Of a DNA stretch of 55,176 nucleotides, positions 1 through 55,176 are shown piece by piece. The number at the start of each line of letters is the position of its first letter. Within the stretch, counting starts at the first letter, position 1. The notes under the pieces are model-generated. The model worked only from the letters and a program-made list of their open reading frames with translations, made no database searches and was not told where the DNA came from. The translations under genes and the position numbers were made by a program. This stretch comes from Sergeia podlipaevii (Eukaryota; Euglenozoa; Kinetoplastea; Trypanosomatida; Trypanosomatidae): positions 1-55,176 of the forward strand of contig JASANZ010002151.1 of the NCBI GenBank assembly GCA_030849805.1. The letters run 5' to 3'.

Positions 1-1
1 G

Positions 2-2617
2 ATGTGGCGGAAGCTGCAGCCCACCGTACACTCTGTAGAGGTTGCGGAGAGTAGCAGCAAGGAAAAGAGTGCAACACCAGCGCCAAGTGGCACTCCGTTT
101 AGTCGACTTGAGGAGCATGAGGAGGCCTTGTATCTAGACCGCAGCACACTCATTGCGTGCCTGCGGCGCGGAGATGGGGTGTCACTTGCAGATGCGCGGC
201 CGCTTTCTGCCTCTGGCATTCGCTGCCTTCCTGCGTTACCCAATGCAGTGGCGGCCTTTGCCCAGCACTTACGCGTTCCTCTTATGCCTAATCAGCAGCA
301 GCAGCATCATCAATCAGGGCAACATACTGATCCCGACCTTGAGTACGTCTTTGCCATCACGGAGCGAGATGGTAATGTGGATCTTGGTCTGTTGATGCTG
401 TCTACGCATCTTGATGCCCTTCTTCAGGAACTGGCGGCGGTACAGCCACAACAGCAAAGGTCAAAAGATGAAACCAGGAACGAAGACACCACTATTGCCT
501 CTGTACCATTACCAGCGGAAGTGACGACTGCTGACGAGCTGGCGGCCCCCGAGGCAAATGCAAACGCGGAAACCATCCACGTTGTAGAGGTTGAAGCAGC
601 AGCTACCTCAGCAGAATCAGTGGAGAAAGAGGAGGCGACAGAAACGTCTCCAGCCCCGGCGCTAGAGTTTCACAAGGACTCGAGCGTTGACACTAGCGCT
701 GAGAGTGATAGTATCAGTACTGCTGCTGTTGAATTGCCACCTACCGGCGTAGAGGACGCCGTCTCACAAGCCTCTGGTCGGGGATTTCTTTCCTCCCCAT
801 CTATACATCGGCCAGACATACCACCATCCACTCCAAATGTGACTGTCCCACTCATTGAAGGCAATGCTCAGCCCGTGCTGTATGGACTTTGCGCTGTGGT
901 GTCGAGGCGCGACAGCACAGTTCGCCGGGGCGGTATCACCAAGAGCGTTGCGGTGCTCGGTCCCTCTTTAACTTGGCTGGAGCCCTTCTTCCCTATTCTC
1001 GTAGAGGCTGCTCAGTACTGCTGCGATGTGGTCGGCTGTGATGGGCCTGCGATTGCGCAGCAGTCCAAGGCACTGGAGCAGTGCTTCATCTCCATAACGC
1101 GGGCGAGCCCTCTCGTGGCGGCCGCACTTACTCGCTCGCCACCGCTCGTTGCGGAAGTACGTCGGTTCTGCACGCTCAGTGAAGCCCAGCGATCTTTTAT
1201 TCGTCATCGGGACAGCTCTTTTGGGACTGGGCGAGAGCTACACATCCCCATCGCCCCGACCGCGCTGCTGAGCAACACACCTGCGAGCCGCTACAGCGTA
1301 GAGACACTCATTGACGTGCTGGGGTGCGCCTTCATGCACTTGGTAGACGCAATTCTGACGGAGCGGCGCATTATGGTGTTGTCGCGTCAAGGAATGCCGA
1401 CTGATGTGTGTGAGGCGACCCTCGCGCTCGGCAGGATCGGTGAGCTGCTCGATGGTGGCTTCATGGAAAGAAAGGTCTTTCCCTACGCGTCTGTCAACAA
1501 CGTTGACCACTTTCGCCACGTTCCAGGGTACATTGCTGGCACCCTCAACCCTATCTTTGAGGATCCCAAGATTTGGGGCTGGCACGTGCTCTGCGATCTC
1601 GACCGTCGCTGCGTCGTGCGTGCCCCGTCCTTTGATCGATCGCCATTCTCCCTTGTGCCGTCTGGACCATACTCGGGGGCTGGTGGCGGCGGCGGCGGAG
1701 GTCTGGGCTCGCTACACCAAGACGCTCCCAACTCCTTTGCTAGTGTCCCCAGCGGCGCTGCTGGTGGCGGCGCGGCCGCAAGTAGTCGCAAGCCACTCTC
1801 TCTCGCCGCCAACATCTCCGCTGCTACCGTCACACTCGCAAATGCCGTGGCTGCTGGCGTTGGCGCGACAGAAGCGAGCCAGGAGGCGGAGGCACGTGAG
1901 GGGCTCTCCCCGGTTGTGGCGCAGCTCTACAGGGATCTGGCGGCTAGCGCTGCCCATATGCGCATTTTACGTGTTCCAGCGGAAGAGCGGACGAGGCGAC
2001 TACTGCTGACGCTTGAAGAAAGACTGCACACACTCGTGATGGTTGGTCTTGCCACTTCGCTCTCTGCTGCTTCTGCGTTGTCGTCGTCGGCCGCTTCCGC
2101 TGCTATGGGTGCCAGCGAAAGTGGAGAGACGCCTTCGACGCCACCTCTCGTAGTGCCTGTGCCAACTGCCCTTAGCGCAGATTTTAACTGTGCCGCAACG
2201 CTGGCCACATGGAGTCGGGTGCAGACCACTTCACTTTTGGCGCACATGCCAGAGCGCGTCCTGCATCCGTCGGAGGGCTTGACGATGCCACTACTCTGCG
2301 CTGCCTTGCGCCGCTGCGTACGAGACACGGACGTCTTTGGCATACACCGCACGCTCCAAGGACTGCTAAAGGTTGTGCATACTGAGGAAGAAGTGCTGCT
2401 GTTGCTAAGGCGCATGCCAGTGGCAGTCGGCGGTTTGGACCCGGTGGGGATGCAGTTGACGCACTCTTCACTGGCGGTGCGGCGGGCGGCTGCGGAGCTT
2501 CTAAGTAGGATAGAGGCGGTGCCAGATGGAAAGGCTTCTGTGTCTGCGATGAATAGTTTCTTTGTGCTTATTTACGAAGATGTGTCGAAGAGGCTGTTGA
2601 CTATGGCGAACAAGTAG
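2..2617 (+). CDS. DENN-family (SPA/Afi1/DENND6-like) protein, possibly 5'-truncated
   Basis: An 871-residue ORF begins at an ATG two bases into the window, so the true start may lie upstream. Residues about 290-550 resemble the core of DENN proteins of the Afi1/SPA/Avl9 group. A block near 455 contains ERRIMVLS. It is followed by FPYASVNNVDHFRHVPGYI and a GTLNPIFEDP segment near 520, the 'pGYIaGxtNPiFe' signature of that group. The remainder is acidic/Gln-rich (N-terminal third) or Ala/Gly-rich linker (around 560-620), with a helical C-terminus. Family members act as Rab/Arf regulators at membranes in other eukaryotes; a role in vesicle traffic or cell polarity here is inferred. The ORF ends in TAG before a pyrimidine-rich gap. 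Confidence 0.6.
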   Translation: MWRKLQPTVHSVEVAESSSKEKSATPAPSGTPFSRLEEHEEALYLDRSTLIACLRRGDGVSLADARPLSASGIRCLPALPNAVAAFAQHLRVPLMPNQQQQHHQSGQHTDPDLEYVFAITERDGNVDLGLLMLSTHLDALLQELAAVQPQQQRSKDETRNEDTTIASVPLPAEVTTADELAAPEANANAETIHVVEVEAAATSAESVEKEEATETSPAPALEFHKDSSVDTSAESDSISTAAVELPPTGVEDAVSQASGRGFLSSPSIHRPDIPPSTPNVTVPLIEGNAQPVLYGLCAVVSRRDSTVRRGGITKSVAVLGPSLTWLEPFFPILVEAAQYCCDVVGCDGPAIAQQSKALEQCFISITRASPLVAAALTRSPPLVAEVRRFCTLSEAQRSFIRHRDSSFGTGRELHIPIAPTALLSNTPASRYSVETLIDVLGCAFMHLVDAILTERRIMVLSRQGMPTDVCEATLALGRIGELLDGGFMERKVFPYASVNNVDHFRHVPGYIAGTLNPIFEDPKIWGWHVLCDLDRRCVVRAPSFDRSPFSLVPSGPYSGAGGGGGGGLGSLHQDAPNSFASVPSGAAGGGAAASSRKPLSLAANISAATVTLANAVAAGVGATEASQEAEAREGLSPVVAQLYRDLAASAAHMRILRVPAEERTRRLLLTLEERLHTLVMVGLATSLSAASALSSSAASAAMGASESGETPSTPPLVVPVPTALSADFNCAATLATWSRVQTTSLLAHMPERVLHPSEGLTMPLLCAALRRCVRDTDVFGIHRTLQGLLKVVHTEEEVLLLLRRMPVAVGGLDPVGMQLTHSSLAVRRAAAELLSRIEAVPDGKASVSAMNSFFVLIYEDVSKRLLTMANK

Positions 2618-3392
2618 AAGGGGAAGAGAGTGGAGAAGACTGAGAGAGGCGATGGAGAACGTTTGAACCCTCGGTACTCTATTGGCACTCTTTTCTCTCT
2701 TTTTCTTTCGTTCAATTTTATCACTTGCTAGAGAGCAGCCAATACATTTTCCTTTTTTTTTTGATGTTGTTGTTGCGTGCATATTTGACGAATTTGAAAT
2801 GATTGTTAAATATCAACTGAAAAATAGCGAAGAATTGCTCACTTGCGCAAACAGATGCCTGTTCTCTAAAATATGCAAGTTTCTTCTTTGAAGGAAACAA
2901 TTTTATTATTACATATATTTTTCCATTTCAGTTGCATGGCAAACCAACTTTTTTTCTGTACTCGCTGCAACTCTTGACTCAATATCTATCTATCTATCTA
3001 TATGTATATATATACTTACACAACTCTCCGCTGTATCTTTTTCGAACAATGACACTGTAGATGTGGATTGATATACGCATAGATACATCATTCAAAGTGA
3101 TACGTCACCTTTCTGCGTTAGAGATATAAAGGAGTTAGAGTTTCTTAAGTTCTTATCCTATATCATTACAGCTTTTTTATAAGTACCGTATAGATATATA
3201 TCTATTTTGCAAGTATTGAAGATATTTATACACCGACTATTTCTTTATTTATATAATATACAAGAAAAGTGAGCAATCCTCGTTTTCGTGCATTGTTACA
3301 CAGATATATACAACTTTTGGGCACCTCAACCAAAAAGAAGGTACTCAGTTTCATTTTCTTTTCTTGTTTGTCTATATTGGTGGCAGGTTTAG
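2618..3392 (+). other. Intergenic, T-rich with splice signals
   Basis: No gene seen. It contains a TATC/TA microsatellite near 2980-3013. A pyrimidine-rich stretch ends in AG at 3385-3386, a likely spliced-leader acceptor for the gene at 3393. Confidence 0.6.
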
Positions 3393-5606
3393 ATGGAAAC
3401 CGCCGGGGATCGGCTGGTACACCAGCTTTGCGGGATGTCTGAACAGGCATTAGCAATGGCGGCGAGCTTCAAGGTGATCACTACTTGCCTTCAAGAAATT
3501 GTTAGCGCCTGCCCCGATGCTTCGGCCTCGGCTGCAGCAAACAGCCTGCTTTCTTTCAGCGCTTCCTTGTCTAGCACGATGGATGGTGCGTCGCGCAGTC
3601 TGCATGAGTGTATGTGCGACCTCCAATCGATGTCAGAGGCGATGCTACCGGTCATGGCCTCCAACCCCGAGGCAGCCCCAGCGCTCACCATTAATCTCTA
3701 TAGTAGCTTTGCGCGGCAGCTGAGGGACTACTACAGCGAGCTGCGCACTGCCTTCGCAGTACAGGGGGAGGCTTTTGAAAAAGGGAAGGCAGCGTTGTCT
3801 AAAGACGCTCACATGTTACGGTCTGCCTCGCACCAGGCATCCACCAATGATGCGGGGTCGCCAAGCGCACTTCGGTTGCTTTCCTCGTCGACGACTATGC
3901 AGAACGCAGAGCGGCAAGCTTCACATTCTATCGCGTCGGGCACTACGGAAGTGGAGCTGAATTCTAATAGTGGTAGCAAGTACGGTAGCGCGGCCACAGC
4001 AGTTGGGAGGAAGAAGAGTGAACAGCAAGAAAAGAAAACGGACACTCTCAAGGAAAAGAGAGCGAACAACAACTTGAAAGTTGATACAAGTGACAACGCA
4101 AAGACGTCTGAACACATTTCGTTTTCTAGTGATCCTCTTTCTGGTGTCCCCCCAGGCGGCCCTAATCAAGTTGAGCTTGAGGGGATATTCGCCGCCGCTG
4201 AGGCGGGTTCTCCTTTGCGTACCCCAGCGACCCGCACGCTGAGCAGGGCCACTACTACCACTGCAGTTTTCCCTTCTTCAGCAGTGCTGCACCCGGAGCT
4301 GGAGCCCACTCCACTTCATGTCACCGGCACCATTGAGGAGGCTCTCGGTGAACTTGTTCTGGCCACGAGACCGAATGCCTTCTCAAGCGTTGAACTCATC
4401 ACACGTCGCGCACCACTCACCTCTTACTATGTTAGCCTTGTGCGTCCTGGTAGCTTGGCGCACTTTATCTCACGCAACTATATCAACGCCGACGAGGATG
4501 CGCAGGCGGATCTCTTGTGCGACGTGCTAGACACCGACTGCGTGGAGGAGGAGCCTTTCGCTTCTGTGAACGGCGAGGTTAGAGTCACGGAGGCTCAGGA
4601 GGCCGAAGGCGGAGATCTTTCCCACTTGCCGTGCTGTGCTTGGCGCCTCACTAGCAGCGAGGACCACACTCGCAACCTCTACACGGCGTATCTGCTTGCT
4701 GAAGTGCCAAGGTCTCTTGCAGCAACCTCTGATACATCTTCTTCACTGTCGTTAAAGCCTCTCGCTGCCTTCATACACGACTCCTTCACTACAGCAACAG
4801 GGCACCGCGAGGAGGTTCTACACGTTGTGCGCGTAGTTGACAAAGCACCGCAGTTTGCGTTTGTGTCGGTGTACGTTCACTCCCCATCGCGAAGTGGTAT
4901 GGAGAAGTGCGCTACAATGATGAGCTTCACGCGGAGCATGTGCGCGCGTGATGGCTTCATGGAAGTTCCCGAGGCGGAAGTCGTAGGCGTTGTTCAAATC
5001 AGCCAGGAGGAAAGTAGCCGCCACCAGAACGATCGTCACGTGACCCTTACAAGCCCCGGTACGAAATCCTTGGGCCCTTTTAATCCTAATGTTGAGCTAG
5101 CCGATCTTAGTGGACAGACCCCAGAAGGCGGCTATCTCTCTCCGCCACTCTCATTAGGGGACGTGGCTAAAGGCGCTGTGCGTGGTGGCATTGGTGTTCT
5201 CAAGGCTCCTTTCAACGCAGGCCGCGCTGCCGCTGAGGCTATAATGGATGTGACGGGCATGAATGGCGCTGTGCGCAATAGCGCCGAGCAAGCGTTCCGT
5301 CGTGCGTTCCCAGATCTTGCGGACGAAGAAGTGACGGAGTTTTTTCTTGCCTCCTGGCAGGATGGGAGTAGCGCGCGTCAGGGGTATCTCTACGTGATGG
5401 CGCAGGTCGTGTGCTTCTGCGGAGGCGGTGGTTCATTCGTGCTGGAGTACGATGAGGTTAAGGATATTCAAAAGGCGAAGGTGGCGAAGGTGTTTGACAC
5501 GGCGATTGATATGTCTACCCACGTTGGAGAGCACTTCGTCGTGGGCAACTTGGTGCAGCGTGATCAGGTGTTTAGTCTGCTTATGCAATACTGGCTAAAG
5601 CAATAA
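3393..5606 (+). CDS. GRAM-domain protein
   Basis: A 737-residue ORF starts at an ATG just after a pyrimidine tract and AG. The last ~110 residues look like a GRAM domain. FPDLADEEVTEFFLASW is followed by a QGYLYVMAQVVCFC strand, a DEVKDIQKAK segment, and a final FVVGNLVQRDQVFSLLMQYW helix, matching the order of GRAM strands and helix. GRAM domains bind phosphoinositides or proteins at membranes. Residues 1-135 are helical and lack a recognisable signature; a BAR-like fold is possible but unproven. Residues 140-290 are Ser/Lys-rich and probably disordered. A middle region (about 305-520) has alternating strands and may be a lipid-binding domain, but I cannot name it. A membrane-contact or trafficking role is inferred. 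Confidence 0.65.
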   Translation: METAGDRLVHQLCGMSEQALAMAASFKVITTCLQEIVSACPDASASAAANSLLSFSASLSSTMDGASRSLHECMCDLQSMSEAMLPVMASNPEAAPALTINLYSSFARQLRDYYSELRTAFAVQGEAFEKGKAALSKDAHMLRSASHQASTNDAGSPSALRLLSSSTTMQNAERQASHSIASGTTEVELNSNSGSKYGSAATAVGRKKSEQQEKKTDTLKEKRANNNLKVDTSDNAKTSEHISFSSDPLSGVPPGGPNQVELEGIFAAAEAGSPLRTPATRTLSRATTTTAVFPSSAVLHPELEPTPLHVTGTIEEALGELVLATRPNAFSSVELITRRAPLTSYYVSLVRPGSLAHFISRNYINADEDAQADLLCDVLDTDCVEEEPFASVNGEVRVTEAQEAEGGDLSHLPCCAWRLTSSEDHTRNLYTAYLLAEVPRSLAATSDTSSSLSLKPLAAFIHDSFTTATGHREEVLHVVRVVDKAPQFAFVSVYVHSPSRSGMEKCATMMSFTRSMCARDGFMEVPEAEVVGVVQISQEESSRHQNDRHVTLTSPGTKSLGPFNPNVELADLSGQTPEGGYLSPPLSLGDVAKGAVRGGIGVLKAPFNAGRAAAEAIMDVTGMNGAVRNSAEQAFRRAFPDLADEEVTEFFLASWQDGSSARQGYLYVMAQVVCFCGGGGSFVLEYDEVKDIQKAKVAKVFDTAIDMSTHVGEHFVVGNLVQRDQVFSLLMQYWLKQ

Positions 5607-7401
5607 TTCCCTCCCCTTCTCCTTTTCTCTTGCGCTCGTATTTAGTACACCTTGTGTTTACCACCGGGCAACTATTTTTCTTCTTCTTTACACTGTATGT
5701 TTTTTTTCGTTGTTATTCAGTAATATATATATATATATATATAGTTATTATTCGTCGTTTCCCAATATACATGTTTTTTTTTACACCCTTTTTTAAAGTC
5801 AGATTTCTTTTTCTTGTGAATCGTTTATGATGTGTTGATCCACAATGTATTTTCTATGCCTATACCTTGTACTAGTGGCTTGGGATGATAGATAAGACAA
5901 GGATGTATTATAGGTTGCACTGCACAGCTACACAACAGCCCCTTTCTTCTTTATCTATTTATTTATTTATTAATTTATTGGACGGATTGCGCGCTTTGTG
6001 ACTTGCCTGTGCCGGATTTTTTTCCTTTTCTTTTTCTTTCAAAGAGAAAGGATGAGCACTACTTAAATGAGATGAAAGAGGAATGCATTCTTTTTATACA
6101 CATAAATCGTACGCAGCACTATTTCTCAGTTTATTTTTTTTTATTGCGATTTGGGACTTTGCTCAATGTTTTTGTTGTTCTTAAACTTTTTTTTAGTTGT
6201 GTTTTATTACTGTGCGCACCTGTTGTTGTGATCTGCGGGCCCTTTTTTTTTTGCTTCTTGCTTGGTGGAGAGAACAATGAAGGAACGGTACAGACAAAAA
6301 GAGAAGAACTCAGGAGAGAAACAAGGAAAACATGGGAGTGAAGGCAACTTGTGTTAGTTTGTGTCGCCTGCCTATCTAATTGATTCTTTAGGTTCGATTA
6401 CTTGGATGACCTTTTTTTTCTGCGGCTCTTTTTCCCTTCCTTTTCCCCTTTTTTTTTTTAAAAAAAAAAGTTCAATAGAGAGAGTGCACAATGATGTTGT
6501 CCTACTACATTAGCTTTATTTCTCAGTGATGTTTAGCACTGAGTTCTGTTCTATATATATATATTTTTTTTGAATGCTTTTCTTTTTTTTCTTTTCTTCT
6601 TCCTCTTTGATTTCTATCAAAGGAATTAATGCATGCTCTTTTCTTTCTTGTACTTTTTTTTTCTTTTTTCTTCTCATCTCAGTGCACTGGTAAGGTGCTT
6701 TTTTTCTTTTCAAGGGAAAGATATAGTGTGGATTTTTTTTTTCTGCTTTATTTGCCTTTATTTTTTTTTAGCAAGCGAGAAAGGAGTGGCAGTTTCCTGC
6801 GAATTCCTCTTGCTCCTTGCAGGCACTATAAAAGAGAAAACTCCAACATACATATATTGATTCACATCTCTTCTTTTTTTTTTTTTACACGCTTGCATAG
6901 GTGACGCCACTGCTATTTATATATCAATAGGCTTTACTGCCAGGCGCTTTTCTCAACACACTTTTTTTTTTTTTTTTTTAAGAACAACAAAAAGTAAAAG
7001 AACATTTCAAAATTACAAATTGCTTGCGTTAGAAGTAGTTTCTCATTGCGTATCTAGCATTTTTTCTCACATACATTGACGTAAAAGAAAAGAAAAAAAA
7101 GATACCATTGTGCATCGATAGGAGCATACGAGCAAGGTAACACTATTTGCGTACAAACGTACACGTACATACAGAGTTACGCAGGTTGATTTCCATTTGT
7201 TAATTTTTTTTATTTTATTTTTAGCTCTGCGAGCAGTTCTGCATGTTGGCAATATATACAATTTAGTTTTCCTGTCGCATTTTTATTTTTTATTTTACCT
7301 TTGTCTCTTCTGTTTAGCTTAGTCTCCATTTCAGCGGGGCGTTGCCAGCGCTGTGTAAAAGATACCTGTGGATCACATACTTCATAATATATTCCATCAC
7401 T
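5607..7401 (+). other. Long intergenic region, no gene seen
   Basis: About 1.8 kb of T-rich sequence without a convincing gene. It has a TA repeat near 5722-5743 and a T11A10 junction at 6449-6469. Small ORFs here are homopolymer translations rich in Phe, Lys and Ser. A pyrimidine tract with clustered AGs lies at its 3' end. Confidence 0.6.
7278..7334 (+). promoter_or_regulatory. Predicted spliced-leader acceptor region
   Basis: A pyrimidine tract is followed by AG at 7316-7317, 7321-7322 and 7333-7334, about 70-85 bases before the ATG at 7402. This is the usual trypanosomatid trans-splice layout. Confidence 0.5.
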
Positions 7402-10299
7402 ATGTCAGACCACTTTATCTTTGCACGACCGGTTGCCATCACTGAAGAGCGTCTGCGCGAGGCAGCAGCGAAGCTGGCAAAGCAGAGGGCCATGAAGGAA
7501 GCGCTAGATCGCCAGATTATGGAAACAGAACGACAGCGGGCAGAGGCACGGGGGCTACGGGAAGGTGGAGAAAGAGGTTCTTCACCCGCTGCGGTGACCT
7601 CTAGCAATGCGCGCAGGCGTAGCTCTCCTCGGCCTTATCACCAACAAGAGCCCGCTTCGCCGTCACTAAAGGCACACATGAAAGTTCCTGTGTCAGCGCC
7701 AGTGCAGATGGCGCCGGGCCAGTCTCCTGTGACACCTCTTACCCCCGCAAACTCTCACTTAGAGCCAGCACGGTACACCTTTACGTTCGAGGAGGGATTT
7801 GGCAAGTTTATTCGAGCAGGGAGCGGCAATGCAGAGGTATCATCACCACCGCAGCTACAGCAGAAGGCAGAGGTAAGAGGTAAGTTAGGCAGTCCACGCC
7901 CCAACGGGGCCGTTATTGGTGGAGATGGGAACGCTTTAGCTCCGGTGAAGGGGGCACTGGGTGCTCGTCGAGGGCGATCAGGCGCACGGAGAGAAGTCGT
8001 TGCCAGGAATGGTATAATGCCTACAATGTCGCCACAGCCACAGCGGAATATCCTCGGCTCGCCTGGCACTGAGGGTGGCATCTACGAAACCAATTCTCTC
8101 CCGGTCGACCTTGCAGGCATCCTTGGCGGGCGGCGTGCCCCGGCACGTCCCAGTGGTCGTGACAGTTCGAGAACGCCAACCACTGCGGGAGAGAAGTATG
8201 ATGCTCAGTCCCTCCCGGTCGACTTGATCTATCAGATAAGCGCCAGTAAGGATGCGCACTCGCTGTGGCAGAATAACAAAAATAATTATAGTGGTGCCAA
8301 TAATGTTAGCGGCGGCGGAGGAGGCGGCAGAGGCACTGCAGCCCCCAGCATGGGAGCGGTACCGCCGCTTCGAAAGATTTCGGAGACCTATAGTACAGGT
8401 GCCGGAGTCACAAGCCCCATTTCACTTGCATCCGCAATATCGGGAGAGGACGTGTACAATCATGACTGCCTACCTAGAGATTTCAATCTACAGGAGGAAC
8501 TGCGCCGTGTGCAGGAGCTTGCGTCTGGTCATAGTCCACGCTCTCCAATTGGCACACCTCGGCGACTACTCTCACCGCGCGGGGGCAAAGGCCCGGTAGG
8601 AAGCAAGCAGCAGCATCAACAAAAAGGCGCCTCTCCACGTGGCAGCGCACCGCGTCCTGCTGGGAATGTACTTCCACCTTTAGAGAGGGTGCGCCGTGTT
8701 TCTGACAGCCCTTCAGTGGCAGTAGTTGAGCTTTCTTTCAACTCAGCTGGCGAGCACGAGGAGTTGACGCCTGGGCGAGCACCGCCCCGTGTTGCAGCGG
8801 GAGCTAGGGCCCAGTCTCAACAAAGAGCTGGTGTTGGCAAGGATGGACGTCCCGTACAGGGCGGTCAGCAGAGGCAGTCAGCTGTGCAGCAACCAGGCCA
8901 GCGCGCCGCTTCTCGTCAGCCGCAACCTCGTCAGCCTGGAGGCAATACAGCTGCTGTGGAGAGACTTCAGAAAAAGTTGGTAACACGCGAGGTGCAGATG
9001 AAGCGCATGCTGGAGAAGGAGAAGGGTTGGGAGGAACAAGTAAAGCAGCTCAAGGTGGAGCTTCGCAACGCTCGCAAGAAGGAGCGAGATCTTGCCAAGC
9101 TTCCAGTTGACCCCCACGCGGCGGCGTTGGCACCGCCCAAGCGTGCAGAGACCGCGCCGGACCAACCAAAGCTCGCTCATCAGAACAGCAAGAAACCCCA
9201 CCTTCAGCCTCTTCCAGGTCGCAAGCCAGACTTCTCAAAGGCGCGCATTTTCACCGCAGACAACTTTCGCCCGATCACTGCGCCTGACTTTCCCGAGACA
9301 ACCTACACCCAGGATGTGTTTGCCTCAGCCAACGTAGACGACAATGTGGGCGACGATTCACTACAACTTGCGTCGCTCAAGACACGTCAAACAGCCCTCG
9401 GACTGCATCAGGAGGCGGCCAACGAACCTGTGCCGATTGAGTACGAACACTTGATGCAGTTTGCTGAAGCTCAGATTATTTCAAGACAGCAGGCGGACAA
9501 GCTGTGGCTGTTCTTTCTTGCTCGTGGCGGCGACACGGCAGAGGCTTTCGACCAGGGCGACACGGAGGCATCGATTGTTATTGAGGAAGTACCAAGTCTT
9601 CAACAAGAACAGCAGAAGCAGAAAAAGAAGAAGGGGAGTGCGCGCCACAAGTCTACGGAAAAGCCAATGTCTTCGCCGACGTCTCCTCAAACGGTATCTG
9701 CACATCATCGCGAGTATGGGCAAGAGGAGTCGTTTACCAGTGAAGCTGATTATGCCTACGAAGAGGACTACTCCGGTATGTTTGAAAACTCCGCTGCTGT
9801 CCTCATCACGGAGAGTATTGGTGGGAGCGGCGGTGCTACTAGGAATCCAGCACACCCTTATCATTGCGCTCAGCAGCTTCAACTTGTGGCGCCAATAGGA
9901 TCTGGCGCTATATACTTCCAAGGAAAGGGAGAGGAGGAGGATGCGGACTACATGTATGATCAACAGCCTCATACCCCAGTGCTGGCACCTGCACTGCGCC
10001 GCAAGATCAGCCGCTACGCAGAGGGCCTGCAAGTTGCATTAGATGTAGGGAGGAATGCGGCTCCAGCGGCATTGGACGGAAAGAAAGAACAGCGCAGCGA
10101 TCGCTCTGGGGATCACACCTCTCAACCTTCGCGTTCACCATCTGTGGGCCGCAGCCCCAGGCGCTTCGGTGATGAGGAACAAACGGTCTCATCCTCTCGC
10201 AGCAGCCACCTGAGCACGGGGCCGGCAGCGCCATCAGAGGACCAACTCATGCTGCTTCGCAAGCGACACAATCTGAACAGCAACAATGTTCCTCCCTAG
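7402..10299 (+). CDS. Hypothetical coiled-coil, Ser/Pro/Arg-rich protein with three SLPVDL-type motifs
   Basis: A 965-residue protein. I place the start at the ATG at 7402 (MSDHFIFARP); the frame is open upstream but only through a TTG. Residues 14-60 are a charged helix (AAKLAKQRAMKEALDRQIME), and residues about 518-567 form a second coiled coil. Between them lies low-complexity sequence with three copies of a short motif: YETNSLPVDL (residue 228), YDAQSLPVDL (266) and YNHDCLPRDF (352). After the second coil a compact stretch (KPDFSKARIFTADNFRP) precedes a helical EHLMQFAEAQIISRQQADKL segment. I do not recognise a family. The repeated motif suggests multiple docking sites for one partner, possibly cytoskeletal or flagellar; this is inference. 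Confidence 0.7.
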   Translation: MSDHFIFARPVAITEERLREAAAKLAKQRAMKEALDRQIMETERQRAEARGLREGGERGSSPAAVTSSNARRRSSPRPYHQQEPASPSLKAHMKVPVSAPVQMAPGQSPVTPLTPANSHLEPARYTFTFEEGFGKFIRAGSGNAEVSSPPQLQQKAEVRGKLGSPRPNGAVIGGDGNALAPVKGALGARRGRSGARREVVARNGIMPTMSPQPQRNILGSPGTEGGIYETNSLPVDLAGILGGRRAPARPSGRDSSRTPTTAGEKYDAQSLPVDLIYQISASKDAHSLWQNNKNNYSGANNVSGGGGGGRGTAAPSMGAVPPLRKISETYSTGAGVTSPISLASAISGEDVYNHDCLPRDFNLQEELRRVQELASGHSPRSPIGTPRRLLSPRGGKGPVGSKQQHQQKGASPRGSAPRPAGNVLPPLERVRRVSDSPSVAVVELSFNSAGEHEELTPGRAPPRVAAGARAQSQQRAGVGKDGRPVQGGQQRQSAVQQPGQRAASRQPQPRQPGGNTAAVERLQKKLVTREVQMKRMLEKEKGWEEQVKQLKVELRNARKKERDLAKLPVDPHAAALAPPKRAETAPDQPKLAHQNSKKPHLQPLPGRKPDFSKARIFTADNFRPITAPDFPETTYTQDVFASANVDDNVGDDSLQLASLKTRQTALGLHQEAANEPVPIEYEHLMQFAEAQIISRQQADKLWLFFLARGGDTAEAFDQGDTEASIVIEEVPSLQQEQQKQKKKKGSARHKSTEKPMSSPTSPQTVSAHHREYGQEESFTSEADYAYEEDYSGMFENSAAVLITESIGGSGGATRNPAHPYHCAQQLQLVAPIGSGAIYFQGKGEEEDADYMYDQQPHTPVLAPALRRKISRYAEGLQVALDVGRNAAPAALDGKKEQRSDRSGDHTSQPSRSPSVGRSPRRFGDEEQTVSSSRSSHLSTGPAAPSEDQLMLLRKRHNLNSNNVPP

Positions 10300-11643
10300 G
10301 GAAGAGAAGCACATGATACCGGTTGCAGCGAAGCCAGTATAAAAGGGCGGAAAGAAACGGCTGGTTGAAAACTAAAAAAGAAACTCCCCCTGTTCTTTGG
10401 CGTGCACGCTCTCTGCAATACTTGTTGTTGTTATGTGCGGGGAGATGCTGAATTTAGCATACTTGTGCTGATGATGAGTGTATTTGCTAGCTTGAAGTCT
10501 ATGTGCGTGTGATTGTGAGCATTTTGGTGATAGCGGGCAACAGTTGCTGAGATTTCTGTTGCTTAGTCATGATAGTCCCCCTCCTTTTTTTTTTCTTTTC
10601 ACTTCTGTTCTGATTTTATGTGTTTACTTCAGCTGCGCATCGATGTATGCTGCTGTGGAATATATAATTGGATTTTGATTGCTTTGTATGCTTAAAACAT
10701 TTTTTTTCCCTCTTTTTCTTTTGCGCTATGCTTAATGCTTTTTTTTTTTTTGCTGTTACTGCGATAACTAGTTACTTACTCTTCTTATATATATGTATGT
10801 ATATATGTATATGCGTATATAGAAGTACTGTGGTGCTGCTTCAAAACAAAACAAAAACTTTCTGTGCTAAAATGCGGGTATCCACATACTGTGGAACTTG
10901 GGGGTACTTCTTTGCCCAGCGCAACGTACACACAATCATATATATACATCTACACACATTTCATTTTGATGAAGTGTCTGTGAGTACGTTACGGATACAG
11001 ACAGAGACATTCATGCATGGGCGTATATGGGGGAAGTGAGAGAGAGAGAGAAAAAAAAGAAGGAATGTCTTTTTTTTTGGTTACGTGAAGGTACAACTGT
11101 GTCCCAGATTGAAGTTGTCGATATGACAGAGAGGGGATTGTATCATGCATAGCTACACTTGCTCCTTCTTTTTTTTTTACTTTTTTTTTTTCACTTGACC
11201 ACATCGTTGTTGTTTTCTTATTATTTCTTTATTTGTTTTGTCAACTTTTTTTTTTTGCAAATGCCGTCTGTGACAAATTCATTAAAACAAGAACAAAAAA
11301 CTGTTTTCCACACTTTTTTTTTTTTATACTGGACAATGAGTGACCCACTCAATCGAAGCATTTTTCCTTTTATTTAATCATTCCTTTTGTTTTCCTTTTC
11401 CTTTTACTTTTGTGATCTCTTCATACGACGATGCCAGTGAAGCTATCCTATACATTCTAGAGATTTTTATAGTATCTTCATATTTATATATTGTTGCCGT
11501 TGCAGCTGCTTGTTTTTGTTGAAGCTACGCAGTAGCTGAGCTCTCTCTCTGCTTCATTTTCATTTTCATTTCAGAGAGAGAGAGAGGAAGAGAGGGTTTA
11601 CACGTTTCATCTAGTATCTGAAGAGAGAGAGTGTGAGACTCTC
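10300..11643 (+). other. Intergenic, no gene seen
   Basis: About 1.3 kb of T-rich sequence with TA/TG repeats near 10785-10815. It ends in a CT/GA inverted repeat around the likely splice acceptor of the next gene. Confidence 0.6.
11538..11585 (+). promoter_or_regulatory. Potential hairpin enclosing a splice acceptor
   Basis: CTCTCTCTCTG at 11541-11551 is the exact reverse complement of CAGAGAGAGAG at 11572-11582. The loop of about 20 bases is itself a pyrimidine-rich tract. The candidate AG acceptor (11573-11574) sits in the 3' arm. Confidence 0.45.
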
Positions 11644-13047
11644 ATGTCTGTGCGACAACGTAGACGAGCTGCTGAGTTGCCACCGGAGGATAGTGTGCTC
11701 TCTGTTGTTAACCGCAACACTCGCCGAATTGATCTTAGCCAACAGAAAAATGCAGTGACTACTGACGTGCTGGAGGGGCTCCGTGACGTTCTTTATCTCA
11801 ATGACTTTTACACCCAGCTCTCTCTTTCCAACAATGTCATCAGAGACGATACCTTGGCGATGGTGTGTGCGTTGCTCAAGGAAAAGACTTACATTGAAAT
11901 TCTCGAGCTGCAGAACTGCAGCCTTGGCAATAAGGACTTTACGTTTTACTTGGTTCCAGCCATACTCTCCCGACACACAGTGAGGAAGATGGATATCAGC
12001 AACAATAAAGCGCTTGATGATTCCAGCGCTGACGCTATGTGCCGCCTTATAAAGGACGGAGATCTCGTGGAGCTACATCTTCTCGGCACGTCTTTGACCC
12101 ATCGCGGTGGTACGAAAATTGTGGAGGCGATGAGCGGGAACGGCTCACTTGAGGTGTGCGAGCTGCCCTTTACCGTTGGTTTTGGTATTATCGAACAAGC
12201 GAAGCTCTTTCTAGAACGTAATCAGTTACACTGCGCCATGGTGCGCGACGAACAGCTGCGGCAGACGGAGCTGGAGGAGATGGTTGAAGTGGCGGATGGT
12301 GTGGAGCGTAACACTCTCTTGAAGCGTGTGCTTGCATCTCCACTCGCCCACATGAGCGACGGTTCTCCTCTTGGTACAAACAAGACACAGGCGGCGAAGA
12401 CAGCAAGCGAAGGAGGTGGCAGGTGGGGTGTTGAGCACAGTATACACAACGCGAAGAACGTGGGTCTGACCCCTGGGATCGCCAAACAAGAGCAGTTCAA
12501 TCTTGCGCGGTACAAGATGGATCGAGGCCGCAAGAATGCACTGAAAGAAGGACGCTATATTGCGCCCTCACGCGCGGTGTCATCCCGCACTCTCAGCGGT
12601 GCCAGCTCCGTGCCCTCGCTCACAGAGTACTCTCGCATCTATGGTCGTCAGTCCACGTTATCTGGTCATCTGCCACCGATTCGCGGAGGAGGAGAAGGTG
12701 GTGTTGGTGGTGATGGAGATAGCATCAGCGGCTGCAGCCGAAGTGGTGGCGTGACGTTGGACAGAGCGGTACCTGCCTTGCGGGAGAGCATGCTGTGTTG
12801 TTCGCCTGCAGGCGCACTGATGCTCCTACCTAGCGCCACCCCGCGTCACCGTCAGGAGTATCAATACAGATCCAATAATATGCTCGGCTCCTTGGAGAGC
12901 GTTTCTTTGAAGGATTGGACAGATCCTGCTGTTAGGAAGGCACTAACGCAGCTTCACCTGCTTAGTGAGCGGAGCCAGCTGCGTGATGAATATCGTGCGC
13001 ATGCTCGTCGCCAACTCAGAGAGAAGCGGGGCCTTCCCACCGACTGA
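11644..13047 (+). CDS. Leucine-rich-repeat protein
   Basis: A 467-residue ORF with an ATG at 11644. Residues about 20-180 contain several RNase-inhibitor-type leucine-rich repeats, visible as TQLSLSNNVI, EILELQNCSLG, RKMDISNNKALDD and VELHLLGTSLTHRG, spaced by about 28 residues. The repeat domain is followed by a helix (residues ~195-225). A long basic, Ser/Gly-rich linker then leads to a charged C-terminal helix ending LREKRGLPTD. Such short-LRR proteins with coiled tails are frequent among flagellar and basal-body proteins in trypanosomatids. LRRs are protein-binding surfaces, and no enzymatic domain is visible. The precise role is unknown. Confidence 0.7.
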   Translation: MSVRQRRRAAELPPEDSVLSVVNRNTRRIDLSQQKNAVTTDVLEGLRDVLYLNDFYTQLSLSNNVIRDDTLAMVCALLKEKTYIEILELQNCSLGNKDFTFYLVPAILSRHTVRKMDISNNKALDDSSADAMCRLIKDGDLVELHLLGTSLTHRGGTKIVEAMSGNGSLEVCELPFTVGFGIIEQAKLFLERNQLHCAMVRDEQLRQTELEEMVEVADGVERNTLLKRVLASPLAHMSDGSPLGTNKTQAAKTASEGGGRWGVEHSIHNAKNVGLTPGIAKQEQFNLARYKMDRGRKNALKEGRYIAPSRAVSSRTLSGASSVPSLTEYSRIYGRQSTLSGHLPPIRGGGEGGVGGDGDSISGCSRSGGVTLDRAVPALRESMLCCSPAGALMLLPSATPRHRQEYQYRSNNMLGSLESVSLKDWTDPAVRKALTQLHLLSERSQLRDEYRAHARRQLREKRGLPTD

Positions 13048-13747
13048 TGAGTGTTCATTGAATTCATTTTTTTTCTCTTATTTTGCCTATGCATGTGAGC
13101 ATATATATGTTTGAACGCTCAACTAAAAAAAAATGCTTGCTCAGGACATCTGCTGCTGAATTGCGTACGATTCTCTTCTTTTCTTTTCTGTCTATGTGCC
13201 TGCCTGTCTGCGCACATGTGTGTGTGTGTGTCTGCGGAGGATTATGGAAAAGCTGGTTGCATTATGTAAAATATGAAGGAGAATAATGGCTATGTAAAAG
13301 TACGTTTGCTGTAAAACTGTTTTTTGGCATTTTTTTTTTCTAAGTTTCTGTTCTTTTTTTTTTTTTACGTTTGCACGATTTTTTAAAGCCTTTTATTTTA
13401 AGTTGCTAACCAACTTCTCTGTACACTACAATTTTTTTTTTTTGAACGGGTGTTGCTTCACTCTTTGAAAGCGCTTTAACATTACCAATAAAAAGGGGAA
13501 AAAAATATCAGCGTGCTTTGTCAAGCCACTATACGTTCTCTTTGCATTTACAAGATGTGTCTTGCGGTACAAAGGCTTATCTTCTCTTGTTTATTCTTGA
13601 TGTGATCTCTCGCACATGCATATACACGCGCTCTACTATTTTTTTTTTGCTCCTTTTATCTCTTGCATTTTTTTATTTTTTCATAGCAGAACACAGAAGT
13701 TTAAGTTTTTCTTTTTCACTACATATCCATTTACATTTGCGTTCTGG
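13048..13747 (+). other. Intergenic, T-rich
   Basis: No gene seen. It contains a GT repeat near 13217-13232 and many T runs. It carries the acceptor region of the SH3 gene at its 3' end. Confidence 0.6.
13632..13689 (+). promoter_or_regulatory. Predicted spliced-leader acceptor
   Basis: A T-rich tract runs into AG at 13685-13686 and 13688-13689, about 60 bases before the SH3 gene ATG at 13748. Confidence 0.5.
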
Positions 13748-14644
13748 ATGGAGCACTTTTATCGTGCTTTGCATAGCTTCAAAGCGGAAGAGATTGTGGA
13801 GCTTAGCGTTAACAAGGGAGAGTTGCTGCGCGCCGTTGATGACGTCGTACAAGACGGATGGATCAAGGTAGAAGTGGTGGACGACAAGGATCGTCGCGGC
13901 TTTGTGCCTCTCTCTTACCTCCAGCGTGAGGGTGAGGGAACTAGCCCTACAAGGGCATCCTCTCAGCAGCAACAGCGGCAGCAATCACTGTCACAGCGTC
14001 AACACTATAGTGTAGAGCGAAGACGCAGCGAGAGTGGCCACAGCTCACCTGGACGGCCGTCGGGTGCTCAGAGCACGAGCCCGTACCAGCAGCCGCGCTC
14101 GCCTCGTTCTTTTTCTTCAGCAGCACAACAGTACGGCGATTCTATTGCCCGTCATGACTCTCCAAAACAACGGCAACAGCGCACACCGCGAACATCCCCG
14201 TATAAGGGCACTAGTGCGGGCTCCAGTGGTGGCTCTCCACAAGGCCGCCTAACCGTTACGGAGGACCCACAGTATGGAAGTCGCAGCTCGCCCATGCCGT
14301 CGGCCTCTGGCGGTGCTGAAGCTGCACGTCCTTTGACACCAGCACAGGCGGCAAGCGGCCCAGTCAGTCGCGATCTTCTCTCCAATCCAAATAGCGTTGT
14401 CGACACTTTCATGAAGAATGAGATCTACTTTAAGCAACTGATGCGCCAGCGGTCGGACGCGTTGTCGGTGATGCAAACAGAGCTTGAGGAGGCGATGACA
14501 GAGGTGGCCGCGTGCAAGGATAAGCAGGTTGCACTCAGCCGTAAGCTTCGTGACTTGGATCAAGTCGTGGACCACGAGCGCCGCAGGTCGGCAGAGCGTG
14601 TGGAGGAGGAAAAGGCGTTTGTTGCCCAGATCGCTCGTATGTAA
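13748..14644 (+). CDS. SH3-domain protein with C-terminal coiled coil
   Basis: The frame is open from further upstream, but that part is poly-Phe from the T-rich leader. The first sensible ATG is 13748 (MEHFYRALHSF), giving 298 residues. Residues 1-60 fit an SH3 fold: ALHSFKAEEIVELSVNKGE matches the ALYxFxAxxxxELxxxxGD block. A DGWIKVE strand and GFVPLSYLQ (the usual GLFPxNYV end) follow. Residues 65-215 are Ser/Pro/Gln/Arg-rich and likely disordered. Residues about 225-298 form a coiled coil (MRQRSDALSVMQTELEEAM). SH3 domains bind proline-rich peptides and are sparse in trypanosomatids. A scaffold role is inferred. Confidence 0.75.
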   Translation: MEHFYRALHSFKAEEIVELSVNKGELLRAVDDVVQDGWIKVEVVDDKDRRGFVPLSYLQREGEGTSPTRASSQQQQRQQSLSQRQHYSVERRRSESGHSSPGRPSGAQSTSPYQQPRSPRSFSSAAQQYGDSIARHDSPKQRQQRTPRTSPYKGTSAGSSGGSPQGRLTVTEDPQYGSRSSPMPSASGGAEAARPLTPAQAASGPVSRDLLSNPNSVVDTFMKNEIYFKQLMRQRSDALSVMQTELEEAMTEVAACKDKQVALSRKLRDLDQVVDHERRRSAERVEEEKAFVAQIARM

Positions 14645-15530
14645 TGGTGGTCTGGTGACTGCACCTTCTCCCAAATAGAGGCACGCTTCTCTTGAAAAGT
14701 GAAAAATGAAAAATGATGGTATCGGCTAGATCGGTATCCTTTAGACAGTTCCACAAAGGTTCTATGTGGGATATATATATACATACATTGCTTGTTTGAG
14801 TGAGCGAGTGTGTGTGTTTGTGAGAACGGGCATGCTTGACTGAGTTCAATTTTTAGAGTAGATAGATGCTGCGCGCACGTATAGCAGTGCTTGCTGTTTG
14901 CCGATCTTTCGTGTGTACTTGATTTGGCTACTGACATGCTATGTGTATTGTGTCTTGCCGCTATTATCATCATTCATTTATTTGCTGATTATTACTTTTT
15001 TTTGTTTGTTTATTTATATATTAATTTTATTGCTTTTTTTTTTTTTAGAGCAACTGTATAGACCTTAGATCGATGAAAACAACAATAATAAAAAAAGATT
15101 TTTTTTTTTAAATGCAGGCGTGAGAGAGAAGTATATATATTTACTGGAAATGAATTTCTGCTTTCTAAGAGTTGAATGACTCCTTCTTATTTTTTTTTTT
15201 TGAATAAAACATCTTCTGTTATCTCTTCTTTTGTCTCTTGTATTCTTAGAAAGTTGCGTTTTGTTGTTTCCGCAGCGCCGAATTATCGGTATTTATTGAA
15301 TCAAAAGTATTGTCTCCACTCCACATAACAAGATCTTTTTCTTCTTGCAGGTAAGCAGTGTCACAACCTATTTTGTTGCTGCCAAGCTTTTGCACTGTTT
15401 GGCGCCAATTTGCGAGTTGTTGGTTATTAAATCTGCGGCAGATATATACACTGCATAAACTCCTTGCTGAAAGATCCCCGCACGTACATTTTTGAATTAA
15501 AAGGGATCCTTATATATAAAATTGAGTGCG
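14645..15530 (+). other. Intergenic, no gene seen
   Basis: AT-rich sequence with T/A runs. A pyrimidine tract with CTTCTTGCAG ends at 15350, a probable trans-splice acceptor for the gene at 15531. Confidence 0.55.
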
Positions 15531-16619
15531 ATGTTTCGGTCACCTACGCTATTTTTGCTCATTATAGCAGTAGTGAGCTTTTTGCTCATCTGCAGTTGCA
15601 CTCTAGCAGACGCAGACACGGTAATCACTCCTTTGTGTGCTGAGGTGCGCGGATTTGCTGGGGAGTACAATGACCATCTTGTGATTCCTGTTACAGAGGC
15701 AGTCACATCTGACTCCCCTATCATTCTCGCTGCACACGCTTTCCCAGATTTTCTGGACGAGACGGTACAGAGGTGGTTAGAGATTACCGCTGACTACAGC
15801 GTCGAAGCAGGAGCAAAGAGTACCTTATCGGGCCAGAACGGTGTCTTGAAACTCTCTAGTGTAGCGGCAAACACAAACATCGAGGTACGTATTAAGCGCT
15901 TGCGTGTTGATGGTCCGGCTCCCTTTAGGTTCTTCAGCTTTCGCGCCAACAAGCCCACATGTTTCATTGACGTGAGCCCTCAGAATTGTTTTATCGCTCC
16001 AGTTCCGTCGGGTGGCATGACGGTGTACTTCAAGACCACTCCTACATCTGGGTACACTTCTGCAAAGGTGAACATTGTAGACGACGGCGAGAAGACCGCT
16101 GGCACCATTTTTGTTCTCTCTCGGGACAGACAGTCCTGGGAGGAACACAGCGATGGTGCCGTCATCGCGAACGTGCCAATTGTTGAGTTCACGTACACAT
16201 CCCCAAGCGGCAGTGCGCCGGCGTACCACCTTCTCCATGTGGGCATCACCTGGGGCACAGAAGATCATTCCAGCACGCCCACAGGGAAGAAGGGGGCTGA
16301 GAGTTCCACTCCAGGTCCAGTGCCTACCAGCAGCACCAGTCCCACAGCCGCGCCACACAAGGCGAAGTCTGGCTGGTCCGGTTTATCTGTGTTTTTAGTT
16401 ATTCTTTGTCTTGCTGCTGTGACGTACATGGCGGTGGGATCGTATTACAACTACACCACACTCGGCATGACCGAGTTTCCTGATATGATTCCGCATATTG
16501 CCATCTTTATTGGTTGCGGTCGGTTTCTGCAGCTGTGCTTTGCACGTTGCATGCGTAGAAGTGGCAGCCACGTTGAGTATGACTCTATCAATGGAGATGA
16601 CAACCCATACAGGACGTAA
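15531..16619 (+). CDS. Type I membrane protein, Atg27 / mannose-6-phosphate-receptor-like
   Basis: A 362-residue protein starting at the ATG at 15531; an in-frame TTG just upstream is not used. Residues 1-27 are a signal peptide (FLLIIAVVSFLLICSCTLA). The lumenal part is Cys-poor and strand-rich, and is followed by a Ser/Thr/Pro stalk (about 245-280). A transmembrane helix lies at about 285-305. Immediately after it, YYNYTTLGMTEFPDMIPH resembles the YNxxxxGxxxxExIPH segment that follows the membrane helix in Atg27 and M6PR-type (MRH) receptors. The short basic tail ends in acidic polar residues. Family members cycle between Golgi, endosomes and autophagic membranes. The lumenal MRH fold itself is not confirmed, so cargo binding is uncertain. 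Confidence 0.55.
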   Translation: MFRSPTLFLLIIAVVSFLLICSCTLADADTVITPLCAEVRGFAGEYNDHLVIPVTEAVTSDSPIILAAHAFPDFLDETVQRWLEITADYSVEAGAKSTLSGQNGVLKLSSVAANTNIEVRIKRLRVDGPAPFRFFSFRANKPTCFIDVSPQNCFIAPVPSGGMTVYFKTTPTSGYTSAKVNIVDDGEKTAGTIFVLSRDRQSWEEHSDGAVIANVPIVEFTYTSPSGSAPAYHLLHVGITWGTEDHSSTPTGKKGAESSTPGPVPTSSTSPTAAPHKAKSGWSGLSVFLVILCLAAVTYMAVGSYYNYTTLGMTEFPDMIPHIAIFIGCGRFLQLCFARCMRRSGSHVEYDSINGDDNPYRT

Positions 16620-17157
16620 AGTAAAGAAGGAGGAGGAGAATGAAGGAAGAAAAGAAAGAAAGAGAAAAAAAAAAAAGGAAATGCGTAAAGCAGTCAATGT
16701 GCTCGACGTACTACAGCGCATTATGAAAAAGGCAAAAAAAGTGCATAAAGCGAAATACGTGGTGTGCTGAGAGGTATCATTTAGTTGAGTGTCGACTAGT
16801 TTTTCTTTTGTGACGTATTATCGTTCTCTGTGTATCTTTGGTAGTAGTAGTACAAGTTTTCATTTTTTTTTTTTTTTTACCAATTGCGGAAATGCCGTGC
16901 CTTTCTTGCTTCTCAAGGGGCACTCAGTGTCTTTATACATTTTGGAAGAGCGTCCTTTTTGAAATTCGTCTGCTTTCGTGCTTTTGCTTTTCCGTACCAT
17001 TTTTTTTTTTTTTTTTGCGCGCTATTTGAAGTAATTTTATATACAGTGTTTGCTGTAAGTAGACGGTTTTATTTCGTATTTTTGTTTCTGTATATTTTCT
17101 CAGAAAATAGATCGCACATACACCCACCCTTCACTTAAGTTGTTAATATATCTTTTG
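16620..17157 (+). other. Intergenic, T-rich
   Basis: No gene seen. It contains a purine-rich 3'UTR-like stretch (16620-16690) and several long T runs upstream of the next gene. Confidence 0.55.
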
Positions 17158-18432
17158 ATGAGGTGTGCAGGGATTCTTGTAGCCTCACGTGGGAGCAGCA
17201 CCAGTAGCACTGCTGCTTTTCTTGAGCAGCGCCGGTACATCACTCGTCTCTACACTTCATATTTTGCCGGAAGGCTGTACCCAACCCAGATGGTTCTCCC
17301 GAAGGCAAGGCTGCCTGTTGGTGTGACCGCTACTAGTGCACGCTCCGGTGCCAAGAACGCTTCAGCAGCGACAAGGGAAGGCGCAGCGGGAAGTGCGGCG
17401 AACGCAGAGACGGAGGGGGTATCGTGGAAGCAGGTGGACAACACTGATCTTGTGCATACTAACATGCAGCGCGCTGGTAGAGAACTCACAGAACAAGTGC
17501 CTGCTCGCCCTTACGTTCCCCTGGAAGAAGTGGCGAAGATCGAATTGCAAGGCGACTACTTGTCTGAAGGCGGCCTGCACCAAGAGGCGCTTGAGCACTA
17601 TGGCGTGGTTGCCAAGGCGTATGATATTGCTTACCCTGAGAGCCACTCGCAGCGTGTTGGGATCCGCATTAAGCTTGCGGGAGCGTTACGACGAACAGGG
17701 CGGCTTGAGAGCAGCAAGGCGATTGTAGAGGTGGCACTTACAATGCTGGATGCTTCTCAAGCCCCGTCACTGGAGCTGCTTGTTGAGGCTCTGCTTGAGC
17801 TAGGCCTGTCAAAGGAGACACTTGATGAGACAGACGCTGGTGCGGTGTGGGAGGAGGCTCTCGCAGTGGTGGAACAATACCACAACTTTGGTGACTCCCA
17901 CCGCATGTTGCGACTTTTACCGCGCCTAAGCCGCAGATTCAATCTCAACTATGAGGAGAAGTTCCTATACTACTCACCCTTCGACTATGATCGTGTTTTT
18001 GCTATTGTGGACCAATGCCTTGAGCATGCTGAGCAGTTCTACCGCACCAAATGCGACTCTGAAGGAGTTATTCGTGTTCTTCAGCACCGCAAGGAGCTGA
18101 TAGACCGCAAGTTCTTCAATATGCGCGATTTTGCAGGACGCATTCATACAATGCGTGGCCACTGGATGCGTCGGGCCAACGTGCTCACCAATGCGCCGAC
18201 CCCCGAGGAGTTGCTCCGCTACTCTCCAACTGTGCATCAGGTGCATCGCGACTTCAAGTATGAGCTCAACGCCCCAATTGGCCGCGAGAAGGAGGTGCAG
18301 CAGGGCGTGAACCGTGTGGTCCAGGATATGGGTAATCCGTATCGTCGCCGTGGCGTCCAGTCGCAGCGCATGATGCGGGATGCGGACTATAACTTTGCTC
18401 GTTACACACGCGCGAGGGAGTTTAGCGATTAG
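17158..18432 (+). CDS. Probable mitochondrial TPR-like protein
   Basis: A 424-residue protein starting at the ATG at 17158 (MRCAGILVASRG); the upstream frame is open only from a TTG. The first ~40 residues are Arg/Ser/Ala-rich without acids, typical of a mitochondrial presequence. Residues about 125-260 contain tetratricopeptide-like helix pairs (GDYLSEGGLHQEALEHYGVV; IKLAGALRRTGRLESSKAI). The conserved-looking C-terminal half has aromatic-rich helices (YYSPFDYDRVFAIVDQCLEH) and an Arg-rich tail (YRRRGVQSQRMMRD). It could belong to a mitochondrial complex or the mitoribosome; I do not recognise it specifically. The compact 3' end (TAG at 18430) is followed by a pyrimidine tract. Confidence 0.6.
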   Translation: MRCAGILVASRGSSTSSTAAFLEQRRYITRLYTSYFAGRLYPTQMVLPKARLPVGVTATSARSGAKNASAATREGAAGSAANAETEGVSWKQVDNTDLVHTNMQRAGRELTEQVPARPYVPLEEVAKIELQGDYLSEGGLHQEALEHYGVVAKAYDIAYPESHSQRVGIRIKLAGALRRTGRLESSKAIVEVALTMLDASQAPSLELLVEALLELGLSKETLDETDAGAVWEEALAVVEQYHNFGDSHRMLRLLPRLSRRFNLNYEEKFLYYSPFDYDRVFAIVDQCLEHAEQFYRTKCDSEGVIRVLQHRKELIDRKFFNMRDFAGRIHTMRGHWMRRANVLTNAPTPEELLRYSPTVHQVHRDFKYELNAPIGREKEVQQGVNRVVQDMGNPYRRRGVQSQRMMRDADYNFARYTRAREFSD

Positions 18433-19046
18433 TGTTTGCTCACTATTTTTTTTTCTTCTTCTTTTTTGTTCTGTGGTTATGTCGCGCCTGCGTGCAAGTG
18501 CGATGTTTGAGTGGACCGAGAGGGCGGAAGAGAAAGAAAGAGAGAGAAGAAAAAAGTGAGATGTGATTGTTATGATGGCGTGCTGAGTGGATGATTGCGT
18601 GTTCTTTAAAGAGGAGCGTTTTTTCATTTCAGGTTGGATGAGAATCACATATAAACAAAAAAAATATTACCACACAAAAAAGAAGATACCACAGAAAAGA
18701 AGAGGGAGCAATCATTAATGCTTTCTTCCTTTTTTATTTTCTTTTGATAAAATAAGGCCGTGAAATCATATATTTTGTGTTTTTTTGCCATCGATTGTTT
18801 GTGAAAAGCAAAATCATATACAGGGCCTTGATCATTCCAATAGCTGTTCAGTTGAGGAAAAATACATTTTTTTTTTTGCCTTCTCGATATTATGCAAGCA
18901 AACATTAGAAAAACAAGGCGATAACAACAACAAATATAAACGTAAAGCAAAGGAAGACACACGCACCTGTGCTCACATAGATTGTGGATACTCACGCGCC
19001 AGCAATATACATACATCTATATACATACCCTAGTGAGCGCAGGTCA
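18433..19046 (+). other. Intergenic, no gene seen
   Basis: A-rich and T-rich blocks without an ORF of note. The region just upstream of 19047 contains several CAG/TAG acceptors after short pyrimidine tracts. Confidence 0.55.
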
Positions 19047-19496
19047 ATGTCATCCAGTATTGCAAACGCGCCCCCAAACTATCTGCGGCTGAAGCGCTAC
19101 AATCGCACTATCTTTTTGCACTGTGATTTTCAGCAGGACACTGTGCAGTTCATTAAGGAGCGCATTGAAAAGCTGACCAGCCGTACCTTCTACACAATCC
19201 GTCTCTATCTGGGTAAACAGAACTTGGATGACTTTTCTACGCTGCTCAACTGCGGTATTGAACAGGATGGCACTGAGCTGGTAATTGTTTTTTCAAAAGG
19301 CAAGAACGTGGATGGTGATCACGTGTGGGAGCCACTGGAGCAGGCAATGAACCCACCTAAGGCGTACGATCACACGGCAGCTGCAACAAGCGGGGTGGAG
19401 GAAGGAGCTGCAGCAGCGGCAGCGGCAGTGGTAATCACTGAAGAGACCGCGCGTGTGGGCTTTCCGGATGCTCCCGATATTGAACGTGTCGTTTAA
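19047..19496 (+). CDS. Ubiquitin-like, elongin-B-like protein
   Basis: A 149-residue protein; the ATG at 19047 gives [19 protein letters not shown]. Residues 12-95 look like a ubiquitin-fold domain of elongin-B type. A strand with basic residues ([17 protein letters not shown]) is followed by a helix ([15 protein letters not shown]), an [21 protein letters not shown] stretch that matches the '[20 protein letters not shown]' region of elongin B, and a last strand ELVIVFSK. It continues with a [14 protein letters not shown] segment, also reminiscent of the elongin B tail (PFSSPPELPDVMKP). Elongin B partners elongin C in cullin E3 ligases. This identity rests on pattern only. Confidence 0.55.
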
Positions 19497-20066
19497 TGTG
19501 AAATCAGAGAGGGGGAGCAGATGTGGTTTATTTTTGATCTTTGAATGAGTGAATAATTGCTGTCCTTTCTTATTTTCTTCTTGTTGCGTGTGCCGTTGAG
19601 CTTTTTTTTTTTTTCTCCCTTGTGGGAGCACGGAGAGTCTTGCTCGTGATTGTTTCATTGATGTAAACTTAGAAAGCCTGTAGGTTTTTTTTTTTTTGCT
19701 TGTGTAGGGGTTTGGAGCATAAGCGGAGCTCTCGCTCCATTGTTGTTGTTCCTTGTTATTACTATTATTTGTGTTCTCGCGCTAGCCAATTTGAATATGT
19801 GTATATTAGATCAGCTATTGGGGCATGGAGCAAAGACTTTATAAAAAAGGTCTTTCCACATTTAGTGCCATCATCTGCTTTTGTCTAGAAACTGAAGTTC
19901 CTCTTTTTTTTTTGTATTTCTGTACGCGCCTTGCTATCTTTTGCATCATTTATTATCACAAAGGAATTGATTTTTTTTTTCCAATTATAGAGTACTTATT
20001 ACTGTTTCCTTTGGCACATCCACACAAAGCAACGGCAAGCAAAAACAAACAATACAAAGTAGGAAT
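19497..20066 (+). other. Intergenic, no gene seen
   Basis: T-rich spacer with TTATT repeats and several T runs. A pyrimidine stretch around 20000-20020 precedes CACAAAGCAACGGCAAG, the probable acceptor region for the gene at 20067. Confidence 0.5.
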
Positions 20067-20429
20067 ATGGTGGTGGCTAATGGCGAGTGTCCTTACGGCG
20101 AAGGTGTCAATGCCGTTGTGCTTGCCGAGGCCTTTCGTCGTGCGCAGATGGTAGGCCGGGTGTACCCAACAATAGCTGAGTTTCCTCCCAGCGTTTCTAG
20201 GGACGCTGTGGAGCACGTCTATCTCCCTTTCATTCACTCTGATGTAATGAGTCGCATGCAGAACGTTAGAGTGTCTCAACCCACTCATCCAATCTACACA
20301 TGCGCTCCTGATGCTGTCAGTCTTCGTAGATGCAGTATGAACAGCAGTGATTGCCTACTCACATTGGGCGGTGACGCTATAACAGCCTTTCTCCCACTTG
20401 CTGAAGTTCTAGGCCAGAGCTTTTTTTGA
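20067..20429 (+). CDS. Small hypothetical protein
   Basis: A 120-residue ORF from ATG to TGA. Its composition is gene-like (balanced, not homopolymer-derived), with helices (GEGVNAVVLAEAFRRAQMVG) and many Cys/Met residues in the second half (MNSSDCLLTLGGDAITAFLP). There is no signal peptide, membrane helix or motif I recognise. It is located between the elongin-B-like gene and a 974-aa unknown, in the same orientation. Its codon use resembles that of its neighbours, which supports it as real. Confidence 0.5.
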   Translation: MVVANGECPYGEGVNAVVLAEAFRRAQMVGRVYPTIAEFPPSVSRDAVEHVYLPFIHSDVMSRMQNVRVSQPTHPIYTCAPDAVSLRRCSMNSSDCLLTLGGDAITAFLPLAEVLGQSFF

Positions 20430-21342
20430 TTGATGAAGAAACCATGGAAACTCACGATATACTACTAATGGTGCCTATTCCACGCACATGCAAAAGTAAA
20501 TATTTTTTTAAAAAGAAAGTAAAGGATCGGTCTCTCAACTAAAAAAGAATGCGGTAATCAATTCAGTTTCTGGTTTATATTCTCCGTGGCGCGTTGCTGG
20601 TACCCCATTTCTTTTTATCTTCTTCTTCATCTTTTCGTTTTTCTTTGTGTGCGTTCTTTTCTCCTCTTATTGAAAAGCGGATACTGTTCGTTATAGTCCA
20701 CCAATTCGGTTGCTTGTACAATACTTTTTTGTTGTTGCTTTTTCTTAAACACGCGCGCAATTCTTCATTTTATAGGAGGACAGAGTAGCATAGAAGATCA
20801 CATAAAATAGGGAATACTGTTAGAAGTGCGAATAGATACAAAGGATAAGAAAAAAAAAAGAAGAACAAAGCAGTATTGAGGAAAGCGCATTTCTTTACTT
20901 TTCCTCTGGTATTGGGTGCTGTTCTGAAATTACTGATAGGAAGACAAGTAGCACTGAAATTACTGTGGACGTAGTTATATAGTCAACTATTGCCCTATAT
21001 ATACTTTTTGCAGTAGGGGGATTTTTTTTTTCTGCTCCGCATTATTGTTAGTTTTGTTATTTTTTTCTACGGTAAGGCCAGTTTCTTTATCTTTCACTTT
21101 CACTTTTTTTTTTTTTCAGATATATTTTTCAATCCCGTGTAGCATTGTGTGCTCACTGCCTTTTTTTTTTGCTTTTTTAAAGAAAACTGTACTGCCCTCT
21201 ATTTTCTCTTTTTCTGTTGGCTCTGATCCGCTCCACAAGTTTTTTTTTGTTAAAACTCTTTTTGTTTTTTTTCGCAGATTTTTTTTTTTTTTTTTGCGTA
21301 CTGCTGCATCAGCAACGAAATAAGGGAGAGGAGGAACAGAAC
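20430..21342 (+). other. Intergenic, T-rich
   Basis: No gene seen. It contains a T7A5 junction at 20503-20514 and very long T runs from 21240 to 21297. Confidence 0.55.
21240..21312 (+). promoter_or_regulatory. Predicted spliced-leader acceptor
   Basis: Two long T tracts (the second about 17 T) are followed by the AG of GCATCAG at 21311-21312, 31 bases before the ATG at 21343. Confidence 0.5.
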
Positions 21343-24267
21343 ATGGACATTCAGACGCTTTTGACGAGACAGATGGAGCTGCACAGTTCTGTTCGGCGAC
21401 CGCCTAAAACCGCTGAGGAGCTCGTTCAACTTCGCGACATCATGCGAGAGTACTACCGCTTTCTTTGTCAGCTGCAGAAGCTATCAGACCATCTGAGTGT
21501 GGAGAAGATTACCATTTTCCAGTGCTTTATGCACATTAGCGTTGGTGGCGTCGTGAACTTTGACAAGCAGCATCAGGACGGCGAAGTACCCATGCACCAG
21601 GCCAAGGTGCTTGCTCGCACAGACGCGATTCAGCTTGAGGGCACACTGCGGCGTGTGCTACCTCACGAGGAGCTGATGGTGTACGTTGGCATGTGCAAGG
21701 ACCTGCGCACGATGATCCGGGTGAAGGTAGAGGACGGAAATGACCTCATCACTGCCGAGAAAAGCATTCGCGAGGGGGTGGAGTATGTGAACTTCATTGA
21801 CGCACACTCCCACGGCAGTAGCGAGAAGATGTTTGCTTTCTACATGGTCGAGGATGAAGCCTCACTGGGCGTACTGCTAGAGGAATCCGGCGACCCTGTG
21901 TTTTCCGGCACAAGCACAATGTTGAGTCTCTCTAACACGAATCGGTCTCTTGGCGGCACATTTGCGGGTATCGGCGGGGGCATTAATAATAGCAACGCAA
22001 GCAGCAGCGGCAGTGGGAGCGGCATGAGAGGGGTGGTGCCGCTGCCGAGCCCACTGAGTACGCTGCAGTCCAAACTCTTGGAGCAGTGTACCATTGCTGC
22101 AGCACCGAAGGCCAAGGCTAATGAGCGACTTCAGGCAGCCAACACTATTCTTGACTGGGTGACGGTGATGCCTTTTGAGTCCTTTGCACCGCCAGACGAG
22201 CCTGCCATCATTTCTGTGATTGCTGCGCCTGTGGCTACCCTTGCCGCGGAGAAACGCTCTGCGCTGTGCCGCCTTGGCTGCGATATTATTGCCGTTGCGG
22301 TGGGACGAGCCTCTTCCGAGCCCTTTATGTTGGAAGACGTAGAACACCCCACTAGTAGCCCAGGCAGTCTTGGAGTTGCCTTGTCCTTGTGGGCTACGAC
22401 GCTGGCAAAGGGAATCTTTGTGACTGTGTATGCTATCAACACTGCTACAGATCGTGCACTGCGTGAGTTGGTAATTGAAAGTCATGGGCACTATGCAGTA
22501 GTAAAGGCTTTGCTGAATGCCCTCGATAATGGCACCCAAACGGAACTGCGGCGCAAGTGCTTGGGCTACCTCGCTCTTAGCGTGACCGCCGCTAATGATT
22601 ATAAACCAGAGGTAACGAAGGCCTTTTCGCAGCTGCTAGTGCCAATAGCGTGCAAGTACGTGGGAGTGGGAGATTCGCCCAGTCGTAAGATGGCCCGTGC
22701 ACTCTGTACCGTGCTGCGCCGAATTGCAAAGGTGGAGGTTGCGTTGGGCGATGAGCGCACCGAGAAGTTGGTCGTGCAGGAGGCGAACAAGGTCGCTCAA
22801 GCTGCGGAAGGCGGCGTGCGAGAACTGGAGCGGCTCTTGTTCGGCAGCAACAACTTTATGGCGTCGATGCGCTCTACCTTCTCGGGAACTGCGCCACGTG
22901 GTGGCCTTGGGTCCCCCACGCAAGCAGTCTCTACGTTTGGACTTCAGCAGGGGTCTGAGCACCCGCACTGCGTTTTTATGGGCTCCCCTTTCATGAAGCA
23001 GCGTGTCAACAACCAAAGCGGCAGTGGAAACTGGCGTGGCTCGCCCAACTCAAGTTCTTTCGCTGGGAGTGGTGCATCGATGCCAAGCGCCAGCAGTGCG
23101 CAACGATCTGCGTCTACCACCACCACCACCACTGTCGTTTCTGCTTCTGAGGGACTTGCTGGAGGCCCTCCATCGCTCTCGCGACGCCCTGCAAGTTCAG
23201 TTTCTTTTTCCAAGGCGAGGTGTGCGGTTGCACTCCAGAGCGAGTTCTCTAGTGTACCTTCAGAGGAATGTATCACCCTCTCAGCCAACACAAAACCTAC
23301 AGCACGCACCGATGCCTTCAGTGCAAGAACCCCAACATTATCAAAGGAGGGCAGTAGCAGTAGTAGTAGTAGCAGCAGTGGCGACTCTGCGAGAAATCAC
23401 CAGCGGTTTTTGGGGAGTTCAGAGAAGGAGCAGAGCATGGACCGTATTGCGCTACCGCAGAAGCGCAGTGCACAATGCTCACCGGAGTGCCCACGCCGTG
23501 GCAGTCACGGTACTGGTGGTGGTGGTGGTAGCAATAGTGGACGGGCGAGAGCGAGCTCGGAAACACATACTCTTTCTCCCAGTGACACCGCTCATTTCAC
23601 CGCGAGTCCCGTAGTGGCTGCAGAAAAATACCGCGGCGATGATACAGTGATGAGGCAGGGAACGGAAGAGCCATCCAGCTCTAGTGAAGGACTACAGCAG
23701 CAACATGTATACGACACTGCAACAACGCTTGCTGCGCACGAAGATATGGAAAGCGGGAGCACCTCTTATGCCTCTCATCGGAGTCTGCCAGTACTGCAAC
23801 GTAGCCACGCCGAGGACTTAGCGATTGGCGTTGCGGCTGAGCGCGCTGGTCGCACTCTCGGTAGTAACACTCCTGTCTCTTTGCGACAACAAAGCCACCA
23901 GCAGCAGCAGAAACCACACGGTAGTGGGCTAGAAGAAGAGTGGCGTAGCACCTCCTCTGGAGGTGTAGTTGAACTCCCCGCTATTACTCCACTGGAGAGC
24001 CGCTCACCTACCAGTGCGTGGGGAGAGCATCTTCGCCAGAGTGTGAACAGCTCTACTACGAATGTGGAGAACTACTCTGGTGATCTCTCAGCGTCGAAAC
24101 GCCTGCTGCCACTCTCGCTACGGTCTTCATATGGAAACATGGTTTCAAGCCGAGGGAGTGCTGGTGTACATGGGAGCAGCAACAGCTCACAGCGCAGTCC
24201 ACGTACAGCACCACGACTCAGTCAGTCTCTGCTCAAGAAGATTGAGAAATCAAAGGGGAGTAGCTAA
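21343..24267 (+). CDS. Hypothetical 974-aa protein, helical N-terminus and Ser-rich tail
   Basis: The start is the ATG at 21343 (MDIQTLLTRQMELHSS). The frame runs on upstream, but that part is poly-Phe from T tracts. Residues 1-210 are well ordered (TAEELVQLRDIMREYYRFLC, then alternating strands with charged loops). Residues about 285-510 are Ala/Leu-rich helices that could be armadillo/HEAT-like repeats (KRSALCRLGCDIIAVAVGRA; ELRRKCLGYLALSVTAAND). From about 520 to the end the protein is Ser/Gly/Thr/Gln-rich, with homopolymers such as a run of Ser near 670, and is probably disordered. No catalytic motif is seen. A scaffold role is likely but unproven. Confidence 0.65.
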   Translation: MDIQTLLTRQMELHSSVRRPPKTAEELVQLRDIMREYYRFLCQLQKLSDHLSVEKITIFQCFMHISVGGVVNFDKQHQDGEVPMHQAKVLARTDAIQLEGTLRRVLPHEELMVYVGMCKDLRTMIRVKVEDGNDLITAEKSIREGVEYVNFIDAHSHGSSEKMFAFYMVEDEASLGVLLEESGDPVFSGTSTMLSLSNTNRSLGGTFAGIGGGINNSNASSSGSGSGMRGVVPLPSPLSTLQSKLLEQCTIAAAPKAKANERLQAANTILDWVTVMPFESFAPPDEPAIISVIAAPVATLAAEKRSALCRLGCDIIAVAVGRASSEPFMLEDVEHPTSSPGSLGVALSLWATTLAKGIFVTVYAINTATDRALRELVIESHGHYAVVKALLNALDNGTQTELRRKCLGYLALSVTAANDYKPEVTKAFSQLLVPIACKYVGVGDSPSRKMARALCTVLRRIAKVEVALGDERTEKLVVQEANKVAQAAEGGVRELERLLFGSNNFMASMRSTFSGTAPRGGLGSPTQAVSTFGLQQGSEHPHCVFMGSPFMKQRVNNQSGSGNWRGSPNSSSFAGSGASMPSASSAQRSASTTTTTTVVSASEGLAGGPPSLSRRPASSVSFSKARCAVALQSEFSSVPSEECITLSANTKPTARTDAFSARTPTLSKEGSSSSSSSSSGDSARNHQRFLGSSEKEQSMDRIALPQKRSAQCSPECPRRGSHGTGGGGGSNSGRARASSETHTLSPSDTAHFTASPVVAAEKYRGDDTVMRQGTEEPSSSSEGLQQQHVYDTATTLAAHEDMESGSTSYASHRSLPVLQRSHAEDLAIGVAAERAGRTLGSNTPVSLRQQSHQQQQKPHGSGLEEEWRSTSSGGVVELPAITPLESRSPTSAWGEHLRQSVNSSTTNVENYSGDLSASKRLLPLSLRSSYGNMVSSRGSAGVHGSSNSSQRSPRTAPRLSQSLLKKIEKSKGSS

Positions 24268-25060
24268 TAGGATTTGGAAATTGGACTAACTGATGTATAC
24301 ATCGCGTGTATCGTGTGCTTGAATAAATAAATAAATATTTATTTATTTATATATATATAAATGGATTGCACACTTCTCTTTGTCATGTTTGTTCAAACAC
24401 ACTCACACACAACTTGTGGTGTGCACAAATATACTTCTTCTTTTTTTCTTCTTTTTTTTTTCCTCCTGCCCCCCCCCTTACATTATATACATTACATATA
24501 TATATATATATAAAGGCAAAAAAAGAAAATAAATGTAAAGGAGGAATACATTGCAGGAAAAAAATTGAGGAGCAGTATGAAGGAAATAGACTGAGATTAT
24601 ATATCATAGAACGAGGACGAGAAACCAAGTCATCCAACTCTCCTTGAAAAAGTAGAGGTGAGTTAGATGATTATTCTTTGTCACATCTGTTGCTTATTTT
24701 TTTTTTCGAAATAAAGGATATGAATACCATTACAGCAGCTGCATGATATGCGTGTCAGTAGGAGCGAAAAAGAAAAGAAAACAAAACATTTATTTTGGTG
24801 GCTGCATATGCATGTCTTTTTTTCTTTTCTCTATTGAACTACTACCAACATCAGCGGGCAGTGCGTAAGAGGATTTCTTTTCACTCTAACTTTTCCTTAT
24901 TCTTCTCTTTCTCCCTTTTTTTTTCTTTCTATGCCTGGCAGCAGCGCCTATCGAACACATTGAAGATAGACAAGAGGAGCGTGAGACTCCCCTTTACTTT
25001 TTTCTTTTTCTAAATAGATCATTTTTTATCACTCTTGATAACGTTAGATAAGCACGGCAA
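24268..25060 (+). other. Intergenic with splice signals
   Basis: No gene seen. A TTTA-type microsatellite lies near 24322-24360 and a TA run at 24497-24512. A strong pyrimidine tract (24888-24930) is followed by AGs at 24940-24944. Confidence 0.6.
24885..24944 (+). promoter_or_regulatory. Predicted spliced-leader acceptor of the RFC gene
   Basis: A polypyrimidine tract of about 45 bases precedes GGCAGCAG. It lies 117 bases upstream of the ATG at 25061. Confidence 0.5.
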
Positions 25061-26116
25061 ATGTCCAGTGAGCCTCTCATCAAGAAAGCTAAGAAGGAGG
25101 AGAACGCACAAAAAGTAGCAACAGTTCCATGGGTGGAGAAGTACCGTCCACACACCCTGGCAGAGATGCAGTCCCAGGACGACGCTGTAAATGCGCTCCG
25201 TGCGTGCTTGAGGGAGGGGGCCAACATGCCACACTTTCTCTTTCACGGGCCTCCTGGTACTGGCAAGACGACCGCTATTCTCGCTGTCGCTCATGAACTT
25301 TTTGGCCCTGATTACGTTAAATCACGTGTGCGCGAACTTAACGCCTCGGATGACCGTGGCATTAGTGTTGTACGTGAGAAGATCAAGGTTTTTGCACAAG
25401 GTGCAGTCGGCAACGTGCCGCGCGGTACTGTGCAGTCAGACGGCGTGGCGTATCCGGTTCCTCCTTTCAAGCTGATTATTCTTGATGAGGCGGATGCGCT
25501 GCTGCCTGATGCGCAAGCCGCGCTACGCCGCATGATGGAGGACTTTAGTGACGTCACACGCTTCTGTATTTTGTGTAACTACGTCAGTCGCATCATCGAC
25601 CCTATTGCTAGTCGCTGTGCCAAATACCGCTTCAAGTCACTCGTGAAGGAGGCCCTCTTTGGTCGCATTCGTGTCGTGGCTGCAGCGGAGGGCATCTTAC
25701 TCTCAGATACGTCTCTCGTCTCCCTGGACCGCGCTAGCAGGGGTGATCTTCGTTTGGCGATTATGCATCTACAGTCAGCACATCGCGCGAGTGGCAGCGA
25801 TCTCACCAACGAGGACTTCGTTGGTGTCTCGGGCACCGTGCCTGCGCCTCTCTTTCAATCTTACACTGCTGCCCTGCAGTCGCGATCGCTGCAGCAGGTG
25901 ATTGAGATCACGCGGCAGCTTGTTGCGCAAGGCTTTGCTGCCGCACAAGTGGTAGCGCAGCTGCAGTCTTACTTGGTGTCGCGTGATTGCCCGTTGAACT
26001 CGGTGCAACGTAGTAGCGCCATCTTGAAACTGTGCCAGACAGAACGCCAATTGAGTGATGGTGGCGACGACTACTTGCAGCTGCTTGATCTTGGTGGTGC
26101 AATGTGTGCGGCGTGA
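25061..26116 (+). CDS. RFC4: Replication factor C small subunit (human RFC4 / yeast Rfc2 type)
   Basis: A 351-residue AAA+ clamp-loader subunit of full family length. It shows the VEKYRP N-terminal box (residues 26-31), Walker A GPPGTGKT (about 63-70), NASDDRGISVVREKIK (box IV region), Walker B ILDEAD (about 140-145) and the SRC arginine-finger motif in ASRCAKYRF (about 183). The ISVVREKIKVFAQ stretch and RFCILCNYVSRIIDP fit the human RFC4 subfamily better than RFC2, 3 or 5. The RFC complex loads PCNA onto primer-template DNA in the nucleus. Numbering differs between yeast and human, so the symbol is given by human equivalence. Confidence 0.9.
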   Translation: MSSEPLIKKAKKEENAQKVATVPWVEKYRPHTLAEMQSQDDAVNALRACLREGANMPHFLFHGPPGTGKTTAILAVAHELFGPDYVKSRVRELNASDDRGISVVREKIKVFAQGAVGNVPRGTVQSDGVAYPVPPFKLIILDEADALLPDAQAALRRMMEDFSDVTRFCILCNYVSRIIDPIASRCAKYRFKSLVKEALFGRIRVVAAAEGILLSDTSLVSLDRASRGDLRLAIMHLQSAHRASGSDLTNEDFVGVSGTVPAPLFQSYTAALQSRSLQQVIEITRQLVAQGFAAAQVVAQLQSYLVSRDCPLNSVQRSSAILKLCQTERQLSDGGDDYLQLLDLGGAMCAA

Positions 26117-26896
26117 AAACGGGGGTGTTGGTGGCGTGAAATAGAAAACATTACCAGGATATAGATTTTTTTGGGGAGGGAAGAAGTTTATCCTCATTAC
26201 TTCTGTCTCGCTGTTGAGGATGAAGAGGCGGTGACATACGTGTGTGTATCTTTTCCGTAGGAGAAGAGGTGCTTTATGTGCGTTTCTTCTACTTTTCTTC
26301 ATCTACTCTCAGCCACGCGTGCACCCAGCATATAGAACAATGATAGTGTAGGAAAGTACAGGTTTTTTGAGTGATAAATCAGCTGCGGAGTCGACCGTTT
26401 TTTTTTTTTTTTTGGCTTGGATGACCAAGCGAACCAATGATTTTTTTTTTTTCTTGTTTCTTGTTCTCCTTAAGAAGGAACACTGGAAATAATAATAATT
26501 GCAACTTATCAGCTTAGAAAGTGTTTGTTTTGCAAAGAAATAGAAAGTAACGTCAATTCCTGCTCTTTTCTTTCCATGCTGAGAATTGGTGCTTAATTTA
26601 TCATTCACGTTTTCTTTTTTTTTTCTTTCTCTGATGTCTTTTTTTTTTTTTTCCTTTTTTCTTGTTGTTGCTATCGGAACCAAGTGAAGTGGGTGTAGCA
26701 ATAGCTGCAAACCCATACATCTAGATCTCTCTCTTTCCCTTTTTTGGTCGTGCGTAGTGCGTAAATATTTATAGATTGATAGGCACCGCTATTACTTTGT
26801 AGGTATCTCAGTGTTTTTTTTTCTGCTTCATTTTTTTTCGTGCTTAGTTCTTTCAGTGTACTTTTTTTTTTTCTTTTCATTCTTTCTTGTTGCACC
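26117..26896 (+). other. Intergenic, T-rich
   Basis: No gene seen. It contains several runs of more than 10 T and a pyrimidine-rich leader up to the ATG at 26897. Likely acceptors are TTAG and TTTCAG around 26845-26857. Confidence 0.55.
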
Positions 26897-29506
26897 ATGG
26901 ACGAATCTGCGTCTTCCGCAGAATCATATACCTGCCATGTGAAGGAATTTCCCGGTGGGGGCCGTTCCTGGCATCACAGCAATGCTGCACTGCGCACTGG
27001 AGAGAAGCAGATGTCGGCAAACGGTGACGGAGACGTACATGCACTCGCTGGCTCTACAGAGCAGCATAGTGATATTCCTATCGATGCCGAAGCAGCGGTG
27101 ACTGCGAAGCCTGTCGATGCTGTGATAGCTGAAATGATAGCTGGTAAGAAGCACGGAGAAGGCAGCTCTGCAGAGCATACCGGTGGTGCTCATGGCTCTA
27201 GAGAAGGCAACACCCCTGCGATGGCCTATCCAGTAGAAACCTCAGCGATGGCAGCGCAGGCATCACCAACGTTTCAGTCACATCAGCAGGCCCCCACCGG
27301 TTCCTCTCCTTCTCGCCCACGCCGCAGCGCTGAGGTTTCCGTCCTAGACATGCCCAAACCCAGCGACACAGTAGCCGCTTGCACGCCCAAAAAGGCTTGC
27401 CATCCTTCCTCCGATCCGAACAGCTCGCTGCCGACTCCGTCATCGGCATATAGAAGGCCAGATAATCAACCAACTTCTACGAAACTTGTAGCTGGCTCTA
27501 CCACTAGCAAAGGGACGCCTGCGCTGCCCACTGTTGCAGCTGCATCGACGCTTGCAACAAGTCCTGCTCCTTTGAAATCTGGCCACAGTAAAAGCGCTGT
27601 CAGTTCCCCAAAGAGAACGGATCAACGCACTCCTATAAAAAGAAGGCATCCCCAAGGCGCGGACTCAAAAGGCATAGCCGTTGTGATTTCACTCAACGAT
27701 GGCATTGCTGTCAACGAGTCTCACAGCTCCACCCCTGTGCCTGCACGCCGTCGCTCACAACAGAACGCTGCAGTGTCACCTGCCAGCGCGAGCACTAAGC
27801 ACGGAACATCCGGAGGTGGGGAGGTGGTCGGGGGCACCGGCAGCATAGCGGTCATCAGTCCCAACGCGGGAAGCCGTTCTCACAGACACTCCAGTATGGC
27901 AGATGACTGCAGTTTTATATCTTACAACCGCTCGTACGAGCTTTCCGTGACTGACCACAATGCAGCGCCGCCGGATGTGTCTGTGAACCGCTACATCCAG
28001 ACCGCCCGTCCGCCAGTGTGGAGTTCCAACTTCAAAGGCACAGACTCATCGCCGAAGGAGGAGCTCCCACGAATTCACACAACACGAAAAGGTAAGTACG
28101 ACGTTCTCATGACCGGTGAGTCACCAAGCGCCGCGCAAACGAAACAGCGGAAGCAACTACATCAGCACAGAAGCACAGCGGCTTCCTGCGGCATCAGCAC
28201 CAATGCAGGGGCAGCAGCTCAGAAGGCACGCAATGGGCGGGTGATGAGCTTTACTAGCGTGAATTCCAACACGCGCGCATCGGCCTCTGCGTACGAGTAC
28301 GCGGAGGAATTGTATCACACTCTCTCTCGCATAGATTTTAGTAAGGCGCTAAGTCAGGAGGAGAACGGCCTCATCGAAGGCACTGATTACAAACTCGCTG
28401 TAGAGGTGTTCAGAACGGTATCGCGCGGAAAGCAAGAGATTCACAGCGAGGACTTGCACGAGCTGCTGCTGCTCTTTACGCCCCCAGGCGTGGCACTACA
28501 TGAAGCCACAGACTTCATGATTGAGGAATGTGAGGGTCTAACTCGCCTTTCCTTCCCAGCTTTCTTGGTGTTTGGAAAGCGGATTCGCAATCGTGTGTTT
28601 GAGTACAGCACGGTCGCAGAGCTGCAGGATGATCAGCGCATCCTTGTGATGTACGCACGAGTGTTTCCAGGAGAGCCGTCTACAGAGCCTGAAGATGCGC
28701 GTATTTGCCTACTCAAAGCGTACCGTTTGCAACTCGAAGACCAGCTGCCAGACAAGTGCAGACCTTTGCGTGTGCATGAGCACATGTTTCTTGTCGATTT
28801 GCAGAACAAGCTTTACAGCGATGGCGCTATCCGAGCGAACGAGGTACCGCCAGACACGCTCGGTGATCTTTCCTCCAGCGCTGCGCACAAGGCCCAGCGG
28901 AAGCAACGACAGAAGCAGGATCAAATGCGGGGCTCGTACCCCAATGAGGAGGTGGATTGGGGATGGGCCGATCGAGAAGAGAGACGTTTGAGCACCACCA
29001 GCAGCGAGGAGAGGCGCTGCATTGAAGCATCCGCGGCGGCGGCGCGGGTCAAAGCGAGCGAGTATCCTGCACTAGCTAAATGCAATGAGAAGCAGCTAAA
29101 TCAACCGCAGCAGCATCAGCATCACCAGCAAGACGCGTTGCGAGGCGGTACAAGGACACTTAGCAAGACTGCCCAGGCAAATTCGACGGTGACAACGTCG
29201 ACAAAGGGAGAGCACGGCGGCACGCGCCGTGGCACGAGGGGTGATCACACTAGCGGCCGCGAGATGTTCCCTGGGAGTGTATCCATGAGTACTCGTATTA
29301 GCCGAGATTCCAAGAGCTTTTCAAAGGGGTCTGGCTCCCATAGCAGCAAATCTCCCCCCTTTGACACAACTCTTAGAGTCGGTGAGACAAATGACCGCAA
29401 GGTGATTGACCGCCCGGTGGAGGAAGAGTATCTGGAGCGTCGCAAGCATGATAATCAGCTTGTTCGTAAGCTACAGGCGACGTATGGAGCTGGTGCGGCT
29501 CAGTAG
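26897..29506 (+). CDS. Hypothetical protein with degenerate EF-hand-like region
   Basis: The start is the ATG at 26897 (MDESASSAESY), giving 869 residues; the upstream open frame is Phe-rich leader. Residues 1-460 are Ser/Thr/Pro/Ala-rich and probably disordered. Residues about 470-620 are ordered. YAEELYHTLSRIDF is followed by two helix-loop-helix units (EVFRTVSRGKQEIHSEDLHELL; EATDFMIEECEGLTRLSFPAF) that resemble EF-hands with most calcium ligands missing. A further folded part (LRVHEHMFLVDLQNKLYSDG) follows, and the last 200 residues are charged and low-complexity. Such proteins are common in the trypanosomatid cytoskeleton. I do not recognise an orthologue. Confidence 0.6.
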   Translation: MDESASSAESYTCHVKEFPGGGRSWHHSNAALRTGEKQMSANGDGDVHALAGSTEQHSDIPIDAEAAVTAKPVDAVIAEMIAGKKHGEGSSAEHTGGAHGSREGNTPAMAYPVETSAMAAQASPTFQSHQQAPTGSSPSRPRRSAEVSVLDMPKPSDTVAACTPKKACHPSSDPNSSLPTPSSAYRRPDNQPTSTKLVAGSTTSKGTPALPTVAAASTLATSPAPLKSGHSKSAVSSPKRTDQRTPIKRRHPQGADSKGIAVVISLNDGIAVNESHSSTPVPARRRSQQNAAVSPASASTKHGTSGGGEVVGGTGSIAVISPNAGSRSHRHSSMADDCSFISYNRSYELSVTDHNAAPPDVSVNRYIQTARPPVWSSNFKGTDSSPKEELPRIHTTRKGKYDVLMTGESPSAAQTKQRKQLHQHRSTAASCGISTNAGAAAQKARNGRVMSFTSVNSNTRASASAYEYAEELYHTLSRIDFSKALSQEENGLIEGTDYKLAVEVFRTVSRGKQEIHSEDLHELLLLFTPPGVALHEATDFMIEECEGLTRLSFPAFLVFGKRIRNRVFEYSTVAELQDDQRILVMYARVFPGEPSTEPEDARICLLKAYRLQLEDQLPDKCRPLRVHEHMFLVDLQNKLYSDGAIRANEVPPDTLGDLSSSAAHKAQRKQRQKQDQMRGSYPNEEVDWGWADREERRLSTTSSEERRCIEASAAAARVKASEYPALAKCNEKQLNQPQQHQHHQQDALRGGTRTLSKTAQANSTVTTSTKGEHGGTRRGTRGDHTSGREMFPGSVSMSTRISRDSKSFSKGSGSHSSKSPPFDTTLRVGETNDRKVIDRPVEEEYLERRKHDNQLVRKLQATYGAGAAQ

Positions 29507-30933
29507 ATGAGGGACACAAAGAGTTATTTTCTTTGTTCTTTCTAATTCTTTGTTCTTTTTTTTTTTTTCTAAAAATAGGCAGTTTTTTTTTTCTGTGATC
29601 AGTTTTTATGAACGTGTTTGTAGAAGATGAGAGAGGGTTGTGTGTGTGTATATAAATATATAAATATATTTGCAAGAAGAGCGGTATTTTCCCAATAATA
29701 ATGTTTGTTGTGTGGAGGTACATATATGTTGTCTAGTGGGCTGCGTTGTGTTATGCCCCTACACATTTTTGCTGTGTTATCTTTTTTTTTTCTCCCCTCT
29801 TCATTTTTTTGCCTTGTGCTTTAAAGCAGTTTAATTGCTCTCTCCTCCTCCTTTATGTTTGCGTATGCTTGCATTTTTTTTTTTTTGTGGAGGGGGGCGG
29901 GGGGGGGGGGAAGGGAGAGTGGTTAAGGTTCAAAACACGTGTTTGTGGTCTCTTCACACTTCCTCCCTTGTCTATTACCGCCACTGTTTCTTCTTATCCC
30001 TCTCTCTTTCCTAATGGGAGAGTGGAGAAGAGAAGGAGTGGGTGAATGAGTGAGAGAGAGAGAGAGAAAGACACGGCGAATAGTAGGGGGCAGCAGTTTC
30101 ATGAAGTTATTTATATAGATGTAGTTTATATACAGTTATATTTTACAGCAAAATCTACCCAAACAAGAAGCAGAATGAAAAAAAAAAGCAATCGTTTGTT
30201 TGACTGGTAATTGTTTCTTTGATATATTTATGGAATGCTTCCTCTTTCCCTCAATTTTTTTTTTATGCCTCACTGAGAAGCGCACGCATTTAAAATATAT
30301 GTTTTAGTTATTTAAATGATGTATTGCGTAGCGTATGTAGAAGAGGTGGTTGGAGGGTCGCTGAAATGCATTTAACGTGTATATTTAAATTTGAATATTT
30401 ACATATATATATATACTGTGTCAAAGGAACTTTGTATTTTAGTTTCATTTTTGTCGAGGAAACTCTATTGCCTCACCGCGCGTGGTGAGTGCTAAAATGT
30501 ATACAAATACCAAAATAACAACAATGAAAAGCAAACACGATACACATACTGATGTACGCGGTTGCTAGCCTACTTTTCACTTTCTGCTTCTTTACGCACA
30601 AGAAGCTCCTTGGGAGCTTAATGCGCACAAACGCTACATGAACTCTTATTTTCTTTTTGATGCGACTAGTTGCCAAATATTTTTTCCATTGCTTTTTTTA
30701 AAATTTGTTCCATTGAATGCACTGGATACTTGAATAGGAAACATATATAAAAGAAAAAGCATATACGCTACATACGTACACGTTCATTCGCGCGCAAGCA
30801 TCTTTTTCTTTTCGCTTGCTTGGTACTGATTTTTTTTAAAAAAAAAAATAGTAGCGTGCGCATCACGTTTGTGTTTCTATTTTTTTTTTTTTTTAGTGTA
30901 ATACCTTGCTTCAGAGAATCACGAAAAATCATA
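29507..30933 (+). other. Long intergenic region, no gene seen
   Basis: About 1.4 kb. It contains a G-rich run (29888-29925), a GA microsatellite near 30051-30066, TA repeats and a T8A11 junction at 30830-30848. No credible ORF or RNA gene was seen. Confidence 0.6.
30875..30896 (+). promoter_or_regulatory. Predicted spliced-leader acceptor
   Basis: An uninterrupted T tract of about 14 ends in TTTTAG (AG at 30895-30896), 38 bases before the ATG at 30934. Confidence 0.55.
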
Positions 30934-31602
30934 ATGTCTGACACTCCCAACAGTAGCGCTCCCACTGCCGCGGATGACGTTGTCTTCAACACTGATATTG
31001 ACATTGATGCGGAGCTTCAGGAACTGCAGCAGCAAGTGGGAAGCCTCAAGGAGGACCACCAGTTGCAGTCTCTCCAGGAGACTGTTGCCAAGGATGAAGG
31101 CACGCGTAAGGTGGCTGCTGCTGCCGCCGCTGGTGCCGTCCCGGGGGCTCCCAAGCCTGGTGTCTCCGTGTTTGTGGGCGGACTTGACCCACGTACGACG
31201 GAGGCTGACCTGCGCTTGCTTTTTGCTGCTTCTGGGGCTATCGTGCGTGTGACGATTCTTAAGGACCGCTACACAAGTCAGCCCAAGGGCACGGCATACA
31301 TAGAGTTTGAGAACGCCGATCAAGCGCAGGCTGCTCTCCTGAAGGACGGTCAGTCTCTTCACGGCAAGCCACTCAAGGTGGCTCCCAAGCGCGACAACGT
31401 GCCTGCTTTCCAGCGTGGCGGTGCTGCCGCTGTTGGACGCGGCGGGTTCTTTCCTCGTGGTCGTGGTGGCGCGCAGATGCAGCAGCAGATGGCTGCAATG
31501 GCGGTGATGGCGATGATGGGAGGTGGCGGAGGCTTCAATCCTTTCGGTGGAGCCCCACGTGGCCGTGGTCGAGGAAGGGGTGGGGGCCGTGGCGCTCACT
31601 AG
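30934..31602 (+). CDS. PABPN1-like nuclear poly(A)-binding RRM protein
   Basis: A 222-residue protein from the ATG at 30934 (MSDTPNSSAP); the frame upstream is leader. An acidic N-terminus leads into a coiled segment (DAELQELQQQVGSLKEDHQL), then an Ala-rich linker and one RRM. RNP2 is VFVGGL near residue 78 and RNP1-like KGTAYIEF lies near 118. The RRM is followed by KPLKVAPKRDNVPAF and an Arg/Gly-rich tail. The order coiled coil - RRM - RG-rich tail is that of PABPN1/Pab2, which binds poly(A) tails in the nucleus and stimulates polyadenylation. The RG tail is a likely arginine-methylation target. Confidence 0.75.
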   Translation: MSDTPNSSAPTAADDVVFNTDIDIDAELQELQQQVGSLKEDHQLQSLQETVAKDEGTRKVAAAAAAGAVPGAPKPGVSVFVGGLDPRTTEADLRLLFAASGAIVRVTILKDRYTSQPKGTAYIEFENADQAQAALLKDGQSLHGKPLKVAPKRDNVPAFQRGGAAAVGRGGFFPRGRGGAQMQQQMAAMAVMAMMGGGGGFNPFGGAPRGRGRGRGGGRGAH

Positions 31603-32882
31603 GAAGAAGGTGAGAAGACAGTGTTTCGGCCGGAGTATGACGCGCGCGCGTGACCAGAGCCAAGAGCGAAAGGAGATGGGAGGAAGGGGAAGGCGCTGAC
31701 ATCACTGCAGAGAGAGAGAGAGAGCGACGAATTCTAGTAGTGGCTTTTTTGCGGTGTCTGTCGCATCTACGGCTGTCAACTCCGTTTGTAAGTGTGACAA
31801 TTCTCTCTTTTTTTTTTGTTGCTGTACTGTCGTTCTATCTCCCTTCCTGTGCTTTTTTTTTTGTTTGTGTGTGTGTGTGTTTGGTTATTAGCTAGCACGT
31901 GGTGTCCTGCGGGAATACTCTTTGTGAGTTGTGTTTTTTTTTTCTTTTGTTGCGTTTGGTTCTTTTCTATTTTACACCTCTATTTCTTATGTGTTGCGTT
32001 CGCTTAAGGATGCTTTTTTTTCTTTCTTTCTTTGTAAACTGCTCCCTCACCATTGTCAATAAGCGGCAGGGGAGTGTAGCTTTTCTCTTGGGTGTGATTC
32101 CGTGAGAGGTACACTGCGAATACCAGATGTTGTGGGTGCGTCGCTTTGCGACGGGAAGAATTGTTTACTTGATCACGCGTATTGTCATGCGTTTTTATTT
32201 TTTATAATACATTACTAGTTCTAGAGTGATCCTGCCTTTTTTCTCCCTTTCGCCTCATATGCATTAAAACAACAAAAGAAGACACAATTAAGCAAAAAGC
32301 AACAACATGGCAATAGTGGGAAGACTGAGGCCTCCCGAAACAAGAAAAAAAAGTACAAATAAAAAAAATTATAACAATAACAACAAAATATATTACATAC
32401 TTTTACAACACCTATTTTTTGTTTTAACAATACTTTTTTGAGAATGAATACCACTCCCTAAATGTTTTGCTACAACATTTTCCTTTTATTGAATGGGTTG
32501 CAATTACGTTTAAGGGATGCTGGGTGTACATTGGGTATAACTGTTTCATTCGTGTCTTGTCATTTTATCTGTAATTATGCTATCTCTTTGTTCTTTTCTT
32601 TTTGTATATTATGTAAATAAATCTTCTGATAGTCCAATTCTTATTAAAAGGCAAAGTTTTTTATTTACACATACGTAGTCTATCAACTCTGTTATAAATT
32701 CAAAGGATTTACTTATATTTTCTTTTGAAAGCGCTTGCATGCATTTTAATTAGTTTACTCCTTACTTTTTTTTTGTATCGATTAGTCATATATATATAGG
32801 CAGAGGACGCTCGCATATTTGCTGTTACACCAGACGACATTTATAAGGCGGCAAAGTGCGTCAGCTTACCCGAATACTTCTC
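31603..32882 (+). other. Long intergenic region, no gene seen
   Basis: About 1.3 kb with a GA repeat (31711-31723), a GT repeat (31865-31880) and AT-rich sequence. There is a TA run just upstream of the FTHFS gene (32787-32798). No gene or RNA was recognised. Confidence 0.6.
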
Positions 32883-34751
32883 ATGACGGCCCGGAAGATT
32901 CAATGCCAGGTCCCAGTACCGTCGGATCTTGAGATTGCTCAGAGCGTTGAGCCACAGTCAATCACAGCAATCGCCGAGTCCGCGGGTATTCTAGCCTCGG
33001 AGCTCAATCCGTATGGCTCTACCCGCGCCACAGTGAAGCTCAGCATACTCGACCGACTCAAGGACAGCCCCAATGGCAAGTACGTGGTGGTTGCAGGCAT
33101 GAACCCCACCCCACTCGGTGAAGGCAAGAGCACCACCACCATTGGCCTGGCTCAGGCTCTCGGTGCGTTTCTGCGCCGCCCAGCCTTCGCGTGCATCCGT
33201 CAGCCATCGCAGGGGCCCACTTTTGGCATTAAAGGTGGAGCGGCTGGCGGCGGCTACAGTCAAGTAATTCCTATGGAGGACTTTAACCTCCACGGTACCG
33301 GTGACATTCACGCCATCACTGCTGCTAACAATCTTCTTGCAGCTGCCATTGACACTCGCCTCTATCACGAATGTACCCAGAGCGATGAGGCCCTTTATCG
33401 CCGTATTACCGCGGATCTGACCAGTTTCACCCCAATCATGAAGCGCCGCTTGCACAAGCTGGGCATCACCAAGGATGACCCAAAAGAGCTTACCCCGGAG
33501 GAGCGTGTGCGCTTTGCCCGTCTTGACATCGACCCCGATACCATCTCTTGGCGCCGCGTGACCGATGTGAATGATCGCATGCTACGCGACATCACTGTTG
33601 GCCAGGGCCCAGCTGAGCAGGGCCACACACGCCGCACAGGGTTTGATATCTCTGTAGCCTCTGAGGTGATGGCCATCTTGGCTCTCGTTGACAACTTGCA
33701 GGACATGCGTGACCGCTTCAGCGTAATTCAAATCGGCACGAGTCGCTCCGGTGAGCCCATCACCGCGGAGGACATTGGTTGTGCTGGCGCCATGACAGTG
33801 CTCATGAAGGACACCATTGAACCGACGCTGATGCAGACGCTGGAGGGGACTCCAGTGCTGGTGCACGCCGGGCCTTTTGGCAATATTGCCCACGGCAACA
33901 GCAGCATTATTGCCGACCGTGTTGCGTTGAAACTGGCGGGCAAGGACGGCTTTGTGCTGACAGAGGCCGGTTTCGGGGCGGATATGGGAGGTGAAAAGTT
34001 CTTTGATATCAAGTGCCGCACGAGCGGCCTCACACCCGATGCGGCAGTGCTTGTGGCGACTGTGAGAGCGCTCAAGTACCACGGTGGTGTTGATCCAAAG
34101 GATGCACACAAGGAAAATCTTGGTGCGCTGCGTACCGGGAGTGCCAACCTGGTACGCCACATCCGGAATGTAAGTAAGTTTGGCGTCCCCGTCGTGGTTG
34201 CGTTAAACCAGTTCTCAAGCGACACCCAGGCAGAGCTCGATCTTGTCCGTGAGCTTGCGATGCAGGACGGTGGTGCGGCCGACGTGGTGGTGACCAACCA
34301 CTGGGCGAAGGGCGGTGCTGGTGCGGTGGATCTTGCCCAGGCACTGGTGCGTGTGACGGAGAAGGTCCCTGCAGACTTCAAGCTGCTCTACCCAGATAGC
34401 GCCTCCCTCAAAGAGAAGATTGAGATTGTGTGCAAGGAGATTTATGGCGCTGCAGGCGTGGAATATCTTAACGGCACGGAGGAGAAGCTCGCGCAGTTCG
34501 AACGTAGTGGCTTCGGCAGCTTCCCTGTCTGCATGGCCAAGACACAGTACAGCTTCTCGCATGACCCCAATCTAAAGGGTGCACCAACTGGGTTTATCGT
34601 TCCTATCCGCGATGTGCGCGTGAACTGTGGCGCGCGCTTTGTGTTTCCGCTTCTGGGAGACATCTCAACGATGCCTGGGCTTCCTACTCGTCCCGCATTC
34701 TTTAACATTGACATCGACTGTGAGACCGGAAAGATTATTGGACTGTCGTAA
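32883..34751 (+). CDS. FTL: Formate-tetrahydrofolate ligase (10-formyl-THF synthetase)
   Basis: A 622-residue enzyme, about the length known for Leishmania and bacterial FTHFS. I take the ATG at 32883 ([15 protein letters not shown]) rather than the upstream GTG. The P-loop [18 protein letters not shown] lies near residue 76. It is followed by the family signature [40 protein letters not shown], and C-terminal [23 protein letters not shown] residues. It joins formate to tetrahydrofolate using ATP to give 10-formyl-THF for purine synthesis and initiator Met-tRNA formylation. GC content and codon bias are higher than in the neighbouring unknowns, as expected for a well-expressed enzyme. The gene is absent from African trypanosomes, so it argues against that group. 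Confidence 0.95.
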
Positions 34752-35358
34752 GTGACAGCAAATCAAACCACACACACACACACACACACACATAGCACAA
34801 AGAAAGTGCAAAAGTAAAGGGCATCTCTCCAATTATCGGGCAGCCATTGCACTTTTTTTTTCGTATGTGTTTTAGACATAGACGATAGTGAGAGAAGGAG
34901 AGAGTGAAGGAAAATTGAAAGAGGAGCAGCATATATTTATATTTACATATGAAGATGCGGCAATACGTTCAGTGTGGTATCACACTTAACCTGAAAAAAA
35001 AAACAACAGTTTATCTTTGTTGCATCTATTCTTTTTTCACTTGGAGTACATCAGTGCTGATAGGCCATTTTGTCTGGCTCTTTGAGTATCCATGATTTTT
35101 TTTTTGTGTGTGTTTACGCACGCATTTTTCTTTTTTTCTTTCTTTCATCTCCCTTTTTTTTTTAAAAAAAAAATAGCATCCTTTTCGTTGTGTCTGACAT
35201 GAGACATACTTGAGACTTACACACACACAGAAGGAATATTCTTCAGATTGCTCAAAAGGTCTGCCTTCTCTTTCATATCGGCGTTTTGTTGTTATTATAT
35301 TGCCTCTTTATTTTTAATTATCATTTTTTTTGTTTCCATTTTCTTTTTAGAAAAAGAA
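34752..35358 (+). other. Intergenic, with CA repeat and T10A10 junction
   Basis: A (CA)12 microsatellite lies at 34769-34792 and a T10A10 junction at 35154-35173. The 3' end is a pyrimidine-rich acceptor ending CTTTTTAG at 35350. Confidence 0.65.
35325..35350 (+). promoter_or_regulatory. Predicted spliced-leader acceptor
   Basis: TTGTTTCCATTTTCTTTTTAG ends 8 bases before the ATG at 35359. This gives a very short 5' UTR, which helps choose this start. Confidence 0.5.
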
Positions 35359-36795
35359 ATGTCTCTGAAGTCTGCCACTCCTTCCAGTTTTTATGTATCC
35401 TGTACAGGACCCAATTATGTCACTATTCTTTCTCCTTATCCCTTTTCGATAACGGCGTACCTCGCGATGCTGAAGGCCTCACCGCCATCATCAGAGGACG
35501 ACGGGAGAGAAGAGAAGAAGGCGGGTGATGTAGAGGCACCGATGATGGTACTTCCAATCTTCTCTACAGTGCTTCCACGCGAGGACGTGTCTCGTTATGG
35601 CCCCGAGATTGCTACGATTTTTGCAGGCATCACAGCAGGCAAGAAAGCGAAGGGTGAGGTAGGGGATGCGACGGAGTCATGCCATGTGGCCGCAATATGG
35701 TGCCTGCAATGCTTTACGGCGTATAGAATCAGTCTTTGCGCTGCAGGAGAAAGAGGTGCAGGTGATGGGGATCAGCAGAAGCGCACGGAGTGTGTAGAAA
35801 CTATGACAGTGACGACGAGGGCCAACCCAACGTGGTTGCAACTTCGCGGTGTTGCACAGTGCGACACGATATTCGATGGAGATGTCATGAGGAGACCTGA
35901 CTTTCTTCACTGCGCACGCACCCTTGCTAAGTCTAAATTCATTCTCTTTGTGACGCCGGAGCCAACTACGCTCAAGGCGATTCTGCCTTATGCGGCGCTG
36001 TGTTATTACGACGGGCTTTTCACATTGCCAATGGAGCTCCCCGTCTCTGACACAAGGAGCTTTTGGCTTTATAGTTTGCCCAATGGCCCCAGACGCTTTA
36101 TTCTGGATCTTCGCCCTGAAGCAGTGGATGCATGGAGCTTTCCTCAGGGTCAGGGAGTTGTCAACTCTATGAAAACTTCTGCAGAGGCAACTGCTGATGT
36201 TGCTACTTCACCAAGACTGTTCCCGTGGCGCCGTAACAGAAAGGTGCAGAGGGCAATCACTTCACACGAGTTTGCGGTGGTAGTGCGTTCGACCAGTGCG
36301 GAGATCGAGGCGTCTTTGAACCGAGCAGCGAAGTATCATGTAAAGGAGAACAAGGGAACGTGGCTCTACCGCGAGTTCCGCAGTGTTCTTGCGCAGTTTG
36401 CTGCGACACGGAACAATTACAATGTGAAGCTACTGAACGTGGAGGTAGTCAATGCAAAGACGGGAGAGGTAGCTGCGGGTTGCTGTGGCATGGCAGTAGG
36501 GTCTGTGTATCATGACTACACCATGTACACCACCACACGGGTTCAAGCTAGCTTGGGGACCTTGCTCACAAAGCTGGTAGGCGAGGCGCTGCAAAAGTGC
36601 GGCTATAGGATGTGGTACTGGGGTTTCCGTATTGGTTACATGGAATTGTTTGAGCATGACTACGGCGGTCGGGAGCTGGACGTGGCGGAGTTCTTTGACC
36701 TCTGGGAAGCTGGGCGTGACGTGCAGCCAGCGGTGCCGGTGGATATCTTTATTCTTGAGGGAAAGTCGATGCTTCCGTACTATTCTGGAGCATAG
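35359..36795 (+). CDS. Leucyl/phenylalanyl-tRNA-protein transferase-like protein
   Basis: A 478-residue protein, ATG at 35359 (MSLKSATPSSFYVSC). The C-terminal half matches the GNAT-fold aminoacyl-transferase (Aat) pattern: GTWLYREFRSVLAQF, then GCCGMAVGSVYHDYTMYTT (family form aGeigyxvGxvYtSltGF), then GTLLTKLVGEALQKCGYRMWYWG (family form GtvqLxxLgxwLqxxGfxfwDlG). A YYDGLFTLPMELP stretch near residue 220 fits the GfFP/G-L-P block of the family. Bacterial enzymes attach Leu or Phe to N-terminal Arg/Lys for N-end-rule degradation; eukaryotic homologues are patchy and poorly studied. Assignment is from pattern; the substrate in this organism is unknown. Confidence 0.6.
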   Translation: MSLKSATPSSFYVSCTGPNYVTILSPYPFSITAYLAMLKASPPSSEDDGREEKKAGDVEAPMMVLPIFSTVLPREDVSRYGPEIATIFAGITAGKKAKGEVGDATESCHVAAIWCLQCFTAYRISLCAAGERGAGDGDQQKRTECVETMTVTTRANPTWLQLRGVAQCDTIFDGDVMRRPDFLHCARTLAKSKFILFVTPEPTTLKAILPYAALCYYDGLFTLPMELPVSDTRSFWLYSLPNGPRRFILDLRPEAVDAWSFPQGQGVVNSMKTSAEATADVATSPRLFPWRRNRKVQRAITSHEFAVVVRSTSAEIEASLNRAAKYHVKENKGTWLYREFRSVLAQFAATRNNYNVKLLNVEVVNAKTGEVAAGCCGMAVGSVYHDYTMYTTTRVQASLGTLLTKLVGEALQKCGYRMWYWGFRIGYMELFEHDYGGRELDVAEFFDLWEAGRDVQPAVPVDIFILEGKSMLPYYSGA

Positions 36796-37029
36796 AGCGT
36801 GTACACGCATGATGGTGGTCTACCCGTGCTCTTGCAGTGGGTGCATTTATACGTGGTGTCTTTACTGATGTGCTGTTGGAGGTATGCTCACTCACTCACT
36901 CACACACACACACTACATGGCAGCGTGTTGGTTTACTTACTTTACCGTTTAGCTATTTTTATCCATTTTTTTTTTCCTTTTCTGAGTTGCATTTTGCACA
37001 TTACAAAGCGCGATTGGTAGCAGTTGTAG

Positions 37030-37048
37030 CGTGTCGAGACGCGACACG
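37030..37048. repeat. 19-bp arm-core-arm site in A1
   Basis: CGTGTCG-AGACG-CGACACG: 7-bp inverted arms around a 5-bp core. The A2 copy is its exact reverse complement, so the core is flipped. Confidence 0.8.
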
Positions 37049-37152
37049 AAGTGATCTATTACTTGGGTGTTGCTGTAGAGAAAAAGCTTAGGGACCGAGA
37101 GAGCGGTCATCCTAATTTTATATGACATTAAATATTATATGCGATTGTTATA

Positions 37153-37183
37153 ATCTCCTCCTTTTTGTTTTTACACCGCACAG
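37153..37183 (+). promoter_or_regulatory. Element's own spliced-leader acceptor
   Basis: CTCCTCCTTTTTGTTTTTACA followed by CCGCACAG, 69 bases before the ORF1 ATG. The equivalent site is conserved in A2 (about 41379-41402). Confidence 0.5.
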
Positions 37184-37251
37184 GGATAATAAATGTATAA
37201 AACTAGAAACTTTAGGACATATCTCGAGAATATTTTAAAACAGACCCAGCG

Positions 37252-38127
37252 ATGTCTCGTCTCGCAATTGATGACAGCATCGGCTGGTGTTCTATGGAAG
37301 ACGCAGTGCCTCGAGGGGCTGTTTTTATCAGCCCCAGCCCAGTGAGTGTCCCACATAGCATGGATGTTGTGTTGTGGGGGTCCAGTGAGCGTCTGTGTCG
37401 GCCAGCATTCAAGTACTTGATGCTAGAATTCATCGCGGAACCTCTGCCCCCTAACATGGAGCCTGTCCTTAATGATGGTAATGTTACCACATATAAGGCT
37501 GATGCACCATCCCCCCACGGACTTTTGAGACCGATAAGACGTGAGCCATCTGCTGAGCAGATGGTTGTTGTCGTGGAGGGTGATCTCTGCAGTTGTGGTC
37601 GTGTGCGGGCGAGAACGGAGACAGCTATCAATTGCTGCCGTCATGCAATAGATCAGATTCTGAGCCTACAACTGATCACCAGTGTGAACCACGAAGCATT
37701 GTTACGTTCTCGTGCGCAGAATGCCTCATCCTCTTGGGACAGATTAGATATGAGCGAGGAGGTGCTCCGAAACACCCGTCAGTTAGCGGACGTTATCGTT
37801 AACGCTCTGGTCACAGCAAAACAGGAAAACGTGAGGTTGAGGGAGTCGGGGATGGCCGGCATTTTGTGTACGGTTACGATGTCCGCGAAGGATTCCCCCT
37901 CAATGACCCATCACCTGGTCTACGAATCCAGACAAAACGCCGAAAAACTCGGAGAAAGCCCGTTGCATTTAGCGATCCTACGCTCCGGGTTTTGGGGACC
38001 CATGGTGAATTGTTCACGGGATTTAGGGCTGATAGGTCAAATCCGAACAATGTTATTAGCGGTATTCGTCATCACATTGGCTGCGATATGCCTGCTAAAA
38101 ACGAGAATAGCGTCGGGAAGTTTGTAA
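37252..38127 (+). CDS. Element ORF1, unknown (upstream partner of RdRp)
   Basis: A 291-residue ORF whose ATG is 12 bases after repeat A1. No domain is recognised. Residues 1-110 are mixed strands, and residues about 115-195 have a Cys-containing helix (CSCGRVRARTETAINCCRHA) and charged helices. The last ~97 codons overlap the RdRp frame and are probably not the main product. If the -1 frameshift at 37824-37830 is used, ORF1 residues 1-193 are fused to RdRp. It could be a gag-like protein of the retroelement or the ORF1 replicase co-factor of an RNA virus; the sequence alone does not decide. Confidence 0.6.
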   Translation: MSRLAIDDSIGWCSMEDAVPRGAVFISPSPVSVPHSMDVVLWGSSERLCRPAFKYLMLEFIAEPLPPNMEPVLNDGNVTTYKADAPSPHGLLRPIRREPSAEQMVVVVEGDLCSCGRVRARTETAINCCRHAIDQILSLQLITSVNHEALLRSRAQNASSSWDRLDMSEEVLRNTRQLADVIVNALVTAKQENVRLRESGMAGILCTVTMSAKDSPSMTHHLVYESRQNAEKLGESPLHLAILRSGFWGPMVNCSRDLGLIGQIRTMLLAVFVITLAAICLLKTRIASGSL

Positions 38128-39368
38128 ATTTTGCGCGCAAGTACTTCAATCGATTCAAGCCTGTTAACAGCTGGATCTCTCATGAAGAGTGGCTCAAGGG
38201 AACCTCATATAGTAAAAAAAGAAAGGAGCGGCTCATTCAAGCACACGCGAACTGCAGTGCCAATGAGAGAAGACACCCGTCAAGGTGTTTCAGTTTCATC
38301 AAAGATGAGGCCTACCAGGAAATCAAAGCGCCTCGCATTATCAGTTCCTACCCCGACTGGGTCAAATACGAACTCGGGCCATTCATCAAGTCCATTGAGA
38401 AGCGTTTCTTCGACAAAGAGTGCTTCGTCAAGGGGCGCAACAGTGCGGATCGTGACTCGATTCTTAGAGACAATATGTACGGCCCTGTGGGCTACACTGA
38501 CTTCTCTTCTTTCGAATGCCATCACGAGGGCGCTTACGCTGAGCTGTTTTGTGAGTTTGTGTTATATCTTTGTGGTGGGGTACGCAATCAAGAGTTTAAT
38601 CTATTTTCCACTCTTGTTCTTGGCTGCAACCATATGAAGTTCAGCCCTGTGGGTGTTCGTGCTCGCATTCACAGCCGCCTTATGTCTGGAGCTCCATGGA
38701 CGAGCTTACAAAATTCTTTTTTGAAAATTTTTATGCTCAAATATTTGAGAAGTTTAGCAGAAGGCCCCAGCTTTGACTTTGATAGGTTAGACACTCTTAT
38801 TGAGGGAGATGACGGTATTTTCCGCGCCTTTAGAATCAGACCAGCTGTGATATCTTCATTAGGATTGAAGCTTAAACTGAAATATGCTCGGAGTTACAGC
38901 TCAGCCTCATTCTGTGACCGAACTGTCACAGACAGCGGCGTTGTTGTTGACCCAATTTGGACTATCCAGAATTTGACTTGGATGCCTATTAAGTATTCTA
39001 AAAGTAGTCCCGGGCTTGTTAAAGGCTTGCTGAAAGCCAAAGCTATGTCCTTCCTGGAATCTTACAACGGTGCTCCTGTGGTAGCACTGTTATGCCATAA
39101 GATCATTGAATCCATGCGAGGAATTGACCACAGAAGAGGCGCTAAGCTCCTAGCTGACGGATATCACGGTATAGTCCTAAACGTCCCGTGTCTTGTTGAG
39201 CCAGACATTGAGTCTCGCATAAAATGCGAGGAGATGTTCGGTTTCACGGTGAATGACCAAATCGCCTGTGAGGAAGCTATAGACGCCTGGAATTTTGGTG
39301 AGGATTTGATCCTACCAATAGTTGTAAACCCTGAATGGGTTGAAAATGCCTACAAGGTGGCTGAGTAA
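37803..39368 (+). CDS. RNA-dependent RNA polymerase, tombus-/noda-like positive-strand RNA virus type
   Basis: An uninterrupted frame of 521 codons opening after a stop at 37800-37802. It has no ATG for its first ~95 codons, so expression by -1 frameshifting from ORF1 is likely. Polymerase motifs occur in the right order and spacing. Motif F is FIKDEAYQEIKAPRIISS (about 38295-38350), followed by a GPFIKSIEKRFF helix and CFVKGR. Motif A is TDFSSFECHH (38496-38525), motif B SGAPWTSLQNSF (38685-38720) and motif C EGDDG (38802-38816), then a KLKLKYARS motif-D-like stretch. The GDD and S-G-xxx-T-xxx-N patterns exclude a reverse transcriptase or tyrosine recombinase. Full-length and open, unlike the RT downstream. 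The nearest viral family cannot be fixed without a search. Confidence 0.85.
   Translation, partial: RSGHSKTGKREVEGVGDGRHFVYGYDVREGFPLNDPSPGLRIQTKRRKTRRKPVAFSDPTLRVLGTHGELFTGFRADRSNPNNVISGIRHHIGCDMPAKNENSVGKFVNFARKYFNRFKPVNSWISHEEWLKGTSYSKKRKERLIQAHANCSANERRHPSRCFSFIKDEAYQEIKAPRIISSYPDWVKYELGPFIKSIEKRFFDKECFVKGRNSADRDSILRDNMYGPVGYTDFSSFECHHEGAYAELFCEFVLYLCGGVRNQEFNLFSTLVLGCNHMKFSPVGVRARIHSRLMSGAPWTSLQNSFLKIFMLKYLRSLAEGPSFDFDRLDTLIEGDDGIFRAFRIRPAVISSLGLKLKLKYARSYSSASFCDRTVTDSGVVVDPIWTIQNLTWMPIKYSKSSPGLVKGLLKAKAMSFLESYNGAPVVALLCHKIIESMRGIDHRRGAKLLADGYHGIVLNVPCLVEPDIESRIKCEEMFGFTVNDQIACEEAIDAWNFGEDLILPIVVNPEWVENAYKVAE
37824..37903 (+). promoter_or_regulatory. Candidate -1 ribosomal frameshift signal
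   Basis: The heptamer G GAA AAC (37824-37830) is in the ORF1 frame, similar in design to the dianthovirus GGATTTT site. A 6-base spacer is followed by TTGAGGG (37837-37843), which pairs perfectly with CCCTCAA (37897-37903). The RdRp frame opens 22 bases upstream of the heptamer. Confidence 0.55.
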
Positions 39369-40978
39369 CCTTGTTATATGTTGCCTGGTTTGGGGCCTTT
39401 AATTCAACCACTTCCTGCCTTCATCCACAAGAAAAAAGGGAGGACTTGCAGGCAGCATTGACCAGGGGAAAGTTTGAGGAAGTTCCGAGGCTCCTCGGCC
39501 GCCGACTCCCCAGAGGTTTCCATGGTGTGAACGTTTTCACTCTCCCCGAGATGAAGGGAAGAAGACGTCTCATCACCGAACCTCACCTAAATGCCCCCAT
39601 CCGAAAGGAAGAACTCCCCCGAATGAGGTATCCATCGCGACTGGAGAGAAGACAGAGCTTGCGGTATGCGAAGTACATGATACAGATCGACTTTGAGGCA
39701 TATTACGACGCGTTACCTCTACCCGAAAACGCCCGCGACAAGTTCTTTTTTTCGCATCGCGGGAGGACGCCATTTCCGTCTCACGACGATCCCCACTGGC
39801 GCAAGATGGAGCGTGGCAATTGGTCAATCAATCACGAACGTGACTGTCGATATCCCGACTACCGTTACCATACACACCTATATCGATAACATCCTGATTG
39901 CCGCGCCTGAAGGTAAGGAGACAGAGTTCCTCGAGACAGTAAGGGCAATCCTGCGCAGGATACGAGTAGCTAACCTTCTAACGAGTCCAGACAGAGAGGA
40001 GTCACTTGAGAAAACGGACGGGGAGTTACTTAGGCTGTCCACAGACAGGCAGACGTTTATTGGGGAGGAATTTAGCTGGAGCGGCAGAGAACGCTTCGTG
40101 AAAAACTCAGTAAATGCCGTTTCCAAACTGGCCCTCGCGCTTCAGGCTCACGACTTCACATGCTGATCCTTCATATCCCTATTATCATTGGAGATGTATG
40201 CGCTTCACACGACTAGGCTCAATCCAGCACAGTATTTCCATCTCCTGAGGGCTTATAGAGGTGTGTATCGCGCGGTCGACCGCGGAAGACACCGGGGCTC
40301 TCCGCTCCCTTATATCAACGATAGGGTTAGAGACCTCATGCTGACCCTTGGCGAACGGCTGGTAGCAAACGAATGGTGGGAGATCGTCCCCAGATTCAGG
40401 CAACCTGCGAGGATGAGGAGTATGATGCAATAAGCTACACAGACGCATCCGCAGAAGGCTGGGGAGCTATCACACAATGGAGAAACGGCCCTTCATTCAC
40501 CTACCAGAAGCGATGGATCAGTGACCTCCATAGGGGTCCGGAAGCACCTCCTCCGAGGGAGCAAGACCGCACGAGACATTTCACTGCAAAACACTCTGCC
40601 CACGCTGAGCCACGGGTCATCGAGGAGCTGCTGAGAGTATTAATAAGACGAAACCCACAAGGGGGTCAAAAATGGGCTGTAGTTACTGATCACATCGCCA
40701 TCGTCCGCGCGCAGAGAAGAATGAATGGATATGGCAGCATTCGCAGGGGCTATGCGCCAAACAAGCTCTTTGAACTCACCAATAAGTTACTCCACGAACA
40801 CAATATTCTTGTGGTTTTCTTCTACCTTGCAGGCGAGTGCAATCCAGCTGACACAGTATCTAGATACTTTGGCGAAGACGAAACTGAAATACCGCAGCTC
40901 CTAGAAAGGCCCGCAAATAATATAACTGTACCACTGCTGAAATACACTTACTCGCCACTATGCGAAAGCGATGCTTGA
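39365..40978 (+). pseudogene. VIPER/DIRS-like reverse transcriptase-RNase H, broken in three segments
   Basis: Three consecutive pieces encode one RT/RNase H. Segment 1 (39365-about 39755, frame 2) carries VFTLPEMKGRRRLITEPHLN and MIQIDFEAYYDALPL (RT motif A). Segment 2 (about 39755-40415, frame 3) carries FRLTTIPTGARWSVAIGQ (motif B) and YIDN (39879-39890, YxDD position). It also has an in-frame TGA at 40164-40166. Segment 3 (about 40415-40978, frame 2) carries RNase H TDASAEGWGA (Asp at 40442) and NPADTVSRYFG (Asp at 40850). The first frame change falls at a run of seven T (39745-39751), one more than an unbroken frame would have. The first segment has no early ATG. Degradation, sequencing error or recoding are all possible. 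Confidence 0.8.
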
Positions 40979-41135
40979 CCTGATGGGATATCAAATTCAA
41001 ATCCGCCTACCTAAACCAATTAGAACGCAGAGGCTAGCTGATGGGACACGGAGAGCAGTCGTCCACAAATCTATTGAGATCTCCTATGAGAGCGAAGTCC
41101 CTGATGTGTGGGAGAGAGCGACATTAATGCGCTAG
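40971..41135 (+). CDS. Small element ORF overlapping the RT-RNase H stop and running into B1
   Basis: A 54-codon ORF starting in the ATGCTTGA overlap with the RT/RNase H stop and ending in TAG at 41133-41135. Its last ~30 codons lie in repeat B1. The corresponding segment of B2 keeps the same frame and stop with only conservative changes (WERATLMR versus WDRAALMR). Function unknown. It may be the remnant of a larger C-terminal ORF, or simply repeat sequence that stays open. Confidence 0.35.
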   Translation: MLDLMGYQIQIRLPKPIRTQRLADGTRRAVVHKSIEISYESEVPDVWERATLMR

Positions 41136-41208
41136 CATGGAAGCTCGATTGACCTGCACGTCCTTTCTTCTATTCCTCCCTTTTTATTATTACATAGGAA
41201 ATCGACAA
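41043..41208 (+). repeat. Split direct repeat B1
   Basis: 166 bp, nearly identical to 41652-41817, from GGGACACGGAGAGCAGTCGT to ATAGGAAATCGACAA. Only a handful of substitutions are visible. Confidence 0.9.
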
Positions 41209-41210
41209 AG

Positions 41211-41230
41211 CACAACCGCTAGCGGTTGTG
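41211..41230. repeat. 20-bp perfect palindrome at the B1/A2 junction
   Basis: CACAACCGCTAGCGGTTGTG equals its own reverse complement. The A1 counterpart (37009-37028) has lost the symmetry by substitutions. Confidence 0.85.
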
Positions 41231-41231
41231 G

Positions 41232-41250
41232 CGTGTCGCGTCTCGACACG
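41232..41250. repeat. 19-bp arm-core-arm site in A2 (flipped core)
   Basis: CGTGTCG-CGTCT-CGACACG, the exact reverse complement of 37030-37048. Confidence 0.8.
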
Positions 41251-41651
41251 AAGTGAGCTATTACTTGGGTGTTGCTGTAGAGCATGAGTACGTGGAGACC
41301 TGGAAAGCGGTCACCCGACATAATTATATGTCATAATTATTTGTTATCCCCGAACCTCCTACTAAACCGTCTACCCTCCTCCCCTTTTGTGTTTACACAG
41401 CACAGGGATAAGAAATATCAAACGAGGAACTTTAGGGCATACATCAAAAATATTTTAAAAACACCCGCCCGCCCACCGCAAAGGCATATGAATACATATA
41501 TGTAGATAATCATAAGCAACTGAAACAAAAAGAAAACGGAAACAATCTTAAACAAAGAGGAAAAAAAAATTAATCAATCATTTTTACTGATTTCGCACAT
41601 GAGTCTATTGAAAGCTCACGGCCTCCGGTGGATGGGGGCAGCCATCCCCCG

Positions 41652-41817
41652 GGGACACGGAGAGCAGTCGTCCACAAATCTATTGAGATCTCCTATGAGA
41701 GCGAAGTCCCTGATGTGTGGGACAGAGCGGCACTAATGCGCTAGCATGGAAGCTCGATTCACCTGCACGTCCTTTCTTCTAGTCCTCCCCTTTTATTATT
41801 ACATAGGAAATCGACAA
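41652..41817 (+). repeat. Split direct repeat B2 (3' end of the element)
   Basis: The second B copy, ending ATCGACAA before a TA-rich host flank. A2 and B2 are separated by about 190 bp of A-rich sequence that includes a small GC-rich hairpin (GATGG...CCATC near 41632-41647). Confidence 0.9.
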
Positions 41818-42258
41818 TATATATATATCTATATATGCATTTTTCTCTTCTTGTAGGCAGTGTTTGTAGTGATAGTGGTGGCGCTAGTCTTCATTGCTTA
41901 CCAGTGGGCATTTCATATTGATGATCTGTTTGTATCAAATCGTTGTTTTGTGGGGGAGCTATGAAGTGGGCTATGCTAGTTTACGGTTTCTTTCTCTTTG
42001 TTTCTTTTCATGAGCTACACAACTTTCCATTCTTGCCTTTTTCATTCTTTTTTTTTTTTTTCTTCATCCCTACTAATCTTTTTTTTTTTTTTCAAACATT
42101 TAAAAATGGAGAATCTTCTATAGTTTATAAAAGCTCCCCAATTGACAAACTAGAATTATTTTTCCCTCTTTTTTTTACCCACAAGGAACTTATCTCCGCA
42201 CCAAAGCAAAAAAAAAAAAAAAGAAATAAGACAGCAAACATTATCTTTTTTTTTTACA
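41818..42258 (+). other. Intergenic, leader of the reticulon gene
   Basis: No gene seen. Pyrimidine tracts with TTGTAGGCAG near 41860 and long T runs at 42050-42095. The element's B2 end lies only about 440 bases upstream of the reticulon ATG. Confidence 0.55.
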
Positions 42259-42918
42259 ATGAGCATGCCTTCTTTTATTTTTGACTTCAAAGGCGCGACC
42301 GTGATGGATATTCTTGCGTGGCATCGCGTTGGCCCTTCCGCCATCACCTTTGGTTCCCTCTTCATCACATGGTTCATCTACGTGAACTTTGAGTATACCA
42401 TCACTACTTTCGTTTCCCGCATCTTTACCATTCTAATGATCGCCTTCGGTGCGCTCAAGCTGAGCTCCAAGATTACCAAGACCGTCACCTCGGATGTGTC
42501 CTCGTGCATGGACAGGTTCTATGAGAAGGCCCGCCCTATGGCGCAGCAGTTCATGACGACGGCAGTCCACCTCTTCACATGGACCAACTTTGAGAACTCC
42601 GTTAAGTTTCTCATCCTCACACTCATTACTGCTCTGCTCGGCAACTGGATGCGTGACACCACCCTCATTCTCCTCTGCATCATTACCGCCTTCACCCTTC
42701 CTGCTGCCTACGAGAAGAAGAAGCCGGAGGTGGACGCTGCCCTAGCCAAGGTCAAGGCATACAGCGACAAGTACCTTGCCATTCTCAAGACGAAGGGTAA
42801 GGAGATTGAGAGCAAGGTGGAGAGTGGCCTCAAGCAGGGCGAGGAGATCAAGAGGCAGAAGGAGGTGGAGGCGATTGCTGCTGCCCAGGCTGCTGCCCAG
42901 GAAGCCAAGAATCAGTAA
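42259..42918 (+). CDS. Reticulon-domain ER-shaping protein
   Basis: A 219-residue protein, ATG at 42259. Residues 12-150 form a reticulon homology domain: a start typical of the family (VMDILAWHRVGPSAITFGSL), a long hydrophobic hairpin (about 25-62), a polar linker of about 50 residues, and a second long hydrophobic hairpin (about 110-150). The C-terminus is a charged helix (Lys/Glu/Ala-rich, residues 155-219). Reticulons wedge into the ER membrane and shape tubules. No C-terminal KKxx signal is seen. High GC and strong codon bias suggest good expression. Confidence 0.85.
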   Translation: MSMPSFIFDFKGATVMDILAWHRVGPSAITFGSLFITWFIYVNFEYTITTFVSRIFTILMIAFGALKLSSKITKTVTSDVSSCMDRFYEKARPMAQQFMTTAVHLFTWTNFENSVKFLILTLITALLGNWMRDTTLILLCIITAFTLPAAYEKKKPEVDAALAKVKAYSDKYLAILKTKGKEIESKVESGLKQGEEIKRQKEVEAIAAAQAAAQEAKNQ

Positions 42919-43286
42919 ATCGAAACAACAACAACAACAACAAGCCAACAAGAAGGGAACCCAAAAGGGAGGGAAGAAGTAAAACATGGAAAGAAATACA
43001 AGCATCGGAAACAGCAATTTTTTTTTCTGTATATATCATTTGATTTTTGGTGCTCATTTTTTTACTTCGCAAAATGAGTTTCTGTATCATGGCGTTGGGT
43101 GCGTGTGTGCGTGTGTGTGTGTGCATGCGTGCAGATGTTTTCGTGTGAAACAAGTATTGTGAAGGTGGCAGCGCACATATCGATGCACGGACCGTTAGAT
43201 GAAGTTATACATCACCTGGTGTTTTACTTTTTTAGTTTCCAATCTTTTCCCGTCGCTACGCAATATTTCTATTACTACTATTATTG

Positions 43287-43323
<37 letters not shown>

Positions 43324-45411
43324 ATGGCTGGTCAGAAGTACTGTTGATACTTTTTTTTTCTTGCCCATTCATTTTGCTTTTGTGTTGAACTATCGTGGCG
43401 AACGAACAAAAAGAAATTATATATTCCAGGCCGTCAAGTTACTGAGAGGCTATCACTACTGTTCGTTCTTCTTTTAAACATCAGTACCTCTTTTGTTAAG
43501 ACAATCCTGCCTACGTGAGCATGTATGGGAGTGTATATATTGGCGCGTGTGCGCACACACCATTACATCTTGTTTTTCTCTCTCTCTGAGGGACAGGGAG
43601 AAGGCATTTTTGATATAGGATGTCTGCATCCTTAGGAATCACCAATCGGATATACTAAAATGGTGACACAAATGCTTTATACATTGTTTATTTATTTATT
43701 TTTATATATTGACATGGATTGAGAGGTGTAGTGTTGTTTGCTGCGTGCTTTTGGAAGCAAGAAACCGATATCGATGACGAAAAAAAAAAAGGAAGGAAGG
43801 AAAAAAGAATATTAGCGTTGTGATACATACCTTTTATGGAGGAGCTTCTGCTCGTGTGAAGAAGGAAAGGGGTGGGGACACTCGGTATCTGCTGTGACTA
43901 TAGCGATTGTTCGCTCATTTAACATGATCAACTCAACCAGTACGTACGCACAGTATATGCTTAGGTTTTTTTTTTTTTTGAAAAGAACACACACACACAT
44001 ATATATATATATAATGATGATGATGAATGTCTCAATATTGCTAGCAAAGTTTGTGTATGTGTGAAGAGATACATATTGAGAGAGAAGGGAGAAGGGGAGG
44101 GGGTACGCGTGCCTTCTTAGCAAACAACTATTTTTGTTGGCAGCGAGCTGGGAATTGTGTCGTGGGGAGGAGGCAGGAAGGGGGGGGGGGGAATACCCCC
44201 CTACTTTTACCACTGACACCAGCACGCTACTCTTTCTTTGTGTTGTAGGTTACTCTCCCTGTCTTGTTATTGTTACTATTTTTTATTATTATTTTGGAGG
44301 AAGTGATGAAACGTTTGATATGAACCACTGTAGAAATGAAAGAACAAGGAAAGCGTGCAACATGCTCACTTTGTTATTGCGCAATTTTTTTTTTCTTTTC
44401 CCACTTGCTGGTGAGAACAGTGTAGAAGCTAACTTCTGCTTGACCAATTATGGAGACGAAAAACACTGTTTTTTTTTTCGTGCTGTTTACCACTTCATTC
44501 ATATATTTACGTTTATCTGTGTTTTCTTTTGCGGTGCATTCTGTGAACATTCATACACACACACACACACACACACATACAGAGGATTATAATATATCTT
44601 GATTGCATACACATACACATTCCAGAATCATACGTGCGAGTGCGTGCGTTTGATACAACAACATCAATAAAAGGCAAGCTTTAGTGTCATACATAGCTAG
44701 GTATAAATAAAGAAGCAAAACAATATCAAGAACAAGAGAAGGTTTTGAAGACGGGCAAAATAGGAGAAAACGCATACGCACACACAGGGAGACGTACTTG
44801 AGGCTCCTCAAGCTTGTCTTTGCTAAATCTATTTCTTCAACAAGAAAAAAGGGAATCTCTTTTTAAGGAGAACCTTCATACTGTTAACGTCATATACACG
44901 AAGAGAAGGAAAGAACTGATTCGCGTTCCCCCCCCCTCTTCTTCTTCTCTCTCTCTCTCTCTCTCTCTTTCCGCCGCAATCACATATTTCATCTTTTATT
45001 TCCGTTTATCCATTCAATTCTGGTCACACACACACACACACAGTTCCTCACAAAATAAAAGGAGTGGGTGAGCGTGTTTACACCTGCCTTTTTTTCCCCT
45101 TTTTCCTGCTGCATAGTGTAGAATAGTTACGTTTTAGTTCTGTAAGAGCGAAACATTGGGTTCTAGTACCAGCAAACAGGACTCNGTATCTACCCCCCCC
45201 CCCTCACCCCATCCTTCTCCTCATACCCATCTTTGTTGTGGTGTGCAATAAAATAACAAAATAACATTAAAAGCATCTCTCCGCTCTGTGTGTTATCTAT
45301 TTACAGGAGACATTTTAGTAGACGCATTCTCTCCTCCCTTTTTTTCCTCTTTCTCTCTCTCTTTCTTCCTCTTTTTTTTTCTTTTTTTTTTCTGAAAACG
45401 ATCATCGCGTC
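42919..45411 (+). other. Long intergenic region (2.5 kb), no gene seen
   Basis: Rich in microsatellites: (TA)16 at 43288-43320, (CA)n near 44555-44577, (CT)n near 44947-44968 and CA near 45026-45042. It also has a G run at 44179-44190, a C run at 45193-45202 and the ambiguous base at 45185. ORFs here are low-complexity. No RNA gene was recognised. Confidence 0.6.
43288..43320. repeat. (TA)16 microsatellite
   Basis: 33 bases of alternating T and A, the longest dinucleotide tract in the window. Confidence 0.9.
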
Positions 45412-46650
45412 ATGTCTAAGGTGGTTTGTACATTCCGTGGCGTGGACGAGATAGACAATGGCCTTGAGAAGCTTGATGAAACTAAGGTGCAGCTGCTTTT
45501 CTCAAAGTTTCCCGTTGGCACTGGTACCTTCAAGCGCAACAAGTTCATTTACGTTCAGTACACGGGGCCAAAATGCAGCATTGTGAAACGTGGGCAGGGC
45601 ATTAACGTCATAAACAGCTTTGCGACGAGCCACCTCAACGGCGTCCCAGGCTTCTCCACTACCGACAAGCAGTCCCTTTCGTTTGAGTCTCTCATTCAGC
45701 AGATGAAGCATGTATTCATCAGGGATAACGGTGTGTTCTCCATGGAACAGATTCGCAGCGAGTACAAGAACCGACTTCTTGAAGACAAGAAGATGATGCA
45801 TCGTGAAAACAAGCAGGCGGCTTTAGCTGCCAAGGCCAAGGAGGCCGCAAAAGCCTCCAAGAAGCCACAGGTGACCAAGGTGCAACGTCCTATATCACCA
45901 CGACCACCGCAGCCCTTATCGATGCTTAACGGAACAGGTTCGAACCCACAGGAGTGGTCGGCTGCTGCTAAGCGCATTGTGGAGAGCCTGCGCAGTGACA
46001 ATGGCCCAGTGAACTGGGCTGTCTTTGCCGCCGATCCCTCTACTCCGCACGTTCTGTCTTACGGCCACTGTGGCATCTTTGAGCTTGTCAAGAATCTTCC
46101 AGAAGACCAATGGCTTTTTGGCCTTTTCCGCATTTCTTTTATGATCAAAGGTGAGCGTCAGCGGAGGATGATCTTCTTCCAGTGGATTGGGAGCCAGCTC
46201 AAGCCGGTGCGCTCATCCAGCACGTCTGGAGTGTACCCAGGCATGGCCAAACTTCTTTCTCCTTACTCCTATGAGATCTACCTTGTTGGCAAGGCCGACT
46301 TGAATGCACAGAAGATTATCGATAAGTCCAAGAATGCGTTTCGAGAGACGAGGAAAGGTGGAAGCTCAGGGGATATGCCGGTCATCGAGTTCACAGAGGC
46401 CTCGTACAAGGCGACGCTGGAGCAGGAGCAGGATGAGATGAAGGAGGTGGTAGTCGTGGAGCAGCACGGGCGCACTGCAAAGCAAAAGATGAGTAGTGTA
46501 GTGCTTGATGGCGGTCTAGAGCAGAGTCTTGCGTCCATGTCTGTGGCAGGGGTAACCACCGCCGGTAACTTCGATATTGACGAGACGATTGAACTTGTGC
46601 AGGCTGAACAAGGGGGACTCGTGTGGGCAATCTTCCAGGTAGCGGATTAA
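45412..46650 (+). CDS. Double ADF-H (coactosin/twinfilin-like) actin-binding protein
   Basis: A 412-residue protein, ATG at 45412. Two ADF-homology-like domains are visible. Domain 1 (1-130) has FSKFPVGTGTFKRNKFIYVQYTGP and a SLSFESLIQQMKHVF helix. Domain 2 (about 185-315) has NWAVFAADPSTPHVLSYGHC, then RRMIFFQWIG and the long actin-binding-type helix region. Both have coactosin-like strand order, with YVQYTGPKC and FFQWIGSQL as the central strands. They are joined by a Lys/Ala-rich helix, and a third short part (320-412) ends in WAIFQVAD. Actin binding is likely but not certain. Two coactosin-like domains in one chain differs from twinfilin by linker and length. Confidence 0.7.
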   Translation: MSKVVCTFRGVDEIDNGLEKLDETKVQLLFSKFPVGTGTFKRNKFIYVQYTGPKCSIVKRGQGINVINSFATSHLNGVPGFSTTDKQSLSFESLIQQMKHVFIRDNGVFSMEQIRSEYKNRLLEDKKMMHRENKQAALAAKAKEAAKASKKPQVTKVQRPISPRPPQPLSMLNGTGSNPQEWSAAAKRIVESLRSDNGPVNWAVFAADPSTPHVLSYGHCGIFELVKNLPEDQWLFGLFRISFMIKGERQRRMIFFQWIGSQLKPVRSSSTSGVYPGMAKLLSPYSYEIYLVGKADLNAQKIIDKSKNAFRETRKGGSSGDMPVIEFTEASYKATLEQEQDEMKEVVVVEQHGRTAKQKMSSVVLDGGLEQSLASMSVAGVTTAGNFDIDETIELVQAEQGGLVWAIFQVAD

Positions 46651-48697
46651 ACTGGTTCTTGGGGGTTTGCCCTTCTCTCTCTCTCTCTCCGCCTTTTTTT
46701 TTCTCTAACCACAACGATGGGTTGCAGTTTCTTTGCATGTGTATGCGACAGTCATTGAATGTTCTCTTACACACGCTCTCCCACTTCTCATAGGGTGCAC
46801 ACTTGTGTAAAAATGTGTTTGTGTGTGTGTGTGTGCGTAGTTGCGGATTGCTTTCCCTTTGTAGTGTCTCTCAAGGTAGCTGAAAATATATTTAGCATCT
46901 TTGGCTATGGCTGCTTAGCTTGAGGGGTGCTTTTTCGTTCTTCTCACTGTTTTGTAGATGGGGTTTCTTTGTTTGAGGTGAAGTGGTTTTTTTTCTTATT
47001 GTTTTTTGTTCTTTTTTCTCTCCCCTTTTGAAGCGAAGCATAAAAAGAATTATTAGAAGTTATTCCATTGTTTGTTTTTGAGGATTACTGCTCTCCCTTT
47101 CTCCTCCAATGAATACGTGATGTTTCCTCAGCGACAGCCTTGCTTTCTCGACGTGGGTATAAAAACAAAGTGCTTTTTATTTACTCCCTCTTCCCTGTCA
47201 ATTTATAATAATAATTATTATGAAGTGAATGATTTGTGATGATGAACGCATTTAGTAGCAAATTTGACTAGCATTAATTTTGTGGCGAGGCGTATTTTTT
47301 CCCTTATTTTTTCTCCCTTTAGCAACTGTGTTGCTATATCAGTTACTATTCATCTTTGCTGTTCTCCTTTTTTCTTGTTGTTGTTGTCGTTGTTCTTTGA
47401 GGAAGACACTAGATTGAGCGGAGCAGTCGTGTATCTTTTTCGCCCTATATTTCCTTTCTTTTGCGTGTGGCCTTCTTTTTTTTTTATCTTTCACTTCCCA
47501 ACACGAACAGATCGAGAACTGTTTAACGATGGGTGATGCCTGCATTATCAGGTCTGCAGAATAGCGAGATAAGGGCGGATGAGCTCGCACTATCAATAGT
47601 TGTTTCTTCTGAGAAAACATGGGGATTTTTTTAAAAAAAAATTCCGTATGTGTGTACGCACTTTTCTTTATCTCGTTCTGGGAAAAGATGTAACTGTAAG
47701 TGTTTATGAGAGAAGAATATATATGTGTGACAGATTTACAAGCATACTTGATGTGCAGCCTTATTTTTTTATCGGTTAAGGGAGAAAAGAACCAATATCT
47801 TTTTTGTTGTTTTATTTTGTGTATTCGCATGTTCCGATTAACAATTCCGTGAAGAAATATTTATGTGTCTGTTTTTTTAATTATTACTATTGTTTTCATT
47901 ATGCTGTTTCTGTGAACGTCACAAGTCCTCATAGTCACATTTTGTTTGTTTTCTTTTTAGTGCCTTTTTATGTGTTGCTTTTGTTGTGATGTGTTCCCCT
48001 CGCTTTTCCAAACACGCGGAACAGGTGGCTGTTCCTTCCTCCTTTTCTCTTTTTACTTTTATGAATGAAGAGGGCATGTGAATGTTTGTCTGAATCTATT
48101 TTATCATCCTAGAAAAGTGCTTTTTTCCGTGTGCGCAGAAAGATTGATATTTTAGTGTAGCAAAACTGAGGCTTTAAAATAAAATGCAAAGGAAACACCA
48201 TCAATACCTTAATTGCAGAGACTGCTTATTGATCAGTTGACTTTCTGATATTGGACATTTCCCTTTCTATTTCTCTTTCTTCCTTTTTCTTCCCTCTTCT
48301 ATACTTTTTTTTATGTGACGAACAAACACTTCTGTAAGTATTGTAGTCACTTTTTTTGTTTGAAGGGTACACATTTTGTTATTGTTACTCCAGCGGAATC
48401 GATTTTTTTTTTTTCCATTTGGATATACATACACATACGCACATACCAACGGCATAGCCGAGTGTTTTTTTTTGCTATCTGTAATTCGCCACACGTCTGT
48501 CTGGCTGTTTGTGCGCGTCTGTTGCTTTTTGTATATATATATATATTAGACTTTTTGCGTTGAGATAGAAAACGAGAGTGCCTCAACATACTTTTTTTTT
48601 TTTTTGGCAGCCCCACGCCATCATACATACACATTCACACTCCCCAAATTAGAAAGAAAGAATAAGAATAAAAGCGAAGTACTCAGCCACCGCTGTG
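46651..48697 (+). other. Long intergenic region, no gene seen
   Basis: About 2 kb with GT repeats (46817-46835) and a T7A9 junction at 47626-47641. T-rich tracts precede the next gene (48592-48605, then TTTGGCAG ending at 48610). Confidence 0.6.
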
Positions 48698-51600
48698 ATG
48701 CACGCCGCGGTAAATGACCCAGTCAATAGGACGCTTCCGCTGCGGGGCCTGCAGTACATGGGCTCCCCATCGCTTCCTGGTCCTGTTCAGAAATATCTCA
48801 ATACTACTCTACTCGCTAGCGCCGAGCCAAGCTTTGGCGGTACTGCTGGCTCCAACCTGTACGGCGCCGCCAGCGCGAACAATACACAAATGTTGCCCAG
48901 TGGCGTTGGCACTGCAGGAGGACCCGGCTCTCGCTATGGGACAACTGTACTACCTTACTTAAATCCTGCTTCACGTGTTCGTCGCGTCGAGGAGGTCGCG
49001 GCGGTGGCGACGCATAGCACGCTGAGCGATCCATCCTTTTCCGATACTCTCTCGCGGCTTGGGCCTTCAGCGCGACGCCTCTTGCTGCGAGACGCGACAA
49101 CTGGAGGAACTGAGGGGGAGAGGAGCACTGGCGGTGGGATGAACGGGGACGCAAGCTTTAACCGGACTACTGGTTCAATGTTTGTCAAGACAGTTCCTAG
49201 CAAGCAGAGCAAGCATAGAGGCGCGAAGTCGGCTAGAAGAGACTCGGCGACGCGTAGCACGCACAATACGAGTTCCTTTGGAGGAGCAAACTCGCATTTG
49301 AACACGACCAACCTCAGCAGTGCGCCACGTTCTGTATCACAGAGGGCACATCAAACGCTGAGTCGCCGCGATGTGCTCGAAGTGCCATCACTTGGGTCTA
49401 CCCTTCAGCGTAATGCAAGGGTGGAGCCACCTCTCGTGCACACTCTTCGCAGCTACCTGGAGCGCGAGGTGCGGCTCTGTGCAGAGGGCTCGCCTATCCC
49501 ATCTGCAGCAGATCAGTTATTGCCTTATCGAGAGGCGTTGCAGGCGATGATTTCTGCCTTTCCTGGATACGCGTCTATCTTGAGTGACATACAGTCTGCC
49601 TATGACAATGTCATTCAGTGCCAGGCTGAGTTGCTGACAGAGGCCTACACGGATGACGCTGTGAGGCACGTGGTGGCAGAGCAAACAAGAGAAGATATGA
49701 GGCTGTTGCGCCATCACGCAACCGCACTTCAGCGCGATCTTGAAACGATGTGCGCGGAATTAGAAAAGCGGAAGGCGGAAAAGGACAACGGAAACGGCGC
49801 GGACGCCAACGGCGCTCACCAACAGACAGGTGGCACCGCCAGCTCGACGCTGCGGTCCGATATATACGAGGTGCGGCGGCAGCTGGAGCGTGCACAGCAG
49901 CGCGTTGCGGAGATGGAGGAGCTTAGCAAGGAGGATGTGAGGAAGATTCTTGTGCTGATTGGCGCTGTGCGCGAGTGCGATAAGCGAATCAAGGACTTTG
50001 AGGACACCGTTCGCCGCATGTCTGGGCAGGTTGAGGAGCTTGATGAGTTCAAGCGACTCGCTGGAGAGGCACAGGCGGAGCTCCTCAAATATAAGCAGCA
50101 CTTTCAGGCTGTCGTCCCGTACGACGACTTTGTTCTTATGAAGGAATACCTTACGAATGAGCTTGCTGCTGCGCAGGTACTTGCACGTCGTCTCCGCCGT
50201 ACGGCGGCAGTACGTGGCACACAGGTAGACGTTATATCTCGCAAACTCAAGCAACTTGAGGCAAATCAACAGGATAACATTGCGGAAATCGAAAGCGGCA
50301 ATCCGTACAACTACGACGACGAAAGTGAGGATGGCAAACTGCGTGCCCCACTCACCCCACGACCATCGTGGCGCAAGTATTTTTATGAACTCCCTGAACT
50401 CGCTGAGCATTCCAAGAATGTTCACGTGGCTCCTCTGCCTGTAGTGCCTTCCGCTGCTGCTACTGCTGCCGTTGCGAGTGGGGCAGTGGTACCTACTGGT
50501 GGGGCTAGACCGCTGCCTTCTTCAGTTGATGATGGCCTTGATCAAGTTGAAGTGCTTGTCGTTGACGGCCCGAAAGAAACGGCGCTACTAGTGGAATACC
50601 TTGTGCAGCGTACACGACAGCTGATTCAGAGCGTCGAGAGTGCCGAGAGCGACTGCGAGACTGCACAGCAGGCCCTGCGTCAGCAGATGGCCATTACCAC
50701 TCCTGCTATTGGGCAAGACCCCCTCAACGCTGGTGCTCAGAGTAGTGTTCAAGGCAATGGCAACGCCAGCAACTCACACAGCGGCGGCAGGTACTCCAGT
50801 CAGCAGCAGCAGAATGTTGCGCCATCTTCAAGCCGCGGTGGAACCTACAGAGGCGGCCGCAGCCGTGGAGGCGCGCCAGACAAGAGTACGGATTTTTCTC
50901 AGCACTTTGCACAGGCTTCCCAGGTGTTGCGAACAATGGCACTCCCACTTATTGGTCCCGGTGTGGCCGACACCGTTCCTATCCACCTCCGCGCCTCCGG
51001 TATGGTGCACCGTTATACACTGCCCCGCGCGACGTGCGTGCGGTTACTCTTCGACTTCTTTACAGAGGTGCTTACACCGATCCTTGATACGGACGATGTG
51101 ATTCCGGAAGGAGAGGAAGGGGCTCCGTGTGTGCAACAGCTACTAGCGGTGTACCTGGACGACGCGGTGCGTGAGCGGCACGAGGTGGGCAGCCATTTTC
51201 GTTGTGGCGCGCACGTGGCACTGAACTTACTTGAGGACGCGCAAGACGCCATGCTCACGAACCCGGCTCTGACTCTCTTAATCGGTATTCTGAACAAGCG
51301 CATGCCGGCGCGACTTGCCGTGGACGCGGTGAGTGTGATAACGCACTGTATTGCAGATCTTGAGGCACTTGCGAAGGAGCAGCAGAAGACGCGACTGAGA
51401 CGTCAGGTGATCAGCGAATGCCTCAGCCCTATTCTCGAGCTGAAGTCTGCCAAAGAAATTGAACAGCTGCGATCTACCTTCACGAATGACCCCACATTTG
51501 ACGTACACGCACTCACACAGGTGGACAGCCGCTTTATGAGCACATTTTTCTTTCAGGAGTGCTTCAGCAACATGGAACTCTATACGCGTATCATCGCCGC

Positions 51601-51916
51601 AGTGACGGAGAAGTCCGCGCCTTTGGTCGAGAACGAGGAGGTCTCTTTGAACACGGTGGAGAATGGCGACCGACTCGTCCATCTCCCAGCTGTTGCGGAG
51701 GTTATTGCGGCGTGCGAGCCTCTCACACCCGCTGTGGTGCTGCGTGAAATGTGCGAGAACGCCATTTGTGCTACTGGCATTGTTTCAGAGAGTCCGGAGG
51801 AGGCAGCGGCAGCGCAGCAAGCGCATGTGCGACTGAGTGAAGTAATCAAAGCTATAAATGTGGCTCCGTTGATTCGCCGCACTGCTCTCAGCAATCGGGA
51901 AGCGTGTGCGCTTTAG
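48698..51916 (+). CDS. TSNAXIP1-like coiled-coil protein, probably flagellar
   Basis: A 1072-residue protein starting at the ATG at 48698 (an in-frame GTG just before it is ignored). Residues 1-230 are Ser/Thr/Gly-rich. Residues about 246-310 (VHTLRSYLEREVRLCAEGSP, then YREALQAMISAFPGYASILSDI) match the N-terminal domain of translin-associated factor X-interacting protein 1, a family found in ciliated eukaryotes. A long coiled coil follows (about 320-540), including DIYEVRRQLERAQQRVAEME. Then comes a Gln/Gly-rich linker and a helical C-terminal domain (about 760-1072) with LLFDFFTEVLTPIL and MSTFFFQECFSNMELY. Probably an axonemal or basal-body protein; the location is inferred. Confidence 0.6.
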   Translation: MHAAVNDPVNRTLPLRGLQYMGSPSLPGPVQKYLNTTLLASAEPSFGGTAGSNLYGAASANNTQMLPSGVGTAGGPGSRYGTTVLPYLNPASRVRRVEEVAAVATHSTLSDPSFSDTLSRLGPSARRLLLRDATTGGTEGERSTGGGMNGDASFNRTTGSMFVKTVPSKQSKHRGAKSARRDSATRSTHNTSSFGGANSHLNTTNLSSAPRSVSQRAHQTLSRRDVLEVPSLGSTLQRNARVEPPLVHTLRSYLEREVRLCAEGSPIPSAADQLLPYREALQAMISAFPGYASILSDIQSAYDNVIQCQAELLTEAYTDDAVRHVVAEQTREDMRLLRHHATALQRDLETMCAELEKRKAEKDNGNGADANGAHQQTGGTASSTLRSDIYEVRRQLERAQQRVAEMEELSKEDVRKILVLIGAVRECDKRIKDFEDTVRRMSGQVEELDEFKRLAGEAQAELLKYKQHFQAVVPYDDFVLMKEYLTNELAAAQVLARRLRRTAAVRGTQVDVISRKLKQLEANQQDNIAEIESGNPYNYDDESEDGKLRAPLTPRPSWRKYFYELPELAEHSKNVHVAPLPVVPSAAATAAVASGAVVPTGGARPLPSSVDDGLDQVEVLVVDGPKETALLVEYLVQRTRQLIQSVESAESDCETAQQALRQQMAITTPAIGQDPLNAGAQSSVQGNGNASNSHSGGRYSSQQQQNVAPSSSRGGTYRGGRSRGGAPDKSTDFSQHFAQASQVLRTMALPLIGPGVADTVPIHLRASGMVHRYTLPRATCVRLLFDFFTEVLTPILDTDDVIPEGEEGAPCVQQLLAVYLDDAVRERHEVGSHFRCGAHVALNLLEDAQDAMLTNPALTLLIGILNKRMPARLAVDAVSVITHCIADLEALAKEQQKTRLRRQVISECLSPILELKSAKEIEQLRSTFTNDPTFDVHALTQVDSRFMSTFFFQECFSNMELYTRIIAAVTEKSAPLVENEEVSLNTVENGDRLVHLPAVAEVIAACEPLTPAVVLREMCENAICATGIVSESPEEAAAAQQAHVRLSEVIKAINVAPLIRRTALSNREACAL

Positions 51917-53018
51917 GAAGAAGAAAGTGGAGCAGAAACTGTATGGGGTGTGTGGAGAGATCCCAGTATTCTGCAGAACTGCAGTGAAACCGATATTTTT
52001 CTTTTTTGCTATGTATTTCTTCCTGTGCTTTGTGCTTGTATGATATCTCGCTGGTTTTTTTTTTCTTTACGTTTTTGTTTATTCGTATGCTGGCTGACGC
52101 GCACACACGTGCATTCAATTCTTTCATTTTAATGGGGTTTTCTCTTGTACTGTTTTGCACCGTTTATCATTATAATTGTTATTATTATTATTGTTATCTG
52201 CCTGCTTATCAAGACGATCGGTTCATATGTAAATTTTTTCTTATGCTTGAAAGAAACTTCTGCAACTTGTGCGCTTTTTGATGTTAATGTTTAGCTTGGC
52301 ATTTTTGGTGGCAATCAACGTTACGAACGCAGAAATAAAATAATGGGAGAATGAGTAGTAGGGGAAAAGCTGTCTGAAATGCACATACACGTGCATCGCT
52401 AGTGCAATAAACACTGTTATATGCTTTGTAGTATTTGCAGAGCGTGTTGTTTCTCAACAACCTTTTTTTTTCCTGGTAAAGAGATCGTTAACATCCCTAA
52501 CGTTCTTTTTTTTTCTTTTTTTTTTTGCTTATGATTATATACACATCATATTATGATCAATCTTTTTCTTTTCATTAATTTTATATTTATCATTGCTGTC
52601 CAACATGCTCTTGTGTTAGCATATTGGGATAGTTGTAGTAATAATACATTACGCATTCTTCACAAAGGGAAGACAATACGCTAGAACATTTGATAGGGAC
52701 GCTTACGTTGCTAACTTATAAAAAATAAAATCCTATATATATAGCTTTGCACTTGAAACAAAAAGGAAAAAAAAAAGCAGACAGCTCTCTCCCCAGCTCA
52801 GAGAGTGACAACAAAAGCATATAAAGGTGTTCTAGGAGTCCCCATTTTTTTTTTGGTTGTTAATCGTTAGTGTGCAGAGGCCTTTTCTAATATTTTATTT
52901 GTTGCTTTCTTTTCGTTGTTGAGGTTCATCACTCTGCTCATTCTGATACGGTTGTCCGCTTACAGATCACACTCACCCCCCTTTTTTCATATATATCAAT
53001 ATATATACTAAACAACAA
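51917..53018 (+). other. Intergenic, AT-rich, no gene seen
   Basis: Contains TTATTATTATTATTG and T runs. The leader of the next gene has a TA-rich stretch directly before the ATG at 53019. Confidence 0.55.
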
Positions 53019-54440
53019 ATGCGGAACACTCAAGAGGGAGAAGTTAATGAGAGTCTCAGCTCATTGCAACCCCGCGTACGTAGTGCACTACCCACTGGTG
53101 TGTACAAACATGACCCCTATCGCCACTCTCCCTTTGTCTCGTCGACACAGCAGCCACATTTCCAGTATCAGCCCCCACGCGTCGCGTCTCACTACTCAGT
53201 CGGTAGTCTTGGTACGCCGTACATCCGCGGACACCTTTCCTCAAGCGGCAATCTTCGTGGACCCGTTCTTAGCGCTTCTCCCTCTAGCCAGAGGCTCAGT
53301 GGCAGTCTGAGCAGCGCCGCACACACACGGTCAAACTCAAATGTTGCGGAGACGGAGGGAATATTGATCATCCCGACGCGGCCGGTGCTAAAGACTCTCG
53401 CAAAGCAGTGCCGCCCTTTCCCCCCATGGTGTGTTGGCGAGGCTGCCTTGCTGGGCATTGCAGATGAAATTGTTCGCTTTGCTGCTTTTATGTTTACGTC
53501 ACCAAAAGAAATTGAGGAGCGCGATGCCAGCCTGCTGACGGTGCACAACATTGTGCAGGCCCTGTGGCCTGGGGCTGCGGCTCTTCAGCCGATGGGAGGG
53601 ACAGCAGCGGGCCAGCCACCAACACGCGATGGCGTGATGCACTACTACGCTGCGAATACCGAGGATGAGGTTGCGCCTGAGATGATAGTGGCGGTTGCCA
53701 ACGCACGCGGCGCACAGGTGCAACTTGGCGTTGATGTCCGTGACTGCGCGTACGCACTATTTACTGACGCGAAGTATGGACTGCGGACGCGTGTGCGCTA
53801 CGGCCCAGGAGCGGATGCTGCAGGACCATGTGCAACGTGCCTGCACAATCGCATTCGTGACAATACAGCGGCGAACGCGGTGCTTGTTGTGTTGGTGGCG
53901 TTGTTGCGACAGAACAAAATGTTTGACGATAGCGGCCTCCAGCCCAATATGCTGAGCGGCGAAGCGCTGGCGGTGATGGTGCTTGCCGTGATGAACGCCT
54001 ATGCACAAAACAGTGCGGATGATGAGGCATCATCAACAGACGCCGGTCAGCTGCTCTGCGGGTTTTTTCAAGTCTACGGCTTTGATAATTACTTTGACCC
54101 AGCTCAACACTCTATCGTTGAAGGCTACCTTGACACGAACCCACCACTGCATCACTCTAATGCACTACTACGTGTTCTTGACCCAATGGACAGCAATGTC
54201 AATCTCACAGCTAGCGTGGACAGCGCTATCAACTTACAAATTTTATTCAAGTACTGTTACACTGCTGTAACCCAATATGCGCAGGTAAATGCGAATCAAC
54301 ACAGAGCTCAGTCCGCGCTCTCGACAATTCTTGGCGGTGAGCCTTACTGGAGTCGTGTCTTCAGTCTTTACGAGCAGGGAATCGAACCGTACTACTCGAT
54401 TGTCAACTCGAAACGTGTTGCATTGACCAATTGTCTCTAA
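53019..54440 (+). CDS. TRF4-like non-canonical poly(A) polymerase homologue, catalytic site apparently lost
   Basis: A 473-residue protein, ATG at 53019. After a Ser/Pro-rich N-terminus (1-110), LLGIADEIVRFAAFMFTSPKE, then LLTVHNIVQALWPGA, aligns with the start of the Trf4/PAPD5 nucleotidyltransferase domain (LhDEIvdFvdyisPtpEE...V...I..lWP.A). The following catalytic block, normally FGSxxxGLxLPxSDIDL, reads MGGTAAGQPPTRDGVM, so both aspartates of the DxD pair are missing. QLGVDVRDC occupies the third-Asp strand. The central domain keeps RDNTAANAVLVVLVALLRQN, and QLLCGFFQVYGFDNYFDP matches the PAP-associated block. A structural or regulatory (pseudo-enzyme) role in RNA tailing is inferred. 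Confidence 0.65.
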   Translation: MRNTQEGEVNESLSSLQPRVRSALPTGVYKHDPYRHSPFVSSTQQPHFQYQPPRVASHYSVGSLGTPYIRGHLSSSGNLRGPVLSASPSSQRLSGSLSSAAHTRSNSNVAETEGILIIPTRPVLKTLAKQCRPFPPWCVGEAALLGIADEIVRFAAFMFTSPKEIEERDASLLTVHNIVQALWPGAAALQPMGGTAAGQPPTRDGVMHYYAANTEDEVAPEMIVAVANARGAQVQLGVDVRDCAYALFTDAKYGLRTRVRYGPGADAAGPCATCLHNRIRDNTAANAVLVVLVALLRQNKMFDDSGLQPNMLSGEALAVMVLAVMNAYAQNSADDEASSTDAGQLLCGFFQVYGFDNYFDPAQHSIVEGYLDTNPPLHHSNALLRVLDPMDSNVNLTASVDSAINLQILFKYCYTAVTQYAQVNANQHRAQSALSTILGGEPYWSRVFSLYEQGIEPYYSIVNSKRVALTNCL

Positions 54441-55176
54441 AAGTAACCAGCTTGTCAGCGCGCGCGCCTATGCGTTCTTTTTTTAAAAAAAAAAACTTAG
54501 TTAAGTTTGCGTCTTGCAATGTGCTTTTGTTTCTTTTCTCCTTTCCTTTCCGCCCCTCCCCATCATTTATTAGCGTGTGGTTTTTTTCTTCTTCCTTTTC
54601 ATTTTTTTCTATTTGCTATTATTATTATTAAAGGCTTGTACTATATATATATCTCTGTTTACTTTTTTTATGAGAGATCTTGATTATATTTGTGATTTTT
54701 TTTTTTGCCTTTACCTTTGCTTTGATATAGATATTGCGTGTGCATATAATCTCTTCAATTCCCGATTTCTTTCTAGATATCTGATCTCAGTAGATAAGAA
54801 AGCGGGAAAGAATATGTACACAGGCATTTAATTTACACGAGTTCAGTAAGGTGATTTACGTTTCTTGTCTGTTTCCCTTTATGTTTGCTCTCTCGATGAA
54901 ATCCATATAAAATGCACGTCAATACATTCAAACGATCAACTCGATTTATACGTAGAACATATGAAGTTCCAATAGCTATCTCAACCAATGACGAAACCCG
55001 ATAAAGCACACTGACTAACAAGAATTTCTTTTTGTCATTTAAAAACGACAATTATTCAAAACAGCTTGAATATATTTCACATCAACCTGGCGCAATACGT
55101 ATCTCTTCATGCCCTGCAAAACTATCACAGCCGTACTATCAAACAGTTACCATAAAGTCTTTCTTTTTTGCCCACC
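54441..55176 (+). other. Intergenic to window end
   Basis: A T7A11 junction lies at 54478-54495, just 38 bases after the stop codon. The remainder is AT-rich without a convincing gene. Confidence 0.55.

Follow-up and report, generated by a model that had tools for sequence, protein, structure and literature searches.

A tombus-like RdRp segment within a VIPER-derived element of Sergeia podlipaevii, probably captured by reverse transcription

The window analysed here, a 55,176-nucleotide stretch of the Sergeia podlipaevii assembly (contig JASANZ010002151.1), carries at 37003–41817 a VIPER-type element whose central part appears to come from an RNA virus. Most probably it contains an endogenous viral element that goes back to a trypanosomatid tombus-like virus, a portion of whose large RNA segment was made into DNA by a template-switching VIPER-type reverse transcriptase (RT). 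A preliminary description of 37252–41135, slightly short of the element's ends, had listed capture of viral cDNA by a retroelement among its explanations. That explanation fits the evidence, with the viral segment lying inside the VIPER repeats and joined to the element within its RT gene. The features are collected in Table 1.

Table 1. Features of the element and its right flank (positions in the window)
Feature	Position	Strand	Basis
A1, left VIPER repeat, divergent lineage	37003–37240	+	Repeat search and alignment; left end as in other copies
5' breakpoint	37240–37241	+	Point where the A repeat stops in other copies
Virus-derived segment, putatively captured, 2,197 bases	37241–39437	+	Flanked left and right by VIPER sequence; found once in the assembly
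ORF1, 291 codons, -1 frame overlap with the RdRp ORF	37252–38127	+	ORF list
ORF2, RdRp, open stop to stop, 521 codons	37803–39368	+	ORF list, Pfam, protein search, alignment, tree
Other candidate heptamer GGAAAAC	37824	+	Heptamer scan
Candidate -1 frameshift heptamer GGATTTA, ORF1 phase	38019–38025	+	Heptamer scan
Other candidate heptamer AAGTTTG	38118	+	Heptamer scan
RdRp block taken to be motif F (KDEAYQEIKAPR)	38301–38336	+	Invariant K146, E148, R157
RdRp motif A, TDFSSFE	38496–38516	+	Invariant D212, E217
RdRp motif B, RLMSGAPWTSLQNSF	38676–38720	+	Invariant L272–G275 (S274–G275 included), T279, S280, N283
RdRp motif C, EGDD	38802–38813	+	Invariant E313–D316
3' breakpoint, virus-derived sequence (ending A6) to VIPER RT	39437–39438	+	Alignment with other VIPER copies
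Truncated VIPER RT/RNase H	39438–40978	+	ORF list, Pfam, DNA alignment; RNase H by eye, without Pfam match
B1 repeat	41043–41208	+	Repeat search and alignment
A2 repeat, main VIPER lineage of the genome	41205–41460	+	Repeat search and alignment
B2 repeat, right element end	41652–41817	+	Repeat search and alignment
41 bases of right flank	41819–41859	+	Common only to the flank of the C284 VIPER copy

A VIPER-derived chimera and its two breakpoints

VIPER is described as a DIRS-like tyrosine recombinase retrotransposon of kinetoplastids with repeats arranged A1 ... B1-A2-B2, an RT/RNase H and no target duplication (PMC6681497, PMC12278014). The element here has the arrangement A1 ... B1-A2 ... 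B2 and the RT/RNase H. Both termini are proper VIPER ends, and a target duplication is not visible by eye. It differs from VIPER in that gag, the recombinase and the start of RT are replaced by the virus-derived segment, and in the lineage of A1. No gag-like ORF or tyrosine recombinase family was found in the five ORFs scanned, and the virus-derived sequence occupies their place. Because these genes are missing, the element is a VIPER-derived chimera rather than an autonomous VIPER. The RdRp had been said to sit where VIPER carries its recombinase; the recombinase is indeed gone, but so are gag and the start of RT.

The repeats are real, but they are only in part the single set of split direct repeats first described. 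B1 and B2 are 96% identical (K2P 0.037), whereas A1 and A2 share only 74% (K2P 0.32). A1 is 76–80% identical to five other aligned A copies, and its K2P distance to six, A2 among them, is 0.24–0.32. A2 matches the copies on C573, C284, C90 and C511 at 89–91% and that on C353 at 76%. All four repeats are thus present, with A2, B1, B2 and the RT belonging to the main VIPER lineage and A1 not. Since A1/A2 identity is so far below that of B1/B2, the 5' end appears by sequence comparison to derive from another VIPER lineage. Therefore, simple copying of a single template is excluded, and a second donor or event is needed. A polypyrimidine tract followed by AG at 37182–37183 in A1 resembles, by eye, a trans-splice acceptor.

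The retroelement RT reported earlier is recognizable from 95% identity of 39438–41208 to the RT-carrying copy on C573; the family match of 39693–40166 to RVT_1 (6e-4) is below cut-off. It is broken by a +1 frameshift at 39746, a TGA at 40164–40166 and a -1 frameshift at 40387, all three private to this copy when compared with C573 and C267. The C573 copy consists of A, an ORF in the place of gag, RT and B, and has no RdRp. Its own sequence runs on through the RT start, but its alignment with the present element stops at 39437/39438, which is why we place the 3' breakpoint there. It is the only close sister to span that point, since C267 begins at 39487 (the end of its own contig) and C284 at 40541. 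The more distant RT copies on C376 and C418 also cross the point without an RdRp, as judged by eye. No RT sequence was found to the left of this junction, where 69 non-coding bases ending in A6 separate it from the RdRp stop codon.

At the DNA level, neither 37241–39370 nor 39366–39437 matches anything but itself in the 23.4-Mb assembly. A second RdRp was sought there at the protein, DNA and family-profile level and none was found.

The virus-derived segment

The preliminary description recognized in ORF2 an RNA-virus-type RdRp with motifs F, A, B and C, and the family match and the conserved motifs bear this out. ORF2 matches Pfam RdRP_1 at 1.4e-5, with 24.5 bits just above the cut-off of 23.9. 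This score alone is not proof, because a control search with PF00680 was also positive in one of 14 named control genomes (Methanosarcina acetivorans). A phmmer search returned 52 proteins at E<=1 among 4,600 candidates, the best at 1.1e-122. In a 40-row alignment, the window being one row, the RdRp shares the 28 invariant columns. A solved-structure search with the single sequence gave no match; with the 40-row profile, it gave 12 viral RdRp chains, including classical swine fever virus NS5B. In a tree of the 40 rows, none of them named LeppyrTLV1, the RdRp falls in a 7-row clade with Leuven tombus-like virus 6, an exogenous RNA (P0005 43% identity), at support 99/97, with the bootstrap not settled. 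Together with the Pfam match, the protein search and the structure profile, alignment and tree characterize the RdRp as viral and tombus-like. A cellular (RNAi-type) eukaryotic RdRP was considered and rejected, as the Pfam matches of ORF2 at E values up to 10 were confined to RdRP_1 and RdRP_4. Scans of IMG/VR gave 3 pattern matches with the RdRp query and 14 with a 10-row alignment, with no relative among them. Read from a candidate GTG start, the RdRp ORF runs 37866–39368 (500 aa), and counted from that GTG, the first in-frame ATG is at codon 75.

ORF1 is probably the 5' ORF of the virus and may be truncated at its own 5' end. A protein search found no homologue for it. It has a hydrophobic stretch close to its C-terminus, and by eye an out-of-frame ATG precedes it at 37193. 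The overlap of this putative viral ORF with the RdRp ORF resembles the large segment of LeppyrTLV1, an exogenous RNA described as having two overlapping ORFs; its sequence was not identified among our protein matches.

Stop depletion in the ORF1 frame is modest, with P from 0.09 to 0.001 depending on the test. A local codon shuffle to 38124 gives P 0.09. Shuffles to 38126 give 0.037 and 0.047, biased by adding the codon leading into the ORF1 stop and leaving that stop uncounted, and those to 38636 give 0.003–0.009 with an endpoint chosen after inspection of the data. When the shuffle draws on the whole ORF, the stretches to 38126 and 38636 give 0.0086 and 0.0002. Synonymous resampling involves no endpoint choice. 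Its P values are 0.046 for the first run without a stop, of 107 codons, 0.010 for the longest such run, of 169 codons, and 0.0014 for the longest run when one stop is allowed, of 276 codons. Over the entire ORF2 there is no depletion (22 stops observed against 20.6 expected). Three heptamers are frameshift candidates, and downstream of two of them (GGATTTA and GGAAAAC) the sequence does not fold better than its shuffled versions (z 0.04 to -1.03).

Origin of the element

Under the template-switching reading, the RT would have copied VIPER RNA from its 3' end through B2, A2, B1, RNase H and part of RT, and then jumped at 39437/39438 onto the 3' part of a viral RNA. It would have gone on to copy the RdRp and ORF1, and a second switch at 37240/37241 would have added an A1 end belonging to a different VIPER lineage. 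A tyrosine recombinase acting in trans may then have integrated the resulting circle. Copies whose RT frame is open occur in the assembly, and one of them has a weak recombinase match; they could have served as the trans source. Since then, the copy would have decayed slowly as an immobile passenger. The 5' breakpoint coincides exactly with a repeat boundary, which this model does not explain and which we count against it.

Less likely, though deserving some weight, is a composite of at least two DNA-level events, in which viral cDNA came to lie beside the remnant of an old A1-type VIPER, and fusion or gene conversion later brought a younger VIPER copy to the right side. The distance of A1 from all six A copies, with the rest of the element in the main lineage, would suit such a history, and the 41 bases of flank held in common with C284 are a sign of further rearrangement. 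However, the right junction falls within the RT frame and no RT sequence was found to its left, a structure that homologous conversion does not give, and both ends of the element are proper VIPER ends.

Known from the assembly alone, the insertion appears to lie in a trypanosomatid chromosome. A host gene at 45412–46650, whose nearest protein is 58% identical, groups with trypanosomatids but falls outside Trypanosoma and, at support 84, outside Phytomonas. The element is oriented in the sense of the neighbouring genes, which include FTHFS and reticulon, and sits amid housekeeping genes. No second haplotype or empty site was found in the assembly. VIPER copies do end contigs elsewhere (C267, C376, C418 and C570), as might be expected if an assembler had joined a viral insertion to a VIPER copy, but we regard such a chimera as very improbable. 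In a comparison with C573 and C267 over 1,719 sites, the RT shows 47 private substitutions, which marks it as a copy in its own right. The element contains no N, the only one in the window being at 45185, and its flanks are unique in the assembly (403 bases on the left; 423 on the right but for the shared 41).

Both polymerase types do lie between one element's ends, as the suggestion of a hybrid replicon copying its own RNA supposed. This we hold the least credible of the readings. The joined unit was found once, gag, the recombinase and an intact RT are missing, and the other RT copies found in the assembly are all without an RdRp.

Selection, host context and significance

It was correctly noted that the RdRp is intact over more than 500 codons beside a broken RT, and selection on the RdRp was proposed. 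If the age implied by B1/B2 is used, the RdRp frame would have escaped nonsense codons with probability 0.35 and indels with probability 0.29; the older RT-based age lowers these values to 0.22 and 0.17. The products for both ORFs are about 0.04 and 0.01 at the two ages, but for ORF2 alone they are about 0.10 and 0.04. They also rest on two homopolymer indels that are possibly sequencing errors, and on a loose age (95% limits for B1/B2 of 1.3–7.7%). A hint of selection is present, then, but a weak one (combined P 0.01–0.10).

A domesticated RdRp kept by selection, for instance as a source for the RNA silencing of the host or as a means of interference with related viruses, strikes us as improbable. 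The stop-free frame with its catalytic motifs kept, the three private lesions of the adjoining RT and the sense orientation are in its favour, as is a host with an Argonaute-like gene that has PAZ and Piwi domains, besides another gene with Piwi (a Piwi family-search control was positive in one of 14 named control genomes, Methanocaldococcus jannaschii). There is, however, no extra conservation, because the window deviates at 5 of the 71 sites at which the other 9 rows do not vary, a count that no row exceeds (others 1–5). The single copy has no ortholog for dN/dS, and the late ATG of ORF2 and the out-of-frame ATG before ORF1 also speak against it. Since the host has two Piwi-domain genes, a link of the RdRp to RNA silencing is conceivable.

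Tombus-like viral elements near TATE, another tyrosine recombinase retroelement, have been published for two related parasites. BtriTLV-EVE of Blastocrithidia triatomae is a 119-codon partial tombus-like RdRp ORF near TATE in a subtelomere, and in its authors' view the data are compatible with a transposon that captured, reverse-transcribed and integrated the viral sequence (PMC11108086). The present case likewise puts a tombus-like RdRp with a tyrosine recombinase retroelement in a trypanosomatid genome. It differs in that the viral sequence amounts to about 2.2 kb and keeps the RdRp frame open; it is enclosed by VIPER repeats, meets the element inside the RT gene and has housekeeping genes around it. 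LeppyrTLV-EVE of Leptomonas pyrrhocoris is a tombus-like element homologous to the large segment, also near TATE (PMC11108086, PMC10496375, PMC8472099). We liken it by description, and the available parts of its descriptions do not mention VIPER. The titles and abstract openings retrieved from the open-licence literature yielded no report of an RdRp inside VIPER, and "RdRp" and "RNA virus" are absent from the available parts of the VIPER papers PMC12278014 and PMC6681497.

The route of capture was therefore already suspected in related parasites, and the present case is a clearer and stronger example, because the viral sequence lies inside the element's repeats and meets the element within its RT gene. 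For protists, the way in which RNA viruses that have no RT of their own are turned into DNA has so far been mostly inferred from viral elements near retroelements. Here, with the viral sequence inside the element and one breakpoint within RT, direct tests of the template switch and of the enzyme behind it become feasible. At a long stretch, VIPER-type elements might serve trypanosomatids as a permanent means of banking RNA-virus genomes, the open RdRp/ORF1 unit being transcribed within its gene cluster and used by the host Argonaute system against related viruses. The finding also suggests that one more trypanosomatid lineage, which has Piwi-domain genes, once underwent tombus-like infection.

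The VIPER-type element and its relatives

The window, an entire contig of a 23.39-Mb assembly in 576 contigs, carries all 18 of its ORFs of at least 230 codons on the + strand, a layout like that of a polycistronic gene cluster. The element's neighbours are a gene whose transferase match stays below threshold and, on the other side, a reticulon gene. The protein at 45412-46650, 3.6 kb to the right of the element, has its top matches (50-58%) in Leptomonas, Lotmaria, Strigomonas, Novymonas, Leishmania and Angomonas, among others, against 40-44% in Phytomonas and 38-41% in Trypanosoma; its tree excludes it from Trypanosoma and, with a support of 84, from Phytomonas. These placements make the host a trypanosomatid.

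Features of the element in the window
Feature	Position	Strand	Basis
VIPER-type element	37003-41817	+	
A1 repeat	37003-37240	+	repeat comparison
Virus-derived segment	37241-39437		
ORF1	37252-38127		
ORF2 (RdRp)	37803-39368		
B1 repeat	41043-41208	+	repeat comparison
A2 repeat	41205-41460	+	repeat comparison
B2 repeat	41652-41817	+	repeat comparison

The order of the repeats is the one described for VIPER in PMC12278014 and PMC6681497, with A1 at the 5' end and B1, A2 and B2 at the 3' end. Among the ends listed, left ends are AAGC in 9 of 10, preceded by variable bases, and right ends are GACAA in 10 of 14; by eye, no target duplication is visible at the element's ends. The 41 bases right of B2 (41819-41859) recur at 17953-17993 of contig C284, flanking a VIPER copy, and are shared with that flank only. 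They adjoin a TA run with a two-base difference between the two contigs, end immediately after a polypyrimidine-AG, and give way to divergence. The pattern resembles what 3' transduction, or else imprecise excision, would leave.

A DNA search of the assembly with 39365-41820 gave at least 25 matches, the window's own two counted, and the longest outside it are on contigs C573 (95%) and C267 (93%). The 3.5-kb C573 copy consists of A, an ORF in the place of gag that has no Pfam match, RT and B, without RdRp. SIRE-like A-spacer-B copies occur on C90, C511 and C353.

The virus-derived segment

The RdRp within a VIPER-type element, reported in the preliminary description, is real. ORF2 is uninterrupted from stop to stop over 521 codons, bearing out the claim of more than 500, and profile searching against Pfam matches it to RdRp families: RdRP_1 is just over the cut-off (1.4e-5; one of 14 control genomes gave a match to this family too), with RdRP_4 under it (5e-4). 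A protein search of 4,600 candidates gave 52 matches at E<=1, among which Leuven tombus-like virus 6 (43% identity) is the one bearing a virus name. In a tree of 40 rows, the window plus 39 of these matches, ORF2 falls with that virus in a seven-row clade (99/97, bootstrap unsettled), its closest row being P0002 (53% over 365 columns). The 40-row profile reaches 12 solved viral RdRp chains (9e-5 to 8e-4). The further RdRp-bearing copies that the earlier description suggested looking for were not found in the assembly, either as RdRP_1 matches at E<=0.01 or as a second copy of the DNA from the end of A1 to 39437.

ORF1 lies in the -1 frame relative to ORF2, with which it overlaps, and a search of 1,648 candidates gave no homologue for it. 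Read in its own frame, the part of ORF1 outside the overlap has a codon usage that agrees with ORF2's (0.018 bits per codon; other frames -0.475 and -0.445; shuffled mean -0.28, sd 0.08). Stops in its frame are modestly rarer than chance within the overlap (P 0.09, local codon shuffle; under synonymous resampling the first open run has P 0.046 and the longest run P 0.010), with no depletion over the whole of ORF2. The large segment (3.5 kb) of LeppyrTLV1, an exogenous tombus-like virus, carries a pair of overlapping ORFs, one for the RdRp and one for an unidentified protein, according to PMC10496375. From codon usage, stop depletion and this layout, ORF1 probably represents the 5' ORF of the virus. 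The stop that closes its frame at 38125 may be where the viral ORF ends or may be a lesion acquired later; beyond it the frame is open again to 38635, for a further 169 codons (38128-38637) with a hydrophobic end, a length that has P 0.01 under synonymous resampling. Candidate -1 shift heptamers in the right phase lie at 37824 and 38019, and downstream folding lends them no support. Upstream of ORF1, A1 contains an out-of-frame ATG (37193-37195), absent from six other aligned A copies, that might hinder ORF1 translation.

Breakpoints, age and selection

On the left, the window departs from other copies where the A repeat ends, TATTTTAAAA. The right breakpoint shows in comparison with C573, to which the window can be aligned from 39438 rightward but not leftward, and the viral side ends in six A's. 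C573 is the sole close copy testing this breakpoint, since C284 begins at 40541 and C267 at 39487, where its contig ends. More distant VIPER/TATE-like copies at the ends of C376 (L047) and C418 (L046) have RT frames that reach 559 and 543 codons without closing before the contig ends; by eye, these frames continue past the breakpoint position into other sequence without RdRp.

Comparison of B1 with B2 shows 6 differences in 166 sites (95% limits 1.3-7.7%; K2P 0.037). A1 differs from A2 at K2P 0.322 and from six other A copies at 0.24-0.32 (six of nine, three partial copies left out), whereas A2 is 0.10-0.12 from four A copies and 0.30 from C353. A1 therefore belongs to a different lineage, and the insertion cannot be dated by how far A1 has diverged. 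The window RT has 47 private sites in 1,719, one nonsense codon and two 1-base indels, both of them in homopolymers and so perhaps errors of sequencing; the C573 and C267 RT copies have lesions of their own.

At 1.85% change (from B1/B2) or 2.7% (the older, RT-based age), the probability of no stop under simulated neutral change is 0.35 or 0.22 for ORF2 and 0.21 or 0.10 for both ORFs; that of no indel is 0.29 or 0.17 for ORF2 and 0.19 or 0.09 for both. The products are about 0.10 or 0.04 for ORF2 and about 0.04 or 0.01 for both. An intact RdRp beside a broken RT, read earlier as hinting at selection, stands as a weak hint of selection, short of proof. Of 71 sites at which nine other rows show no variation, the window differs at 5, equal to the highest count in any row (other rows 1-5), which indicates neither extra constraint nor clear decay.

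Probable capture and the host

Among the readings proposed, capture of viral cDNA by a retroelement is the best supported. The anatomy agrees best with template switching, in which a VIPER-type RT would have moved onto viral RNA and back, the product then being integrated by a recombinase in trans. Possible trans sources are the related C376 and C418 copies with their open RT frames; C376 also has a weak tyrosine recombinase match (0.006, below cut-off). The tests run here do not support a hybrid replicon that copies its own RNA, nor a domesticated RdRp. The host has two Piwi-domain genes, L057 (contig C361) with PAZ beside Piwi, hence Argonaute-like, and L056 (C291) with Piwi only; judging from these genes it may have RNA interference, and an RNA-silencing role is possible.

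The nearest published cases (PMC11108086) are tombus-like endogenous viral elements of L. pyrrhocoris and B. triatomae, each lying close to TATE, another YR retroelement. For B. triatomae the authors regard their data as compatible with the transposon having captured the viral RNA, reverse-transcribed it and integrated it. The present case extends this picture to VIPER, and here the virus lies inside the retroelement.
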